NCBI RefSeq assembly: GCF_023721795.1
Contig: NZ_JAMQYE010000002.1
Location: 62,001-126,000 of the forward strand
Direction of reading: 5' to 3'
DNA: 64,000 bases
DNA from: Zeimonas sediminis
Lineage (GTDB): Bacteria > Pseudomonadota > Gammaproteobacteria > Burkholderiales > Burkholderiaceae_E
Shown: one piece after another, positions 1 to 64,000 of the stretch
Layout of the letters: each line of letters begins with the position of its first letter
How positions within the stretch are numbered: position 1 is the stretch's first letter
The notes under the pieces: generated by a model
Told to the model about the DNA's origin: nothing
Database searches by the model: none
What the model saw: the letters and a program-made list of their open reading frames with translations, nothing else
Program-made: the position numbers and the translations under genes

Positions 1-696
1 ATCGTGCAGCCCGGCCAGCATGCCGGCGCCACGCTCGGCCCCACCAAGACCAGCTACAACGACGACATCCTGAACTGCTGGGTCGGCATCGGCAGCCAGC
101 TCGACGGCCTGGGCCACATCGGCATCGACAACGTGTACTACAACGGCGTGCACGCGAAGGACTTCGTCGATTCGACCGGCCTGAAGAAGTACGGCATCGA
201 GAAGATCCCGCCGATGGTCACCCGCGGCGTGCTGCTCGACATGGCCGCCTATTTCGGGGTCGACGTGGTCAAGGAAGGCACCCCCTTCAACAAGGCCGAG
301 ATCGAGGGCGCCGCGAAGAAGCAGGGCGTCGAGATCCGCGAGGGCGACGTGGTGCTCTTCCACACCGGCTGGCTCAGCCTGATCGACAAGGACCCGAAGC
401 GCTACGGCAGCGTCGAGCCCGGCCTCGGCAAGGAAGGCGCGCTGTACCTGACCGGCAAGGGCGTGGTCGCGATCGGCGCGGACACCTGGGGCCTGGAGGT
501 GCTGCCCTTCGAGCAGGGCGTCGGCGTGTTCGAGGTGCACCAGATCCTTCTGACCAAGACCGGCACCTACATCCTCGAGAACATGAACACCGCGCCGCTG
601 GCCAAGGACAAGGCCTACGAGTTCATGTTCGTGCTGGGCCACAACAAGTACAAGGGCGCGGTCCAGTCGATGATCAACCCGGTCGCGATCCGCTGA
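1..696 (+). CDS. Cyclase family protein, 5' end cut by window edge
   Basis: The frame is open from base 1 and gives about 231 residues of a cyclase-family (kynurenine formamidase-like, PF04199) metal hydrolase. The family hydrolyses amides or esters such as N-formylkynurenine with a metal held by His and Asp. The visible part has GSQLDGLGHIG, the divergent form of the family's HxGTHxDxPxH metal site. Later it has VVLFHTGW and a C-terminal substrate-loop region. The first ATG/GTG codons seen are internal, so the true start lies left of the window. It is followed 115 bases later by an ABC transporter operon on the same strand. That fits a shared role in degrading an imported amide, but the substrate cannot be told from the sequence. 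Confidence 0.85.
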   Translation: MVQPGQHAGATLGPTKTSYNDDILNCWVGIGSQLDGLGHIGIDNVYYNGVHAKDFVDSTGLKKYGIEKIPPMVTRGVLLDMAAYFGVDVVKEGTPFNKAEIEGAAKKQGVEIREGDVVLFHTGWLSLIDKDPKRYGSVEPGLGKEGALYLTGKGVVAIGADTWGLEVLPFEQGVGVFEVHQILLTKTGTYILENMNTAPLAKDKAYEFMFVLGHNKYKGAVQSMINPVAIR

Positions 697-811
697 CCGG
701 CGCGCGCGGCGGCCGGCTCCGTCGGCTCGCCGCGGATCTTTCGCCCCGGCTGAACCGACGGCGCCGCTTCCGGTTTATGCTCGCGCCGTCGCCCCTTTCA
801 GGAACCCCATC

Positions 812-2386
812 ATGATCGGACGTCTCGCTCGCTGGCTGCCCGCGCTGGCGCTGGCCCTGGCCGCCGGCACCGTTTCCGCCCAGAACCTGACGATCGGGCT
901 GTCGACGCCGATCACCACGCTGGATCCCCACTTCCACAACCTGTCGCCGAACAACGCGATGGCGCGCCACGTCTTCGAGACCCTGGTGCGCACCGACGAG
1001 GCGCAGCGCAAGCTGCCGGGCCTGGCGGAGTCCTGGAAGGCGCTGTCCGACACCGAGTGGGAAATCAAGCTGCGCAAGGGCGTCAAGTGGCACGACGGCT
1101 CGGAGTTCACCGCCGACGACGTGATCGCCACCTTCAAGCGCGTGCCGGGCGTGCCCAACAGCCCGGCCTCGTTCGCGGTGTTCGTGCGGCAGATCACGTC
1201 GATCGACGCGCTCGACAAGCACACGCTGCGCCTGAAGACCGCCACCGCCCACCCGCTGCTGCCCAGCGACCTGAGCTCGGTGCTGATCCTGCCGAAGTCG
1301 GTGGCCGAGACCGCCAAGACCGAGGACTTCAACTCCGGCAAGGCGATGATCGGCACCGGGCCGTTCCGCTTCGCCGAGTACGTGGCCGGCGACCGCGTCG
1401 CCTTCACCCGCAACGATGCCTACTGGGGCAAGAAGCCGCACTGGGCGAAGGTGCAGTTCAAGATGATCACCAGCGCGCCGGCACGCGTGGCCGCGCTGCT
1501 GGCCGGCGACGTGCAGATGATCGAGAACGTGCCGACCGCCGACATCCCGAAGCTGAAGAAGGACGCCCGCGTCGCGCTGTCCTCGGCGGTGTCCAACCGG
1601 CTGATCTACCTGCACATGGACAGCGGACGCGAGACGAACTCGCCGTTCGTGACCACCGCCGACGGCAAGCCGATGGAGGCCAACCCGCTGCGCGATCCGC
1701 GCGTGCGCCGCGCGATCAGCAAGATGATCGACCGCGACGCGATCGCCTCGCGCATCATGGAGGGCCAGTCGGTGCCCGCCGGACAGCTGCTCGCCGAGCA
1801 GTTCTTCGGCACCAGCCAGAAGCTCAAGGCCGAAAAGTACGATCCTGCCGGCGCGAAGAAGCTGCTCGCCGAGGCCGGCTATCCGAACGGTTTCGGGCTG
1901 ACGCTGCATGCGCCGAACAACCGCTACATCAACGACGCCGCGATCGCCCAGGCGATCGCCCAGTTCCTGACCCGCAACGGCATCCAGACCAAGCTCGAGA
2001 CGATGCCGTCGAACGTGTTCTTCTCGCGCGGCTCCAAGCTCGAGTTCTCGTTCCTTCTGGCGGGCTGGGGCGCCGAATCGGGCGACACCAGCTCGCCGCT
2101 GCGCTCGCTGCTGGGCACCTACGACCGGGCCGCCGGCATGGGCGCGGCGAACCGCGGCCGCTTCTCCGACGCCGGCCTCGACGCGCTGATCACCACCGCG
2201 CTCACGACGATCGACGACACCAAGCGCGGGCTGATGCTGGCGGCCGCCAGCGAGAAGGCGATCGAGCTGATGGGCCTGGTGCCGGTGCACTACGAGGTGA
2301 GCACCTGGGGCACGCGCAAGGGGCTGAGCTACCGGGCGCGCGCCGACCAGTACACGCTGGCCTACGACGTGGTGCCGGCCAAGTGA
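812..2386 (+). CDS. ABC transporter substrate-binding protein, peptide/nickel family 5
   Basis: A 524-residue periplasmic binding protein of the DppA/OppA type (SBP family 5). Residues 1-23 form a Sec signal peptide: RLAR, a long Ala/Leu stretch, then a VSAQ cleavage region. The mature part opens with the family phrase TLDPHFHNLSPNNA, followed by KLPGLAESW and the lobe I signature WHDGSEFTADDV. An AGGAA Shine-Dalgarno at 800-804 supports the ATG at 812. It should capture an oligopeptide or acylated peptide and deliver it to the permeases encoded immediately downstream. There is no lipobox, as expected for a Gram-negative soluble binding protein. Confidence 0.93.
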   Translation: MIGRLARWLPALALALAAGTVSAQNLTIGLSTPITTLDPHFHNLSPNNAMARHVFETLVRTDEAQRKLPGLAESWKALSDTEWEIKLRKGVKWHDGSEFTADDVIATFKRVPGVPNSPASFAVFVRQITSIDALDKHTLRLKTATAHPLLPSDLSSVLILPKSVAETAKTEDFNSGKAMIGTGPFRFAEYVAGDRVAFTRNDAYWGKKPHWAKVQFKMITSAPARVAALLAGDVQMIENVPTADIPKLKKDARVALSSAVSNRLIYLHMDSGRETNSPFVTTADGKPMEANPLRDPRVRRAISKMIDRDAIASRIMEGQSVPAGQLLAEQFFGTSQKLKAEKYDPAGAKKLLAEAGYPNGFGLTLHAPNNRYINDAAIAQAIAQFLTRNGIQTKLETMPSNVFFSRGSKLEFSFLLAGWGAESGDTSSPLRSLLGTYDRAAGMGAANRGRFSDAGLDALITTALTTIDDTKRGLMLAAASEKAIELMGLVPVHYEVSTWGTRKGLSYRARADQYTLAYDVVPAK

Positions 2387-2392
2387 GAGCCG

Positions 2393-2418
2393 GGCGCCGG
2401 CCCCCGCAAGCCGGCGCC
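2393..2418 (+). terminator. GC hairpin between binding-protein and permease genes
   Basis: A perfect 9-base stem (GGCGCCGGC at 2393-2401 with GCCGGCGCC at 2410-2418) and an 8-base loop lie in the 55-base gap after the substrate-binding protein. No U-run follows, so it is probably not a full terminator. Such hairpins often stabilise the upstream message so that binding protein is made in excess of permease. That role is inferred. Confidence 0.5.
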
Positions 2419-2441
2419 GCACCCGGACCCTTCGCGCCGCG

Positions 2442-3419
2442 ATGACCGTCTTCGTCCTGCGTCGCCTGGCCCAGACGCTGCTGGTGCTGTTCGTCACCAG
2501 CGTGCTGGTATTCGGCGGGCTCTACCTGGTCGGCGACCCGGTCGAGATCCTGGTCAACCCCACGGCCGACCAGATCGAGAAGGACCGCGCCCGCGCGGCG
2601 CTGGGCCTGGACAAGCCGGTGCTCGAGCAGTACTGGATCTTCCTGAAGGGCACCGCCAGCGGCAATCTCGGCGACTCCTTCGTGTACGCGCGGCCGGCGC
2701 TCGAGGTGATCTTCGAGCGGATGCCCGCCACGCTCGAGCTGGCGGTGCTGGCGATGCTGATCGCGATCGCGATCGGCATCCCGCTCGGGCTGTATGCGGG
2801 CCTTCGGCCCAACGGCTGGGGCGCCCGCGCGATCATGGCCGGCTCGATCCTCGGCTTCTCGCTGCCGACCTTCTGGGTCGGCCTGATGCTGATCCTGGTG
2901 TTCGCGGTCACGCTGGGCTGGCTGCCCTCGACCGGCCGCGGCCCGACCAGCGAATTCCTCGGCATGCAGCTGTCGATCCTGCACTGGGAGGGACTGCGCC
3001 ACGCGCTGCTGCCGGCCGCCAACCTGGCGCTGCTCAAGCTCTCGCTGATCACCCGGCTCACCCGCGCGCAGGTGCGCGAGCAGAGCCTGCTCGACTACAT
3101 CCGCTTCGCGCGGGCCAAGGGGCTGTCGCGCACCCGCGTGGTCGGCGTGCACCTGCTGAAGAACATCCTGATCCCGCTGGTCACCGTGATCGGCCTGGAG
3201 CTCGGCTCGGTGATCGCCTACGCGATCGTCACCGAGACGATCTTCGCCTGGCCCGGCATGGGCAAGCTGGTCATCGACTCGATCTTCCAGCTCGACCGGC
3301 CGGTGGTCGTGGCGTACCTGATGGTGGTGGTGTTCATGTTCATCGTCATCAACCTGGTCGTCGACATCCTGTACTCGGTGCTCGACCCGCGGGTGCGCCT
3401 GTCGGAGGCGAAGGGATGA
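2442..3419 (+). CDS. ABC transporter permease, DppB type
   Basis: A 325-residue inner-membrane permease of the DppB/OppB family. It begins with the typical first helix (FVLRRLAQTLLVLFVTSVLVF), has a periplasmic loop, and carries the cytoplasmic EAA loop near residues 215-235 (DYIRFARAKGLSRTRVVGVH) that docks with the ATPases. The C-terminal helix precedes the family ending DILYSVLDPRVRL. It overlaps the next permease by 4 bases (ATGA), so the two are translationally coupled. With the following permease it forms the channel for the peptide-type substrate. Confidence 0.93.
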   Translation: MTVFVLRRLAQTLLVLFVTSVLVFGGLYLVGDPVEILVNPTADQIEKDRARAALGLDKPVLEQYWIFLKGTASGNLGDSFVYARPALEVIFERMPATLELAVLAMLIAIAIGIPLGLYAGLRPNGWGARAIMAGSILGFSLPTFWVGLMLILVFAVTLGWLPSTGRGPTSEFLGMQLSILHWEGLRHALLPAANLALLKLSLITRLTRAQVREQSLLDYIRFARAKGLSRTRVVGVHLLKNILIPLVTVIGLELGSVIAYAIVTETIFAWPGMGKLVIDSIFQLDRPVVVAYLMVVVFMFIVINLVVDILYSVLDPRVRLSEAKG

Positions 3420-4342
3420 GCGCGGGCGCGCCCTCCCCTTCGCCGGCAGGCGCGGCGCCGGCCGCGCGCGGCGAATCGCCGCTGCGCAGGTTCTGGCGAC
3501 AGTTCGCCGAGAGCCGCGTCGCGCTGGCCGGCCTCGCGATGCTGCTGGCCATCCTGTTCGTGGCCGTGTTCGCGCCCTGGCTGTCGCCGCAGGATCCGTA
3601 CGACCTGGCCAGCCTCGACCTTCTCGACTCGCGGCTGGCTCCCGGCGAGCAGGGCATGTCGGGCGTCACCTACCTGCTCGGGACCGACGGCCAGGGGCGC
3701 GACATGCTGTCGGCGATCTTCCACGGCCTGCGGGTGTCGCTGTACGTGGGCGTGGCGAGCGGCCTGCTCGCGCTGGCGATCGGCAGCCTGGCCGGCGTGC
3801 TCGCCGCCTACCTGGGCGGGCGCTTCGAGCAGGTGGTCATGCGGATCGTCGACATCCAGCTCGGCTTCCCCGCGATCCTGGTCGCGCTGGTGCTGCTCGC
3901 GGTGCTCGGCACCGGTGTGGACAAGATCATCGTGGCGCTGGTCACGGTCCAGTGGGCCTACTACGCGCGCACCGCGCGCTCGGCCGCGCTGGTCGAGCGC
4001 AACAAGGAGTACGTCGAGGCGGCGCGCGCGCTGGGCCTGTCGGGCGCGCGCATCGTGCTGCGCCACCTGCTGCCGAACGCGCTGCCGCCGCTGATCGTGG
4101 TCGGCACGGTGCAGGTCGCGCACGCGATCGCGCTCGAGGCCACGCTGTCCTTCCTTGGGCTGGGCCTGCCCGCCACCGAGCCCTCGCTCGGCCTGCTGAT
4201 CGCCACCGGCTACGAGTACCTGCTGTCGGGCAAGTACTGGATCAGCGTCTACCCGGGCGTGGCGCTGCTGCTCACGATCCTGTCGATCAACCTGGTCGGC
4301 GACCAGTTGCGCGACGTGCTGAACCCGCGGCTGGCCAAGTGA
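3416..4342 (+). CDS. ABC transporter permease, DppC type
   Basis: A 308-residue DppC/OppC permease. It has a Pro/Ala-rich cytoplasmic N-terminus of about 30 residues (OppC_N region), then the first helix. A periplasmic stretch with LLGTDGQGRDMLSAIFHG is the DppC hallmark. The EAA loop is EYVEAARALGLSGARIVLRH. It ends DVLNPRLAK, as most DppC proteins do. The stop overlaps the start of the first ATPase by one base (TGATG at 4340-4344). Confidence 0.93.
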   Translation: MSAGAPSPSPAGAAPAARGESPLRRFWRQFAESRVALAGLAMLLAILFVAVFAPWLSPQDPYDLASLDLLDSRLAPGEQGMSGVTYLLGTDGQGRDMLSAIFHGLRVSLYVGVASGLLALAIGSLAGVLAAYLGGRFEQVVMRIVDIQLGFPAILVALVLLAVLGTGVDKIIVALVTVQWAYYARTARSAALVERNKEYVEAARALGLSGARIVLRHLLPNALPPLIVVGTVQVAHAIALEATLSFLGLGLPATEPSLGLLIATGYEYLLSGKYWISVYPGVALLLTILSINLVGDQLRDVLNPRLAK

Positions 4343-5315
4343 TGGCGAACGCTCCCCTGCTGCGCGTGAGCGGCCTGCGCACCGAGTTCGCTACCCGCGA
4401 CGGCATCCTGCCTGCGGTGGCCGACGTCGGCTTCGAGATCGCCCGCGGCGAGGTGCTGGGCCTGGTCGGCGAATCGGGCTCGGGCAAGTCGGTGACCGGC
4501 TTCTCGATCCTCGGCCTGATCGACCCGCCGGGCCGCGTCGCCGCCGGCAGCATCGCGTTCGACGGAACCGAGCTGGTCGGCGCGCCGGAAGAGTCGCTGA
4601 GAAAGCTGCGCGGCAAGCGCATCGCGATGATCTTCCAGGACCCGATGATGACGCTGAACCCGGTGCTGTCGATCGGGACCCAGATGGTCGAGACGGTGCT
4701 CGCGCACGACCGGGTAAGCCGCGCGGCGGCCCGCGAGCGCGCGGTCCGGGCGCTCGAGCGCGTGGGCATCGCGTCGCCGGCCGAGCGGCTGAAGCAGTAC
4801 CCGCACCAGTTCTCGGGCGGCATGCGCCAGCGGGTGGCGATCGCGATCGCGCTGCTGCACGAGCCCGACCTGATCATCGCCGACGAGCCGACCACCGCGC
4901 TCGACGTCACGGTGCAAGGCCAGATCCTTCACGAGATGCAGAAGCTGGTGCGCGAGTCGGGCACCGCGCTGCTGTGGATCACCCACGACCTCGCCGTGGT
5001 GGCCGGGCTCGCCGACCGGATCGCGGTGATGTACGCCGGGCGGATCGTCGAGACCGGCGGCAGCGCCGAGGTGCTCGACTCGCCTCGCCACCCGTACACG
5101 CGCGGCCTGCTCGACTCGGTGCCGGCCAGCGCGCGGCCGGGCGCCCGCCTGCGGCAGATCCGCGGCTCGACCCCGTCGGTGCTCAGGCTCGGCCCGGGCT
5201 GCGCGTTCGCCGAACGCTGCCCGGAGGCCCGCGCCGACTGCGGACGGATGCCCGACCTGGCGGCAGGCGACGGCCGCGCTGTGCGCTGCCACTTCCCCCT
5301 GGCCGAGGCCACGGC

Positions 5316-5319
<4 letters not shown>
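4342..5319 (+). CDS. ABC transporter ATP-binding protein, DppD type
   Basis: A 325-residue ATPase. Walker A is GESGSGKS at residues 43-50. The Q-loop is FQDPMMTLNP, the signature is FSGGMRQRV, Walker B is LIIADEPT with the D-loop ALD, and the H-loop is ITHDL. The C-terminal oligopeptide/dipeptide extension has the Cys cluster CAFAERCPEARADC, which in this family can bind an iron-sulfur cluster. The frame is open far upstream of 4342, but the ATG there starts the conserved N-terminus and overlaps the DppC stop by one base. It pairs with the next gene as the heterodimeric motor. Confidence 0.94.
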
Positions 5320-6296
<977 letters not shown>

Positions 6297-6329
6297 CGCC
6301 GGCCTCGCCCCCCTGGAAACGAACACGGA

Positions 6330-7196
6330 ATGACCCCCGAACAGGCCCTGGCGCTTTACGGTCCCGACGATCCCCGGGAGCCGCTGCTGCTCGACTCGCC
6401 CCACTCCGGCCGCGAGTTCCCGGCCGACTTCGACGCGATCGTCAGCGAGTTCGACCTGCGCGACGGTGAGGACTGCTTCATCGACGAGCTCTACCTGCCG
6501 GCCACCGAGCTGGGCGTGAGCCTGATCGCGGCGCGCTTTCCGCGCACCTGGCTGGACCCGAACCGCCACCACGGCGACATCGACCTCGACCTGATCGAGG
6601 GAGGAAGCTGGCCCCACGAGTATCGCCCCAGCGGCAAGGCGCGGCTCGGCAAGGCGCTGGTCTGGCGCACGCTCGACGACGGCCGGCCGATCTACGGCCG
6701 CAGGCTGCGCGTCGACGAGGTGCTCGACCGGATCGAGCGCGGCCACCGCCCCTACCATCGCGCGCTGCAAGGCGCCATCGACGCGACGCACGCCCGCTTC
6801 GGCGTCTCCTACCACCTGAACTGCCACTCGATGAACCCGGTGGCCGGCGTGCAGGGCGAAGGCGGCGCCGGCGCGGTGCGCGCCGACTTCGTGCTCGGCG
6901 ACCGCGACGGCAGCACCTGCGAGGCGGGCTTCACCGCCTTCGTGCGCGAGGTCCTGTCCGGCATGGGCTATGAGGTGAAGGTCAACGACCCGTACAAGGG
7001 CGTGGAGCTGGTTCGCGCATACTCCGACCCGGCCGCCGGCCGCCACAGCCTGCAGCTCGAGATCAACAAGCGCCTGTACATGGACCCGGCCACCCGCGAG
7101 CCGAACGAGGGCTTCGCCGCGCTGCAGGCGAACCTGCGAACGCTCGTCGACGCGCTGCTCGACTACACCCGAACCAAGGCGAATCGCCATGACTGA
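6330..7196 (+). CDS. N-formylglutamate amidohydrolase family protein
   Basis: A 288-residue member of the FGase family (PF05013, HutG type), which hydrolyses N-formyl-L-glutamate or similar N-acyl amino acids. Motifs are LLDSPHSGREFP near the N-terminus, RTWLDPNRHHGDIDLDL, and YHLNCHSMNP, which supplies metal-binding His residues. The C-terminal region has LQLEINKRLYMD. No hutU/hutH genes are nearby, so a histidine-degradation role is not supported. The neighbours (peptide ABC transporter, aspartoacylase-like gene) point to another N-acylated substrate. It overlaps the next gene by 8 bases. Confidence 0.88.
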   Translation: MTPEQALALYGPDDPREPLLLDSPHSGREFPADFDAIVSEFDLRDGEDCFIDELYLPATELGVSLIAARFPRTWLDPNRHHGDIDLDLIEGGSWPHEYRPSGKARLGKALVWRTLDDGRPIYGRRLRVDEVLDRIERGHRPYHRALQGAIDATHARFGVSYHLNCHSMNPVAGVQGEGGAGAVRADFVLGDRDGSTCEAGFTAFVREVLSGMGYEVKVNDPYKGVELVRAYSDPAAGRHSLQLEINKRLYMDPATREPNEGFAALQANLRTLVDALLDYTRTKANRHD

Positions 7197-8175
7197 ACCG
7201 ACCCGCCCGGCCGCCGCCGCCGCGCCCGGCCACTACCCGATCGAGATCTCGCCGCCCGACATCTCGGGCTGGCGCCACGGCAATACCGGCGTGGACTACG
7301 TTCACGAGCTCGACTCCGGACGCCCGGGCCCCACGGTCATGGTGCAGGCGCTCACGCACGGCAACGAATTCTGCGGCGCGCTGGCTCTGGACTGGCTGCT
7401 GCGCAGCGGCCTGCGGCCCGCGGCCGGGCGGCTGATCCTGGCCTTCGCGAACGTCGAGGCCTTCGCCCGCTTCGACTTCGACGACCCGAACGCGTCGCGC
7501 TTCATCGACGAGGACTTCAACCGGGTCTGGGCCGACGACACGCTGTTCGGCCCGCGCGACTCGGCCGAGCTGCGCAGGGCGCGTCAGCTGCAGCCCTTCG
7601 TCGACCGGGCCGACTTCCTGCTCGACATCCACTCGATGCACGAGCCCTGCCGCCCGATCATGGTCTGCGGGATGCTCGACAAGCACCTGGAGCTCGCCCG
7701 CCGCATCGGCATGCCCGCCGACCTGCTGATCGACACCGGCCACCCCGCCGGCCTGCGGATGCGCGACCGCGGCGGCTTCAACGATCCGGCGAGCCCGCGC
7801 CAGTCGGCGCTGGTCGAGTGCGGCCAGCACTGGGAGCGCGGCGCCGAGGCGGTGGCCCGCGACACGATGCTGCGCTTCCTCGCCGCAAGCGGAAGCCTGC
7901 CCTTCGACGCCGTCGCCCCCCACCTGTCGGTGCCGCTTCCCGCGCGCCAGCGGGTCGTCCGGGTGACCGAGCCGGTGGTGGCGCGCAGCCTCGACTTCCG
8001 TTTCCTGGTGCCGATCGAGGGGCTGGGCGTGGTCCAGAAGGCCGGCACGCCGATCGCGCAGGACGGCGACAAGGTCTGGCTCGCGCCCTACGACCACACG
8101 GTGCTGGTGATGCCCTCGCTGGCGCACCTGCGGCCGGGCAACACCCAGGTGCGGCTCGGTCGCTACGACGACTGA
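7189..8175 (+). CDS. Succinylglutamate desuccinylase/aspartoacylase family protein
   Basis: A 328-residue zinc carboxypeptidase-fold deacylase (AstE/AspA family). The zinc ligands His57 and Glu60 lie in LTHGNEFCG. The third ligand is in LLDIHSMHEP, and NVEAF and DEDFNRVW are also typical. The C-terminal half (VTEPVVARSLDFRFLVP) resembles the biotinyl/lipoyl-like barrel of this family. No other ast (arginine succinyltransferase) genes are present, so the precise acyl group is unknown. It is translationally coupled to the upstream amidohydrolase through the overlap at 7189-7196. Together they suggest stepwise deacylation of an imported compound. Confidence 0.87.
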   Translation: MTEPTRPAAAAAPGHYPIEISPPDISGWRHGNTGVDYVHELDSGRPGPTVMVQALTHGNEFCGALALDWLLRSGLRPAAGRLILAFANVEAFARFDFDDPNASRFIDEDFNRVWADDTLFGPRDSAELRRARQLQPFVDRADFLLDIHSMHEPCRPIMVCGMLDKHLELARRIGMPADLLIDTGHPAGLRMRDRGGFNDPASPRQSALVECGQHWERGAEAVARDTMLRFLAASGSLPFDAVAPHLSVPLPARQRVVRVTEPVVARSLDFRFLVPIEGLGVVQKAGTPIAQDGDKVWLAPYDHTVLVMPSLAHLRPGNTQVRLGRYDD

Positions 8176-8208
8176 GCGACCGCCACCCCGGATACCAAGG
8201 AAGCTCGC

Positions 8209-9183
<975 letters not shown>

Positions 9184-9191
9184 AGCCCTGG

Positions 9192-9215
9192 CCGCCCGGT
9201 GAAGAGCCCGGGCGG
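9192..9215. terminator. Hairpin between convergent DUF808 gene and nudC
   Basis: CCGCCCGG (9192-9199) pairs with CCGGGCGG (9208-9215) across an 8-base loop in the 54-base convergent gap. A second GC-rich palindrome (ccggcgcggccgg) follows directly. There is no U-tract on either strand, so this is at best a bidirectional transcription barrier. Confidence 0.4.
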
Positions 9216-9237
9216 GCCGGCGCGGCCGGCTTAGTCG

Positions 9238-10077
9238 CTAGTCCGGCGCGGCCGCCAGCTCGGCGACCGTGGCCTCGATCAGCGCCCGGGCGATGCTGAT
9301 CCGGGGCGGCAGCTGGGGCAGCGCGTCGATCGGGAACCACTGCGCGTCGGCCAGCTCGTTCTCGTCGATGCGGATGTCGCCGCCCGCCCATTCGGCGGTG
9401 AACGCGATCATCAGAGAGTTCGGGAAGGGCCAGCTCTGGCTCGCGAAATAACGCAGGTTCTTGACCTCGACGCCGGCCTCCTCGCGCACCTCGCGCACCA
9501 GCGCTTCCTCGATCGACTCGCCTGCCTCCAGGAAGCCGGCCAGCGCGCTGTAGCGGCCGGGCGGAAAGTTGAGCCCGCGGCCGAGCAGAAGCTCCTTGCC
9601 GCGCGTGACCAGCGCCATCATCGCCGGCGAGATCCGCGGGTAGGAACTCAGGCCGCAGGCCGGGCAGCGACGGGCCCGCTCGTGCCCGACCCGCTCGGTC
9701 GGCGTGCCGCAGGCGCCGCAGAAGCGGTGGGTGCGGTCCCACTCGACGAGCTGAACGCCGCGCATCGCGATCGCCAGCGACACGTCGTCGAGCACGCCGA
9801 ACCAGCTGCGCAGGCCGGCCGCGCGCAGACCGGCGGGCAGGGCCTCGGCGCCGAACTCGTCGGGCAGGGCCACCGCCAGGTGCCGGCGGCCCTCGAGCTG
9901 GCCGATGCCGTGCACGCGGCCGGGAACCAGGCCGGCCTCGCGGTAGAAGCGCCAGGGCAAGGCGCCCGGCGAGTCGCCGAATTGCACGAGCGAGTCGCGC
10001 ACGAACACGTGCGCGATCGCGTCGTCGTCCAGCTCGAAGTCGAGCGTGTGTTCGAAGGCGGTGGGAATCTTCAGCAT
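9238..10077 (-). CDS. nudC: NAD(+) diphosphatase NudC
   Basis: A 279-residue Nudix enzyme that cleaves NAD(H) to NMN and AMP and removes NAD caps from RNA. It has a four-Cys zinc ribbon (CGACGTPT and CPACG), then the Nudix box GFLEAGESIEEALVREVREE with its REVREEAG core. The NADH-specific motif is SQSWPFPNSLM, where most family members have SQPWPFPxSLM, so one Pro is replaced by Ser. The frame starts at ATG 10077. A CATAAT box sits 6 bases upstream of the ATG, implying a leaderless message. Confidence 0.92.
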   Translation of the reverse strand: MLKIPTAFEHTLDFELDDDAIAHVFVRDSLVQFGDSPGALPWRFYREAGLVPGRVHGIGQLEGRRHLAVALPDEFGAEALPAGLRAAGLRSWFGVLDDVSLAIAMRGVQLVEWDRTHRFCGACGTPTERVGHERARRCPACGLSSYPRISPAMMALVTRGKELLLGRGLNFPPGRYSALAGFLEAGESIEEALVREVREEAGVEVKNLRYFASQSWPFPNSLMIAFTAEWAGGDIRIDENELADAQWFPIDALPQLPPRISIARALIEATVAELAAAPD

Positions 10078-10083
10078 GCGCGC

Positions 10084-10089
10084 ATTATG
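10084..10089 (-). promoter_or_regulatory. -10 box of nudC, leaderless spacing
   Basis: CATAAT on the minus strand, six bases before the nudC ATG. A transcript starting 6-7 bases downstream of the box would begin at or next to the start codon. No clear -35 element is visible in the GC-rich sequence upstream. Confidence 0.45.
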
Positions 10090-10147
10090 CTCCGGCCGGC
10101 CGCGGCGCCCGGGCGAGCGGGGTCCGCCCGCGCCTCAGCCCGGCTCG

Positions 10148-11026
10148 TCAGCCCCGCCCGTCCGAGGCGAGCTCGTAGCCGGCGACCAGCTCCAGCAGCT
10201 CGGCGGTGATCCGGTCCTGGCGGGCCCGCCGGAACGCCGCGCCGAGCTCGCCCTGGCGCTCGGCCAGGTTCTTCTCGGCCGCCTGCATCGCGACAAGGCG
10301 CGCGCCGGTTTCGCTGGCCAGCGATTCGGCGCACGCGCGGAACACCGACACGAAGAAGTACTGTCGCAACAGCGCCGACAGCAGCGCGTCGCGCTCCATC
10401 GAGTAGGTCGGGATCGATCGCGACGCCCAGGGCTCGGCCTCGAGCGCCCGGAAGGCCGCGAAGTCGACCGGCAACAGGCGCTGAACCGTGGGCTCGGACA
10501 AGGCGTTCGACAGGTGCCGACCGTAGACCAGGTCGACGGTCCCGATGCCGGCGTCGCGCCACGCGTCGACCCTGAGCAGCACCTCGCGGGCGGTGGCCGT
10601 GATGCCGGCGACCGAGCCCGGCACCGGCAGCGTGTCCTCGACCGCGATGCCAGCGTGGGCGAGCCGCTGCGCGCCGCGCGCGCCGACCGAGAGCACCCGC
10701 GGCGCGGCGGGCCCAGCGCGGACCGCCGCGACCGCGCGCCCGGCGACGTCCTCGTTGAAGCGCCCGCAGAGCCCGTGATCGGACCCGAACACGACGAACG
10801 CGGCGCCGGTCCGCCTCCGGTCCGGCGCCGGCGGCGCCGCCACGCGAAGGTCCCGCAGCACCACGTGCAGGCCCAGCTCCACCGTGCGATACCAGACCGC
10901 CAGCGCGCGCACCGCCTGCTCGTAATGGTGGATGTTGACCGCGGCGAGCGTCTTCATCGTGCGCACCACCGACTCGAGGTCCTCGAAGCTCTCGAGCTGG
11001 CGGCGCAGCCGGTCGAGCGACTCCAT
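10148..11026 (-). CDS. atpG: N-ATPase gamma subunit
   Basis: A 292-residue central-stalk subunit of the second, N-type F-ATPase. The N-terminus [32 protein letters not shown] is the gamma signature (cf. IxxxKITxAMKMVA in standard AtpG). The C-terminus has the long returning helix with ARQDRITAELLELVAGYE. The start at 11026 is chosen because it overlaps the alpha stop by one base (TGATG). The frame is open further upstream but carries no conserved residues there. It is the last gene of the operon and is divergent in sequence, as N-ATPase gammas are. Confidence 0.9.
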   Translation of the reverse strand: MESLDRLRRQLESFEDLESVVRTMKTLAAVNIHHYEQAVRALAVWYRTVELGLHVVLRDLRVAAPPAPDRRRTGAAFVVFGSDHGLCGRFNEDVAGRAVAAVRAGPAAPRVLSVGARGAQRLAHAGIAVEDTLPVPGSVAGITATAREVLLRVDAWRDAGIGTVDLVYGRHLSNALSEPTVQRLLPVDFAAFRALEAEPWASRSIPTYSMERDALLSALLRQYFFVSVFRACAESLASETGARLVAMQAAEKNLAERQGELGAAFRRARQDRITAELLELVAGYELASDGRG

Positions 11027-12558
11027 CAGCCCCTCGCGGCGCCCGAGCGGGCCATGCGGGTCGCGACCGCGTCGCGCGCGAGCGCCTCGAGCCGCTGCCA
11101 GTCGGACGCATCGAGCTTCTCGCCGCGCTCGATGCGCGCGCACAGGTCGCCGCAGGCCTCGGCCAGCCCCGCGCAGATCGCCCGCTCGATCGCCGGGATC
11201 TCCGAGAGCGGGCAGTCGTCGAAGATGCCCTGCCCGGCCGCGTGCAGCACCGCCACCTGCTCGGCCGGGGTGAGCGGCGAATGTCGTCCCTGCTTGAGCG
11301 CCTCGCGCACCCGGCGCCCGCGCTCGATCCGCGCGCGGGTCTGCTCGTCGAGGCGGGTCGCGAAGCGCGAGAAGGCCTCGAGTTCCTCGAACTGGGCGTG
11401 GGCCAGCCGAAGCGGGCCGGCCACCGCCCGGTAGGCGGCCAGCTGTGTCTTGCCGCCCACCCGCGACACCGAGCGCCCCACGTCGACCGGCGGCAGGATC
11501 CCCTTGTGGAAGAGGTCCGGCGACACGTAGACCTGGCCGTCGGTGATCGAGATCAGGTTGGTCGGGATGTAGGCCGCGATGTCCTGCGCCTGCGTCTCGA
11601 CCACCGGCAGCGCGGTGAGCGAACCGCCGCCGAGCTCGTCGCGCAGCCGCGTCGCGCGCTCGAGCAGCCGGGCGTGCAGGTAGAAGACGTCGCCGGGGTA
11701 GGCCTCGCGGCCCGGCGGCCGGCGCAGCAGCAGCGACAGCTCGCGATAGGCGCGCGCGTGGCGGGTCAGGTCGTCGTAGACGATCAGCGCGTCCCGGCCG
11801 GCCCGCATGAAGCGCTCGGCGATCGTCGTGGCCGCGTACGGCGCGACGTACTGCAGGCCCACCGGATCCTCGCCGGCGGCGACCACCACCACGGTGTAGT
11901 CGAGCGCCCCGCCGGCGCGCAGGGACTCGATCACCGAGGCCACCGCGGTGCCGCGCTGGCCGATCGCGCAGTACACGCAGGCGACCCCGCTGCCGCGCTG
12001 GTTGAGGATCGTGTCGACCGCGATCGTGGTCTTGCCGCTCTGCCGGTCGCCGACGATCAGCTCGCGCTGGCCCCGGCCGATCGGGATCAGCGCGTCGACC
12101 ACCTTCAGCCCGGTCTGCAGCGGCTCGGTGACCGGGGCCCGGTCCATGATCGCCGGCGGCGCGGCCTCGACAGGCCGGCGGTCGTCGGCGTGCAGCGGCC
12201 CCCGGCCGTCCAGCGGTCGGCCGGTGGGATCGATGACCCGGCCCAGCAGTCGCTCGCCCACCGGCACCTCGAGCTGCCGTCCGCCTGACCGCGCGCGCGT
12301 GCCGGCCCGCAGCCCGTCGCCCGCGTCGACCAGCACCACGCCGACCTCGTCGGCCTGAAGGTCGATCGCGATGCCGCGCGCGCCGCCGTCGAACTCGACC
12401 AGCTCCTCGGACCCCAGGCCGGGCAGGCCGCGCACCCGCGCGACGTCGCCGTCGACGCGGGTCACGACGCCGGTTTCGGCGATCCGCAACGACGGCTCGA
12501 AGCTCTCGAGCGCCTGGTCGATCAGCGACTGCGTGCCGTGCGGGAAGATCGAGGACAT
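11026..12558 (-). CDS. atpA: N-ATPase alpha subunit
   Basis: A 510-residue non-catalytic nucleotide-binding subunit of F1. It has the N-terminal beta-barrel, then the P-loop GDRQSGKT within [18 protein letters not shown], and the alpha signature [14 protein letters not shown] near residue 360. The C-terminal helical domain is shorter and more divergent than in ordinary AtpA. It follows atpF in the N-ATPase order and is coupled to atpG. Confidence 0.95.
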
Positions 12559-12582
12559 CGCCGGTTCGCCGCGCTCAGGCCG

Positions 12583-13386
12583 TCAAGCCGCGGCGCCCCG
12601 CGCCGCGCCGCCGGCGACCGGCGGCCGCGCTTCGGCGTCTCCGGCCTCGGCCAGCCGGCGCAGCAGCGCGTCCTCGACCTCGTCGAGCTGATCGGCCACC
12701 GACCAGCCTATCCGCCGCCCCGCCCGGTCGATCTCGATGCCGCAGACGAGTGCCGGATCGGTCTCGAAGACCGTGTCGACGTCGCCGCCGACGAGCTCGC
12801 GCAATGCCTCGAGGACTCGCTGCCGGTCGGCGGCCGCAAGGGGGAAGCCGGTTGCCACGGTCACCGGCCCGGCCCCGTCGGCGAAGGCCGCACGCCGCTC
12901 GCCGTCTAGCGCCGCCAGCTTGCCGAGGAACACGCCGATCGCACGCGACTCGAGCCCGGCGTCGGCCACGTCGGCCAGGCACCGGCGGGCGATCGCCTGC
13001 GCCGACACCGCGATCTCCTGCCTCAGCGCCTGGCGGATCGCCTGCCGCTCGCGCGCGAGCTCCTCGCGCCAGGCCGACTCGGTGCGCGCGATGTCCTCGC
13101 GCGCAGCCTGCATCAGCCGCTCGCGCTCGGCGGCCGCATCGTCGCGCGCCTGCGCGGCCAGCGCCTCGCGCTCGCGCTCGAACCCCCGAAGCCTGTCCTC
13201 GTAGTCTCGAGCCGTCCGGCCGGCGGCAGCCTCGCGCTCGGCCGCCTCGGACAGCCGGCCCGCGATCCGCGCCTCGCGGCGCTCGATCGCGGCGACCACC
13301 GGCCCGTACAGGAACTTCTTCAGAAGGAAGACCAGGACCAGGAAGTTGACCGCCTGCGCCGCCACGGTCAGCCAGTCGATCTGCAT
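12583..13386 (-). CDS. atpF: N-ATPase b subunit with fused delta-like C-terminus
   Basis: 267 residues, against about 156 for a normal b subunit. The N-terminus is one membrane helix (QAVNFLVLVFLLKKFLYGPVV), then a long charged coiled coil to about residue 150 forms the peripheral stalk. Residues from about 165 to 255 resemble the delta/OSCP C-terminal domain (TVATGFPLAAADR and FETDPALVCGIEIDR). There is no separate delta gene in the operon, so this fusion supplies it, as in other N-ATPases. Start ATG 13386 lies 2 bases after the atpE stop. Confidence 0.92.
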   Translation of the reverse strand: MQIDWLTVAAQAVNFLVLVFLLKKFLYGPVVAAIERREARIAGRLSEAAEREAAAGRTARDYEDRLRGFEREREALAAQARDDAAAERERLMQAAREDIARTESAWREELARERQAIRQALRQEIAVSAQAIARRCLADVADAGLESRAIGVFLGKLAALDGERRAAFADGAGPVTVATGFPLAAADRQRVLEALRELVGGDVDTVFETDPALVCGIEIDRAGRRIGWSVADQLDEVEDALLRRLAEAGDAEARPPVAGGAARGAAA

Positions 13387-13388
13387 GC

Positions 13389-13667
13389 TCAGCCTCCGCC
13401 GGCCTGGACGAAGTGGTTCCAGAACGGGTTGGCGAAGACCAGGATCATCGCCAGCACGAAGCAGTAGATCGCGGTCGACTCGATCATCGCCAGGCCCACG
13501 AACAGCGTGCGGGTGATCGTCGCGCTCTCGTCGGGCTGCTGTGCGATCGCGGCCAGCGCCTGGGCCACCGCGCGCGCCTCGCCGAAGGCCGGCCCCAGCG
13601 AACCGACGGCGAGCGTGAGCCCCGCGGTGACGATCGAAACCATGCCGATGAGAGAAAGACTGTCCAT
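13389..13667 (-). CDS. atpE: N-ATPase c subunit
   Basis: A 92-residue two-helix rotor-ring subunit. Helix 1 contains GSLGPAFGEARAVAQ with Glu30, and helix 2 contains AMIESTAIY with the ion-carrying Glu63 followed by Ser64, Thr65 and Tyr68. Glu30 sits where Na+-binding c subunits have Gln, so the site has two carboxylates, which is typical of N-ATPases. A GGGGAA Shine-Dalgarno precedes ATG 13667. It lies between atpB and atpF, the expected place. Confidence 0.95.
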   Translation of the reverse strand: MDSLSLIGMVSIVTAGLTLAVGSLGPAFGEARAVAQALAAIAQQPDESATITRTLFVGLAMIESTAIYCFVLAMILVFANPFWNHFVQAGGG

Positions 13668-13693
13668 TCCGGGTTCCCCTTTGCCGTTCCTGT

Positions 13694-14443
13694 TCACCGG
13701 CCCCGATCGTTCGCCTCGCGTTCCCGCGAGCCCGCGGAACCGGAGCCGCCCCGGCTTGCGCCGCCCGAAGCCGCCGATGCCGCCGATGCCGCCGAAGCAA
13801 TGTAGACCATCGCGAGCACCGCGAAGATGTAGGCCTGGATCATCCCGGTGAGCAGGCCCAGCAACTGCATGACCACCGGGAAGAAGAACGGCACCAGCGA
13901 GAGCAGGATGCCGGCCAGCACCGTGCCGCTCATGATGTTGCCGTACAGGCGAACCGCCAGCGCCACCGTACGCGAGATCTCGCCGATCAGGTTGAACGGC
14001 AGCATCAGCGGCGTGGGCCTCAGGTAGTGCCGGAGGTAGCCGAGCGCGCCCTGCTGCGCGACGCCGAACACCGGCACCGCCACCAGCACGCACAAGGCGA
14101 GCGCGGTCGTGGTCGACAGCGAGCCGGTCGGAGGCCGGAAGCCCGGCACCACCGCCAGCAGGTTCGACGCGGCGATGAACAGGAACAGGGTGCCCACGAA
14201 CGGCAGGTAGGCGCCCGGGTCCTGTCGGCTCACTTGCGCGATCTGGTCGCGGATGCCGGTGACCAGCACCTCGAGCACGTGCTGCCAGCGCGAGGGCTCG
14301 GGCCCGTCGGTCAGCCGGCGCGTGACCAGCCACGACAGCACGACCAGCAGGGCCATCACCAGCCAGGTGAACGCGATCGTCGCGTTGACCGGGAACGGCC
14401 CCCAGTGCCAGAGGACCCAGGCGTCGGGCGTGATCGCGATCAT
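13694..14443 (-). CDS. atpB: N-ATPase a subunit
   Basis: A 249-residue membrane stator of Fo. The essential Arg lies in ISRTVALAVRLYGNIMSG (RLYGNxxSG is the family hallmark), and GMIQAYIFAVLAMVYIA forms the last helix. A tail of about 32 residues follows (SAASAASAASGG, then SREREANDRGR), low-complexity and encoded by a near-repeat of a 9-base unit. Ordinary a subunits end soon after the last helix, so the tail is unusual. The start overlaps the atpR stop (ATGA at 14440-14443). Confidence 0.93.
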   Translation of the reverse strand: MIAITPDAWVLWHWGPFPVNATIAFTWLVMALLVVLSWLVTRRLTDGPEPSRWQHVLEVLVTGIRDQIAQVSRQDPGAYLPFVGTLFLFIAASNLLAVVPGFRPPTGSLSTTTALALCVLVAVPVFGVAQQGALGYLRHYLRPTPLMLPFNLIGEISRTVALAVRLYGNIMSGTVLAGILLSLVPFFFPVVMQLLGLLTGMIQAYIFAVLAMVYIASAASAASAASGGASRGGSGSAGSREREANDRGR

Positions 14444-14775
14444 CGCTCCCCGCCTTGCCGGCTCGCGGCGTCCGCCGGACGCGCGGCGTCTTCGCGACGC
14501 GCGCGCGCGAGCAGCGCGGTGCGCGCGACCAGGAAACCGCCGAGCGCGGCGACCAGCCCCTGCCACCCGGCCCACCGGCCCACCGCCCAGAACACGGCGA
14601 CCGCGAGCAGCGTGCGCGCGAACAGGCTGGCCAGCATCAGCAGCGCCGGTCGCCGGGCACTCGCCAGCGCGTTCACGGTGAGGCGCAGCCCCGCGAAGAA
14701 CGCGAGGCCCAGCAGGCCGCCGGCCAGCGCGCCGACCAGCCAGGCTGCGACGCCCGCTCCCTGACCGTCAGTCAT
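14440..14775 (-). CDS. atpR: N-ATPase accessory membrane protein AtpR
   Basis: A 111-residue protein with about three hydrophobic segments (residues 9-33, 43-66 and 68-88) and an Arg/Ala-rich tail. This gene, between atpQ and atpB, is diagnostic of N-ATPase operons. AtpR is thought to assist ring assembly or to interact with c through a membrane Arg. Arg residues in GLRLTVNAL and LFARTLLAV fit that idea. It is coupled to atpQ by ATGA at 14772-14775. Confidence 0.88.
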   Translation of the reverse strand: MTDGQGAGVAAWLVGALAGGLLGLAFFAGLRLTVNALASARRPALLMLASLFARTLLAVAVFWAVGRWAGWQGLVAALGGFLVARTALLARARREDAARPADAASRQGGER

Positions 14776-15162
14776 CGGTCCTCATCGCTCCCCGCTTGCC
14801 TTGCCCCGGTTTCCTCGTCGCTCGCGCCTTCCGCGCTCTCCTGCCGCACCCAGCGCCACGCGTTGAAACTGCCCAGCGCCGCGCCGGCGAAGAGCAGCGT
14901 CAGCGTCCACGACACCCGCCCCGACGGCCAGCTGCGGTCGAGCCACAGCCCCGCGGCGACCCCGATCAGCGTGGGCACCGCAATCGACCAGCCCACCAGG
15001 CCGATCATACCGAGCGAGAACCACACGCTGGCGCCCTTGCGCCCGCGGGCCCGCAGCTTGCGCGCGGCGCGACGGCCCACGCGATCGGCGAGCGCGGGAC
15101 GCGGCGCTCCGGCGGCGGGGCCGTCGTCGGCGGGGCTCCCCGCGCCCGACTCTTGCGGCAAC

Positions 15163-15170
<8 letters not shown>
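14772..15170 (-). CDS. atpQ: N-ATPase accessory membrane protein AtpQ (AtpI/AtpZ-like)
   Basis: 132 residues. The N-terminal 45 are Ala/Pro/Arg-rich and soluble. Two helices follow (about residues 50-75 and 85-103), with the family phrase GLWLDRSWPSGRVSWTLTLLFAGAALG. The family (AtpZ/AtpI type) helps c-ring assembly or Mg2+ handling in F-ATPases, while the exact role of AtpQ is not settled. It overlaps atpC by 8 bases. Confidence 0.87.
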
Positions 15171-17117
<1,947 letters not shown>

Positions 17118-17130
17118 AGCCGAAGCGCAT

Positions 17131-17167
17131 AGCAAAACGCCCCGACTCGTTTCCGAATCGGGGCGTT
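17131..17167 (-). terminator. Intrinsic terminator of the tRNA-Ala/tRNA-Glu unit
   Basis: On the minus strand, AACGCCCC plus GATTCG pairs with CGAGTC plus GGGGCGTT (one G-U pair), closed by a GAAA tetraloop, and TTTTGCT follows. It starts about 10 bases after the tRNA-Glu 3' end. This is the clearest intrinsic terminator in the window, with a GNRA loop and a T-run. Confidence 0.8.
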
Positions 17168-17176
17168 GCTCGAATC

Positions 17177-17252
17177 TGGCGTCCCGTAGGGGATTCGAAC
17201 CCCTGTTACAACCGTGAAAGGGTCGTGTCCTAGGCCTCTAGACGAACGGGAC
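17177..17252 (-). tRNA. tRNA-Glu (UUC anticodon)
   Basis: 76 bases including an encoded CCA. The acceptor GTCCCGT pairs with ACGGGAC, discriminator G. The D-arm region is TCGTCTAGAGGCCTAGGACA. The anticodon loop in CCCTTTCACGG gives TTC, and the T-arm contains GGTTCGAATCC. It is cotranscribed with tRNA-Ala 14 bases upstream. Confidence 0.95.
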
Positions 17253-17266
17253 TTTCACTTTTCCGG

Positions 17267-17342
<76 letters not shown>

Positions 17343-17356
17343 CCGGCAAGACCGAA

Positions 17357-17385
17357 ACTATAGCAGGCGCCATGATGCAGTGCAA
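17357..17385 (-). promoter_or_regulatory. Sigma70-type promoter of the tRNA-Ala/tRNA-Glu unit
   Basis: The -35 is TTGCAC (17380-17385), the spacer is 17 bases, and the -10 is TATAGT (17357-17362), 14 bases before the tRNA-Ala 5' end. Spacing and both hexamers fit a strong stable-RNA promoter. It is back to back with folD on the other strand. Confidence 0.7.
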
Positions 17386-17404
17386 GTCGAGGCGCCGAAC
17401 CCCG

Positions 17405-17413
17405 TGCTAGCAT
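17405..17413 (+). promoter_or_regulatory. Extended -10 element upstream of folD
   Basis: GTGCTAGCAT contains TG-N-TAGCAT, an extended -10, ending 29 bases before the folD ATG at 17443. No good -35 is visible, which is acceptable for an extended -10 promoter. Confidence 0.45.
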
Positions 17414-17442
17414 CGATCGAACCCCCTGCCGGAGCTACCCGA

Positions 17443-18306
17443 ATGACCGCCAGAATCCTCGATGGCACCGCCCTGTCCCGCACGATCCGCGCCGAGGTCG
17501 CCGAGCGCGCCGCCGCGCTCACCGCCCGCGGCACCCGCCCGGGGCTCGCGGTGATCCTCGTCGGCGACTCGCCTGCCTCGGCCGTCTACGTGCGCAACAA
17601 GATCCGCGCGTGCACCGAGGCCGACATCCACTCCGTGTTCGATCACCTGCCCGCCGACACGACCGAGGCCGCCCTGCTGGCGCGGATCCGCGAGCTGAAC
17701 GCGGATCCGGCGGTGCACGGCATCCTGGTGCAACTGCCGCTGCCGCCGCACATCGACGAGCGCCTGGTCATCGAGGCGATCTCGCCGGCCAAGGACGTCG
17801 ACGGCTTCCACCTGCACAACGCGGGAGCGCTGCTGACCGGCTCGCCGCTGTTCCGCCCCTGCACGCCCTACGGCGTGATGAAGCTGCTCGAGCACGCGGG
17901 CGCGCAGCTCGACGGCGCGGAGGCCGTGATCGTGGGCCGCAGCAACATCGTCGGCAAGCCGCAGGCGCTGATGCTGATGCAGGAAGGCGCCACCGTCACG
18001 ATCTGCCACAGCCGCACCCGCGACCTCGCCTTCCACACCCGCCGCGCCGACATCCTGGTGGCGGCGGTGGGCCGGCCGAAGATGATCACCGGCGACATGA
18101 TCAAGCCGGGCGCGATCGTGATCGACGTCGGCATCAACCGGATCGAGGAAGGGCCCGACGCGGGCAAGCTGTGCGGGGACGTGGACTTCGCTTCGGCGGT
18201 CGAGGTGGCCGGGGCGATCACGCCGGTGCCGGGGGGCGTGGGGCCGATGACGATCGCGATGCTGCTCGTGAACACGGTGGAGGCGGCGCGGCGCTTCGCG
18301 GGCTGA
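17443..18306 (+). CDS. folD: Bifunctional methylene-THF dehydrogenase/cyclohydrolase FolD
   Basis: A 287-residue cytosolic enzyme that interconverts 5,10-methylene-THF and 10-formyl-THF using NADP. The signature [20 protein letters not shown] contains the catalytic Lys in [18 protein letters not shown] and KDVDGFH follow, then the Rossmann motif GRSNIVGKP and the C-terminal signature [14 protein letters not shown]. The start is ATG 17443, with GGAG at 17431-17434, rather than an upstream in-frame ATG at 17380. Confidence 0.96.
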
Positions 18307-18310
18307 CCGG

Positions 18311-18605
18311 CGGGCGGCGCTTCGCGGTCTTGACCTGCGATCGGGTTGCGCGGGCGGACGGAGGAGGCCAGATCCTCGCGCGCGGACGCGCTGTCCTCGC
18401 GGAAACGCTCGGTCGCGCTACGCCGAGCCCGGACCGTCGACCCCAACTCACCGGCCCTGCGGGCCGGCTCGGACAGGGGTCGACTTGCGCTTCGCGCATC
18501 CGGTCTCGGCGGCGCTCTCTCGCCAGCGCCCACGCGCGCGAGGATCTGGCCTCTCCCGTCCGCCTCGATGCGTTGCGGCGGGCCAAGACCGCGAAGCGCC
18601 GCCCG
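18311..18605. repeat. Long intergenic hairpin element (copy 1)
   Basis: The 436-base spacer between folD and the oligopeptidase gene is dominated by this nested inverted repeat. Perfect 22-base outer arms (18311-18332 with 18584-18605) are followed by a perfect 21-base second pair (18364-18384 with 18533-18553). A 9-base inner stem (18436-18444 with 18476-18484) encloses the hairpin CCGGCCC-TGC-GGGCCGG. The central 43 bases (18439-18481) match the cores of the two elements between mog and relA at about 74% identity, with changes that preserve pairing. No protein gene is supported here. Bases 18606-18742 hold only the oligopeptidase leader. Confidence 0.8.
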
Positions 18606-18742
18606 ACGGTCCGCCGCAGGGGCTTGAGAGCTTGCCGCGCCGTCCCGACGTAAGCTTTCGAACCATCACGAGCCTCAACCTTCTCACCCGCGCGGCTCAC
18701 GCCGAGTCCGTGCCGCGCACACCGACTCACGAACGACCGACC

Positions 18743-20935
18743 ATGACCGACACGACCACCAAGCCTGCCGTAACGACGAGCGCTGCCGACTCGCAAACCG
18801 CCTCCGACAACCCGCTGCTCGACTTCTCCGGGCTGCCGCGCTTCTCGGCCTTCGATCCGAAGCATGTCGGCCCTGCGCTCGACGTGCTGATCGCGCAGGC
18901 GCGCGAGGCGCTGGAGAAGGTCACGCAGGACGCGGTGCCGCTCACCTGGGACGAGTTCGTCGAGCCGCTGGACGACGCGACCGAGCGGCTCGGGCGCGCT
19001 TGGGGCATCGTCGGGCACCTGAATTCGGTCGCCGATTCGCCGGCGCTGCGCGAGGCCTTCAACGCGAACCTGCCGCGGATCACGCAGTTCTGGACCGAGC
19101 TGTCGCAGCACGAGGGGCTGTTCGCGCGCTACAAGGCCTTCGCGGCGCAGCCCGCCTTCGCCGCGCTCTCCGCGCCGCGCCGGCGCACCGTGGAGAACGC
19201 GCTGCGCGACTTCCGGCTCGGCGGCGCCGAGCTGAAGTCGCCGGCGCGCGAGCGCTTCGCCGAGATCCAGGACCGCCACGCCGCGCTGTCGCAGCGCTTC
19301 TCCGAGAACGTGCTCGACGCCACGAACGCCTTCGCGCTGTACGTGGACGACGAGGCCCGGCTCGACGGACTGCACGCCGACGCGATCGAGGCCGCCCGCG
19401 AGGCCGCGCAGGCCGACGGCCGCGAGGGCTGGAAGTTCACGCTGCAGTTCCCGTCCTACCTGCCGGTCATGCAGTACGCGAACGACCGCGCGCTTCGCGA
19501 GGCGATGTACCGCGCCTACTCGACCCGCGCGTCGGCCGAGGCGGTCGCGCCCGAGGATGCCGGCAAGCGCAACGCGCTGGACAACGCGCCGGTGATCGAC
19601 GAGCTGCTGGCCCTGCGCCGCGAGGAGGCCGGGCTGCTCGGCTACCGCAACTACGCCGAGGTGTCGCTGGTGCCGAAGATGGCCGAGTCTCCGGAACAGG
19701 TCGCCGGCTTCCTGCGCGACCTGGCCGCCCGCGCCCGGCCCTTCGCCGAGCGCGACCTGAAGGAGCTGCGCGAGTTCGCGGCCGCCGAGCTGGGGCTGGC
19801 CGAGCTCGCCCCCTGGGACATGGCCTGGGCCAGCGAAAGGCTCAAGGAGGCCCGCTATTCGTTTTCCGACCAGCAGGTCAAGCAGTACTTCCAGCTGCCG
19901 CGGGTGCTCGACGGGCTGTTCGGCCTGGTCGGCCGGATGTTCTCGGTGTCGATCCGGCCCGACCAGACCGAGGTCTGGCATCCCGACGTGCGCTTCTTCC
20001 GGATCGAGCGCGACGGCGAACTGGTCGGCCAGTTCTGGCTCGACCTGTACGCGCGCGCCTCGAAGCGCCCCGGCGCCTGGATGGACGACGCGCGCGGCCG
20101 CCGGCGGCACGCCGGCTCGCTGCAGACGCCGGCCGCCTACCTGGTCTGCAACTTCCAGCCGCCGGTCGGCAAGCGCCCCGCGCTGCTGACCCACGACGAC
20201 GTGACCACACTGTTCCACGAGTTCGGCCACGGCTTGCACCACCTGCTGACCCGGATCGAGGACGCGGGCGTGTCGGGCATCTCCGGCGTCGAGTGGGACG
20301 CGGTCGAGCTGCCCAGCCAGTTCATGGAGAACTTCTGCTGGGAGTGGGACAACGTGCGCGCGATGACCGCCCACGTCGACACCGGCGAGCCGCTGCCGCG
20401 CGAGCTCTTCGACCGGATGCTGGCGGCGCGGAACTTCCAGAGCGGCATGCAGACGCTGCGCCAGATCGAGTTCTCGCTGTTCGACATGCGGCTGCACGCC
20501 GAGTACGACCCGGCCGCGCCGGGCACATCGGCAGGCGGCGAGGCGCCCGCGCCCGGCGCAGCCGTGCAGGCCCTGCTCGACGAGGTGCGCCGAGAGGTGG
20601 CGGTGGTGATCCCGCCGGCCTGGAACCGCTTCCAGAACAGCTTCTCGCACATCTTCGCAGGCGGCTACTCGGCCGGCTACTACAGCTACAAGTGGGCCGA
20701 GGTGCTGTCGGCCGACGCCTACGCTGCCTTCGAGGAGGCGATGGCGATGCCGGATCCGGCCGCGGCGGTAGCCGAGACCGGCCGCCGTTTCCTGGCCGAG
20801 ATCCTGTCGGTGGGCGGCAGCCGACCGGCCATCGACTCTTTCCGCGCGTTCAGGGGGCGCGACCCGCAGATCGACGCGCTGCTGCGCCACAATGGAATGG
20901 TCGAGGCCTCCGACCTGGAACCCTCCCATGCCTGA
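18743..20935 (+). CDS. prlC: Oligopeptidase A, M3 family metallopeptidase
   Basis: A 730-residue cytoplasmic zinc oligopeptidase that degrades signal-peptide fragments and short peptides. The zinc site HEFGH lies in TLFHEFGHGLHHLL near residue 492, and the downstream Glu region is VEWDAVELPSQFMEN. The C-terminal substrate loop is FSHIFAGGYSAGYYSYKWAE. The start ATG 18743 gives the normal length; the open frame upstream runs through the hairpin element and is rejected. The end overlaps the next gene by 8 bases. Confidence 0.94.
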   Translation: MTDTTTKPAVTTSAADSQTASDNPLLDFSGLPRFSAFDPKHVGPALDVLIAQAREALEKVTQDAVPLTWDEFVEPLDDATERLGRAWGIVGHLNSVADSPALREAFNANLPRITQFWTELSQHEGLFARYKAFAAQPAFAALSAPRRRTVENALRDFRLGGAELKSPARERFAEIQDRHAALSQRFSENVLDATNAFALYVDDEARLDGLHADAIEAAREAAQADGREGWKFTLQFPSYLPVMQYANDRALREAMYRAYSTRASAEAVAPEDAGKRNALDNAPVIDELLALRREEAGLLGYRNYAEVSLVPKMAESPEQVAGFLRDLAARARPFAERDLKELREFAAAELGLAELAPWDMAWASERLKEARYSFSDQQVKQYFQLPRVLDGLFGLVGRMFSVSIRPDQTEVWHPDVRFFRIERDGELVGQFWLDLYARASKRPGAWMDDARGRRRHAGSLQTPAAYLVCNFQPPVGKRPALLTHDDVTTLFHEFGHGLHHLLTRIEDAGVSGISGVEWDAVELPSQFMENFCWEWDNVRAMTAHVDTGEPLPRELFDRMLAARNFQSGMQTLRQIEFSLFDMRLHAEYDPAAPGTSAGGEAPAPGAAVQALLDEVRREVAVVIPPAWNRFQNSFSHIFAGGYSAGYYSYKWAEVLSADAYAAFEEAMAMPDPAAAVAETGRRFLAEILSVGGSRPAIDSFRAFRGRDPQIDALLRHNGMVEASDLEPSHA

Positions 20936-21680
20936 ACCCTGCAGCAGCGGGCGGCCTGCCGGCCGCACCCTTGCCTCCCGGCCCGCGATCGCCGGCGCCG
21001 CGATCGCGCTGGCCTTAGCCGCCGCCCTGCCCACTGCGGCCTTCGCCCAGTACAAGTGGGTCGGCGCCGACGGCACGGTCACCTACGGCGATCGCCCGCC
21101 GCCGGGCGCGCGCATGCTCGGCCAGCCCGGCGCGAGCGCCGGCGCGCGACCGGAGGCCGCAGCCTCCGCCGGACAGCGAAGCGCCGCGGCCCTGCCCTAC
21201 GAACTTCGCACCGCCTCGCAGCGGCATCCGGTGACGCTGTACGTGGCAGCCGACTGCCAGCCCTGCGAGCAGGCGCGCCAGCACCTCGTTCGCCGCGGCA
21301 TTCCGCACCAGGCCCGCGAGGTCCGCACGCAGCGCGACGCCGACGCATTCACCGCGCTGGGCTTCGCGTCGCTGTCCTTTCCCGCCGTGTCGATCGGCCG
21401 CGACCGCCTGGTCGGGTTCGAGCCCGCCGGCTGGGACCGCATGCTCGATGCTGCCGGCTACCCGAAGGAATCGAAGCTGCCGCGCGACTGGCAGCTCGCC
21501 GGCCCCGAGCCGCTCACCCAGCCCGAGCCCGCGGTCGTGACGCTTCAGGCCGGTCCGCCAGGGGCGGCCGGCAACGCGCCCGAGTCCGCCGCGCCCGTCG
21601 CGTCCGCCGCGCCGGTCCCGCGAGAGCGCCGGCGAGCCGCGGCGTCCGAACCCGAGCCGGCGCCCTCGATCCGTTTCTGA
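20928..21680 (+). CDS. DUF4124 domain and glutaredoxin-like protein, secreted
   Basis: 250 residues. An N-terminal signal peptide ends near residue 40 (AALPTAAFAQ). A DUF4124 segment follows (YKWVGADGTVTYGDRPPPGA). Residues about 95-170 resemble a glutaredoxin fold: VTLYVAADCQPCEQARQHLVRRGI has a CxxC (CQPC) at the expected place, and FPAVSIGRDRLVGF is the cis-Pro region. The C-terminal 60 residues are Pro/Ala-rich. Its likely role is periplasmic thiol-disulfide chemistry or envelope binding; the substrate is unknown. It overlaps the oligopeptidase stop. Confidence 0.82.
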   Translation: MPEPCSSGRPAGRTLASRPAIAGAAIALALAAALPTAAFAQYKWVGADGTVTYGDRPPPGARMLGQPGASAGARPEAAASAGQRSAAALPYELRTASQRHPVTLYVAADCQPCEQARQHLVRRGIPHQAREVRTQRDADAFTALGFASLSFPAVSIGRDRLVGFEPAGWDRMLDAAGYPKESKLPRDWQLAGPEPLTQPEPAVVTLQAGPPGAAGNAPESAAPVASAAPVPRERRRAAASEPEPAPSIRF

Positions 21681-21709
21681 GCGGCGGGCGCCACCCGCGC
21701 CCGCGCCGC
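21681..21709. terminator. Hairpin between convergent genes
   Basis: GCGGC-GGGCGC pairs with GCGCCC-gc-GCCGC (two-base bulge) around a 5-base loop, filling the 32-base gap between the glutaredoxin-like gene and ackA. It could act on both strands. No T-run is present. Confidence 0.4.
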
Positions 21710-21712
21710 CGA

Positions 21713-22909
21713 TCAGGCCGCCCGCAACAGCGGCTCGGCCCGCAAGGCCGCCAGCCACTCCTCGTTCGTCGGCTCGCAGCCGACCACGACCCGGCTGCCC
21801 GCCGGCGACAGCACCGGGGCATTCGCCGCGTTGGCGCTCGCATCGATCTGCACGCCCAGCCAGGCCAGGTCGCGGCAGACCCGCTCGCGGATCGCCGCGT
21901 TGTGCTCGCCGACCCCGGCGGTGAACACCAGCAGGTCCAGCCCGCCCAGCACCGAGGCCAGCGCGCCGATCTCGCGCACGATGCGCCGCACGTAGAGCGC
22001 CAGCGCCGCGCGCACCCGTTCGCCGGTCGCGTCCTCGCGCGCCTCCTGCTGCAGCAGCACCCGTGGATCCGGCGAGACGCCCGACACGCCCAGCAGCCCG
22101 GACTCGTGGTACAGCAGGTGGCCCACCTGCTCGAGCGAAAGCTTCTCGATCTCCATCAGGTAGATGACCGCGCCGGGATCCAGCGCGCCGCAGCGGGTGC
22201 CCATCATCAGGCCGTCGAGGGCCGAGAAGCCCATCGTGGTCGCCACGCTCTTGAGCCCGCGCATCGCGCACAGGCTCGCGCCGCTCCCCAGGTGCGCCAC
22301 GATCGTCCGCCCTCGGGCGAGCTCGCCGTGCCGCTCGGGCAGCGCGATCGACATGTAGTCGTAGGACAGGCCGTGGAAGCCGTAGCGGCGCAGCCCGCGC
22401 TCCCAGGCCTCCCAGGACAGCGCCAGCATCTGCTCGACGACCGGCAGCGTGTGGTGGAAGGCGGTGTCGAAGCAGGCGACCTGCGTCAGGCCCGGGTGCG
22501 AGGCCAGCATCGCCTCGATCGCGTCGAGCGCGAAGGGCTGGTGCAAGGGCGCCAGCGGAATGTAGCGCTTCAGGTCGGCCAGCACCGCCGTGTCGACCCG
22601 CACCGGCTCGAAGTACTTGTTGCCGCCGTGGACCACCCGGTGCACGACGCCAGCGAGCGGCCGGCCGGCCAGTTGCCCGTGCGCGCGCTCGAGGATCAGC
22701 TCGAGCGCCGCGTGGTAGGGCCGCTCGCCCCCCAGCTCGATCGATCGGGCCGGGCCGCCGTTCTCGTCGTAGGCGGGCGCGGGCCCGCCGATGCCGCCGA
22801 TCTTGCCGCCCCACTCCGGCGTGCGCGACAGCGACTCGCGGGTGAAGTCGAACAGCGCGAACTTGATGCTCGACGAACCGCAGTTCAGCATCAGCACCAT
22901 CTCGGTCAT
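21713..22909 (-). CDS. ackA: Acetate kinase
   Basis: A 398-residue enzyme that transfers phosphate between ATP and acetate. Signature 1 is LMLNCGSSSIKFALF at the N-terminus. The active-site region FDTAFHHTLP carries the catalytic Asp, HLGSGASLCA is the phosphate-binding loop, and the C-terminal motif is FTAGVGEHNAAIRER. The start ATG 22909 lies 8 bases after the phaC stop, so the pair is probably one operon. No phosphotransacetylase gene is beside it. The same frame stays open for a further 600 codons upstream but has no conserved content there. Confidence 0.95.
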   Translation of the reverse strand: MTEMVLMLNCGSSSIKFALFDFTRESLSRTPEWGGKIGGIGGPAPAYDENGGPARSIELGGERPYHAALELILERAHGQLAGRPLAGVVHRVVHGGNKYFEPVRVDTAVLADLKRYIPLAPLHQPFALDAIEAMLASHPGLTQVACFDTAFHHTLPVVEQMLALSWEAWERGLRRYGFHGLSYDYMSIALPERHGELARGRTIVAHLGSGASLCAMRGLKSVATTMGFSALDGLMMGTRCGALDPGAVIYLMEIEKLSLEQVGHLLYHESGLLGVSGVSPDPRVLLQQEAREDATGERVRAALALYVRRIVREIGALASVLGGLDLLVFTAGVGEHNAAIRERVCRDLAWLGVQIDASANAANAPVLSPAGSRVVVGCEPTNEEWLAALRAEPLLRAA

Positions 22910-22917
22910 CGCCTGCC

Positions 22918-24663
22918 TCACTTCTGCAGCACGTATTCGCCCGGCGCGTCGCAGACCGGCCGATAGCCCTTGCGCGGCGCGCCCATCGGCGGCGGCGCCA
23001 CCGGCTCGCCGGACCTCGCCTGCAGCCAGGCGCTCCACTCCGGCCACCAGGAACCCTCGCGCTCGGGCGTCGCGGCAAGCCAGTCGTCGGCCGACACGTA
23101 GGGCCCGCCGGCCTCGCGCGTGCCGATCCGGTAGCTGCGGTGCGGGTGACCGGGCTCGCTGACGATGCCCGCGTTGTGCCCGCCGCTGGTCAGCACGAAG
23201 GTGATCTCGGCCGGGCTCAGGTAGTGAAGCTTGTACACCGAGCGCCAGGGCGCGACATGGTCGGCGACCGTGCCCACGCAGAACACCGGCAGTTCGATGT
23301 CGCCGAGCGCCACAGGCCGCCCGCCGACCGGATAACGGCCCTCGCTCAGGTCGTCGTGCAGGAACAGCCGGCGCAGGTACTGCGAGTGCATCTTCGCAGG
23401 CATCCGCGTCGTGTCGGCGTTCCAGGCCATCAGGTCGCTCATCGGGAGAGGCTCGCCCATCAGGTACTCGTTGACCAGCCTGGACCACAGCAGGTCGTAG
23501 GAGCGCAGCATCTGGAAGGCGCCGGCCATCTGCTCGCCGGTGAGATAGCCGGCCTCGTCCATCTGCGCCTCGAGCAGCGACACCTGGCTCGCGTCGATGA
23601 ACAGCGACAGTTCGCCCGGCTCGGTGAAGTCGGTCTGCGCGGCGAACAGCGTCATCGAGGCGAGCCGATGGCCATCGTCGCGCGCCATCGCGGCGGCCGC
23701 GATCGACAGCAGCGTGCCGCCCAGGCAGTAGCCGGTCGCGTGCACCTTGCGCCCCGGCACGATCGCCTCGATCGCGTCGAGCGCCGCGAACACGCCGAGC
23801 TCCAGGTAGTCGTCCATGCCGAGGTCGCGATCGTCCCTGTCGGGGTTCTTCCACGAGATGCAGAACACCGTGTGGCCCTGCGAGACCAGCCAGCGGATCA
23901 GCGAGTTCTGCGGCGACAGGTCCAGGATGTAGTACTTCATGATCCAGGCCGGCACGATCAGCACCGGCTCGGGGCGCACCTGCTCCGTGGTCGGCGAGTA
24001 CTGGATCAGCTCGATCAGCCGGTTGCGCAGCACCACCTTGCCCGGCGTGACCGCCAGGTCGCGGCCGACGACGTAGTCCTCGGCGCCGGCCGGCGGCGCG
24101 CCGCGCGACCAGCGCTCCAGGTCGTCGACCCGGTTGGCCAGCCCGCGCAGCAGGTTGGCGCCGCCCTGCTCCACGGTGCGCTGGAGCACCACCGGGTTGG
24201 TCGGCAGCCAGTTTCCGGGCGACATCATGTCCAGCCACTGCCGCGCCGCGAAGGACACCATGTTCTCGTGGTGCCGGTCCACGCCGCGCACGCCCTGGGT
24301 AGCCTCGGCCCACCACTGCTCGGCCATCAGGAAGGACTGCTGCATCAGGCAGAACGGCCACTGCTGCCAGGCCGGATCGGCGAAGCGCCGGTCGGTCTCG
24401 CGCGGCTCCACGCAGTGCGGCGCGTGGCCCGGGCCGGCGGTGGCCGCGCGCGCGGCGAAGCGCATCACGTGCGTCGCGTTGGTCCAGGCCAGCATCGCGA
24501 GCTCGGTCTGCTTGCCCGGCGAGGCCGCCAGGTGCATCGCCCAGTCGAGGTAGGCGAGCAGCGCCGAGGTGGGCGACAGCGCGCCGGTGGCGCGGGCGAC
24601 GGCCGCGTGGGCCTGGCGGTCGAGGCGCTCGGCGGGACTGGAGGTATCGGGAGAAGAAGCCAT
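22918..24663 (-). CDS. phaC: Class I poly(3-hydroxyalkanoate) synthase PhaC
   Basis: A 581-residue polymerase that joins 3-hydroxyacyl-CoA units into storage polyester on the granule surface. The catalytic Cys313 is in the lipase-like box GYCLGG. The Asp is expected in VGTVADHVAPW and the His in TSGGHNAGIV. PAWIMKYYILDLSPQNS and WKNPDRDDRDLGMDDY are family motifs. The ending WLQARSGEPVAPPPMGAP is typical of class I. The chosen start is ATG 24663. It is upstream of ackA in an apparent two-gene unit, with no phaA/phaB/phaR nearby. Confidence 0.94.
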   Translation of the reverse strand: MASSPDTSSPAERLDRQAHAAVARATGALSPTSALLAYLDWAMHLAASPGKQTELAMLAWTNATHVMRFAARAATAGPGHAPHCVEPRETDRRFADPAWQQWPFCLMQQSFLMAEQWWAEATQGVRGVDRHHENMVSFAARQWLDMMSPGNWLPTNPVVLQRTVEQGGANLLRGLANRVDDLERWSRGAPPAGAEDYVVGRDLAVTPGKVVLRNRLIELIQYSPTTEQVRPEPVLIVPAWIMKYYILDLSPQNSLIRWLVSQGHTVFCISWKNPDRDDRDLGMDDYLELGVFAALDAIEAIVPGRKVHATGYCLGGTLLSIAAAAMARDDGHRLASMTLFAAQTDFTEPGELSLFIDASQVSLLEAQMDEAGYLTGEQMAGAFQMLRSYDLLWSRLVNEYLMGEPLPMSDLMAWNADTTRMPAKMHSQYLRRLFLHDDLSEGRYPVGGRPVALGDIELPVFCVGTVADHVAPWRSVYKLHYLSPAEITFVLTSGGHNAGIVSEPGHPHRSYRIGTREAGGPYVSADDWLAATPEREGSWWPEWSAWLQARSGEPVAPPPMGAPRKGYRPVCDAPGEYVLQK

Positions 24664-24813
24664 GTCGGTCGACGATCGAATGCCGCAAACCCCGATCATC
24701 GGCCAGAAGCACGAAGCATCAAAGTCGCGGTATCGGAGGGATTGCGAGGAAGGCCTCAGGCTCGCACGACATCGCCTTCGTCGCGATCGGTCCAGGGGCG
24801 AAGGGCCGTCGTT

Positions 24814-24819
24814 TATCAT
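24814..24819 (+). promoter_or_regulatory. -10 box of xth, leaderless spacing
   Basis: TATCAT lies 7 bases before the xth ATG at 24827. Transcription would start at about the A of the start codon, so the message is predicted to be leaderless or nearly so. Confidence 0.45.
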
Positions 24820-24826
24820 CGACGCC

Positions 24827-25669
24827 ATGAGCCTGAAACTCGCCACCTGGAACGTCAACTCCCTGAAGGTCCGCCTGCCGCAGGTGCTCGACTGGCTCGC
24901 CGCCAACCCGGTCGACGTGCTGTGCCTGCAGGAGACCAAGCTGCGCGACGAGCAGTTCCCGAAGGACGCGATCGCCGAGGCCGGCTACGAGGCCGCGTTC
25001 GCCGGCCAGCCCACCTACAACGGCGTGGCGATCCTGGCGCGCCGCGACACGGTCGGCGCGCCGGCCAACGTGGTCGTCGGCAACCCGCGCTTCGAAGACG
25101 AGCAACAGCGCCTGATCTCGGCCACCGTGGGCGGCCTTCGCGTGGTCTGCGCCTACTTCCCGAACGGCCAGGAAGTCGGTTCCGACAAGTACGCCTACAA
25201 GCTGCGCTGGATCGACGCGCTGATCGACTGGCTGGCGCCTGCCGTGGCCGGGGCCGTGCAAGACGCAGCCAGCTCCGCCTCGGCAGGCACGGATGCCGCG
25301 GCACCGGGCTGGGCCCCCCTGGCGCTGCTCGGCGACTTCAACATCGCTCCCGAGGACCGCGACGTCCACGACCCCGCGCTCTGGGCCGGCAAGATCCACT
25401 GCTCCGACGAGGAGCGCGCCCGCTTCGTCCGGCTGGTCGAGCTCGGGCTGGTCGATGCGTTCCGGCTGTTCGATCAGCCGCCGAAGCAGTTCAGCTGGTG
25501 GGACTACCGGATGATGGGCTTCCGGCGCAACGCCGGCCTGCGCATCGACCACATCCTGGTCGACGCGGGGATCGCGCCCAGGGTGCGCGCCTGCGCGATC
25601 GACCGCGAGCCGCGCAAGCTCGAGAAACCCTCGGACCACGCGCCGGTGATCGTCGAGCTCGAGGACTGA
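24827..25669 (+). CDS. xth: Exodeoxyribonuclease III
   Basis: A 280-residue AP endonuclease and 3' exonuclease of base-excision repair. Motifs in order are WNVNSLKVRL, LCLQETKL (metal Glu), YNGVAIL, CAYFPNGQ, LLGDFNIAPED (catalytic Asp/Asn) and PSDHAPVIVEL (catalytic His). An insertion of about 25 residues rich in Ala/Ser (near residues 140-165) lengthens the loop before GDFNIAP relative to E. coli Xth. It is convergent with ntrC with a 3-base gap. Confidence 0.95.
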   Translation: MSLKLATWNVNSLKVRLPQVLDWLAANPVDVLCLQETKLRDEQFPKDAIAEAGYEAAFAGQPTYNGVAILARRDTVGAPANVVVGNPRFEDEQQRLISATVGGLRVVCAYFPNGQEVGSDKYAYKLRWIDALIDWLAPAVAGAVQDAASSASAGTDAAAPGWAPLALLGDFNIAPEDRDVHDPALWAGKIHCSDEERARFVRLVELGLVDAFRLFDQPPKQFSWWDYRMMGFRRNAGLRIDHILVDAGIAPRVRACAIDREPRKLEKPSDHAPVIVELED

Positions 25670-25672
25670 GCC

Positions 25673-27265
25673 TCAACCCTCGTCGTCTTCCAGGTGCAGG
25701 TCCTGGATCTTGCGGGTGATCGTGTTGCGGCCGATGCCCAGGCGCAGCGCGGCGTCGATCCGGCGGCCGCGGGTGTGCTTGAGCGTGGTGCCGATGACGG
25801 TCGACTCGAACTCGCGGGTCAGCGCGTCCATCAGCTCGCTGCCGCCTTCGGCGCGCTGCTCGGGCGGCTGGGCGGCCAGCCGACGGGCGACCTCGAGCTG
25901 CAGCAGCGCCGACCAGTCTCCCGGTTGCACGAGCCCCGCGGTGCCCTGCGCCGGCGCCGCCGACGGCTCGGACCCGTAGGCCCCATTCGGTACGGCGCCA
26001 CGCGCCGCGGCCGCCTGCTGGCCGCGCGGGTCGGGAGACGCATCGGCCACGGCCGGAGGCGGAGAGGCGATGCCGGCGGCCGCCGCTTCGCCCGGGACGA
26101 CCACGCCGGCGTTCGCCTCGCGGATCTCGGGCGGCAGGTCCTTGACATCGACCACCTGCGCCGGCGCCATCACGGTGAGCCAGCGGCAGGTGTTCTCGAG
26201 CTGGCGCACGTTGCCGGGCCACGAGAACGCCGACATCGCGCGCATCGCCGCCTCGGTCAGCCGCTTGGGCTCGCCGCCCAGCTCGCGCGCGCTGGCCAGC
26301 AGGAAGTGTCGGGCCAGCAACGGCACGTCGGCGCTTCGCTCGCGCAGCGGTGGCAGCCGCAGCCGGATCACGTTCAGGCGGTGAAAGAGGTCCTCGCGGA
26401 ACAGGCCCTGGCGGACCCGGTCCTCTAGGTTCTGGTGGGTGGCCGCGATGACCCGCACGTTGGCCTTCTGCGGCTGGTGGCCGCCGACCCGGTAGTACTG
26501 CCCGTCGGACAGCACCCGCAGCAGCCGGGTCTGCAGCTCGGCCGGCATGTCGCCGATCTCGTCCAGGAACAGCGTGCCGCCCTCGGCCTGTTCGAAGCGG
26601 CCGCGCCGGGTCTGCTGCGCGCCGGTGAAGGCGCCTCGCTCGTGGCCGAACAGCTCGGACTCGAGCAGGTCGCGCGGGATCGCGGCGGTGTTCAGCGCCA
26701 CGAAGGCGTGCTGCGCGCGCGGGCTGTGCTTGTGCAGTGCGCGGGCCACCAGTTCCTTGCCGGTGCCCGACTCGCCGGTGATCAGCACGGTCACGTTCGA
26801 CTGCGACAGCCGGCCGATCGCGCGGAAGACCTCCTGCATCGCCGGGGCCTGCCCCAGCATGTCCAGGCCCTGGTCGATCGTTTCCTCGACCGCCGCCTCG
26901 CGTTCGCTCTCTTCCCACGCACGGCGGATCAGCTCGACCGCGCTCGGCAGGTCGAAGGGCTTGGGCAGATAGTCGAAGGCGCCGCCCTGGAAGGCCGAGA
27001 CCGCGCTGTCCAGGTCGGAGTAGGCGGTCATGATGATCACCGGCGTGGCCGGCCGCTTGCTCTTGAACTGCTGCAGTAGCTCCAGGCCGCTCGCGCCCGG
27101 CATCCTGATGTCGGACACCAGCACCCTCGGGCTGTCTTCGTCCAGGGCGCCGAGGCATTCGCGCGCGCTGCCGAAGGCGCGCACCGCGAAGCCGTCGCGC
27201 GACAGTGCCTTCTCCAGCACCCATCTGATCGACTGGTCGTCGTCGACAATCCAGATCTCGTTCAT
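25673..27265 (-). CDS. ntrC: Nitrogen regulation response regulator NtrC (GlnG)
   Basis: A 530-residue sigma54 activator. Receiver residues 1-115 have phosphoacceptor Asp52 (VLVSDIRMPG) and Lys in YLPKPFD. The AAA+ domain (about 140-375) has Walker A GESGTGKE, the sigma54-contacting GAFTGA loop in HERGAFTGAQQ, and LFLDEIGDMP. The C-terminal Fis helix-turn-helix ends with IGRNTITRKIQDL. The linker between AAA+ and Fis is about 60 residues longer than in E. coli and rich in Ala/Pro. It follows ntrB by 11 bases. ATG 27265 is chosen over an upstream in-frame start. Confidence 0.96.
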   Translation of the reverse strand: MNEIWIVDDDQSIRWVLEKALSRDGFAVRAFGSARECLGALDEDSPRVLVSDIRMPGASGLELLQQFKSKRPATPVIIMTAYSDLDSAVSAFQGGAFDYLPKPFDLPSAVELIRRAWEESEREAAVEETIDQGLDMLGQAPAMQEVFRAIGRLSQSNVTVLITGESGTGKELVARALHKHSPRAQHAFVALNTAAIPRDLLESELFGHERGAFTGAQQTRRGRFEQAEGGTLFLDEIGDMPAELQTRLLRVLSDGQYYRVGGHQPQKANVRVIAATHQNLEDRVRQGLFREDLFHRLNVIRLRLPPLRERSADVPLLARHFLLASARELGGEPKRLTEAAMRAMSAFSWPGNVRQLENTCRWLTVMAPAQVVDVKDLPPEIREANAGVVVPGEAAAAGIASPPPAVADASPDPRGQQAAAARGAVPNGAYGSEPSAAPAQGTAGLVQPGDWSALLQLEVARRLAAQPPEQRAEGGSELMDALTREFESTVIGTTLKHTRGRRIDAALRLGIGRNTITRKIQDLHLEDDEG

Positions 27266-27276
27266 TCCGTTCCGGC

Positions 27277-28362
27277 TCAAGGCAGTGGCAGGAGGATCCG
27301 GAAGTCGGTGCGTCCTGGCCGGCTGTCGCATTCGATCAGGCCACCGTGCTGTTGCACGAAGGTCTGAGCGATCGTGAGCCCCAGGCCGCTGCCGCCTTCG
27401 CGGCCCGAAACGAGCGGGAAGAAGATCCTGTCCCTGATCTCCTCCGGCACACCCGGGCCGTTGTCGATCACATGCAAGTCCAATGCCAGTTTCCAGCGAT
27501 GCTTGGCGATCGTGACCTGGCGGGTGATCCGGGTCTTCAGCACGATCTCGCCGCGGCCGCCCATCGACTGGGCCGCGTTGCGCACCAGGTTCAGCAGCAC
27601 CTGGATCAGCTGCTCGCGGTCGCCGCGGAACTCGGGCAGGCTGGTGTCGTAGTCGCGCCGGATCGCGAGCCCGTTCGGGAACTCGGCCAGCACCAGCGAG
27701 CGCACCCGCTCGCAGACCTCGTGGATGTTGACGTCGCCGACGATGTGCGGATGCCGGTGCGGGGCGAGCAGGCGGTCGACGAGCAGCTGCAGCCGGTCGG
27801 CCTCCTTGATGATCACCTGCGTGTACTCGCGCAGCCCCGGCGAGCCGAGCTCGCTCTCGAGCAACTGCGCCGCGCCGCGGATGCCGCCCAGCGGGTTCTT
27901 GATCTCGTGGGCCAGGTTGCGGACCAGCTCGCGGTTGGCCTGCGCCGAGTCGAGCAGGCGCTCCTCGCGATCGACCCGCCAGCGCTTGTCGTGCTCGCGA
28001 AACTCGACCAGCAGCGCGCCGGGCCCTTCGTCGAGCACCGTCGCGGTGACCAGCAGCAGCATCGGCTCCCGACCGGGGCGCTCGAGCTCCAGATCGGTGC
28101 GCTTTTCCTCGAACTCGCCCGCCCTCGCCTCGGCCAGCAGGCCCTCGATCGGTGCACCGTCGACGAACAGCCGCCCGAAGGGCTGGCCGACCACGATGCG
28201 GCGAGAAACCTCGAACAGTTGCTCCGCAGCCGGGTTCAGGAAGCTGGCGCAGCCGCTCTCGTCGAGGACGACGACCGCGGTGCCGAGCAGGTCCAGCCCG
28301 GCGAGCGGCGAATCGCCGCGGACGCGCCGGCCGGATCCGTCTGGCGCGCCTCTTCCGCTCAC
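27277..28362 (-). CDS. ntrB: Nitrogen regulation sensor histidine kinase NtrB (GlnL)
   Basis: A 361-residue cytosolic kinase/phosphatase that, with PII, controls NtrC phosphorylation. It has a PAS domain (about 20-125), the H-box NLAHEIKNPLGGIRGAAQ, the N-box LLNLVRNAAQSM, the G1 box VIDNGPGVP and the G2 box GSGLGLTIAQ. No ATG exists in a suitable place. The proposed GTG at 28362 overlaps the upstream DUF4124 stop as GTGA, giving translational coupling and a normal N-terminus. Confidence 0.93.
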   Translation of the reverse strand: MSGRGAPDGSGRRVRGDSPLAGLDLLGTAVVVLDESGCASFLNPAAEQLFEVSRRIVVGQPFGRLFVDGAPIEGLLAEARAGEFEEKRTDLELERPGREPMLLLVTATVLDEGPGALLVEFREHDKRWRVDREERLLDSAQANRELVRNLAHEIKNPLGGIRGAAQLLESELGSPGLREYTQVIIKEADRLQLLVDRLLAPHRHPHIVGDVNIHEVCERVRSLVLAEFPNGLAIRRDYDTSLPEFRGDREQLIQVLLNLVRNAAQSMGGRGEIVLKTRITRQVTIAKHRWKLALDLHVIDNGPGVPEEIRDRIFFPLVSGREGGSGLGLTIAQTFVQQHGGLIECDSRPGRTDFRILLPLP

Positions 28363-28892
28363 TCCCTGATCGCCGCGAGCTCGCGCCTGAGCGAGGCGAT
28401 GTTCGCCTCGGATCGCGCGATGTCTTCCTTCAACCGCTCGACGCGGTCGAGGTACTTCTGGTAATTGCGCTCGCTGCCGAGCCGCTCGGGTTCGCCGTTG
28501 TTGTACTCGCGGCGAAGCGAGTCGAGCCGGCCTTCCTCGCGCGCCAGCTCGGTCTCGAGGATGCTGCGCCGCTCGCCGTCGCGGGCGCGCTGGGTGCCCG
28601 GGTCCACGCGCGGGAAATCCGCCGGGCCGGTCGCGCCGGCCGCCGGCCGGGCGGCGCCCTGCTGGCCCGCCGACGGCGCCGCCGGCTTGGCAGCCGCGCC
28701 CGCCGGCAGCTTGGGCGCCGGGATCGTGGTCAGCGGCGCCATGTCCAGCTGGCGGCAGTTCTTGCCCGACGGGGAACCCTGGTAGATCGGCACGCCGGTA
28801 TCGGATTCGCAGCGGTAGACCTGCGCCAGCGCGGCCGGCGAGGCGAGCGAGACCGCGAGCGCGGGCAGGGAAAGCAGGGAGGCGAGCTTCAT
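28359..28892 (-). CDS. DUF4124 domain protein between glnA and ntrB
   Basis: 177 residues. A signal peptide (residues 1-23, ending SPAALAQ) is followed by a DUF4124 motif (VYRCESDTGVPIYQGSPSGKNC), a Pro/Ala linker, and a C-terminal coiled coil (about 110-175) rich in Glu/Arg. Its place between glnA and ntrB is conserved in many Burkholderiales, but no function is established. An envelope role is likely from the export signal. Confidence 0.85.
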   Translation of the reverse strand: MKLASLLSLPALAVSLASPAALAQVYRCESDTGVPIYQGSPSGKNCRQLDMAPLTTIPAPKLPAGAAAKPAAPSAGQQGAARPAAGATGPADFPRVDPGTQRARDGERRSILETELAREEGRLDSLRREYNNGEPERLGSERNYQKYLDRVERLKEDIARSEANIASLRRELAAIRE

Positions 28893-29058
28893 GGTGTCGA
28901 GCCGGACGCGCAGCCCGGCAGCCTGTCTGTCGGAGGGGCGTTTCGAGTGTAGCAAACGACAACGGGGCGGTCGCCCGCCCCGTCGACGAACGGGGCGGCG
29001 TGCCGCCCCGCCGGCGTGCAGGGCATCGATCCGCCCCGTCGCCCTCGCCCCCGGCCGA

Positions 29059-30474
29059 TCAGAGGCTGTAGTACATGTCGAACTCGATCGGGTGCGTGGT
29101 CATCCGGAAGCGGGTGACCTCGTCCATCTTGAGCTCGATGTAGGCGTCGATCATCTCGTTCGAGAACACGCCGCCGCGGGTCAGGAACTCGCGGTCCTTG
29201 TCCAGGTGCTCGAGCGCCTGGTCGAGCGACGAGCAAACGGTCGGGATCTTCGCGTCTTCCTCGGGCGGCAGGTCGTACAGGTTCTTGTCGGCCGCCTCGC
29301 CCGGGTGGATCTTGTTCTGCACGCCGTCCAGGCCCGCCATCATCAGCGCGGCGAAGCACAGGTAGGGGTTCGCGGTGGGATCCGGGAAGCGGGTCTCGAT
29401 GCGACGGCCCTTCGGGTTGCTGACGTACGGGATCCGGATCGACGCCGACCGGTTGCGCGCCGAGTAGGCGAGCTTGACCGGGGCCTCGAAGCCGGGAACC
29501 AGGCGCTTGTACGAGTTGGTGCCGGGGTTGGTGATCGCGTTCAGCGCGCGGGCGTGCTTGATGATGCCGCCGATGTAGTACAGCGCGAACTCCGACAGGC
29601 CGGCGTACTTGTCGCCGGCGAACAGGTTCTGGCCGTCCTTCCAGATCGACTGGTGCACGTGCATGCCCGAGCCGTTGTCGCCGACGACCGGCTTCGGCAT
29701 GAAGGTCGCGGTCTTGCCATAGCTGTGCGCCACGTTCAGCACCACGTACTTCAGCAGCTGGGTCCAGTCGGCGCGCTGCACCAGCGTCGAGAACTTGGTG
29801 CCGATCTCGTTCTGGCCGGCACCCGCCACCTCGTGGTGGTGGACTTCGACCGGCACGCCCATCTGCTCGAGGATCAGGCACATCTCCGAGCGCATGTCCT
29901 GGAACGAGTCGACCGGCGGCACCGGGAAGTAGCCGCCCTTGACCGCCGGACGGTGACCGAGGTTGCCGCCCTCGAACTCCTTGCCGGTCGACCAGGAGGC
30001 TTCCTCGGAGTTGATCTTCACGGAGCAGCCCGACATGTCGGCGCTCCAGGTGACCGAGTCGAAGATGAAGAACTCGGGCTCCGGGCCGAAATAGGCGGTG
30101 TCGCCCAGGCCGCTGGCCTTCAGGTAGGCCTCGGCGCGCTTGGCGATCGAGCGCGGATCGCGGGCGTAGCCCTTGCCGTCGGACGGCTCGATCACGTCGC
30201 AGGTCAGGATCAGCGTCGGCTCCTCGCGGAACGGATCGATGTTCGCGGTGGCCGGATCCGGCATCAGCAGCATGTCGGAGGCCTCGATGCCCTTCCAGCC
30301 GGCGATCGACGAACCGTCGAAGGCATGGCCCGAAGTGAACTTGTCCTCGTCGACGACGTGAGCGGGGACCGAAACGTGCTGCTCCTTGCCACGGGTGTCG
30401 GTGAAGCGAAAGTCGACGAACTTGACCTCGTTGTCGGCGATCATCTTCAACACGTCTTTGGGCGCTGCGGCCAT
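29059..30474 (-). CDS. glnA: Glutamine synthetase, type I
   Basis: A 471-residue ATP-dependent enzyme joining ammonia to glutamate, active as a dodecamer. It has the N-terminal beta-grasp ([17 protein letters not shown]), FDGSSIAGW and [11 protein letters not shown] metal-site residues. The ATP-binding [18 protein letters not shown], the glutamate loop [17 protein letters not shown] and the adenylylation Tyr in [10 protein letters not shown] are all present. An AGGAGA Shine-Dalgarno (30483-30488) precedes the ATG. Control by NtrC at a sigma54 promoter is supported by the upstream sites. Confidence 0.97.
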
Positions 30475-30581
30475 GCTGGCTATCTCCTGGCTACGGTTTG
30501 ACGGTGACGGCAGGCCTTCCGCGACATGCCGATCGGGTTCGGAACCGCCGGCACGGGCCGACGGGGGACGACTCAGTGGCT

Positions 30582-30597
30582 AGCAGTTTCCATGCCA
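30582..30597 (-). promoter_or_regulatory. Sigma54 promoter of glnA
   Basis: The minus strand reads TGGCATG-GAAA-CTGCT, against consensus TGGCACG-N4-TTGCW. The invariant GG (-24) and GC (-12) have exact spacing, with two mismatches elsewhere. Predicted start is near 30571, leaving a leader of about 97 bases. Confidence 0.75.
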
Positions 30598-30738
30598 GCG
30601 GGTGGCGACGGCAGCCCGGGCGACCGGAACCGCGCACCGGCACGATTATCCGCGCTCCGACACCGGGCGTGGCAGTCGCCGACGCTAGCCGACGGGTATC
30701 GGCGGCGCTGCGGCGGGCCGCACCGTGTGCGCAGTGAT

Positions 30739-30755
30739 TGCACCTCCGCGGTGCA
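30739..30755. promoter_or_regulatory. NtrC-binding site upstream of glnA
   Basis: TGCACC-N5-GGTGCA is a perfect dyad identical in half-sites and spacing to the classical NtrC enhancer of enteric glnA. It lies about 155-170 bases upstream of the predicted sigma54 start, a normal enhancer distance. The whole 426-base spacer 30475-30900 has no supported protein gene; it holds the glnA leader, promoter and this enhancer. Confidence 0.82.
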
Positions 30756-30845
30756 TTTCGACGCAACGCACCATGCCAGAGCGCTGCGCCGCACTCGGAT
30801 TGTGCACCCTGCCCGCGGCCGCGCCAAGCCGGACATGCGCCGCCC

Positions 30846-30895
30846 GCCCGAACGTCCGTTGCCTGCCTGGCGCTTCGGCAAGGATCCGTTCGGGC
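30846..30895 (-). terminator. Possible stem-loop after the acyl-CoA ligase gene
   Basis: GCCCGAACG (30846-30854) pairs with CGTTCGGGC (30887-30895), 9 of 9, just past the stop of the acyl-CoA ligase gene. The loop is 32 bases with internal pairing (tgcc...ggca). There is no T-run, so efficiency is uncertain. It would shield the glnA control region from read-through. Confidence 0.35.
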
Positions 30896-30900
30896 AGACC

Positions 30901-32565
30901 TCAACCGCCCTCCGTCCAGCGCCAGTTCGCGAAGCGCTCTCGCAGCTTCAGCTTCCAGAACTTTCCGGTCGAGGTGCGCGGGATCTCGTCGACGAACTCG
31001 AAGGCGTCGGGCAGTTGCCAGCTCGCGAAGCGCCCGCCGAGCAGCGCGCGCAGCGACTCGACCGTGACCTCGGCGCCCGGTTTGCGCACCACGCAGGCCA
31101 GCGGGCGCTCGCCCCATTTCGGGTGCGCGATCGCGATGACCGCCGCCTCGGCCACCCCGGGGTGGGCCATGATCGCGTTCTCCAGGTCGACCGAGCTGAT
31201 CCACTCGCCGCCCGACTTGACCAGATCCTTGGTGCGGTCGGCGATCCGGATGTAGCCGTGCGGATCGATCGCCGCGACGTCGCCGGTGCGCAGCCAGCCG
31301 TCGTCGGTGAACTTGTCCGGGTCCTGCGGCACCTCGTGATACGAGCCGGTGATGTAGGGGCCGCGGACCTGCAGCTCGCCGACGTCCTGGCCGTTCCACT
31401 CGCAGACGCCCTGCTCGCCGACGATCCGCACCTCGACCAGCGGCAGCGGCACGCCGGCGGTGGCCTTGCGGGCGAACCATTCGTCCTCGCCCAGCCTGCC
31501 GCGCAGCTCGGGCTTCTCCAGGAACAGCGAGCCGACCGGCGAGGTCTCGGTCATGCCCCAGCCCTGCGTCACGGTGACGCCGTGCTTCGCGAACTGCCGG
31601 ATCAGCGCCTCGGGCACCGCCGCGCCGCCCACCATGCTGCGCAGGCCGGCCGGCAGCTTCCAGCGCCCCGGGTTCGCCTCGTAGGTCTGGATCAGCGCGA
31701 GCCAGATCGTCGGCACGCCGAGCGCCAGCGTCGGCGGCTCGACCTGCAGCAGGTCGAGCAGGTCGTCGGGGTGCAGGTGCGGGCCCGGGAACACCAGCTT
31801 CGCGCCGACCATCACCGACGCGTACGGAATGCCCCAGGAATTGGCGTGGAACATCGGCGTGACCGGCAGCACCGAGTCGTTGGCCGAGATGTTCACCGCG
31901 TCGGGCAGCGCGCACGACAGCGAGTGCAGCACCGTGGAGCGATGGGAGTAGACGACGCCCTTGGGCTTGCCGGTGGTGCCCGAGGTGTAGCACATCGCCA
32001 CCGGATCGTCCTCGTGGTGGTCGGCGTAGTGGAAATCGGCCGGCGCGTGCGCGAGCAGCTTCTCGTAGTCGTCGACGGCCGGGATGCCCGCGTGCGGATC
32101 GCCGGCGCGCTCGACCACCGGCGCGCCGGAAAAGGGGAACACGATGATCCGCTCGAAGCGATGGTGCGCGGCGAACTTCTCGTAGAGCGGCAGCAGCACG
32201 TCGTCGACGATCAGGAAGCGGTCGTGCGCGTGGTGGGCGATCCAGCCCAGCTCGTCGGGCGCGAGGCGCAGGTTCAGCGTGTGCATCACCCCGCCGGCGG
32301 CCGGGATGCCGAAGTAGGCCTCCAGGTGCGCGTGGTGGTTCCAGCACAGCGTGGCGACCCGGTCGCCCTTGCGCAGCCCGAGCTTCTTCAGCGCCGAGGC
32401 CAGCGCCCGCGCCCGCCGGTGGAAGTCGGCATAGCTGTGGCGCACCAGCGACTTGTCGGGCAGCCGGGAAACGATCTGCTGCGCCGGGAACAGCCTGCCC
32501 GCGTGCTCGAGCAGCCGGTTCAGCGACAGCGGCGCGGGCATCATCGTGCTCTTGACGGAATGCAT
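30901..32565 (-). CDS. Fatty-acyl/methylthiopropionyl-CoA ligase-type AMP-binding enzyme
   Basis: A 554-residue acyl-CoA synthetase (ANL family) that activates a carboxylate with ATP and CoA. The P-loop motif is YTSGTTGKPKGV. VTPMFHANSWGIP and QGWGMTETSPVGS are A4/A5-like motifs, then GWLRTGDVAAID and RIADRTKDLVKSGGEWIS, and the C-terminal catalytic Lys is in PRTSTGKFWKL. The wording is closest to the medium/long-chain FadD3/DmdB-like group; the exact substrate is unknown. A GGAGAGGAG Shine-Dalgarno supports ATG 32565. Confidence 0.9.
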   Translation of the reverse strand: MHSVKSTMMPAPLSLNRLLEHAGRLFPAQQIVSRLPDKSLVRHSYADFHRRARALASALKKLGLRKGDRVATLCWNHHAHLEAYFGIPAAGGVMHTLNLRLAPDELGWIAHHAHDRFLIVDDVLLPLYEKFAAHHRFERIIVFPFSGAPVVERAGDPHAGIPAVDDYEKLLAHAPADFHYADHHEDDPVAMCYTSGTTGKPKGVVYSHRSTVLHSLSCALPDAVNISANDSVLPVTPMFHANSWGIPYASVMVGAKLVFPGPHLHPDDLLDLLQVEPPTLALGVPTIWLALIQTYEANPGRWKLPAGLRSMVGGAAVPEALIRQFAKHGVTVTQGWGMTETSPVGSLFLEKPELRGRLGEDEWFARKATAGVPLPLVEVRIVGEQGVCEWNGQDVGELQVRGPYITGSYHEVPQDPDKFTDDGWLRTGDVAAIDPHGYIRIADRTKDLVKSGGEWISSVDLENAIMAHPGVAEAAVIAIAHPKWGERPLACVVRKPGAEVTVESLRALLGGRFASWQLPDAFEFVDEIPRTSTGKFWKLKLRERFANWRWTEGG

Positions 32566-32656
32566 CGGCAGTCTCCTCTCCTGTCTTCGTTCTTCGGCGG
32601 GGCGCTGCGGCCGGTGGGTCGCCCCGCGGCGGGCCGGTCGGTCGCCGGCACGCCGT

Positions 32657-33955
32657 TCAGTCTCTCAGAAATTCCCCGACCAGGTCGTTCAGGAAGCGCA
32701 TGCCCAGCGCGGTCGGCCGGATCAGCGTCGGATCCGGGTCGAGCAGCCCGCGCTCGGCCGCGCGGGCCAGCTCGCGCGAGATCGCCGACAGCGGCAGGCC
32801 GGTGCGCTCGGCGAACATGGCCGCCGGCACGCCGTCGTAGAGGCGCAGCGCGTTCAGCATGAACTCGAAGGGCAGCTCGGCCCCCGACAGCGTGCGGACG
32901 AGCTCGACCGCTCCCGCCGCGCCGGCCGTACCCACGGCGCCGCCGGTACCCGCATGGCCACCCGCGTCCCGGGCGCCGAGCGGCCCGCCCGATCCGAGCG
33001 CCGCGTCCATGTAGGCGCGCGGATGCCGAAGCCGCGCCTCGCGCACGATCCGGTCGTGGAAGGACAGCTTGCCGTGCGCGCCGGCGCCGATGCCCAGGTA
33101 GTCGCCGAACTGCCAGTAGTTCAGGTTGTGCCGGCAGCGATGGCCGGCGCGCGCGTAGGCCGACACCTCGTAGTGGCCCAGCCCCGCGGCGCCGGTCTCG
33201 TCCTCGATCAGCGCCTGCATGTCGGCGGCCAGGTCGTCGTCGGGCAGCGGCGGCGGATGCCTTGCGAACAGCGTGTTCGGCTCGAGCGTCAGGTGGTAGT
33301 ACGACAGGTGCGGCGGCTCGAAGGCCAGCGCCTCGCGCAGGTCGGCGCGCAGCGCGGCCAGCGTCTGCCCCGGCAGCGCGAACATCAGGTCGACGTTGAA
33401 GGTCTCGAAGGCGCCGGCGGCGGTCTCGATCGCGCGGCGCGCCTGGGCCGAGTCGTGCACGCGGCCCAGCACTGCGAGCGCGTCGTCGGAGAAGCTCTGC
33501 ACGCCGATCGACAGCCGGGTCACGCCGGCCTGCGCATAGCCGCGAAACCGCCCGGCCTCGAAGGTGCCGGGGTTCGCCTCCATCGTGATCTCGGCGCCGG
33601 GCGCCAGCCGCAGCCGCGCGCGGATCGCCGCGAGCAGCCGCTCGATCGACTCGGGCGAGAACAGGCTCGGCGTGCCGCCGCCGATGAACACGGTCTGCAC
33701 GCTGCGCCCCCACACGGACGGCAGCGCGGCCTCCAGGTCGGCGACCAGCGCGTCCACGTAGCGGTCTTCGGGCGGCGCGTCACCGTCGCGGAACTCGTGC
33801 GAGTTGAAGTCGCAGTACGGGCACTTGCGCAGGCACCACGGCAGGTGCACGTACAGGGAGAGCGGCGGCGGCTCGGCCACGCCCGGCCCCCGACCGCCGC
33901 CGACGGGCGACGCGGCCGGGCCGCGCGCGGCGCCGGCAGGCAGGATCGGGATCAT
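32657..33955 (-). CDS. hemW: Radical SAM heme chaperone HemW
   Basis: 432 residues. The radical SAM cluster motif is WCLRKCPYC (CxxxCxxC with adjacent Phe). FIGGGTPSLFSPESI and EANPGTFEAG are typical of HemW, as is SIGVQSFSDDAL. The third-domain GIGAGAHGKL is followed by the HemN C-terminal region. A Gly/Ala-rich insertion of about 35 residues (near 325-355) is unusual and low-complexity. The gene was once named as an oxygen-independent coproporphyrinogen oxidase, but it lacks the HemN N-terminal arm. It is coupled to rdgB (ATGA at 33952-33955). Confidence 0.93.
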   Translation of the reverse strand: MIPILPAGAARGPAASPVGGGRGPGVAEPPPLSLYVHLPWCLRKCPYCDFNSHEFRDGDAPPEDRYVDALVADLEAALPSVWGRSVQTVFIGGGTPSLFSPESIERLLAAIRARLRLAPGAEITMEANPGTFEAGRFRGYAQAGVTRLSIGVQSFSDDALAVLGRVHDSAQARRAIETAAGAFETFNVDLMFALPGQTLAALRADLREALAFEPPHLSYYHLTLEPNTLFARHPPPLPDDDLAADMQALIEDETGAAGLGHYEVSAYARAGHRCRHNLNYWQFGDYLGIGAGAHGKLSFHDRIVREARLRHPRAYMDAALGSGGPLGARDAGGHAGTGGAVGTAGAAGAVELVRTLSGAELPFEFMLNALRLYDGVPAAMFAERTGLPLSAISRELARAAERGLLDPDPTLIRPTALGMRFLNDLVGEFLRD

Positions 33956-34602
33956 CGCCCGGCCCCGGCCAGCCGCGCCTCGCGAAGCCGCTCTGCCAGC
34001 GCGCGCATCGCCTTGCCGCGATGGCTCAGGCGGTTCTTCGTGCCGGCGTCGAGCTCGGCCACCGTGAGGCCCAGTTCGGGCAGCAGGAAATGCGGGTCGT
34101 AGCCGAAGCCGCCGGTGCCGCGCGGCGCATCGATCACCTCGCCGTACCAGCTGCCGTCGGCCACGAGCGGCTGCGGGTCGTCGGGCGAGCGCACCAGCAC
34201 CAGCACGCAGTAGTAGTGGGCGGTCCGGTCTACGGCGCCGCCCGCGGCCAGCGCGGCCAGGTCGGCGACCAGCCGGGCGTTGTTGGCGGCGTCTGCGTCG
34301 CCGGTTTCCCGTCCGCCCCGCATCGCCGCCCAGCGCGCCGACCACACGCCGGGCCGGCCCCCCAGCGCCTCGACGCAGATGCCGGAGTCGTCAGCCAGCG
34401 CCGGCAGGCCGGTGGCGCGGCTCGCGTGGCGCGCCTTGGCCAGCGCGTTCTCGAGGAAGGTGCCGAAGGGCTCCTCGGCCGCGGGCAGGCCGAAGGCCGA
34501 CTGCGGCAGCAGCTCCAGGCCCAGCGGGGCCAGCAGCGCCGAGAACTCGCGCAGCTTGCCGGCGTTGCCCGAGGCGAGGACGACGCGAGACAGTGCCGTC
34601 AC
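33952..34602 (-). CDS. rdgB: XTP/dITP pyrophosphatase RdgB
   Basis: A 216-residue house-cleaning enzyme that hydrolyses dITP and XTP. The N-terminal signature is [27 protein letters not shown] and [15 protein letters not shown] hold the metal ligands, and GFGYDPHFL with the C-terminal [11 protein letters not shown] completes the family. The start is GTG 34602, overlapping the rph stop as GTGA; no ATG fits. Confidence 0.94.
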
Positions 34603-35321
34603 GAAGCCAGCGCGGCCTTCTGCAGCGCGACCAGCCGGCCGATTCCGTCGGCCGCCAGTCCGACCAGCCGGTCGAGCTGCGCGCGGCTGAAGGGCTCGCC
34701 CTCGGCCGTGCCCTGCACCTCGACGAAGCCGCCGGCGCCGGTCATCACCACGTTCAGGTCGGTCTCGCAGTTCGAGTCCTCGTCGTAGTCGAGGTCGAGC
34801 ACCGGCACGCCCTGGTAGATGCCGACCGACACCGCCGCCACGTGGTCGCGGATCGGCGAAGCCGGCAAGACGCCTGCCCGCAACAATGCGTCGACCGCAT
34901 CGCGAGCCGCCACCCACGCGCCGGTGATCGACGCGCAGCGCGTGCCGCCGTCGGCCTGGAGCACGTCGCAGTCGAGCGTGATCGTGCGCTCGCCGAGCTT
35001 CTCCATGTCGAACACCGCGCGCAGGCTGCGCCCGATCAGCCGCTGGATCTCCTGGGTGCGGCCGCCCTGCTTGCCGCGGGCGGCCTCGCGGTCGCCGCGG
35101 GTGTGCGTGGCGCGAGGCAGCATGCCGTACTCGGCGGTGACCCAGCCGCGGCCCGCCCCGCGCAGGAAGCCCGGCACCTTGTCCTCGACGCTCGCGGTGC
35201 ACAGCACCTTCGTGTGGCCGAACTCGACCAGCACCGAGCCTTCGGCATAGCGGGTGTAACCGCGGGTGAAGCGGACCTCGCGCAGCGCGTCCAGCGCGCG
35301 CCCGCTCGGGCGGATCGTCAT
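34599..35321 (-). CDS. rph: Ribonuclease PH
   Basis: A 240-residue phosphate-dependent 3' exonuclease that trims tRNA. Motifs are [20 protein letters not shown], the phosphate-binding [36 protein letters not shown], and [18 protein letters not shown], which supplies Mg2+ Asp residues. It is coupled on both sides by 4-base overlaps (with the PP2C gene at 35318-35321 and with rdgB), so the phosphatase and tRNA-processing genes share one transcript. Confidence 0.95.
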
Positions 35322-36229
35322 GAACTTCCTCCTGTGCGTGCGATCGCGTCGCGGATCTCGCGGATCGTCCGCTCGATCTCGTCCTCGCTGATCGCGTCCG
35401 GGGCGGCCTCGTCGGGCGGCCCCACCGATATCGTGGTCGTGATCGCGCCGTCGGGCACCAGCGCCGACGACACGCCCTCGCCGGTCTCCTCTTCGCCCTC
35501 CCAGGTCATCGCCAGCGCGGTGGCATTGTCGGCGAGCACGCCGCCGAGCTCGACCGCGCGGCGCACCAGCAGCGGCACGCCGACCAGCACCGAATCCTCG
35601 CCCAGCGCGGCCAGCAGGTCGGCCTCGGCAAGCGGCGCCCAGACGCCGTCGCTGCACAGCAGCAGCGTGTCGCCGGCCGCCAGCGGCAGCGGCCCGCCGA
35701 TCTCGATCGTGGGCTCGAAGGGCGAGCCGAGGCAGTTGAGCACCTTGTTGCGCTCGGGGTGCCGCTCGGCGTCGTCCGGGTGCACCAGGCCCAGGTCGAC
35801 CAGGTTCTGGACCTTGGAGTGGTCGCGAGTGCGCGCCATCACCGCGCCACCGCGCAGCCAGTAGAAGCGCGAGTCGCCGGCGTGCGCCCACCAGGCCTGC
35901 CCCTGCTGCACCACGCAGGCCACGATCGTGGTGCGCGGCGCGTCGGGCAGCCGGTTCGCATGCTGGAAGCGCAGGATCTCGCGGTGGCCGCGGCGCAGCG
36001 CCAGGTCGAGGAAGGCCGCCGGGTCGGCCAGCATCGGCCGGGCCTGCGACTGGAACGCGGCGGCGGCGGCCTGCAAGGCCATCTGCGCCGCGATCTCGCC
36101 GTGCAGGTGCCCGCCCATCCCGTCGGCGACCAGCATCAGCAGGCTGTCGCGGGTGAAGCAGTAGCCCATCCGGTCCTGGTTGACCTGCCGCTCGCCGATC
36201 AGGCTGTCCTGGTAGATCGAGAATCGCAT
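35318..36229 (-). CDS. PP2C-family Ser/Thr protein phosphatase
   Basis: A 303-residue metal-dependent phosphatase. Motifs are QVNQDRMGY (metal Asp), [34 protein letters not shown] and ADNATALAM, the ordered PPM motifs. A C-terminal acidic tail of about 55 residues lies beyond the domain. It lies 24 bases after a Ser/Thr kinase gene, its probable partner for reversible phosphorylation. A similar kinase/phosphatase pair near rph occurs in other Burkholderiales. Confidence 0.92.
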
Positions 36230-36253
36230 GTCGCGCCCCGCGGCCCCCGGTCG

Positions 36254-37228
36254 TCAGCCGGCCTGCGGCGCGTCGACGCGCGAGTCGAGCCAGCGGCCGA
36301 TCGTCGTGGCCCGCTGCTGGCCGCCGTCGTCGCCGACCGCCGCGATCGCCCGCAGCGCGCGCTGCAGCGCGAACACGCTCTGCGGCCGCTCGAGCGGATT
36401 GAGCTTCAGGCACCAGCCGACCAGGTCGAGCAGCGGCCGCGAGTAGGCGTCGGCCAGCGAGTCGAGCGTGGCCGGCAGCCGGTCGTCGAGCTCGCGCTGG
36501 TCCGCCTGCTGCGGCGGCTGGCCGAGCATGCAGCCGAGCATGCTGGCGCCCAGCCCGTAGACGTCGGTCCAGGGGCCGAGTTGCTGGGTGCGCCGGTAGA
36601 GCTCCGGCGCGGCGAAGCCCGGCGTGTACATGGGGAACAGCCGCTGCGGCTCGGCATCGAGCGCGCGGCGAGCGGCGCCGAAGTCGAGCAACAGCGGCGT
36701 GCCGTCGACCCGCAGGTAGATGTTCGCCGGCTTCAGGTCCAGGTGCAGCAGCCGGTTGGCGTGGACCTCGCGCAGCCCGTTCATCGCCAGGTTGAACACG
36801 CGCACGATGTGCCGCTCGGCCATGACCTCGCGGCCGTGGCGGCGCCGGTGCCTGAGAACGACCTCCTGCAGGCTGCGGCCGCGCTCCCAGTCCATCACCA
36901 TGTAGACGGTGTCGAAGGCGCGGAAGAAGTTGACCACCCGCACCACGTTCGGGTGGAAGATCCTTGCGAGCGCCCGCCCCTCCTCGAAGAAGCAGCGCAG
37001 GCCGTTGCGGAAGGTGTTCAGGTTCTGCTCGGGGATCGCCGGCGCGAGCTGGCCCGCCGCGCGCTTGACCAGCGTGCTCGGCAGGTACTCCTTGATCGCG
37101 TACTTCTCGCCGGATTCGTCCTCGGCCAGGTACACGATCGAGAAGCCGCCGCTGGCGATCTTCCTTACAATACGGTACCCGCCGACTTCGATCCCGTCGG
37201 GAAGTGGAGCGTTGTTCTGGTTCCCCAT
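36254..37228 (-). CDS. Hanks-type Ser/Thr protein kinase
   Basis: A 324-residue soluble kinase. The Gly loop is [13 protein letters not shown], the ATP Lys is in YAIKEYLP, and the hinge is [11 protein letters not shown]. The catalytic loop [11 protein letters not shown] has HLD in place of HRD, DFGAARR is the metal loop, and APE lies in [10 protein letters not shown]. There is no transmembrane segment or PASTA domain. It is the first gene of the kinase-PP2C-rph-rdgB-hemW transcript and has a TAGAAT box 7 bases before its ATG. Confidence 0.92.
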
Positions 37229-37235
37229 TGCCGGG

Positions 37236-37241
37236 ATTCTA
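37236..37241 (-). promoter_or_regulatory. -10 box of the kinase operon, leaderless spacing
   Basis: TAGAAT on the minus strand, 7 bases before the kinase ATG at 37228. No convincing -35. The yicC gene starts on the opposite strand about 70 bases away. Confidence 0.4.
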
Positions 37242-37307
37242 AGGTCTCACCGTCGCCCCGATCCGAACTTGAACAAGCGAACCGCCGAACGGCGCCCTTT
37301 GCAGAGC

Positions 37308-38207
37308 ATGACCGGCTTCGCGCTGGCCTCCCGCGACACGCCGGCCGGCCAGGTCGCGGTCGAGCTGCGCAGCGTCAATTCCCGCTTCCTCGACCTGTCG
37401 TTGCGGATTCCCGACGAACTCCGGATCGCCGAGCCCGCGCTGCGCGAGCTGATCGCCGGCACCGTGCAGCGCGGCAAGCTCGAGTGCCGGGTGTCGCTTC
37501 GCGCGGCCTCGGCCGGCGAGGCACCGGTCGCGATCGACCGGGCTGCGCTGCAGCGGCTGGCGGCGCTCGACGCCGCGGTGCGCGGCGCGCTGCCCGGCGC
37601 CGCCCCGCTGTCGGTCGGCGAGGCGCTTCGCTGGCCCGGCGTGATCGCCGAGCAGGCCAGCGCCGAGTCGCTGCTGCCGGCCATCCTCGACGCCGCGCGC
37701 GAGGCGCTGGCCGATTTCGTGGCCACCCGCGCCCGCGAAGGCGCCCGGCTGGCCGAGCTGATCCTGGAGCGCGCCGAGCGGATCGACGCGATCGCCGCGC
37801 AGGTGGCGGCCCGCGCGCCCGAGTTGCTGGCCGCCCACGAGGCGCGGCTGGTCGAGCGGCTGCGCGCTGCGCTGGAGCGGCTGGCGGCCGGCGCCGACGA
37901 AGGGTCGCCAGCGGCGATTCCGCTGGACGAGACCATGGCCCGGGTCCGCCAGGAGGTCACGCTGCACGGCATGCGGATCGACGTCGACGAGGAGATCGGC
38001 CGTCTGCGCGCGCACGTGGCCGAGCTGCGCCGCGTCCTTTCCGGACCGGGCCCGGTCGGCAAGCGGATGGACTTCCTGTTGCAGGAGTTCAACCGCGAAG
38101 CCAACACGATCGGCTCGAAGGCCGCCGCGCTGGAGATGACCAACGCCTCGATCGACCTGAAGCTGCTGGTCGAACAGATCCGGGAACAGACCCAGAACAT
38201 CGAATGA
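37308..38207 (+). CDS. yicC: YicC family endoribonuclease-like protein
   Basis: 299 residues. The N-terminal signature is SMTGFALASRDTPAGQ, ELRSVNSRFLDLSLR follows, and the C-terminal DUF1732 region has RMDFLLQEFNREANTIGSKA, the most conserved stretch. E. coli YicC promotes decay of the small RNA RyhB. An in-frame TTG at 37299 would give MQSMTGFA, closer to the usual MxxSMTGFA start; ATG 37308 is the conservative choice. It begins a run with gmk, rpoZ and spoT. Confidence 0.9.
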   Translation: MTGFALASRDTPAGQVAVELRSVNSRFLDLSLRIPDELRIAEPALRELIAGTVQRGKLECRVSLRAASAGEAPVAIDRAALQRLAALDAAVRGALPGAAPLSVGEALRWPGVIAEQASAESLLPAILDAAREALADFVATRAREGARLAELILERAERIDAIAAQVAARAPELLAAHEARLVERLRAALERLAAGADEGSPAAIPLDETMARVRQEVTLHGMRIDVDEEIGRLRAHVAELRRVLSGPGPVGKRMDFLLQEFNREANTIGSKAAALEMTNASIDLKLLVEQIREQTQNIE

Positions 38208-38220
38208 GCCCGATCGTCGA

Positions 38221-38913
38221 ATGAACCCTGGCGCCCAGCACTCCCCGCTCGCCCACCCGGCCGGCGAAGCCGAGCCCGGCCGCCCTCACCCGGTGCGCGC
38301 CGGCAGCCTGTTCGTGGTCGCCGCGCCGTCGGGCGCGGGCAAGACCTCGCTGGTGCGCGCCCTGCTCGACCGCGAGCCGCGCATGCAGCTGTCGGTGTCC
38401 TTCACCACCCGCGCGCCGCGGCCCGGCGAGATCGACGGCCGCGACTACTTCTTCGTGGACCGGGCGGGCTTCGAGCAGCGCCGCGACGAAGGCGAGTTCC
38501 TGGAATGGGCCGAGGTGCACGGCAACCTGTACGCCACCTCGCGCCGCTGGATCGAGGAACGGATGGCCGCGGGCGTCGACATCGTGCTCGAGATCGACTG
38601 GCAGGGCGCGACGCAGGTGCAGCGGATCTACCCGGACGCGGTCGGCGTGTTCATCGCGCCGCCGTCGGTCCAGGCGCTGCGCGAACGGCTGGTCGCGCGC
38701 GGCCAGGACAGCATCGAGGTGATCGAGCAGCGGGTGGCCGCAGCCGAAGCCGAATTGAGGCAGGCGCACCGCTTCCAATATGTTATTATCAATCAAGACT
38801 TTACGCGCGCACTCGACGAGCTCGCCACGATCGTCGAATCGGCGCGGTTGCGCTTCGCGCAGCAGAAGGCCCGGCACCCCGAGACCTTCTGCGCGCTGGG
38901 CATCCGCGGCTAG
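38221..38913 (+). CDS. gmk: Guanylate kinase
   Basis: A 230-residue enzyme that phosphorylates GMP to GDP. An N-terminal extension of about 27 residues precedes the P-loop PSGAGKTS (36-43). SVSFTTRAPRPGEIDGRDYFF is the GMP-binding signature region, and VLEIDWQGATQV follows. Linkage with rpoZ and spoT is common in proteobacteria and ties GMP kinase to ppGpp metabolism, since ppGpp inhibits Gmk in many species. Confidence 0.95.
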   Translation: MNPGAQHSPLAHPAGEAEPGRPHPVRAGSLFVVAAPSGAGKTSLVRALLDREPRMQLSVSFTTRAPRPGEIDGRDYFFVDRAGFEQRRDEGEFLEWAEVHGNLYATSRRWIEERMAAGVDIVLEIDWQGATQVQRIYPDAVGVFIAPPSVQALRERLVARGQDSIEVIEQRVAAAEAELRQAHRFQYVIINQDFTRALDELATIVESARLRFAQQKARHPETFCALGIRG

Positions 38914-38968
38914 TCCGGGCGCAGCGAAAAAGACCTCCGAACGCGACAGACCCACCAGGTAGAAAGCC

Positions 38969-39172
38969 ATGGCCCGCATCACCGTCGAAGATTGCCTGAA
39001 GAAGATCCCGAACCGCTTCGAGCTCACGCTGGCCGCCACCTATCGCGCGCGCATGCTGGCCCAGGGCCACACGCCCAAGGTCGACAGCAAGGACAAGCCC
39101 ACCGTGACCGCGCTGCGCGAGATCGCCGCCGGCCAGGTCGGCAGCGAGATGCTCAGGCGCGTCCCGACCTGA
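38969..39172 (+). CDS. rpoZ: RNA polymerase omega subunit
   Basis: A 67-residue assembly factor of RNA polymerase. The conserved start is [19 protein letters not shown], and [16 protein letters not shown] ends the helical core. An AGGTAGA Shine-Dalgarno precedes the ATG. In proteobacteria omega forms part of one ppGpp site on RNA polymerase, and it lies 79 bases upstream of spoT. Confidence 0.96.
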
Positions 39173-39251
39173 GCGAGCGCCCCCCGGCCGCTTCCCGCCA
39201 CCCGCCCTCCCGCCGCAACGCACGGCCATCACCGCAAGGCGCGAAGCGGTC

Positions 39252-41534
39252 ATGGCCACGCCCCCTGCCCCACCGGTTTCGCCGCCCGGCGCCCTGCCGA
39301 CCGCGCCGCGCAAGCGCGCGCCGCGGCAGTCGGCGGCCAAGGCCTCCCAGCCCGTCCCGGACGAGGCCTCGGCTCCCGGCAACGGTTTCGTCGCCGCGCC
39401 CGACGAGCGGCAGGTCGTCTCGCTCGCCACGCTGACGCGCAAGGCCTCGGCCTACCTGCCGGACGACGACATCCGGCGCATCCGCGAGGCCTACCGGCTC
39501 AGCGACGAGGCCCATCTCGGGCAGTTCCGCTCCAGCGGCGAGCCCTACATCTCCCACCCGATCGCGGTCGCCGAGATCCTCGCCGGCTGGAAGCTCGACG
39601 CCGACTCGCTGATGGCGGCGCTGCTGCACGACGTGATCGAGGACACCGCGATCCCCAAGCAGGTGCTGATCGAGCGCTTCGGCAGCCAGGTCGCCGACAT
39701 CGTCGACGGCCTGTCCAAGCTCGAGCGCGTCGAGTTCGCGTCGAAGGAGCACCAGCAGGCCGAGAGCTTCCGCAAGATGCTTCTGGCCATGGCGCGCGAC
39801 GTCCGCGTCATCCTGATCAAGCTCGCCGACCGCCTGCACAACATGCAGACGCTCGGCGCGGTGCCGCCCGACAAGCAGAAGCGGGTCGCGCTCGAGACCT
39901 TCGAGATCTACGCGCCGATCGCCAACCGGCTCGGCCTGCACGAGCTGTTCCGCGAGCTGGTCGACCTGTCGTTCAAGTACCTGCACCCGTTCCGGCACCG
40001 CACGCTGCAGAAAGCGGTGCAGGCGGCGCGCGGCAACCGCCGGGAGGTGCTGTCGAAGATCCTCGAGTCGGTGCAGAAGGCGCTGCCCGAGGCCGGCGTC
40101 ACCGCCGAGGTCTACGGCCGCGAAAAGACGCTGTACGCGATCTACCGCAAGATGCGCGACAAGCGGCTTTCGTTCTCCGAGGTGCTCGACGTCTACGGCT
40201 TCCGGGTGATCGTCGAGACCGTGCCGCAGTGCTACCTGACGCTGGGCGCGCTGCACGCGCTGTACAAGCCGGTGCCGGGCCGCTTCAAGGACTACATCGC
40301 GATCCCGAAGATCAACGGCTACCAGTCGCTGCACACCACGCTGGTCGGCCCCTTCGGCACGCCGGTCGAATTCCAGATCCGCACCCGCGAGATGCAGCGT
40401 GTCGCGCAGGCGGGCGTGGCCGCGCACTGGCTCTACAAGGCAGAGAAGGAGAGCTTCTCCGACCTGCAGAAGCGCACCCACGAGTGGCTGCAGTCGCTGC
40501 TCGACATCCAGAGCCAGACCGGCGACTCGCTCGAGTTCATCGAGCACGTGAAGGTCGACCTGTTCCCCGACGCGGTCTACGTGTTCACGCCGCGCGGCCA
40601 GATCCGCGCGATGCCGCGCGGCGCCACGATCATCGACTTCGCGTACAGCGTGCACACCGACATCGGCGACCAGGCGGTGGCCGCGCGCGTCAACCAGCAG
40701 CCGGTGCCGCTGCGCACCGAGCTGCACAACGGCGACGTGGTCGAGGTGATCACCGACCCGAACGCGAAGGCCAACCCGAACTGGCTGTCCTTCGTGCGCA
40801 CCGGCAAGGCGCGCGCCGGCATCCGGCACTGCCTGAAGACGCTGAAGTACCGCGAGTCGGTCGAGCTCGGCCGCAGGCTGCTCGCGCAGGCGCTGTCGGC
40901 GCTGCGCATCGACCCTGCCGCGCTCGACGCGCAGGCGCTCGAGCGCGGCGCGCGCGACGCCGGCGCCAGGAGCGTCGAGGAAATGCACGCCGACATCGGC
41001 CTGGGCAAGCGGCTCGCGCCGGTCATCGCGCGCACGATCGCGCTGCAGTTCGGCACGAAGAGCGCGGCCGCCGCGCTGATCCTGCCGCGGCCCGCGCCGA
41101 TGATCATCAGCGGCAACGAGGGGGCGGCGGTCAGCTACTCGCCCTGCTGCCACCCGCTGCCCGGCGACGACATCATCGGCCACCTGCGCGGCGGGCACGG
41201 CCTGGTGCTGCACCGCGCCGACTGCGAGGTCGCGCATCGCCAGCGCGCGAAAGACGCCGAGCGCTGGGTCGACGTCGACTGGGCCGACGAGATCTCCGGC
41301 CAGTTCCGCACCGAGATCGAGATCGGCGTGCGCAACGACCGCGGCGTGCTCGGCAAGATCGCCGCCGAGATCGCGGCCAGCGAGGCCAACATCGTGCACG
41401 TGTCGATGGACGAGGACGCGCAGGAGACCGCGCTGCTGCGCTTCGCGATGCTGGTCCGCGACCGGGTGCACCTGGCCCAGGTGATCCGCAACCTGCGCAG
41501 GCTGTCCGAGGTCGCGAAGATCACGCGGCACTGA
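39252..41534 (+). CDS. spoT: Bifunctional (p)ppGpp synthetase/hydrolase SpoT
   Basis: 760 residues. An N-terminal Pro/Ala-rich extension of about 60 residues precedes the HD hydrolase domain (YISHPIAVAEIL and LLHDVIEDT intact). The synthetase domain follows, with RFKDYIAIPKINGYQSLHT. The RFKD form of the RxKD/ExDD switch is that of bifunctional enzymes. Then come TGS (VYVFTPRGQIRAMPRGATII), a helical/zinc-finger region with SYSPCCHPLPGD, and a C-terminal ACT domain. It should both make and hydrolyse the alarmone. Confidence 0.95.
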   Translation: MATPPAPPVSPPGALPTAPRKRAPRQSAAKASQPVPDEASAPGNGFVAAPDERQVVSLATLTRKASAYLPDDDIRRIREAYRLSDEAHLGQFRSSGEPYISHPIAVAEILAGWKLDADSLMAALLHDVIEDTAIPKQVLIERFGSQVADIVDGLSKLERVEFASKEHQQAESFRKMLLAMARDVRVILIKLADRLHNMQTLGAVPPDKQKRVALETFEIYAPIANRLGLHELFRELVDLSFKYLHPFRHRTLQKAVQAARGNRREVLSKILESVQKALPEAGVTAEVYGREKTLYAIYRKMRDKRLSFSEVLDVYGFRVIVETVPQCYLTLGALHALYKPVPGRFKDYIAIPKINGYQSLHTTLVGPFGTPVEFQIRTREMQRVAQAGVAAHWLYKAEKESFSDLQKRTHEWLQSLLDIQSQTGDSLEFIEHVKVDLFPDAVYVFTPRGQIRAMPRGATIIDFAYSVHTDIGDQAVAARVNQQPVPLRTELHNGDVVEVITDPNAKANPNWLSFVRTGKARAGIRHCLKTLKYRESVELGRRLLAQALSALRIDPAALDAQALERGARDAGARSVEEMHADIGLGKRLAPVIARTIALQFGTKSAAAALILPRPAPMIISGNEGAAVSYSPCCHPLPGDDIIGHLRGGHGLVLHRADCEVAHRQRAKDAERWVDVDWADEISGQFRTEIEIGVRNDRGVLGKIAAEIAASEANIVHVSMDEDAQETALLRFAMLVRDRVHLAQVIRNLRRLSEVAKITRH

Positions 41535-41593
41535 GCCGAAGCCGCCCGCGCCGGCCGGCCGCGAGCCGGCTGACCGAATCCGCTCCTCGGCGC

Positions 41594-41599
41594 TATCCT
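41594..41599 (+). promoter_or_regulatory. -10 box of the HAD-UbiA gene, leaderless spacing
   Basis: TATCCT, 8 bases before ATG 41608. A transcript from it would have almost no leader. The -35 region is not recognisable. Confidence 0.4.
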
Positions 41600-41607
41600 C
41601 CCGGTCC

Positions 41608-43017
41608 ATGAAACCGCTCGTCGTCGACCTCGACAACACGCTGCTGCGCACCGACCTGCTGGCCGAGCTGCTGCCCGGCTTCCTGGTGCGCAACCCGCTG
41701 GCCCTGCCGCGCGCGATCGGCTGGCTGCTGGCCGGCCGCGCGCGCCTGAAGGACGAGATCGCGCTGCGCTGCGCGATCGACCCGGCCACCCTCCCCTACA
41801 ACGAGGCGGTGCTCGACTGGCTGCGCGGCGAGCACGCGAAGGGCCGCGAGATCTGGCTGGTCAGCGCCAGCCACCGCCGCTTCGTCGACGAGATCGCGAG
41901 GCACCTGGGCCTGTTCGCCGGCACCCTGGGCAGCGACGCCACCCGCAACCTGAAGGGCGAGCACAAGCGCGAGGCGCTGGTCGAGCGTTTCGGCGAGAAG
42001 GGTTTCGACTACGCCGGCGACAGCAGCGCCGACCTGGCTGTGTGGCGCGACGCGAACGCGGCGATCGTCGTCGGCAACGACGACCGACTCGCCGAGCAGG
42101 CTGCGGCAGTGGCCACGCTCGAGCGACGGCTGCCGGCGCCGCGCGGCGGCCTCTCGGCCTGGCGCCGGGCCTTCCGGCTGCACCAGTGGGTCAAGAACGG
42201 CCTGGTGCTGGTGCCGCTGCTGACCGCCCACCTGTGGGGCGACCCCGCCGCGGTGAGCGCCGCGCTGCTGGCCTTCCTCGCGTTCGGCTTCACCGCCTCG
42301 ACGATCTACGTGCTCAACGACCTCGCCGACCTCCGCGACGACCGCGCCCATCCGGTCAAGCGCGGCAGGCCGCTCGCGAGCGGCCTGCTTCCGGTGCCCC
42401 TGGTGCTGCAGGGAGCGGCAGCGTTCGCGCTGCTCGCAATTGCCTGTTCTGCGATGCTGCCAGCGAGTTTCGCCGGCTGGATCGGCGTCTACCTGCTCGT
42501 GACCACCGCCTACTCGGCCGACCTCAAGCGGCGGCCCATCGTCGACGTGATGTGCCTGGCGGGCCTCTACACGGTTCGCCTGTTCGCGGGCGCCGCAGCC
42601 ATCGACGTGCCCCCCTCGTTCTGGCTGCTCGCCTTCTCGATGTTCCTGTTCCTGAGCCTGGCCCTGGTCAAGCGCTTTGCCGAGCTGCGCCGGCTGGCGA
42701 TGGAGGGCGGCGGGCGCATCTCGCGCAACTACCAGACCGAGGACCTGCCGGTGATCATCGCCGCGGGCGTCGGCGCCGGCCTGGTCGCGGTGCTGGTTCT
42801 CGCGCTGTACATCCAGAGCGGGCAGACGCTGGAACTGTACGGGCACCCGCGGCGCATCTGGGCCGCCTGCCCCGTGCTCCTGTACTGGATCGTGCACGTC
42901 TGGTTTCGCGCCAATCGCGGCGCGGTCGACGAAGACCCGGTCTCGTGGGCGGCGAAGGATCCGGTCAGCTGGCTGGCGGTGGCGCTGATCGCCGGAGCGT
43001 TCGCGGCGGCGCTGTGA
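41608..43017 (+). CDS. HAD hydrolase-UbiA prenyltransferase fusion
   Basis: 469 residues. The HAD-like domain (1-175) has DLDNTLLRTD, LVSASHRRFVD and DYAGDSSADLAVW, the three HAD motifs. The UbiA membrane domain (185-465) has about eight helices. Its NDLADLRDDRAHP is the Asp-rich prenyl diphosphate site, and YSADLKRRPIVD is the second. This architecture resembles decaprenylphosphoryl-phosphoribose synthase-like proteins with a HAD phosphatase that would remove the 5-phosphate. The product is an isoprenoid-linked sugar precursor by inference only. Confidence 0.87.
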   Translation: MKPLVVDLDNTLLRTDLLAELLPGFLVRNPLALPRAIGWLLAGRARLKDEIALRCAIDPATLPYNEAVLDWLRGEHAKGREIWLVSASHRRFVDEIARHLGLFAGTLGSDATRNLKGEHKREALVERFGEKGFDYAGDSSADLAVWRDANAAIVVGNDDRLAEQAAAVATLERRLPAPRGGLSAWRRAFRLHQWVKNGLVLVPLLTAHLWGDPAAVSAALLAFLAFGFTASTIYVLNDLADLRDDRAHPVKRGRPLASGLLPVPLVLQGAAAFALLAIACSAMLPASFAGWIGVYLLVTTAYSADLKRRPIVDVMCLAGLYTVRLFAGAAAIDVPPSFWLLAFSMFLFLSLALVKRFAELRRLAMEGGGRISRNYQTEDLPVIIAAGVGAGLVAVLVLALYIQSGQTLELYGHPRRIWAACPVLLYWIVHVWFRANRGAVDEDPVSWAAKDPVSWLAVALIAGAFAAAL

Positions 43018-43032
43018 CGCTGCCCCGCGGGG

Positions 43033-43617
43033 TCAATCGATCGCCACGTAGGCGATCTCCAGCACTTCCAGTTCATCGACGCCAGCCGGCGTGCGCAGCG
43101 TGACCAGGTCGCCTTCGCGAGCCTTGGCCAGCGCCCGGGCGATCGGCGAGATCCAGCTCACCCGTCGGCGCGGCGGGTCGACCTCGTCGATGCCGACGAT
43201 GGTCACGGTTTCCTCGCTGTCCGCGGGCCCCGGCCGCGCGCCGGCGCGACGGCGCAGGTAGGTGACGGTGGCGCCGAAGAACACCTGCTCCAGGTTCTGC
43301 TGCGCCGACGGATCGACGACCTCGGCCTTGTCCAGCCGCTTGGTCAGGAAGCGGATCCGGCGATCGATCTCGCGCAGCCGCTTCTTGCCGTACAGGTAGT
43401 CTCCGTTCTCGGACCGGTCGCCGTTCGAAGCGGCCCAGGACACGACCCGCACCACCTCGGGCCGCTCCACGTCGAGCAGGTGCAGCAGCTCCGCCTTCAT
43501 CCGCGCGTGGCCGGCCGGCGTCATGTAGTTGCGCCCGCCGGGCGGCAGCGGCGCCGCCTCCTCGGTGTCGAGCTCGTCGTCGAGCTCGTCGCTTTCCTTC
43601 GTGAATGCCTTGCTCAT
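43033..43617 (-). CDS. greB: Transcription elongation factor GreB
   Basis: 194 residues, against about 158 in E. coli; the extra is a strongly acidic N-terminal stretch (SDELDDELDTEE). The core begins NYMTPAGHARMKAELLHLL. The coiled-coil tip has the acidic pair in SNGDRSENGDYLYGKKRLREID, which is the GreB form, and the C-terminal FKBP-like domain ends SPIARALAKAREGDLVTL. It rescues backtracked RNA polymerase. The start is preceded by two overlapping five-codon mini-frames. Confidence 0.93.
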   Translation of the reverse strand: MSKAFTKESDELDDELDTEEAAPLPPGGRNYMTPAGHARMKAELLHLLDVERPEVVRVVSWAASNGDRSENGDYLYGKKRLREIDRRIRFLTKRLDKAEVVDPSAQQNLEQVFFGATVTYLRRRAGARPGPADSEETVTIVGIDEVDPPRRRVSWISPIARALAKAREGDLVTLRTPAGVDELEVLEIAYVAID

Positions 43618-43645
43618 CGCTCGCTGGTCATCGCTCGCCGGTCAT
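43614..43645 (-). repeat. Tandem 14-base repeat creating two mini-frames before greB
   Basis: Two copies of a 14-base unit (GATGACCRGCGAGC) plus a partial third run into the greB start. Each ATG opens a five-codon frame (MTGER and MTSER) whose TGA overlaps the next ATG as ATGA, the second one being the greB start at 43617. This could couple greB translation to upstream initiation or could be a chance result of the duplication. Confidence 0.5.
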
Positions 43646-43750
43646 CGATTTGCCTACTTGCGCCGAATCGGCGGGCCCGTGACGCATTTCCTCGCGGCGC
43701 GCCTTGCCGCGGCCGACGATGGTCCAGCCCCACGCAGCTCGCAGGCCGCC

Positions 43751-43972
43751 ATGAACGATCGCCGCATGCTCCGCCGATACCTCGCGCTGGTTCGCCACGC
43801 CGAGGACCGGCTCGAGGCTTCCCTGGGCGACGACGTGGCGCCGCCGCCTGCCGAGGCGATCGTCGTGATCGAGGACCTGGTCGAGTCGCCGGAGCCCGCG
43901 GTCCGCAAGATGCAGGCCGAAGCGCCACGGGTCAAGGACGTCCGGGAAACGCTCGCCGGCTGGGTCCACTGA
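43751..43972 (+). CDS. Small hypothetical protein
   Basis: A 73-residue protein, not recognised. Codon third positions are strongly G/C throughout and it ends 13 bases from the convergent pmbA stop, as a real gene would. The sequence is charged and soluble: MLRRYLALVRHAEDRLEA is likely helical, an acidic Pro-rich middle follows, then VKDVRETLAGWVH. No membrane segment or signal peptide. The start could be ATG 43751 or 43766. No Shine-Dalgarno is clear. Confidence 0.55.
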   Translation: MNDRRMLRRYLALVRHAEDRLEASLGDDVAPPPAEAIVVIEDLVESPEPAVRKMQAEAPRVKDVRETLAGWVH

Positions 43973-43985
43973 GCCCCGGCCGCCC

Positions 43986-45344
43986 TCAGTTCCCCGCCAC
44001 CGACATCTCGCCGATCAGCACCGACCCGGTGCGCTTGGTGCCGCGCACGATCTCGTCGGCGCCCACCGCCCGGATGTCCTGGAACATCTGCCGCAGGTTG
44101 CCGGCGATCGTGATCTCCTCGACCGGATGGACGATCCGTCCGTTCTCGACCCAGAAGCCGGCCGCGCCGCGCGAGTAGTCGCCGGTCACGTAGTTCACGC
44201 CCTGCCCCATCAGGTCCGTCACGAACAGGCCGGTGCCGAGCTTCGCCAGCATCGCCTCGAGCGAGTCGCGCCGCTTCGTGTGCCGGCTGGACAGGCGCAG
44301 GTTGTGCGAGCCGCCGGCGTTGCCGGTCGTCTGCATGCCCAGCTTGCGCGCCGAGTAGGTCGACAGGAAGTAGCCCTGCAGCACGCCTGCCTCGACCACG
44401 TTGCGCTTGCGGGTGGCCACGCCCTCGTTGTCGAAGGGCGAGCTGCCGGACTCGCCGCGCAGCGTCGGGTCCTCGACGATGTCCACATGCTCGGGAAAGA
44501 TCGCGTGGCCCAGCGAATCGACCAGGAAGCTGGTCTTGCGATAGAGCGCGCTGCCGCTGGTGGCCTGCACGAAGTGGCCGATCAGGCCGCAGGCCAGCGG
44601 CGCCTCGAACAGCACCGGCACCTTGCGGGTCGACAGACGCCGCGCCCCGAGCCGCGACAGCGCGCGCTCGGCCGCATAGCGTCCCAGCGCCTCGGGATCG
44701 GCCAGCTTGCGGGGATTGCAGTGCGACGAGTACCAGTCGTCGCGCTGCATGTCCCGGCCGCGACGCGCGATCGGGGCGGCGCCGATCGAGTGCCTGCTGT
44801 AGCGAAAGCCGCCGGCGAAACCGAGCGAGTTCGCGGCGACGAAGTGGCCGTGGCTCACGCTGACCGACGCGCCTTCCGAGTTGCGGATCATCGGGCTGGT
44901 CGCGAAGGCCGCCGCCTCGGCCGACTTCGCCATCTCGACCGCCTCGTCGACCGACACGTTCCAGGCGTGGAACACGCCGGGGTCCTTCCAGTCGCGCGCC
45001 AGCAGCTCCGGCTCGGGCAGGCCGGCGAACGGGTCCTCGGCGGTGTAGCGCGCGATGTCGCAGGCCGCGCCGACCGTTTCGGCGATCGACTGCGGCGAGA
45101 AGTCGCTGGTGCTCGCATGGCCGCGCCGCTTGCCGAAATAGACCGACACGCCCAGGCCCTTGTCGCGGGTCTGCTCGATCGTCTCCACGCGGCCGCGCCG
45201 CACGTTGACCGACAGCCCGCTGCTCTCCGAGACGTCGACCGCCGCAGCCGAGGCGCCGCCGCTGTGGGCGCGCTCGAGCGCGAGGGCGGCGATTTCGTGC
45301 AGGCGTGACGCGTCGTATTCGAACATCGGGGGGAGAGTCCTCAT
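43986..45344 (-). CDS. pmbA: Metalloprotease PmbA (TldE)
   Basis: 452 residues of the TldD/PmbA family, the partner subunit of TldD in processing modified peptides such as microcin B17 and in CcdA degradation. It has the N-terminal SGLSVNVRRGRVETIEQTRDK, FEAPLACGLIGHFVQATSG, and the C-terminal GVNYVTGDYSRGAAGFWVENG. PmbA lacks the HExxxH zinc site of TldD, and none is present here. A second in-frame ATG at 45326 is an alternative start. It is divergent from darP. Confidence 0.93.
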   Translation of the reverse strand: MRTLPPMFEYDASRLHEIAALALERAHSGGASAAAVDVSESSGLSVNVRRGRVETIEQTRDKGLGVSVYFGKRRGHASTSDFSPQSIAETVGAACDIARYTAEDPFAGLPEPELLARDWKDPGVFHAWNVSVDEAVEMAKSAEAAAFATSPMIRNSEGASVSVSHGHFVAANSLGFAGGFRYSRHSIGAAPIARRGRDMQRDDWYSSHCNPRKLADPEALGRYAAERALSRLGARRLSTRKVPVLFEAPLACGLIGHFVQATSGSALYRKTSFLVDSLGHAIFPEHVDIVEDPTLRGESGSSPFDNEGVATRKRNVVEAGVLQGYFLSTYSARKLGMQTTGNAGGSHNLRLSSRHTKRRDSLEAMLAKLGTGLFVTDLMGQGVNYVTGDYSRGAAGFWVENGRIVHPVEEITIAGNLRQMFQDIRAVGADEIVRGTKRTGSVLIGEMSVAGN

Positions 45345-45404
45345 CGTTGTGCCGTGCCCCGGCGAAGCCGGCGTGGCGCTTCGGGCCCGGCGAATCGAGC
45401 CGGT

Positions 45405-45410
45405 TATCAT
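45405..45410 (+). promoter_or_regulatory. -10 box of darP, leaderless spacing
   Basis: TATCAT, 10 bases before ATG 45421, in the 76-base gap between divergent pmbA and darP. The hexamer is identical to the one before xth. Confidence 0.45.
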
Positions 45411-45420
45411 AGCAGCGGCC

Positions 45421-45972
45421 ATGAGCGCATCCAGACGAAACACCCGCGGGGCCGAGCGCCCCGAACCTCCCACCGACGAGCGACCGAGCAAGTCCCAGCG
45501 CAAGCGCGACGCGCACGCGCTGCAGCAGCTCGGCGAGCGGCTCGTCACGCTGCGCGACGACGTGCTCGTGCGCCTGCCGATCGGCGAGGAGCTGATCGAG
45601 GCGGTGCGCATGGCGCGCGAGATCCGCAGCCACGAAGGCCGCCGCCGCCAGGTCCAGCTGATCGGCAAGCTGATGCGCGATGCCGACGGCGACGCGATCC
45701 GCGCTGCGCTGTCCGACGAAGGCCGCGAGCACCGCACCACGGTCGCCGTGCAGCACGCGGCCGAGCGCTGGCGCGAGCGCATCCTGGCCGACGAGCGGGT
45801 GCTGGCGAACTGGCAGGCCGAGTACCCGGACAGCCGCGACGCGATCGCCGCGCTGGTGCCTCGGGCGCGCGCCGAACTGGCGGCCGGCGGCCCGGGCCGC
45901 GCCTACCGCGAGCTCTACCGCAAGCTTCGCGCCGAACTCGAGAACACCGCCGACAGGAGCGAGACGCAATGA
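45421..45972 (+). CDS. darP: Ribosome biogenesis factor DarP (YjgA)
   Basis: A 183-residue DUF615 protein associated with the 50S subunit. SKSQRKRDAHALQQLGERLV is the conserved N-terminal signature, IREAxR-like text appears as LIEAVRMAREIRSHEGRRRQ, and QLIGKLMRDAD follows. The charged, Arg-rich composition suits rRNA binding. It overlaps mog by 4 bases. Confidence 0.9.
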   Translation: MSASRRNTRGAERPEPPTDERPSKSQRKRDAHALQQLGERLVTLRDDVLVRLPIGEELIEAVRMAREIRSHEGRRRQVQLIGKLMRDADGDAIRAALSDEGREHRTTVAVQHAAERWRERILADERVLANWQAEYPDSRDAIAALVPRARAELAAGGPGRAYRELYRKLRAELENTADRSETQ

Positions 45973-46553
45973 GCACGAACACGATCCGCATCGGGCTGGT
46001 CTCCGTCAGCGACCGGGCCTCGCAGGGCGTCTACCAGGACCAGGGGATCCCCGGCCTGCAGCAGTGGCTCGGCGAGGCGCTCGCCAGCCCCTGGGAAGCC
46101 GTGGTGCGGCTGATCCCCGACGATCGCCCGACGATCGAGTACACGCTGATCGAGCTGGTCGACCGCGAAGGCTGCAACCTGGTGCTGACCACCGGCGGCA
46201 CCGGCCCGGCCCCGCGCGACGTGACCCCGGAGGCCACGCTGGCGATCGGCGACCGCGAGATGCCGGGCTTCGGCGAACAGATGCGCCAGATCAGCCTGAA
46301 CTTCGTGCCCACCGCGATCCTGTCGCGGCAGGTGGCCGTTATCCGCGGCAAGGCGCTGATCGTGAACCTGCCAGGCCAGCCCAAGTCGATCCGCGAGACG
46401 CTCGAGGGGCTGAAGGACGAGGACGGCAGGCAGAAGGTGCACGGGATCTTCGCGGCGGTGCCCTATTGCCTGGACCTGATCGGGGCGCCGTACGTGGAGA
46501 CCAACGAAGCCGTATGCAAGGCCTTCCGGCCGAAGTCGGCGAAGCGGGGCTGA
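45969..46553 (+). CDS. mog: Molybdopterin adenylyltransferase Mog
   Basis: A 194-residue MoCF-fold protein that adenylylates molybdopterin before molybdenum insertion. SVSDRASQGVYQDQGIPGL begins it, and the substrate motif TTGGTGPAPRDVTPEAT is intact. GLPGQPKS-like text (NLPGQPKSIRE) follows. The Mog-type rather than MoaB-type length fits. It is coupled to darP through ATGA. Confidence 0.93.
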   Translation: MSTNTIRIGLVSVSDRASQGVYQDQGIPGLQQWLGEALASPWEAVVRLIPDDRPTIEYTLIELVDREGCNLVLTTGGTGPAPRDVTPEATLAIGDREMPGFGEQMRQISLNFVPTAILSRQVAVIRGKALIVNLPGQPKSIRETLEGLKDEDGRQKVHGIFAAVPYCLDLIGAPYVETNEAVCKAFRPKSAKRG

Positions 46554-46577
46554 ACTCGCTCGCTTGGTCGTTCGCCC

Positions 46578-46787
46578 GGCGGCGCGGGCGGGGGCTTCCC
46601 TCGGGGCGCTGAGGCTGCGGCCCCGCCTGCGGCGGGGCTTCCCTCGCCTTCCTCGTCACCGGCGGGTCGGAGCTCAACTCGCGACCCCTGCGGGCTCGCT
46701 CAGACAGAGCTCCTCCCTTTTCGCCGGTTCCTTCGGAAGCGCTCGGCTTGCCAACGCGCCCCGAGGGAAGCCCCCGCCCGCGCCGCC
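46578..46787. repeat. Long intergenic hairpin element (copy 2)
   Basis: A perfect 31-base inverted repeat (46578-46608 with 46757-46787) encloses a core module with a further stem GGAGCTC (46669-46675)/GAGCTCC (46707-46713). The module 46634-46748 recurs, inverted, in copy 3 as blocks of 24, 20, 19 and 19 identical bases. The 639-base spacer between convergent mog and relA (46554-47192) holds no supported gene, only these elements and a short tandem repeat. Confidence 0.85.
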
Positions 46788-46850
46788 TGGATGTCGGGGC
46801 ATGCGCAGCGAGTCCAGCCCCGCTTCGCCGACTTCGGCGCTCACGGCGCC

Positions 46851-46874
46851 GGGGTGTCGGGGTGTCGGGGTGTC
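46851..46874 (+). repeat. Three tandem copies of an 8-base unit
   Basis: GGGGTGTC occurs three times head to tail between the two hairpin elements. It is too short and too regular to be a CRISPR, and is a candidate site for length variation. Confidence 0.7.
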
Positions 46875-46970
46875 GGGCGACCGGTGACCAGCGTCGTTCG
46901 CCCTTGTCACCGTCACGCAGGTTCGGCAGGCCAAAGTGCTCGTGTGCCACCACCTCCAGGCAGGTCGGGG

Positions 46971-47158
46971 AGCGGAGCGACCCGCGGGCGCCTGTGCCAG
47001 CCGAGCGCTTCCGAAGGGAGCGGCGATCAGGGAGGAGCTCTGTCTGAGGCTCGCCTTCGGCGAGCCGAGTTGAGCTCCGACCCGCCGCGGACGAGGAAGG
47101 CGAGGGAAGCCCCCGCGCAGCGGGGGCCGCAGCACCGGCGCCCGCGGGTCGCTCCGCT
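46971..47158. repeat. Long intergenic hairpin element (copy 3, inverted)
   Basis: Perfect 22-base arms (46971-46992 with 47137-47158), extended imperfectly outward, enclose the same core as copy 2 in opposite orientation. Its 43-base centre (47035-47077) keeps the GAGCTC ends, AACTC and GACAG blocks, but has a different inner hairpin (GCTCGCC-GAAG-GGCGAGC, read on the minus strand). The outer arms differ in sequence from those of copy 2. Confidence 0.85.
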
Positions 47159-47192
47159 CTCCGATCGGCCGGGCGCGTCAAGACGAGGGCGC

Positions 47193-49547
47193 TCAGGCCC
47201 GCCGAACCGAAGTGACCCCCGGCACCGCGCGCACCGCGGCGAGCGTCGCCTGCAGCTGCTCGGCGTCCGTGACCTCGACGGTGAACCGCATCCGCGCCTC
47301 CTGCCGCTTTGTGGCCGTCTGCATCCCGATCACGTTGACCCGGTCGCGCGCCACGGTCTCGACGATGTCGCGCAGCAGGCCGGTGCGGTCGGCGGCCTTC
47401 ACCTCGATGTCGACCGGGTAGCGGCGGGCGCGGGCATCGCCCGGCGCGACGCGCTGCCGGCCCCACTCGGTGTCGATCACCCGGTCGGGCGAGCGGGCGG
47501 CCATCTGCGCGAAGGTGCCGCAGCCGCGCCGGTGCACCGACACGCCCCGGCCGTGCGTCACGAAGCCGACGATCGGGTCGGGCGGCACCGGCCGGCAGCA
47601 GCGCGCGAGCTGGGTCAGCAGCGAATCGATGCCGACGACCAGCACGCCATCTCCCCCGCCCCCGCTGCTGCGCCGGCGCGCGGCGATGATCGCGGCCAGG
47701 TCCGGCTCGTCGATCGCCGCGCGGGTCGGGTCGAGCGCCGGGTCGTGGCGCGCCGCCTCCTCGAGCTGGCGCGGGCCGACTTCGTCGCGGGCCACCGCCA
47801 CGAACATCGCGCCGGGGTCGGGAAAGCCCAGGCGCCTGGCCAGCTCGTCGAAGGACAGCGCGGTGCGGCCCTCGCGCTGCAGGACCTTCTCGACCTTTTC
47901 CCGCCCGGCCGCGGTGTCGCGCTCCAGCTCGCGCGCGTTGAACCACTGCCTGAGCTTGGCGCGGGTGCGCTGGCTCTTCACGTAGCCTAGCTGCGGGTTC
48001 AGCCAGTCGAGCGACGGGCCCTCGTGCCCGGTGTCCTTGGCCGCGACGATCTCGACCGTCTGGCCGTTCTGCAGCGGCGTGTTCAGCGGCACCATGTGGC
48101 CGTCGACCTTCGCGCCGCGGCAGCGATGGCCCAGGCTGGTGTGCACCTGGTAGGCGAAATCGACCGGCGTGGCGCCGGCGGGCAGTTCGATCACCCGCGC
48201 CTGCGGGGTCAGCACGTAGATGCGCTCCTCGTCGGCGGTGGCGCGAGCGCCTTCGGCCGCGGGGCCGGCCTCGCTTCCGGCAACGGCGGCCGCGGCCGCC
48301 CCCGCCATCGGCCCCGCCCCCGGCACCGCCGCGCCGCCCAGCGCCTCGCCGACCTCGCGCTGCCACGCGAGCAGCTGGCGCATCCACGCGATCCGGTCCT
48401 CGTAGGCCTGGTCGCTCCGGGCGCCCGCGCCTGCGGCGCCGCTCGCCCGCTCCTTGTAGCGCCAGTGCGAGGCCACGCCGTACTCGGCGAAGCGGTGCAT
48501 CGCCTCGGTGCGGATCTGCACCTCGAGCGGCCGGCCGTCTTCGGCGGTCACCACCGTGTGCAGCGACTGGTAGCCGTTCGGCTTGGGCCGCGCGATGTAG
48601 TCGTCGTATTCCTCCGGGATCGCCCGCCACATCGAGTGCACCACGTCGAGCGCCGCGTAGCACTGCGCCACGGTGTCGACGATCACGCGCAGCCCGCGCA
48701 GGTCGGAGATGCCCTCCAGCCCACGGCTCTTGGCGCGCATCTTGTTCCAGATGCTGAAGATGTGCTTGGGCCGCCCGCTGACCTCGGCCTTCAGCCCGGC
48801 CTCGGCCAGCCTCGCGCGCAGGCGCTGCGTGGCGTCGGCCACGTAGGCCTCGCGCTCGACCCGCTTCTCCTCGAGCGCCCGCGCCAGCGACTTGTAGGCC
48901 TCGGGCTGCAGGAAGCGGAAGGCCAGGTCCTCGAGCTCCCACTTCAGCTGCCACAGGCCGATCCGGTTGGCCAGCGGCGCGAGCACCTCGAGCGTCTCGC
49001 GGCTTACCGGCTCGTCGGGATCGCGCCTGACCGCCGCGTGGTAGCGCAGCGTCTGCAGCCGGGAGGCCAGCCGCAGCAGCACGACCCGGATGTCGGTCGC
49101 CATCGCCAGCAGCATCCGGCGCAGCGTCTCGGTCTGGGCGCCGGCGTCCTCGCCCTCGGGCCTTCGCAGCGCGCGCAGCCGGCGCACCTGGCGCATCGCG
49201 TCGACCAGCCGGCCGACCTCGGGCCCGAACTCGCGGTCGACCGCCTCGCGCGGCAGCAGCGTGGCCGGCTCGACCAGCGCGGCGGCCAGTTGCGTGGCCT
49301 CGTCCGCGCCGATCGCGTGCAGGATCGCGATCGTGCCGCGCGCGTGGGCGAGGTAGCCTTCGCCGTTCGGCGCCGCGGTCTCGCCGACCGCGTCGGCGGC
49401 CAGCGCGAGCGCGCGCTCGATCCGTTCGTTGCCGGTTTCGTGCGCGTCTGTCTCGCGCGCGCCCGAGGTCCCGCGAGTGGCGGCCTCGGGTGCGTTCGGT
49501 GTCCCGCACGCGTGCCCGGCGTCGATGGTAGGCTTCGGCTCGCTCAT
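47193..49547 (-). CDS. relA: GTP pyrophosphokinase RelA
   Basis: 784 residues. The N-terminal HD-like region lacks the catalytic HDxxED (ATQLAAALVEPATLLP is found there), so hydrolysis is not expected. The synthetase domain has ISDLRGLRVIVDTVAQCY and EYDDYIARPKPNGYQSLHT; the acidic EYDD form is that of monofunctional RelA. TGS (YVLTPQARVIELPAGATPVD), the CCRPVPPDPIVGF zinc-finger region and a C-terminal ACT domain (VEVTDAEQLQATL) follow. An Ala-rich insertion of about 30 residues lies between the synthetase and TGS. It answers uncharged tRNA on ribosomes. Confidence 0.95.
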   Translation of the reverse strand: MSEPKPTIDAGHACGTPNAPEAATRGTSGARETDAHETGNERIERALALAADAVGETAAPNGEGYLAHARGTIAILHAIGADEATQLAAALVEPATLLPREAVDREFGPEVGRLVDAMRQVRRLRALRRPEGEDAGAQTETLRRMLLAMATDIRVVLLRLASRLQTLRYHAAVRRDPDEPVSRETLEVLAPLANRIGLWQLKWELEDLAFRFLQPEAYKSLARALEEKRVEREAYVADATQRLRARLAEAGLKAEVSGRPKHIFSIWNKMRAKSRGLEGISDLRGLRVIVDTVAQCYAALDVVHSMWRAIPEEYDDYIARPKPNGYQSLHTVVTAEDGRPLEVQIRTEAMHRFAEYGVASHWRYKERASGAAGAGARSDQAYEDRIAWMRQLLAWQREVGEALGGAAVPGAGPMAGAAAAAVAGSEAGPAAEGARATADEERIYVLTPQARVIELPAGATPVDFAYQVHTSLGHRCRGAKVDGHMVPLNTPLQNGQTVEIVAAKDTGHEGPSLDWLNPQLGYVKSQRTRAKLRQWFNARELERDTAAGREKVEKVLQREGRTALSFDELARRLGFPDPGAMFVAVARDEVGPRQLEEAARHDPALDPTRAAIDEPDLAAIIAARRRSSGGGGDGVLVVGIDSLLTQLARCCRPVPPDPIVGFVTHGRGVSVHRRGCGTFAQMAARSPDRVIDTEWGRQRVAPGDARARRYPVDIEVKAADRTGLLRDIVETVARDRVNVIGMQTATKRQEARMRFTVEVTDAEQLQATLAAVRAVPGVTSVRRA

Positions 49548-49624
49548 TGCTCCGGATCGGCCCGCCGGGCCGCCGCTGTGGTTCGCCGCGCGCGCTCTCC
49601 CGGCGCCCGGCGTGTTTCGCGTCG

Positions 49625-49630
49625 ATTATA
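49625..49630 (-). promoter_or_regulatory. Consensus -10 box of relA overlapping the mtfA -10
   Basis: TATAAT on the minus strand, 78 bases before the relA ATG. The same bases read on the plus strand give TTATAG (49626-49631), 9 bases before the mtfA TTG start. The two divergent genes may therefore compete for one site. Confidence 0.5.
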
Positions 49631-49640
49631 GGTTTCGACC

Positions 49641-50489
49641 TTGGCCTCGCTGCTCAATCGCCTGTTCGGCCGACCTGCCCCGGCCCGGCCGACCATCGCC
49701 GACGCACCGTGGCGCGACGCGCTCGCCGCGATGCCCTGGCTCGGGCACCTCGACGGCGCCGCGCTGGCGCGCCTGCGCGAGCTGTCGGCCGAGTTCCTGG
49801 CCGCCAAGACGATCACCGGCGCCGCCGGCTTCCAGGTCGACGAGCGGGTCCGGATCGCGATCGCGGTCCAGGCCTGCCTGCCGATCCTCAGGCTCGGGCT
49901 GCGCGCCTACGACGACTTCGTCGAGATCGTCGTCTATCCCGACCGCTTCCTGGTGCCTCGCACGCAGGTCGACGAGGCGGGCGTCGTCCACGAATCGACC
50001 GACGAGCTGGCCGGCGAGGCGATGGAGCGCGGCCCGGTGGTGCTGTCGTGGGCTGACGCCGACCCGGGCGGAGCGCCCGACGGCGACGCGCGCGGCTGGA
50101 ACGTGGTGATCCACGAGTTCGCGCACAAGCTCGACATGCTCGACGGCGAGCCCGACGGCGTTCCCCCGCTGCCCGCCCGGCAGCGCGCCGAGTGGGAACG
50201 CGAGATCGACGGGGCCTGGGAGAGCTTCTGCGGCATGCTCGACAGGCTGGAGGATTCGATCCCCCGCCACGTCGACCCCGAATCGCCGGAAGGCGAGGCG
50301 TGGTACGCGAGCCTGCCGCTCGACCCCTACGCCGCGACCGACGTGGGCGAGTTCTTCGCGGTGGCGGCCGAGGCCTTCTTCGTGGACCCGGAACCGCTGG
50401 CCGAGGTCTTCCCGAATCTGTACCGGCTGCTTGCCGGCTACTTCGGCCAGGATCCGCTCGCGGCCCGGAAGGGCGGCGTTCCCGGCTGA
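49641..50489 (+). CDS. mtfA: Zinc-dependent peptidase MtfA (M90)
   Basis: A 282-residue cytosolic aminopeptidase; the E. coli protein binds the repressor Mlc and so affects glucose PTS expression. The zinc motif HEFAH is in NVVIHEFAHKLDMLDG. The third ligand is expected in DVGEFFAVAAEAFFVDP, which is present. The N-terminus FGRPAPARPTIADAPW is conserved in style. The start is TTG 49641, since no ATG/GTG fits, with a -10-like box 9 bases upstream. Confidence 0.9.
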   Translation: MASLLNRLFGRPAPARPTIADAPWRDALAAMPWLGHLDGAALARLRELSAEFLAAKTITGAAGFQVDERVRIAIAVQACLPILRLGLRAYDDFVEIVVYPDRFLVPRTQVDEAGVVHESTDELAGEAMERGPVVLSWADADPGGAPDGDARGWNVVIHEFAHKLDMLDGEPDGVPPLPARQRAEWEREIDGAWESFCGMLDRLEDSIPRHVDPESPEGEAWYASLPLDPYAATDVGEFFAVAAEAFFVDPEPLAEVFPNLYRLLAGYFGQDPLAARKGGVPG

Positions 50490-50496
50490 CGGAACA

Positions 50497-50544
50497 GGGG
50501 CCTCGCGCAGGCGGACAGCGAGTCCGTGCGAGCGGCGAGCCCCC
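50497..50544. terminator. Hairpin between convergent mtfA and galU
   Basis: GGGG...TCGC at 50497-50506 pairs with GCGAG-CCCC near 50536-50544, with an inner GGAC-AGCGA-GTCC hairpin. It fills the 73-base convergent gap and could stop transcription from both sides. The inner GGACAGCGAGTCC recalls the GACAG/AACTC blocks of the large hairpin elements, but the match is too short to claim kinship. Confidence 0.4.
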
Positions 50545-50562
50545 ACGCCGGGCAGAGGACGC

Positions 50563-51384
<822 letters not shown>

Positions 51385-51484
51385 CGGTGCTCGGCTTTGC
51401 GTGGGCTCCGGAGCGGAGCGAAGGAGGAATGGTAGCGGGGAACCGCGGCGAGTTCCGTGGCGAATTGCGCAATACGTCGCCGCG

Positions 51485-51500
51485 GGCCGAACGTTCGGCC
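51485..51500. repeat. Perfect 16-base palindrome upstream of galU
   Basis: GGCCGAACGTTCGGCC, about 100 bases before the galU start and 85 bases from the DUF2442 gene end. The rest of the 200-base spacer 51385-51584 is GC-rich, with no gene seen. The palindrome could be a regulator site or hairpin; nothing more can be said. Confidence 0.5.
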
Positions 51501-51584
51501 GCTCCTGGGGAGGCCTCTCCGCACTGCGGACGAGCTGACTTTCGGCAGCACGACCCGGCTCAGGTGCGCAGCACAGCCCCCCGC

Positions 51585-51845
51585 TTAACGGTGCATTCCC
51601 GCCTTCAGCGGAAAACGCTCGGGGTGCCGGATCGACTCCACCGAGAGATCGACGTCGAGCTCTGGCCAATAGAGGTGGTCGGTCGAAGGGCGCTGCACAT
51701 TCGCCAGTTGGGCGATCGTCGCCTCGCGCAACCATGGGAAATCCGTGAAGGAAAGAGACAGTGTCTCCGCCCCCACTCGCAGCCGCAGGCCGTCGATAAA
51801 AACGCCGACCAGTTCAACCCGGTCCGAAATGGCGATCCCAGGCAT
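51585..51845 (-). CDS. DUF2442 domain protein
   Basis: 86 residues. The middle, LVGVFIDGLRLRVGAETLSLSFTDFPWLREAT, followed by ERxx-type text LANVQRPSTDHLYWPELDVDLSVESI, is the DUF2442 pattern (WPxLDxDLSxxxL). It overlaps the DUF4160 gene by 32 bases and follows it on the same strand. The two families are very often adjacent across bacteria, and a toxin-antitoxin-like relation has been suspected but is not established here. Confidence 0.85.
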   Translation of the reverse strand: MPGIAISDRVELVGVFIDGLRLRVGAETLSLSFTDFPWLREATIAQLANVQRPSTDHLYWPELDVDLSVESIRHPERFPLKAGMHR

Positions 51846-52056
51846 CTCGAAACTCCACCGAACGGTCTTTCACGAGCAGCAGTGCCGCGCGAAGCTGCCG
51901 ATCGGACAAACCCGCATTATTCGCCACCTCCACCATCGGCTCAAGCCAGAACTTGGCCTCGCCATTTGCGTGCTGCACATGCACATGCGGGCGCAATTCC
52001 TCGCGCGAGAAGAAGCAGAACCGGAAGCCGCCCTCGCGCAGCAGCGTTGGAGTCAT
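51814..52056 (-). CDS. DUF4160 domain protein
   Basis: 80 residues starting MTPTLLREGGFRFCFFSREE. The hallmark RPHVHVQHANGEAKFWLEP carries a His-x-His motif. It ends with a helical segment (LSDRQLRAALLLVKDR) and FRDAWDRHFG. It is the first gene of the pair with DUF2442. Codon third positions are less G/C-biased than in the neighbours (for example ttattcg and gcattattc), which may hint at transfer. Confidence 0.87.
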   Translation of the reverse strand: MTPTLLREGGFRFCFFSREELRPHVHVQHANGEAKFWLEPMVEVANNAGLSDRQLRAALLLVKDRSVEFRDAWDRHFGPG

Positions 52057-52097
52057 GGGCAGGGAATTCTGCTTGCAGCTCGATGCGCCGTTCCCGC

Positions 52098-53204
52098 TCA
52101 CGGCGCCACGCACGCTCCCGGCACGCTGAACAAGCTCTCCCCTCCCAGCGACAACCAGCCCGAATCGGGGCGCGCCAGGCTGCCGTCGCTTGCCGCGTCG
52201 ATTCCACCGTAGCTGTCGCCCGGCGAACCCGCGGGGGGGCGGAAGGCCGCCGGACCGGACACGGCGCCGGTGGAAGGCGTTTCCGTGCCCCCGGCGGCGT
52301 TCGTGCCGCCGCCCGCGCCGGAGCCCGCCCCAGCTCCTGCGCCGATCGAACCGGCGAACCTCGTGCCCTGCGGCAGCGACGCGCGCGACGGCGCATCGGC
52401 GGCCTGGCGCGCCGGGCTCTGCATGCGGATCGTGGCCATGGTCGCGACCGGCCAGCGCGGCACCGGCCGACCGCTCGAATCGGGAGCCGTGAAGATCGCG
52501 CAGCCGCCTCGCTCGGCGCTCAGGCAGCCTCCGGCCATTCGGCCCGCGAGCGCGGCGATCCGGCCTACCAGAGGCACCGTCATCGGCACGCCGTAGACGA
52601 TCTCCAGCTTCAGCAGGTTCGCATCGACCAGCGTCTGGCCCGATGCGCGGCCGACCGGCAGGCCCAGGTGCGTGCCGGCCGCGCCGCCATTCGGGCTTCG
52701 CTGCTCGGCGAACTGAAGGTTGTCGTTGGGGATCTCGAGCAGGCCCGGCAACGGCCGGCCCCAGCCGTCGAGCGCTGCCTCGGCCCAGTCGGCGAAGCTC
52801 TCGCGGGTGGGCGACAGGCGGCGCACCACGATCCAGCCCGAAGCCCGGCCCTGCCGCAGCCTGTTGCGGGCCGCGGCGGTCGCCGCTTGGCGGTCTGGAA
52901 TCGCCCGGATCTCGGGCAGCGTGCTCCAGTAGGGCAGCAGACCACGCGCGAGCCCTGTCTCGATCGCATCGGGCAGCGCATTGCCGACGCTGCCGGCCCT
53001 GCCCGCCTCGATCGCCGCGTGCTCGATCGACTGCCGGGCGTGGAAGACCAGCGCCCACTGCAGCGCGCCCAGGCCCAGCATCAGCACCACCGGCGCGGCG
53101 ATCGCGAACTCGATCGCGCTGGCGCCGCGCTGCGTTCGCGCTGAAGGGCGGCCCCCCGCGCGACCGCTGCGACCTTCCGGTGGCCGGCGCCGGGCGATCG
53201 TCAC
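52098..53204 (-). CDS. TadE-type pseudopilin, long form
   Basis: 368 residues. After a 30-residue basic leader comes the prepilin-like motif RGASAIEFAIAAPVVLMLGL, cleavage expected after Gly, Glu at +5 and Phe at +6, as in TadE. The rest is a periplasmic domain with Cys pairs and a Gly/Ala/Ser-rich C-terminus. The start is GTG 53204, overlapping the upstream stop as GTGA. It is the last gene of the Tad transcript in this window and longer than usual TadE (about 200). Confidence 0.82.
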   Translation of the reverse strand: MTIARRRPPEGRSGRAGGRPSARTQRGASAIEFAIAAPVVLMLGLGALQWALVFHARQSIEHAAIEAGRAGSVGNALPDAIETGLARGLLPYWSTLPEIRAIPDRQAATAAARNRLRQGRASGWIVVRRLSPTRESFADWAEAALDGWGRPLPGLLEIPNDNLQFAEQRSPNGGAAGTHLGLPVGRASGQTLVDANLLKLEIVYGVPMTVPLVGRIAALAGRMAGGCLSAERGGCAIFTAPDSSGRPVPRWPVATMATIRMQSPARQAADAPSRASLPQGTRFAGSIGAGAGAGSGAGGGTNAAGGTETPSTGAVSGPAAFRPPAGSPGDSYGGIDAASDGSLARPDSGWLSLGGESLFSVPGACVAP

Positions 53205-54232
53205 CGCCCGACTCCGCCTTGCCGGATCTCGACCTCGACGGGCTTCTCGTCTGCCGCCGGCGCGGGCGTGCGCGGCCCGGGCTGCGGCGCGGGCGCGAGG
53301 GCCACGGCGGCGTCGGGGCCCGCGGGCACCGGAGTCGGCCCGGTCGTGGCGGCAGCTGCCGTCCGCCGTGCCGCAGCGAGCGCCCGATAGGAAACGCCGA
53401 CCTGGTCCGACAGGTGGCGCAGCGCGCCGTCGCTGACGCCGGCGCCACGGGGCCCGGCCGCTCGACCGTCCGCGCCGCCATCTCCGTTGCGGATCCGCTC
53501 GAGCCGCTTCATCGCCTGGCGCGCCAGTTCGAGATTGAGCAGCGCGACGTTGTAGATCGCCTTCTCGCGAATCGCTGCGTCGGCCTGCGGCCGCGCCGCC
53601 TTGCGATAGGCGCTCAGCGCGTCGAACCACTCGCGCTTGCGGTGCAGGATGTTGCCGATCCGCAGCCAGGCATGGGCGTGCGCCGGGTCGGCATCGACGA
53701 TCGCGCGGAACGCAGTCAACGATTCGTCGAAGCGGCTGCCGCGATAGAGCCCTTCGGCTGCCGCGAGATCCGGCGCCGGCAGGGAGCGAACTTCGGCACT
53801 GGGCGATGGGACCGGGATCGCATGCGCGGACGCGGACGGCGTGGCTCCACCCGACGTATCCGGCCTCTCGTTCGATGACGCCGGCTCGGCGGATGCAGCC
53901 TGCCGGGTGGATGCGGATTGCCCGGTGGATGCGGACGGCTCGGTGGAGGTAGCCGGCTCGGCGTGCGTCGAACGAACCTTCGCAAGTTCCTCGGGGTTCG
54001 GAGGCAAGGCCCCCATGTCCCCCGCGCTGCCCGGGCGACCGTCGCCGGCGACGGCGGCCTCGTCCTTGCTGTGCTGCTCGTCGAGGAAGCTGTAGCCCAG
54101 GTTGGCATTGTCGGAAGCGTCGGCCTTGGCGCTGCTGGAAACGAGCGAGGCGGCGGCGACTGCCGCGATCGCGGCGGCGCGCGCCGGGCGGGACGCGCCG
54201 CGTGCACGGCGGACTTCGGTGCGGGTGTTCAT
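53201..54232 (-). CDS. Secreted TPR protein of the Tad locus (TadD-like)
   Basis: 343 residues from ATG 54232. A signal peptide (about residues 1-39, ending SSSAKADA) is followed by a Ser/Thr/Ala-rich linker. TPR-like repeats (about 150-245) include LYRGSRFDESLTAFRAIVD and AHAWLRIGNILHRKREWFDALSAYR. The Pro-rich C-terminus ends EVEIRQGGVGR. A strong AGGAGGAG Shine-Dalgarno (54239-54246) sits 6 bases before the ATG. The reading frame nevertheless continues upstream without a stop into a DUF192 domain. Confidence 0.82.
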   Translation of the reverse strand: MNTRTEVRRARGASRPARAAAIAAVAAASLVSSSAKADASDNANLGYSFLDEQHSKDEAAVAGDGRPGSAGDMGALPPNPEELAKVRSTHAEPATSTEPSASTGQSASTRQAASAEPASSNERPDTSGGATPSASAHAIPVPSPSAEVRSLPAPDLAAAEGLYRGSRFDESLTAFRAIVDADPAHAHAWLRIGNILHRKREWFDALSAYRKAARPQADAAIREKAIYNVALLNLELARQAMKRLERIRNGDGGADGRAAGPRGAGVSDGALRHLSDQVGVSYRALAAARRTAAAATTGPTPVPAGPDAAVALAPAPQPGPRTPAPAADEKPVEVEIRQGGVGR

Positions 54233-54610
54233 GGTGGACTCCTCCTGGTCGGGGTTGAAGGCGACGAGACGCGATCCGGGGACGATCCGAAGCCGGTCGG
54301 CTTCGCCCGCGCGAAGTTCGACCGTGGAGACGGCATCGCGCCACCCGGCCGCCCGCCATGGGTCGAGCGAAGGGACGACACGAACGACGCGGCGCGCGGC
54401 ATCGAGGAACAGCAGGTCGATCGCCCCCGCCATGCCCAGGGTGTGGACCGCGTTGCAGGGCTCGAGCCAGATCCCCTGCCCCGGTTCGGGCAGCGGCCGG
54501 CCGAGCAAGCCGCGCAGGCGCTCGACGAAGCCGGTGGCGCGGGTCAGGCGCAGCGCACAGCTGCTGCCGTCTGGCCGCATCAGCAGCCAGCGGGCGGTGC
54601 CCGGCTTCAC
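54233..54610 (-). CDS. DUF192 protein, in frame with the TPR gene, no stop of its own
   Basis: About 126 residues from GTG 54610 (overlapping the tadC stop as GTGA). It is a DUF192 domain: FVERLRGLLGRPLPEPGQGIWLEP then CNAVHTLGMAGAIDLLFLD, and VELRAGEADRLRIVPGSRL near the end. DUF192 proteins are common small secreted or cytosolic partners in Tad loci, function unknown. No stop codon separates it from the TPR protein, so translation from 54610 would give a 469-residue fusion ending at 53201 with a buried signal peptide. Confidence 0.72.
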
Positions 54611-55536
54611 AGCACGCCCTCCGCGATCAGCCGGCTGACGACCGGAAACAGCAGCACCGCGAAGGTGCCGGGAAAGATGAACAGCACCAGCGGCATCAGC
54701 ATCTTCACCGGGGCTTCCATCGCGAGCTTCTCGGCGCGCAGGAAGCGCTCGGTGCGCCGCTGCTCGGCCTGCGCGCGAAGGATCGGGCCGAGGCTCACGC
54801 CCTGCTTCTGCGCGGTGGCGAGCGCGGCCACCAGGTTCGAGACCGCGGACAGCCGGACCCTTGCGGCCATCGCGCGAAGCGCTTCGTCGCGCGAGCGGCC
54901 GGCCCGCAGGTCGCGCAGCAGCTGAGCGAGCTCGTCGCGCATCGGGCCGGGCGGGCCGCGGTCTACCGCCTGCGCGAGCGAGGCGCCCAGGTTCAGGCCG
55001 GCCTCGACCGACATGGTGACCAGGTCGAGGTAGAAAGGCAGCTGGCGCAGCAGCGCGCGCTGTCGCGCCGCGGCCCGGTCGCGCAGCCGCGTGATCGGCA
55101 GCAGCATCCCTATGACCGCCCCGCCCAGCGGCCCGGCAGGGCCGATGCTCGCGGCCAGGCCAATCGAGGCGCCCCACAGCGCGGCTAGCCAGCAGGCCGC
55201 GCGGTGTTGCGCCGGCGAGAGCATTCGCGAAAAGCCGGCCTGCTGCAGGCGCTCCTCAAGCGCCAGCCGGGCCTGGGCGCCGATCGTGGCGGCTGCGGGC
55301 CCCTCGAGCAGTCGGATCATCGGCCAGGCGAGGCGCCAGAGCGGCGGCAGCGGATCCCTTGGTCCGCGCGGCCCCGCCGACCGCCTCGGCGCGACTCGAA
55401 CGAGGGCCGAACCTGCCAGCGAGGCCGCTACGAAGGCCGCAGCCAGGGACAGCCAGAGACGAAACTCGGCGCCGGGAATCGCCAGGCCGGCATCCAGCCA
55501 CTCGAACCAGGTCGACGGAATCGCGTACACGCTCAT
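54607..55536 (-). CDS. tadC: Tad platform protein TadC
   Basis: A 309-residue inner-membrane protein with a GspF-like domain. There is a first helix near 20-40, two helices around 110-150, then LLRQLPFYLDLVTMSVEAGLNLGASL, the GspF/TadC signature. The C-terminal helix pair ends FIFPGTFAVLLFPVV. A GGGGAG Shine-Dalgarno supports ATG 55536. With TadB it forms the base that the CpaF ATPase acts on. Confidence 0.92.
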   Translation of the reverse strand: MSVYAIPSTWFEWLDAGLAIPGAEFRLWLSLAAAFVAASLAGSALVRVAPRRSAGPRGPRDPLPPLWRLAWPMIRLLEGPAAATIGAQARLALEERLQQAGFSRMLSPAQHRAACWLAALWGASIGLAASIGPAGPLGGAVIGMLLPITRLRDRAAARQRALLRQLPFYLDLVTMSVEAGLNLGASLAQAVDRGPPGPMRDELAQLLRDLRAGRSRDEALRAMAARVRLSAVSNLVAALATAQKQGVSLGPILRAQAEQRRTERFLRAEKLAMEAPVKMLMPLVLFIFPGTFAVLLFPVVSRLIAEGVL

Positions 55537-55550
55537 CTCCCCCTGCTCGT

Positions 55551-56396
55551 TCAGATCTCGATCGCCACCAGGCGGCGGATCGTCAGGAAACCGGCGACCT
55601 GCATCGCAAGCACCGCCGCGCACACCAGCCAACCGCGCCAGTCGGCCACCAGCGGGCGCATCGCCTCGGGGTCGAACAGCGCGAGCAGCGCCGCCAGAGC
55701 GGCCGGCAGCATGCCCATCACCCAGGCCTGCAGCCGGCCCTGCGCGGTCAGCGCGCGGATCTTTCCCTCGATCGCGAGCTTTCGCCGGGTGGCGTCGGCC
55801 AGCGACTCGAGCGCGTCGGCCACGTTGCCGCCGGCCTCCGTGCCGATCCGCAGCGCCGAGGCGAACAGCGCGGTCTCCTCGACCCGGATGCGGCGCTGCA
55901 GGCCTGCCAGGCTGTCGGCGAGCGAGGCGCCGAGCCGCTGCTCGCGCAGCATCAGCGCGAGCTCCTGGCGGGCCGGCGGCGCGATCTCGGCCGCCGCCCC
56001 GCCGAGCGCCTGCGCGAGTCCGTTGCCGGCGCGCAGCGCGCCGGCCACCAGCATCAGCAGGTCCGGCATCTGCTGCCGGAAGGCCTCGACGTGACGGACC
56101 CGGATCCGCGCGATCGCCCAGCGCGGCAGGCCACCCGCGGCCAGCGCCGCCAGCAGCGCCACGACCGGATTCCCCGTGACGAGCCAGGCGGCGATCGTGA
56201 GCGCGGCCGCAACCACCAGGGACAGGCGATGCAGCGAGGCCGGATCGACGAACAGGAAGGCGCCGCGCAGCGAGCGATCGACAGTGCGCTCGAAGCGCTC
56301 GCGATGGCGCCGCGCCATCTGGATCACGAGCGCCCCGATCGCAGCGAAACCGGCGGCCGCCGCGACGAAGGCCGATACCAGCACGTACTCAGGCAT
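55551..56396 (-). CDS. tadB: Tad platform protein TadB
   Basis: A 281-residue inner-membrane protein. An N-terminal helix is followed by a basic stretch, two helices near 55-95, and the GspF domain HVEAFRQQMPDLLMLVAGALRAGNGLAQAL. Two C-terminal helices end AVLAMQVAGFLTIRRL. Its start overlaps the CpaF stop by 8 bases, so the motor and platform genes are coupled. Confidence 0.92.
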   Translation of the reverse strand: MPEYVLVSAFVAAAAGFAAIGALVIQMARRHRERFERTVDRSLRGAFLFVDPASLHRLSLVVAAALTIAAWLVTGNPVVALLAALAAGGLPRWAIARIRVRHVEAFRQQMPDLLMLVAGALRAGNGLAQALGGAAAEIAPPARQELALMLREQRLGASLADSLAGLQRRIRVEETALFASALRIGTEAGGNVADALESLADATRRKLAIEGKIRALTAQGRLQAWVMGMLPAALAALLALFDPEAMRPLVADWRGWLVCAAVLAMQVAGFLTIRRLVAIEI

Positions 56397-58113
56397 GGCG
56401 CGCCTCGTCGAAAGCCGACAGGTCGAAGGCAACGCCCTGCTCGCGCAGCGCCTCCAGGCACTGCGGCACGTTCCCGCAACCGCAGAACCAGCCGCCCTCG
56501 CCCGCGCCGCGCCGGTGCCGGAACAGCGGCTGCATCAGAACCTTGCCGCCCTCCATGCCGGTGAGCTCGGCGATCTCGACGATGCGCCGGCTGCCATCCG
56601 GCAACCGCGCCTGGTGCACGACGATGTCCACGGCCGACGCGACCTGCTCGCGGATCGCCGCCACCGGCATGTCGACCCCCGCCATCAGCACCATGGTCTC
56701 GAGGCGCGACAGCACGTCGCGCGCGCTGTTGGCGTGCACGGTGGTCAGCGAGCCGTCGTGCCCGGTGTTCATCGCCTGCAGCATGTCGAGCGCCTCGCCG
56801 CCGCGGCACTCGCCGACGACGATCCGGTCGGGCCGCATGCGCAGCGCGTTGCGGACCAGGTCTCGGATCGTGACCTCGCCGCGCCCCTCCACGTTCGAGG
56901 GCCGGGCCTCGAGCGCGACCAGGTGCGGATGCGCGAGCCGCAGCTCGGCGGCGTCCTCGATCGTGAGGATCCGCTCGCCGCGCGGGATCAGGTTGGACAG
57001 CAGGTTCAGCAGCGTGGTCTTGCCCGAGCCGGTGCCGCCCGACACGACGACGTTGCGGCGGTGGACCACGCATAGCTCGAGGAAATCGAGCATCGGCCGC
57101 GACATCGAGCCGATCGCAACCAGGTCCTCGGGCGAAAAGAGCCGGCGGTTGAAGCGGCGGATCGTGACCGCCGGCCCGCGCAAGGCCAGTGGGGGAATCA
57201 CCGCGTTGACCCGCGAACCGTCCGGCAGTCGCGCGTCGACCATCGGCGAGCTCTCGTCGATGCGACGGCCGACCGGCGCGACGATGCGCTCGATGGCCGC
57301 TCGCACCGCGTCGTCGCCCGAGAAGACCGCGGCGCAGCGCTCGATCAGTCCGTTACGCTCGACGAAGATCTCGTGCGCCGAATTGACCATGATCTCGCCG
57401 ATCGTGTCGTCGGCGAGCAAGGCTTCGAGCGGGCCGAGTCCGATCGCCTCGTCGAGCACCTGCTCGATCGTGCGCGCCCGGTCCATGCCTTCGGGCAGGG
57501 CGGCTTCGCCGGCGACCAGTTCGACCAGCAGCGCGCGCGCCTCGCTGCGCAACTGGGCGGGGCTCAACTGGCGGACGTCCTTGCGATGAAGGTCGATCGC
57601 CTGCAACAGCCTCCGGTGCAGGATGCGTCGCCACTCGAGTCCCTCGTCGGGGGCGCCGGCCGGTGATTCCGCAGCGAGGCCACCATCCGCCCGGTGCTCG
57701 TGGCCTTGCGCGAATTCGCCCACGGCGCGCTGTCCGCCATGCTCTGCGTCGGCCTCGCTAGTACTCGCATCCGCCGCGCCGTGTTGCGGCGGTCGGCTCC
57801 CGCCGCCCGCCCGCGACCGCTCGCGCGCCGGATGCACGGTGAGCCGGTGCCCGGCGATCAGGATCTCGTCGCGCTCGTCGAGCGGGCCGAACTCGGCGAT
57901 CCGCTCGCCGTTGACCCAGGTTCCCGCCAGCGTGCCAGCGTCGACCAGCCGGTAGCCGCGGTCGATGCGCTGCAGCTCGGCATGCGCCCGCGCCACCCGC
58001 CAGCCCGGCAGGACCACGTCGGCATCGCGTGCCCGGCCGATCCGGCACGGGAAGCGCTCGATGCGCTGGGTGCGGGTCGGCTGCCCGTCGGATTCGATGA
58101 CGAGGGTCAGCAT
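56389..58113 (-). CDS. cpaF: Tad secretion ATPase CpaF (TadA) with N-terminal FHA domain
   Basis: 574 residues. Residues about 20-95 form an FHA domain (FPCRIGRARDADVVLPGWRVARAHAEL with the GR and SR-like turn, then AGTWVNGERI). A 60-residue low-complexity linker follows, then the GspE/CpaF ATPase: IMVNSAHEIFVERNG, Walker A GGTGSGKT (359-366), the Asp box TIEDAAELRLAHPH, and Walker B-like RIVVGECRGGEALDML. A Cys-rich piece (WFCGCGNVPQC) lies near the end. FHA domains bind phosphothreonine, so assembly may be controlled by a Ser/Thr kinase. Confidence 0.93.
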   Translation of the reverse strand: MLTLVIESDGQPTRTQRIERFPCRIGRARDADVVLPGWRVARAHAELQRIDRGYRLVDAGTLAGTWVNGERIAEFGPLDERDEILIAGHRLTVHPARERSRAGGGSRPPQHGAADASTSEADAEHGGQRAVGEFAQGHEHRADGGLAAESPAGAPDEGLEWRRILHRRLLQAIDLHRKDVRQLSPAQLRSEARALLVELVAGEAALPEGMDRARTIEQVLDEAIGLGPLEALLADDTIGEIMVNSAHEIFVERNGLIERCAAVFSGDDAVRAAIERIVAPVGRRIDESSPMVDARLPDGSRVNAVIPPLALRGPAVTIRRFNRRLFSPEDLVAIGSMSRPMLDFLELCVVHRRNVVVSGGTGSGKTTLLNLLSNLIPRGERILTIEDAAELRLAHPHLVALEARPSNVEGRGEVTIRDLVRNALRMRPDRIVVGECRGGEALDMLQAMNTGHDGSLTTVHANSARDVLSRLETMVLMAGVDMPVAAIREQVASAVDIVVHQARLPDGSRRIVEIAELTGMEGGKVLMQPLFRHRRGAGEGGWFCGCGNVPQCLEALREQGVAFDLSAFDEARHA

Positions 58114-59495
58114 CAGTCGGCCATCCGTACGGTTTCGCGGGCCCGCTCGAGGCGCTCGGCGCTGCGCGCGATCTCGGCGAGGTTCGACGGCGAGTCGGCG
58201 CCGACGAAGCGCGGCGTGATGAACACGACCAGGTCGCTGCGCCGGTCGCGGAAGTTCCTCGACCGGAACAGCGGACCTAGGATAGGCAGTTCGCCCAGGC
58301 CCGGCACCCGGTCGATCGAGCGCGAGGTCTCTTCGGCAAGCAGTCCGGCGATCACCAGCGTTTCGTTCTCGCGCAGGTTCACCTCGGTTTCGGCGCGGCG
58401 CTTGAGCAGGCCGGGCACGTCCTGCACGAGAACCTCGAAGTCGACCGCCGAGATCTCGGTGGCGATCTTCGCGGCGATGACACCGGACTCGCTGGCCACC
58501 GGACTCACGTCGAACTTGACGCCGTACTCGCGAAATGCCACCGACGTGGCGCCCAGCCCGCTGGTCTGCGGGATCGGCAGCTCGCCGCCGGCCACGAAAC
58601 GCGCGGAGCCGCCGCTGCGGCAGGCGAGCCTGGGCTCGGCCAGCACGACCGCGTCGCCGTTCTGCACCATCAGGTTGATCATCGAGCCGATCGAGGTGGC
58701 GATGCCCAGCGTGGTCGCGAAAGGCGCGATGCGCGAGCGCACGTCCAGCCCCGCCTCGGCCGCCGCGCCACCGGTCCGGAAGGCCGCGCTGCGGTGCAGG
58801 TCGCCGATCAGGCCGAAGCTCGGCCCCTGCGCGCTGGCGCTCCACTTGACGCCGAGGTTCTGCATCGCGTCGCGCCGGATCTCGACCATTCTCACGTCCA
58901 TCTCGATCATTCGCTCGCGGCCCACGCGGCTCACCAGGTTCACGATCTGCGGATAGCGGCCGGCGACCTCGGCGATACGCGCGGCCTGCTCCTCGGACAC
59001 GCCCGAGCCTTCGACGACGACCTTGTCGCCGACGATCTTCGGCACCACGCCCGGCGTGTCGCCGAGCATCGCGCGCACCTCGCCGAGCAGGCGACTGGCA
59101 TCGGCGGGCACGACGCTGATCGACAGGTGTCGCTCGGCGCCGTCCTTGCCCCACAGGTACAGCGCGCTCTGGCCGGGCGCCTCGGGGATGATCAGCAGCT
59201 GGCCGCGGTCCAGCGCGCTGGCCTGCAGGACCTTGCCGTTGCCGATCGCGATGCGGCGCAACTCGCCGACCTCGAGCACGCGGACTTCGCCGACGTAGAG
59301 CTCGAGGTTCTCGGTGACCGGTTGGGCCGTGCCCTGGATGGGGCCGGCGATCGCCAGCGTCACCAGGGCCAAGCGAGCGAATGAAAGTGCCGAGGGCGCG
59401 AAGGAACTCGCCGGGTGGACAAGAGAATTCGCCAATCGCGCAAGGGAGCTCGCCAGGCACGCGAGCATCGGACGTACCGCTCGGAGACCTTTCAT
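58113..59495 (-). CDS. cpaC: Tad secretin CpaC (RcpA)
   Basis: A 460-residue outer-membrane secretin. The N-terminus is long: about 40 residues made largely of a 7-residue repeat (LASSLAR, LANSLVH, PASSFAP, SALSFAR) precede the signal-peptide-like LALVTLAIAGPIQGTAQP. The N0/BON region follows (ELYVGEVRVLEVGELRRIAIGN), then the secretin domain with EVNLRENETLVIAGLL and VPGLGELPILGPLFRS, the type II/III signature. The stop overlaps the cpaF start (TGATG). Confidence 0.92.
   Translation of the reverse strand: MKGLRAVRPMLACLASSLARLANSLVHPASSFAPSALSFARLALVTLAIAGPIQGTAQPVTENLELYVGEVRVLEVGELRRIAIGNGKVLQASALDRGQLLIIPEAPGQSALYLWGKDGAERHLSISVVPADASRLLGEVRAMLGDTPGVVPKIVGDKVVVEGSGVSEEQAARIAEVAGRYPQIVNLVSRVGRERMIEMDVRMVEIRRDAMQNLGVKWSASAQGPSFGLIGDLHRSAAFRTGGAAAEAGLDVRSRIAPFATTLGIATSIGSMINLMVQNGDAVVLAEPRLACRSGGSARFVAGGELPIPQTSGLGATSVAFREYGVKFDVSPVASESGVIAAKIATEISAVDFEVLVQDVPGLLKRRAETEVNLRENETLVIAGLLAEETSRSIDRVPGLGELPILGPLFRSRNFRDRRSDLVVFITPRFVGADSPSNLAEIARSAERLERARETVRMAD
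59377..59460 (-). repeat. Four tandem 21-base repeats in the cpaC 5' end
   Basis: Four imperfect copies of a 21-base unit (59377, 59398, 59419, 59440) of the form GCGAAGGAACTCGCC plus six bases on the plus strand. Because 21 is a multiple of three, they add heptads to the leader of the secretin without shifting the frame. Confidence 0.75.
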
Positions 59496-60574
59496 CGCAT
59501 GTCTCCCCGACGGCCGGCGCCGACGATCTCGCTCGCCGGCTGGACGGCGCGGGCCGGCGTGAGGAGCGCTCCGGCGGGCACCTGGCCCGGCACGGGCTGC
59601 GCGAGCGCCACCGGCACACCGGGAGGCACACCGATCTGGGCTGCGGCCGGATCGCCGGAGCCGGCCGCGCGCAGCGGCCCGCCCTGTCCGCCGACGATCA
59701 GCTCGGGCCCGGCGGGCTTGCGCGCAACCGCCGCCGGCCCGCGGCGGATGCCGAGCAGCGCCGACACGTCGAGCGCCTGCGCGGCGACCGGCGCGCGGTC
59801 CTCGGGATTGCGCAGCGTGGCGGTGAGCCGGCCGCTGCGCTGCGCGACGATCAGCCGCTGAGCCTGGTCGGGCTCGACCTCGACGGTGATCGACGTGAAC
59901 GGACGCCCGATGCCCGACGGATCGCCGCTCGGCGCGACCTGGCTGCCGGTGGCGAGCACCCGCAGGTCCTGCATCAGCGGCGCGGTGAGCTCGTCGCCGG
60001 GCGGGCCTCCGGCCACCGACGGCGGGCGCACGGTGAACAGCAGATCGATCCGGTCGCCTGGCTGCAGCATGCCCGACACCGAGTTGACCTCGTCGACCTG
60101 GATCGTCATCGCCCGGATGCCCTGGCGGATCCGGTTCGAGAAGTTGCCGTCGCGTGCGGGCTCGACGGCGACCGGCAGCAGCGGCTCGCCGCTTCGCATC
60201 GGCTGGGCGAGCCGCATGCCCTCGAGCTGTCCGAAGGCGTCGGGCCGCACCGAGCCGCCGGGTGCGTACTCGGCCGGCATGCTGCGCACCGCCATCGTGT
60301 CCGCATCGACCGGCGCGCCCGGCGGAAGGTCTCGCTTGGCGACGACGACCTCGACCATCGCGCGCGGCGGGTTCAGGCGCTCGCGCTCGACGGCCAGGCG
60401 CTCGGCGATGTAGCCGCGCGCTCCGCCTACCGCCAGCGCGCCGAAGGCGGCTGCGACCAGCAGCAGCACCAGCGTTCGGTTGCGCAGCAGCCTGGCGGGC
60501 CAGGCGAGCAGCCCCGCGACGCCTGGTCCCGGCGGTGAAGGCGGCGCCGACGCGCCAGTCGAGTCGATGTTCAT
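59492..60574 (-). CDS. cpaB: Tad pilus assembly protein CpaB (RcpC)
   Basis: 360 residues. One N-terminal membrane helix (TLVLLLVAAAFGALAVGGARGYI) is followed by an SAF domain: VVVAKRDLPPGAPVDADTMAVR and MRLAQPMRSGEPLLP. The RcpC-like region ITVEVEPDQAQRLIVAQRSGRL precedes a Pro/Gly-rich tail. It is an inner-membrane and periplasmic component that probably links to the secretin. It overlaps cpaC by 4 bases. Confidence 0.9.
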   Translation of the reverse strand: MNIDSTGASAPPSPPGPGVAGLLAWPARLLRNRTLVLLLVAAAFGALAVGGARGYIAERLAVERERLNPPRAMVEVVVAKRDLPPGAPVDADTMAVRSMPAEYAPGGSVRPDAFGQLEGMRLAQPMRSGEPLLPVAVEPARDGNFSNRIRQGIRAMTIQVDEVNSVSGMLQPGDRIDLLFTVRPPSVAGGPPGDELTAPLMQDLRVLATGSQVAPSGDPSGIGRPFTSITVEVEPDQAQRLIVAQRSGRLTATLRNPEDRAPVAAQALDVSALLGIRRGPAAVARKPAGPELIVGGQGGPLRAAGSGDPAAAQIGVPPGVPVALAQPVPGQVPAGALLTPARAVQPASEIVGAGRRGDMR

Positions 60575-60600
60575 CGTGCGGTCTCCGGTCGGGGCCAGGT

Positions 60601-60768
60601 TCAGGGTCGGGATACTTCGCTCGTGAAGCGCTGGTAGCGCTCGCCGAAGGCCTCGAACAGGCGCTCGATCGGGCTGTTCGGCCCGGCCGTGAGCGCCATG
60701 ACCACCAGCGCGAGCACGACCAGGTATTCGGCGAGCGATTGCCCGCGCTGCATGGACGCGGCGTTCAT
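60601..60768 (-). CDS. Flp-type prepilin, 55 residues
   Basis: MNAASMQRG is the leader and the mature part begins QSLAEYLVVLALVVMALTAG. Cleavage after Gly9 leaves Glu at +5 and Tyr at +6, the G/xxxxEY motif that defines Flp pilins. The mature 46 residues end with an amphipathic helix (IERLFEAFGERYQRF). The start overlaps the upstream gene stop as ATGA, so it is translated from the same message. It may be the pilus subunit or a minor pilin. Confidence 0.82.
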   Translation of the reverse strand: MNAASMQRGQSLAEYLVVLALVVMALTAGPNSPIERLFEAFGERYQRFTSEVSRP

Positions 60769-61466
60769 TTCGATGCCTCCATCAGGTGGATCACTAGCGC
60801 CGTGCCGCGGCCCTCGCGATGCAGGGTCATGGCCAGCTCGGCGCGCTTGCCGGTGAAATGGCGGCTGCGCTCGGCCGCCGGATCGGGGTCGGCGCGCCGG
60901 CCTTCGGTGCGGGGCCTGAGTCCGAGCGATGCGGCCCGCGCTGTGACCGAGCGATCGGCGGCATCGAGCGGCAACGGCGTCCAGGCGACGACCGTGCGGC
61001 CGGGCGAATCGCCGCCGCTGGCGACATCGGAGAGCGTCGTGGCCGCGGGCGGCAGCAGGCGATGGGCGAGAGACTCGGTACGCGGCTCCGCGCCGAGCTG
61101 CCAGCCGACCAGGTAGCCCTCGCTGCCACCCTTTTCGGTGGCTCGCAACTGCAGCGCGCGGATGCCGTTTCGATCGACGCGGGACAGATTGCGCCAGGGA
61201 CCCTCCTCGTCGCGCCTGAGCATGGCCCGGGGGTCCTTCCACGCCTGCGCAACCGCGCTCAGCGCGACCTCGGGCTCGACGTCGGCCCGCACCACCCGCA
61301 GCACCGCGGCGTGACCGGCGATCGTGAGCGGAATCGGGGCCGACACGAACTGCAGCGGCAGGCGATCGAGCGGGTCGACGCCGGCGGCTTCGCCTTGCGG
61401 CGCCATGCCGACCAGGGCGGCGAAGCCGCCGAGCAGCGCGATCATCGCGGTGGTGGCGCGGGTCAT
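60765..61466 (-). CDS. Unrecognised exported protein of the Tad locus
   Basis: 233 residues, not recognised. Residues 1-27 look like a signal peptide (ATTAMIALLGGFAALVGMAPQGEAAG). The rest is a soluble, mixed alpha/beta-looking domain with few cysteines: DRLPLQFVSAPIPLTIAGHAAVLRVVRAD, WKDPRAMLRRDEEGPWRN, and a C-terminal strand pair ELAMTLHREGRGTALVIHLMEA. It overlaps both neighbours by 4 bases, so it is an integral part of the Tad transcript. It is probably periplasmic. Confidence 0.75.
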   Translation of the reverse strand: MTRATTAMIALLGGFAALVGMAPQGEAAGVDPLDRLPLQFVSAPIPLTIAGHAAVLRVVRADVEPEVALSAVAQAWKDPRAMLRRDEEGPWRNLSRVDRNGIRALQLRATEKGGSEGYLVGWQLGAEPRTESLAHRLLPPAATTLSDVASGGDSPGRTVVAWTPLPLDAADRSVTARAASLGLRPRTEGRRADPDPAAERSRHFTGKRAELAMTLHREGRGTALVIHLMEASK

Positions 61467-62485
61467 GGCTGGCCCAGCCTGTCGGCGGGAATCGCGTCGG
61501 GATCCGCCTGGTGATAGCGGAACTCGCCCGCCTGGGGCTCGAGCCCGATCGCGCCCATCAGGTCGATCGACCAGCGTGTGAGCTGGTAGCCGATGCGCAG
61601 CCGGCTCTCGCGCAACGTGTCGAGCCGCGAGCCGGCGTCGGTGCGGATCGCGACGCTGGCAGGCCCGCCGGAGGGGCCCGACGCGGCCCAGGCATCGGAC
61701 AGGATCGCGGTGCGCGCGCGCATCGTGACTGCCAGCGGATCGAGCCTTGCGAAGCCGATGTTGCCGGCATGCGACGGCGCGACCGCAACCTGCACCCTGG
61801 CGTCGTACAGGCCGCCTTCGATCGCGAGCCCGAAACGCGCGGGCCCGGCAAGTCGGTCGAGGATTTCCGCCGCGCCGGCGCCCGGCACGCCGGGATCGAA
61901 GGGCAAGGAGCCGCCGCCGTTGTCGGCGCCCCCGCCGCTCCCGCCGATCGGCCCGGTGAGGCCCCGGAAGTCGACCGACGCGGCGCGGCCCAGCGCGGTG
62001 CCCAGGCCGGCATCGAAGCGCTGCGGCGAAGCGGCGGCGCCGACTTGCGCCAGGTTCTCGAGCAGCGGCCGGCCGGCTCGGTCCTGCCAGAGCGGATGGC
62101 GGTCCAGGCCCTGCGGACCGGTGGCGCCAGGCGCGGAACCCGTGGACGACGCCCCGCCCGATGCACCCGCAAGGGCGGTTACCCGCTCGCCGCTGAGGAT
62201 CGCCCGGTCGGGCCGCGCGAAGTGCCGCACCCGCAAGGCCTCGACGATCCAGCCGGAACGGGCCGGGTCGGCGCAGTCGGCGGGACGCGCGGCGCACTCG
62301 AACGCGAAGGCGCGCGACGCCGCCACGCCGGCCGACTGGATCGTCTGGTACTTGCCGAGCAGCACGACCAGCACCGCGATCGGCACCAGCGCGATCGCGA
62401 CCACCAGGGTCTCGACCAGGGCCTGGCCCCGGGCGCGCCGGTCGCCGCCGGCGAACGGTCGAGCGCGAAGTGGTTCAGCGCACAT
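61463..62485 (-). CDS. TadE/F-like membrane-anchored pseudopilin
   Basis: 340 residues. RRARGQALVETLVVAIALVPIAVLVVLLG gives a prepilin-like site (after Gly, Glu at +5, Thr at +6) and a helix. The periplasmic part begins QTIQSAGVAASRAFAFECAA and has a Cys pair, then a Gly/Ser-rich middle and a C-terminal region predicted mostly strand. The start overlaps the TadG-like gene by 11 bases. Confidence 0.75.
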   Translation of the reverse strand: MCAEPLRARPFAGGDRRARGQALVETLVVAIALVPIAVLVVLLGKYQTIQSAGVAASRAFAFECAARPADCADPARSGWIVEALRVRHFARPDRAILSGERVTALAGASGGASSTGSAPGATGPQGLDRHPLWQDRAGRPLLENLAQVGAAASPQRFDAGLGTALGRAASVDFRGLTGPIGGSGGGADNGGGSLPFDPGVPGAGAAEILDRLAGPARFGLAIEGGLYDARVQVAVAPSHAGNIGFARLDPLAVTMRARTAILSDAWAASGPSGGPASVAIRTDAGSRLDTLRESRLRIGYQLTRWSIDLMGAIGLEPQAGEFRYHQADPDAIPADRLGQP

Positions 62486-63857
62486 AGGCCGCCGCCGCCG
62501 CGCGTTCCGCGCCAGAAGGTTCCACCAGCCGGACCTGCCAGTACGGGCTGTACAGGCTCGCGTACTCGATGCGCTCGGGCGCGCCGGGCGGCCTGCGGAA
62601 ATAGGTCTCGGCCGCGGACAGCGACCAGATCCGGCCGCCCGCGTAGCGCTCGAACAGCCGCAGCCGGCCGGTGCCGAGGTTCAGCGCATTGGCGGTGCGC
62701 ACCGTGTTGCCTTCGACGCGGGCCAGCACCGCAACCCGCGTGACCGGGAATCGCGGGTTGTCGAGCGCCGAGTAGTTCAGGTCGCGCACCCGTGCGATGC
62801 CGTCGTAATCGTGAAAGCCACGATAGCCGCGGCCCGAGATGCCGAAGGCGGCCAGCAACGCGGCGCCGCCGTTGTCGTCGGCGTCGCCGGGATAGGCGAG
62901 CAGCCACTGGACCGGGTCGTCATTGGTGGCCTCGGCCGCCCCCCAGCCGAGCTGGATGCTCTCGCGGTCGCGGCAGCTGCCGAAGATGAAGCCGCGGCGG
63001 CGCCAGTCGTGGATCGAGCCGGTGTCCGCTGACTCCCAGCGATCCAGGCTGCTCATCACCGTGCCGCCGCGCTTGCGGTACCAGTGGAACCACTTGTCGA
63101 AGTCCAGCGTGGTGCCTGCGCAGCTGGACGGCATCAGCAGCAGCCGCAGGTCGAGCCCGCGCGGGCCCGAAGTGAACGGATCGAGCGCGTCGAGCACCAC
63201 TTTCTGCAGGCGCTCGCGATCGGCGTCGGTGTCCCAGCGGCGGGTGAAGCGCTCGTAGCCGCCGGCATCGGTCATCGCGAACGCGAAGAAGCGCGGATCG
63301 TTGGCGCGAGCGATCTCGTTGGCGACCGCGCCCATGCCGAAGGTATCGGCCGAGCGGTGCAGCAGCGCCTGGCTGCGCAGCAGCAGCTGCTTGTAGCCGG
63401 TCAGCGGATCGGCGCGCCAGCCGATTTCGTCGGAAGCCGCACGCTCGGTCATTTCGCGCGCGTTGGCCGCAATCGACGCCGCCGCGGAGATCACCGTGGC
63501 CACCGGCGGATAGGCCGCGGCCAACACGCTGGCGTTGGCGGTGAAGCGCTCGAAGTACTTGGCCCAGGAGGTCATGGTGACCGCCTGGGCCACAGCGACC
63601 TCCTGGGCGACGATCGCGCGGTTCGAGTAGGCGTGGAAGTTCAGCACCCGCGCCCGCCACAGCGCGGCGCTCCAGGCGGCTGCGTCGGCCGCGTTGTCGA
63701 GCCGCTGGCGCGTGCCGAGCGCCTGCCCGGTGGAGAACAGGAAGAACAGCCCGAGCACCGCGGCGAAGAGCAGCACCAGTCCGAGGACCAGTGCCTGGCC
63801 GCTCTGCCGTTCCGGCAAGCGTGCGACGCAGGCGAAGGACATGGCTCGGGCGTTCAT
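62475..63857 (-). CDS. TadG-like Flp pilus assembly protein
   Basis: 460 residues. The N-terminal motif is RQSGQALVLGLVLLFAAVLGLFFLFSTGQA, a TadE/G-like helix (PF13400) lacking the Glu at +5. TRQRLDNAADAAAWSAALWRARVLNF is the conserved segment after the helix in this family. A large periplasmic domain follows, with several Cys, Trp and Tyr residues. It is probably anchored in the inner membrane. It heads the visible complete genes of the Tad transcript. Confidence 0.82.
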   Translation of the reverse strand: MNARAMSFACVARLPERQSGQALVLGLVLLFAAVLGLFFLFSTGQALGTRQRLDNAADAAAWSAALWRARVLNFHAYSNRAIVAQEVAVAQAVTMTSWAKYFERFTANASVLAAAYPPVATVISAAASIAANAREMTERAASDEIGWRADPLTGYKQLLLRSQALLHRSADTFGMGAVANEIARANDPRFFAFAMTDAGGYERFTRRWDTDADRERLQKVVLDALDPFTSGPRGLDLRLLLMPSSCAGTTLDFDKWFHWYRKRGGTVMSSLDRWESADTGSIHDWRRRGFIFGSCRDRESIQLGWGAAEATNDDPVQWLLAYPGDADDNGGAALLAAFGISGRGYRGFHDYDGIARVRDLNYSALDNPRFPVTRVAVLARVEGNTVRTANALNLGTGRLRLFERYAGGRIWSLSAAETYFRRPPGAPERIEYASLYSPYWQVRLVEPSGAERAAAAAYVR

Positions 63858-63878
63858 GGCAGTGATGCTCGCCCGGGC

Positions 63879-64000
63879 TCAGCGATTGCCGAGGTTGTAG
63901 TTGTCCAGCCCCTTGCGCTGGTTCGCGTTGTTGGCCGCGGTGTTGGCGTTCGCCTGCGCGCCGGCGATCGCGGCGTTCGCGTCCTGCCCGGACATCTCGA
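63879..64000 (-). CDS. C-terminal fragment of an Asn/Ala-rich protein, cut by window edge
   Basis: The minus strand is open from the right edge to a TGA at 63879-63881. The last 38 residues begin MSGQDANAAIAGAQANANTA and end KGLDNYNLGNR. Asn and Ala dominate. It precedes the TadG-like gene by 21 bases on the same strand, so it is probably another Tad gene. The ATG at 63995 could in principle be a start of a tiny protein, but an internal Met is more likely. Function unknown. Confidence 0.6.
   Translation of the reverse strand, partial: EMSGQDANAAIAGAQANANTAANNANQRKGLDNYNLGNR

Follow-up and report, generated by a model that had tools for sequence, protein, structure and literature searches.

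A family of folded repeats behind genes in Zeimonas, with a covarying core and arms that may be copied from one another

Several kinds of bacterial palindrome can be compared with the element described here. A REP sequence is a short hairpin with a GTAG/GGAG-type tetranucleotide, and REPs are recognised by RAYT enzymes. BIMEs are bound by proteins of the gyrase/IHF type. The attC sites of integrons carry RYYYAAC...GTTRRRY at the ends of the palindrome.

Like the present family, REP/BIME sequences form many extragenic palindromic repeats in alternating orientation, as the cited part of PMC2817692 describes. ERIC/IRU, NEMIS, RUP and other MITEs are likewise small and non-autonomous; they lie between genes, and their transcripts form long stem-loops. 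The sections of PMC2229807 used here give bacterial MITEs a length of about 100-200 bp and short terminal inverted repeats, many with TA ends, and report effects of ERIC on mRNA stability. BRE of Bordetella is likewise GC-rich and mostly intergenic; in the cited portion of PMC3110155 it occurs in several Burkholderiales genera and overlaps a detected small RNA. Another comparison concerns the way in which palindromes change. Template switching has been proposed for RNA stems (PMC8794818) and considered for the mitochondrial palindromes of nematomorphs (PMC6649704), and the cited excerpts of both describe, as found here, multi-base compensatory changes and arms that evolve in concert.

The window, that is, the whole stretch of DNA that was analysed, comprises 64,000 nucleotides of Zeimonas sediminis (assembly GCF_023721795.1, contig NZ_JAMQYE010000002.1, positions 62,001 to 126,000 of the forward strand); its own genome is called G000 below. 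Among the genes discussed, NCBIfam models identify FolD, molybdopterin adenylyltransferase (Mog) and a RelA/SpoT family protein, while for prlC the top model is oligopeptidase A/PrlC with a score under its curated cut-off. An inverted-repeat scan finds an imperfect palindrome of about 315 nt in the folD-prlC spacer, at 18301-18615. Its folding energy with DNA parameters is -144.8 kcal/mol, against a mean of -93.8 for shuffled sequences (z -12.4, reached by 0/100 shuffles).

The palindrome, read on the + strand, is built in layers. The outermost 5' arm (18301-18338) starts in the last folD codons, includes the folD stop, which ends at 18306, and is 89% complementary to the outermost 3' arm at 18578-18615. 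Inside it, the inner 5' arm (18353-18393) has a locus-specific sequence, unlike that of the Z. arvi orthologue, and is 88% complementary to the inner 3' arm at 18524-18564. A junction motif, TCGATGCGTTG, occupies 18565-18575 on the 3' side. The centre of the palindrome is a conserved core of the type called subfamily A (18388-18529; match to covariance model R1, 9.3e-21). A pattern scan of 18200-18760 for a U-tract terminator, a GC stem followed by a T-run, returned 0 matches.

A previous sequence-only reading had placed the core at 18439-18481 and compared it with 46670-46712. Its description is accurate. Both segments are 43 nt long and identical at 32/43 positions, the changed stems still pair (GACCCC/GGGGTC against GAGCTC/GAGCTC), the inner hairpin CCGGCCC-TGC-GGGCCGG is as given, and the AACTC and GACAG blocks are constant. 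With itself and 46670 set aside, the next-best match of the 43-mer in the window reaches 26/43; there are two such matches, one of which, at 47035 (-), lies inside a third copy. The extent has to be corrected, since the 43-mer is the apical module of a longer core, consisting of a stem, AACTC, a hairpin, CTCGGACAG and the closing strand of the stem. Homology of this module can be established without relying on the 43-mer: model R2, made from B/D copies only, matches 18430-18494 with E = 0.001.

The element had been described as the third member of a hairpin family. This is far too small a number, as the genome holds at least 40 copies. Searching it with the whole folD element gives 13 rows; two are self-matches, one per strand, which leaves 11 other places. 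The element at 46.6 kb gives 22 rows, itself included; a family of three copies is ruled out by these searches. In the regions fetched, 69 elements were mapped: 40 in G000, of which one has an internal deletion, 18 in G007 and 11 in G004. Copy counts are lower bounds, because the genome searches scored a limited number of candidates in each genome and because some draft contigs stop inside elements. Draft contigs that start or stop in or beside an element were seen at G008:C37:6, G008:C3:1, G006:C62:1 and G003:C258:4840. The palindromes thus seem to break assemblies, and copy counts from drafts are too low.

A second site in the window, between mog and relA/spoT, holds two elements facing each other. 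The first folds much more stably than its shuffles: 46525-46842 has z -11.3, with 0/100 shuffles reaching it. Its outermost 5' arm (46529-46560, +) covers the last mog codons, with the mog stop ending at 46553 inside it, and is 97% complementary to the outermost 3' arm (46807-46838, +). The latter is an inverted copy of the mog end, and a probe made from that end also matches the 46807-46838 region over 24 nt at 100%. The core of this + member, of subfamily B, lies at 46614-46752. The convergent member, also of subfamily B, has its core at 46996-47133 (-), behind relA/spoT (47193-49547, -). In the spacer of the pair, GGGGTGTC stands in three tandem copies at 46851-46874.

The same site was followed in relatives. 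With model R3, a convergent pair as in the window is found in G007, G008, G004 and G001, and the pairs that R3 recognises in G008 and G004 are of subfamily C. No R3 match with E up to 1 was obtained at the mog-relA sites of G014, G003, G002, G005, G010, G017, G011 and G015, where R1 gives chance-level scores only.

The position of the elements relative to genes was judged from the codon-usage gene calls of this analysis. A gene on the same strand lies upstream in 62/69 elements, and 0/69 stand in divergent gaps. In those 62 the core begins 43-136 nt past the stop codon in G000 and G007; in G004 this distance is 99-210 nt. Where a single copy stands between co-directional genes in the Zeimonas group, it has the sense orientation in 11/11 cases (nine independent loci). 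Outside the genus, 46 matches were placed, from which six duplicates were dropped and of which 18/40 have unresolved contexts; there, five lone copies between co-directional genes are sense and one is antisense, and one further copy lies in a gap called divergent.

Neighbouring elements face each other. All 23/23 neighbouring pairs in G000, G007 and G004 are convergent. Of these, 7/23 stand between co-directional genes; the antisense member of such a pair has no gene end to stand behind, which counts against a role at 3' ends. Among the class matches listed (131 elements), pairs up to 700 nt apart are convergent in 11/11 cases, one of them an overlapping double match that may be a single hairpin read on both strands. 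Among the order matches listed (134 rows outside the genus), the figure is 6/7; the divergent pair G371:C1:463422-463919 is the sole exception among the counted pairs. In Variovorax paradoxus, a convergent pair stands between two annotated convergent genes. Comparison by eye gives no common sequence in the spacers of paired elements. The spacer of one G004 pair (L194) is a short frame that, translated by eye, reads MHRRCLGFDEEQVLVVDAGDAWH. The G013 orthologue, L147, has part of it, and the frame may be what is left of a coding sequence.

The family extends well beyond the window. An exact-pattern scan of named genomes finds subfamily A in 21 stretches, all from Zeimonas arvi or from MAGs labelled Burkholderiaceae, Lautropia or Limnobacter. 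The subfamilies are modular. For instance, the apical module AACTC-hairpin-CAGACA is common to A and B/D, and peripheral modules are common to B and C. Model R1, made from 42 distinct subfamily A cores of 45 found, is positive in 10/74 genomes of the family, all in the Zeimonas genus. R2, made from 21/21 mapped B/D copies, gives weak full-length matches in other families, in 11/300 genomes, two of which belong to the Zeimonas genus. R3, made from 22 matches of which ten are distant, finds its fold in 102/399 genomes of the order (53/159 genera) and in 41/369 genomes of the class (34/272 genera); its E-values are rough, yet false matches would hardly be expected to show such a convergent arrangement.

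Known families and carriers were also considered. At the Rfam 15 cut-off the window yields two tRNAs only, and a permissive search of 18250-18700 and eight distant loci gives only miRNA and frameshift matches far below cut-off. With no Rfam match beyond tRNA at the gathering score in the stretches searched, a known RNA family was rejected for them. Carriage by phage was rejected, as the exact pattern has no match among viral contigs and a Variovorax copy has none in phage records. Carriage of subfamily A by plasmids was likewise rejected; one distant member does occur in Variovorax on a replicon that is catalogued as a plasmid. Keyword searches of the openly readable literature did not find the element described. 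These are apparently undescribed, widespread folded repeats behind bacterial genes.

The sequence-only reading had proposed that the structure of the element is under selection. Four alignments of the core bear on this proposal: A1 (subfamily A, 42 rows), A2 (B/D, 21 rows), A4 (22 rows) and A5 (40 distinct rows). Both sides have changed in 18/38, 18/37, 34/37 and 29/37 pairs, respectively, with covariation scores of 0.336, 0.387, 0.570 and 0.444; A4 and A5, whose rows were aligned with the model fold as guide, lean towards the model, which A1 and A2 do not, and kinship among the rows inflates all these counts, so that the signal is strong as a figure uncorrected for phylogeny. In each alignment 0/500 shuffles reach the covariation score, and a control in which pairing partners are slid gives at most 0.094. 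The number of pairs changed on both sides is matched by 3, 1, 0 and 0 of 500 shuffles for A1, A2, A4 and A5. For pair types the corresponding shuffle counts are 499, 86, 0 and 15, so that A1 and A5 do not exceed their shuffles in this respect; both of these lesser measures are weak in subfamily A. On these larger alignments, covariation in the core thus stands above background as given by shuffles and by partner sliding.

Wobble pairs provide information about the strand on which the core folds. In the core of A5 there are 83 G-T against 10 A-C cells, or 83 against 29 with column 89-130, a false pair column in which the model mispairs an unpaired block and which supplies 19 of the 29 A-C cells. 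The counts are 49 against 7 in A2 and 29 against 14 in A1. Single columns hold G-T in 31, 29, 24, 17 and 15 sequences, the first two out of 40, and A-C in at most 3 outside the false column. When each column is counted once, G-T stands against A-C at 10 to 8 in A5, 6 to 4 in A2 and 5 to 9 in A1. The excess then vanishes, so the strand argument rests on the persistence of G-T pairs. The previous suggestion had been either a functional RNA or a protein-recognised DNA cruciform, and of these two the wobble pattern favours a sense single strand. The core is probably a sense-strand RNA fold.

One alternative is that the elements are DNA sites between convergent genes, acting as a cruciform or as a site whose binding by a nucleoid or topology protein of the gyrase/IHF type depends on supercoiling. 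Convergent pairing and palindromy would suit such a site, as would the arm mismatches given below, which are strand-symmetric. The wobble pairs of the core are not, however, and lone copies keep their sense orientation, which together make a DNA site an improbable explanation.

The arms behave differently from the core. Within the genus they have a strict length of up to 205 nt, mostly about 30-200 bp. They are near-perfect in G004, with 1362 Watson-Crick pairs against about 35 mismatches in 11 elements, and less perfect in G000 and G007; in the window element, 69/84 positions pair. Outside the genus, closure is mostly by a few base pairs (CCC(C)/GGG(G)), and long arms occur in 3/44 copies, a count that leaves out L364, whose match lies at a contig end. 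Also outside the genus, a loose pattern places a CTTT...AAAG hairpin (e.g. CACTTTCTTTGCTTCGCCAAAGAAAGTAAGCAAAGAAAGGCGACCCC) at most 90 nt upstream of the core in 33/44 copies; the loci in this survey were L324-L332, L338-L361, L365 and L366.

In five orthologous pairs, arms reach similarity z values of 1.8-13.1, against 18-34 for gene end and core. The sequence past the 3' arm has diverged as well (z 4.8-18.7); the arms are less similar than this sequence in four of the five pairs, and the fifth is mixed. Between G013 and G004, for instance, the core agrees at 151/152 positions, and the arms have z 3.5-6.0 against 27-34 for upstream CDS and core. The clearest replacement is seen between G013 and G014, whose flanks are 98.1% and 96.6% identical over about 1.35 kb each. 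Their cores differ by one base, the inner arm ends are identical and the outer ends nearly so, but the middles of both arms have been swapped in step, so that 119/117 nt in one genome correspond to 27/27 nt of perfect complementarity in the other.

Such arms could in principle arise by ordinary compensatory evolution, that is, by point mutation and selection for pairing with no copying. Pairing is indeed kept in the three closely examined genomes, and the arms of G000/G007 orthologues show 92 two-sided changes, though also 75 one-sided ones. Against this stand the replacement of whole segments in step at 97-98% flank identity and the inverted copies of gene ends. Moreover, G-T mismatches are not in excess in the arms, with 77 G-T against 67 A-C in G000 and G007 together (unbiased scoring, P 0.45) and 4 against 10 in G004. 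The two-sided changes comprise 66 transversions and 26 transitions, a ratio near that of chance replacement at this base composition, so that it is weak evidence against a G-U route. Point-mutation compensation was rejected as the sole source of arm complementarity on the grounds of symmetric segment replacement and the lacking G-T excess, and an origin of the arms by this route only is unlikely. Arm-to-arm copying of DNA, or template switching, fits the outer arms better than selection on pairing does. The proposal of selection on structure is supported for the core, where covariation lies far above both controls and the loop blocks are constant, and is not supported for the outer stem, whose symmetric turnover would not require selection for pairing. 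The core looks like a sense single strand in its wobble pairs and the arms do not.

A recurrent junction motif closes off the arms. C[TC][GC]GA occurs 31-45 nt past the core in 25/40 copies of the own genome, against 1-6/40 at seven other offsets, and in 7/18 copies of G007, against 0-2 elsewhere. G004 has it at this distance in 0/11; several of its copies carry a similar motif behind much longer arms.

Comparison of relatives also reveals filled and empty sites. The G004 element L193 is absent from G008 and G013, and at its site 17 nt of the gene end recur as an inverted copy, which the empty G008 site lacks. Arms can apparently also grow by copying of the flank. Two G004 elements have 358 bp in common at 93%, arms included; G013, G014, G005 and G015 lack one of the two at the orthologous site. 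Arms in common and empty orthologous sites together suggest that elements move or are copied together with their arms. The transposed element, in L196 (-), lies between two TCA triplets that may be a 3-bp target duplication; in L195 (-), the flanks of its sister copy read TGA/CGA. No consistent target duplication appeared at the G004 elements compared. Probes for orthologous sites gave no match in L248, L249 and L273-L275.

These observations bring in the main rival explanation, in which the element is a mobile hairpin with no host function. An unknown transposase supplied in trans would read a single folded DNA strand, the convergent pair would be the transposition unit, and 3' gene ends would be merely tolerated landing sites. 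The filled and empty sites, the two similar G004 elements, the patchy distribution and the near-constant convergent pairing, even between co-directional genes, all speak for mobility, and a one-strand fold of ssDNA would equally account for the wobble in the core. On the other side are the sense orientation kept by lone copies, the lack of a consistent target duplication and the results for enzymes. Two domains were searched for. Y1_Tnp (PF01797) is found in none of G000, G007 and G004 and is present in 3/18 genus genomes; RVT_1 is found in neither G000 nor G007, and 5/18 genus genomes have one, including copy-rich G004. A reverse transcriptase or an IS200/RAYT enzyme was therefore dropped as the evident driver in the copy-rich G000 and G007, which have neither domain. 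A mobile hairpin devoid of host function is rather unlikely on balance, although mobility as an ssDNA hairpin and a role as a 3'-UTR element may both hold.

At the 3' region of argB, inspection by eye shows palindromes without a core in G005 (L272) and G002 (L269), which include the start codon of the downstream gene together with its inverted copy; the same gap holds an element in G000, G007 and G004. Such core-less residues would suit a view of the elements as a mutational by-product, namely quasipalindromes grown by replication slippage behind genes, with neither function nor mobility. However, one core fold is found repeatedly, at unrelated loci and in dozens of genera, and this explanation is very improbable.

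The family, its fold, its placement and its presence or absence between relatives can be read directly from the sequences compared. The best reading of the element is a REP/BIME-like one at 3' ends, with a function that we infer by analogy. A core of about 140 nt on the coding strand would adopt a branched fold with fixed unpaired AACTC and CAGACA/CGGACA blocks just past a stop codon, either alone in sense orientation or in a convergent pair. In the transcript it would serve as a 3'-UTR structure by which the mRNA end is set or protected, the role that REP/BIME hairpins have, and the element may spread as a non-autonomous repeat. In the Zeimonas genus, long arms would take the place of the usual short closing stem. 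One arm would be recopied from the other by hairpin-primed template switching during replication, as footprints in the sequence suggest, and the copying would sometimes run on into the end of the flanking gene. The proposed recopying would explain why the arms vary and yet stay complementary.

For this account as a whole, a 3'-end folded repeat family with template-copied arms in the Zeimonas genus, the chances appear about even. A wider version is somewhat more doubtful. It holds that an undescribed folded RNA element at 3' ends is found across the class, in beta- and gammaproteobacteria, and that its arms in the Zeimonas group are continually rewritten by replication, at such a rate that close relatives no longer resemble each other in them although the copies still fold, with pairing kept by mutation and not by selection.

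If the account is true, about one in four genomes sampled in the order contains a folded element that, according to the searches made, has neither a name nor a function. Its variant in Zeimonas would offer, as a natural experiment, an unusually clean way to tell selection from template switching in hairpin compensation, because a selected core and copied arms share one molecule and can be compared by their wobble pattern. It would also be a caution against taking covariation as proof of RNA function, and it may account for some of the draft contigs that break at elements.

The element can now be set against the known systems. Comparison with attC by eye places AAC in the apical loop and not at the ends of the palindrome. 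BRE, with its 75-91 bp and often tandem copies in the cited portion of PMC3110155, is set apart here by description only. With REP/BIME the family has the inverted grouping of extragenic palindromes in common. The core differs in being branched, about 140 nt long and of other sequence, not a short hairpin, and it is flanked by variable arms that change in concert; AACTC and CAGACA are its fixed blocks in place of the REP tetranucleotide, and G000, G007 and G004 contain no PF01797 as a RAYT gene. Unlike MITEs, the elements have locus-specific arms of up to about 200 bp around a constant core. Finally, the cases for which the excerpts of PMC8794818 and PMC6649704 discuss template switching are short RNA stems or mitochondrial coding repeats, whereas here the concerted change affects arms of up to about 200 bp in a multi-copy family.
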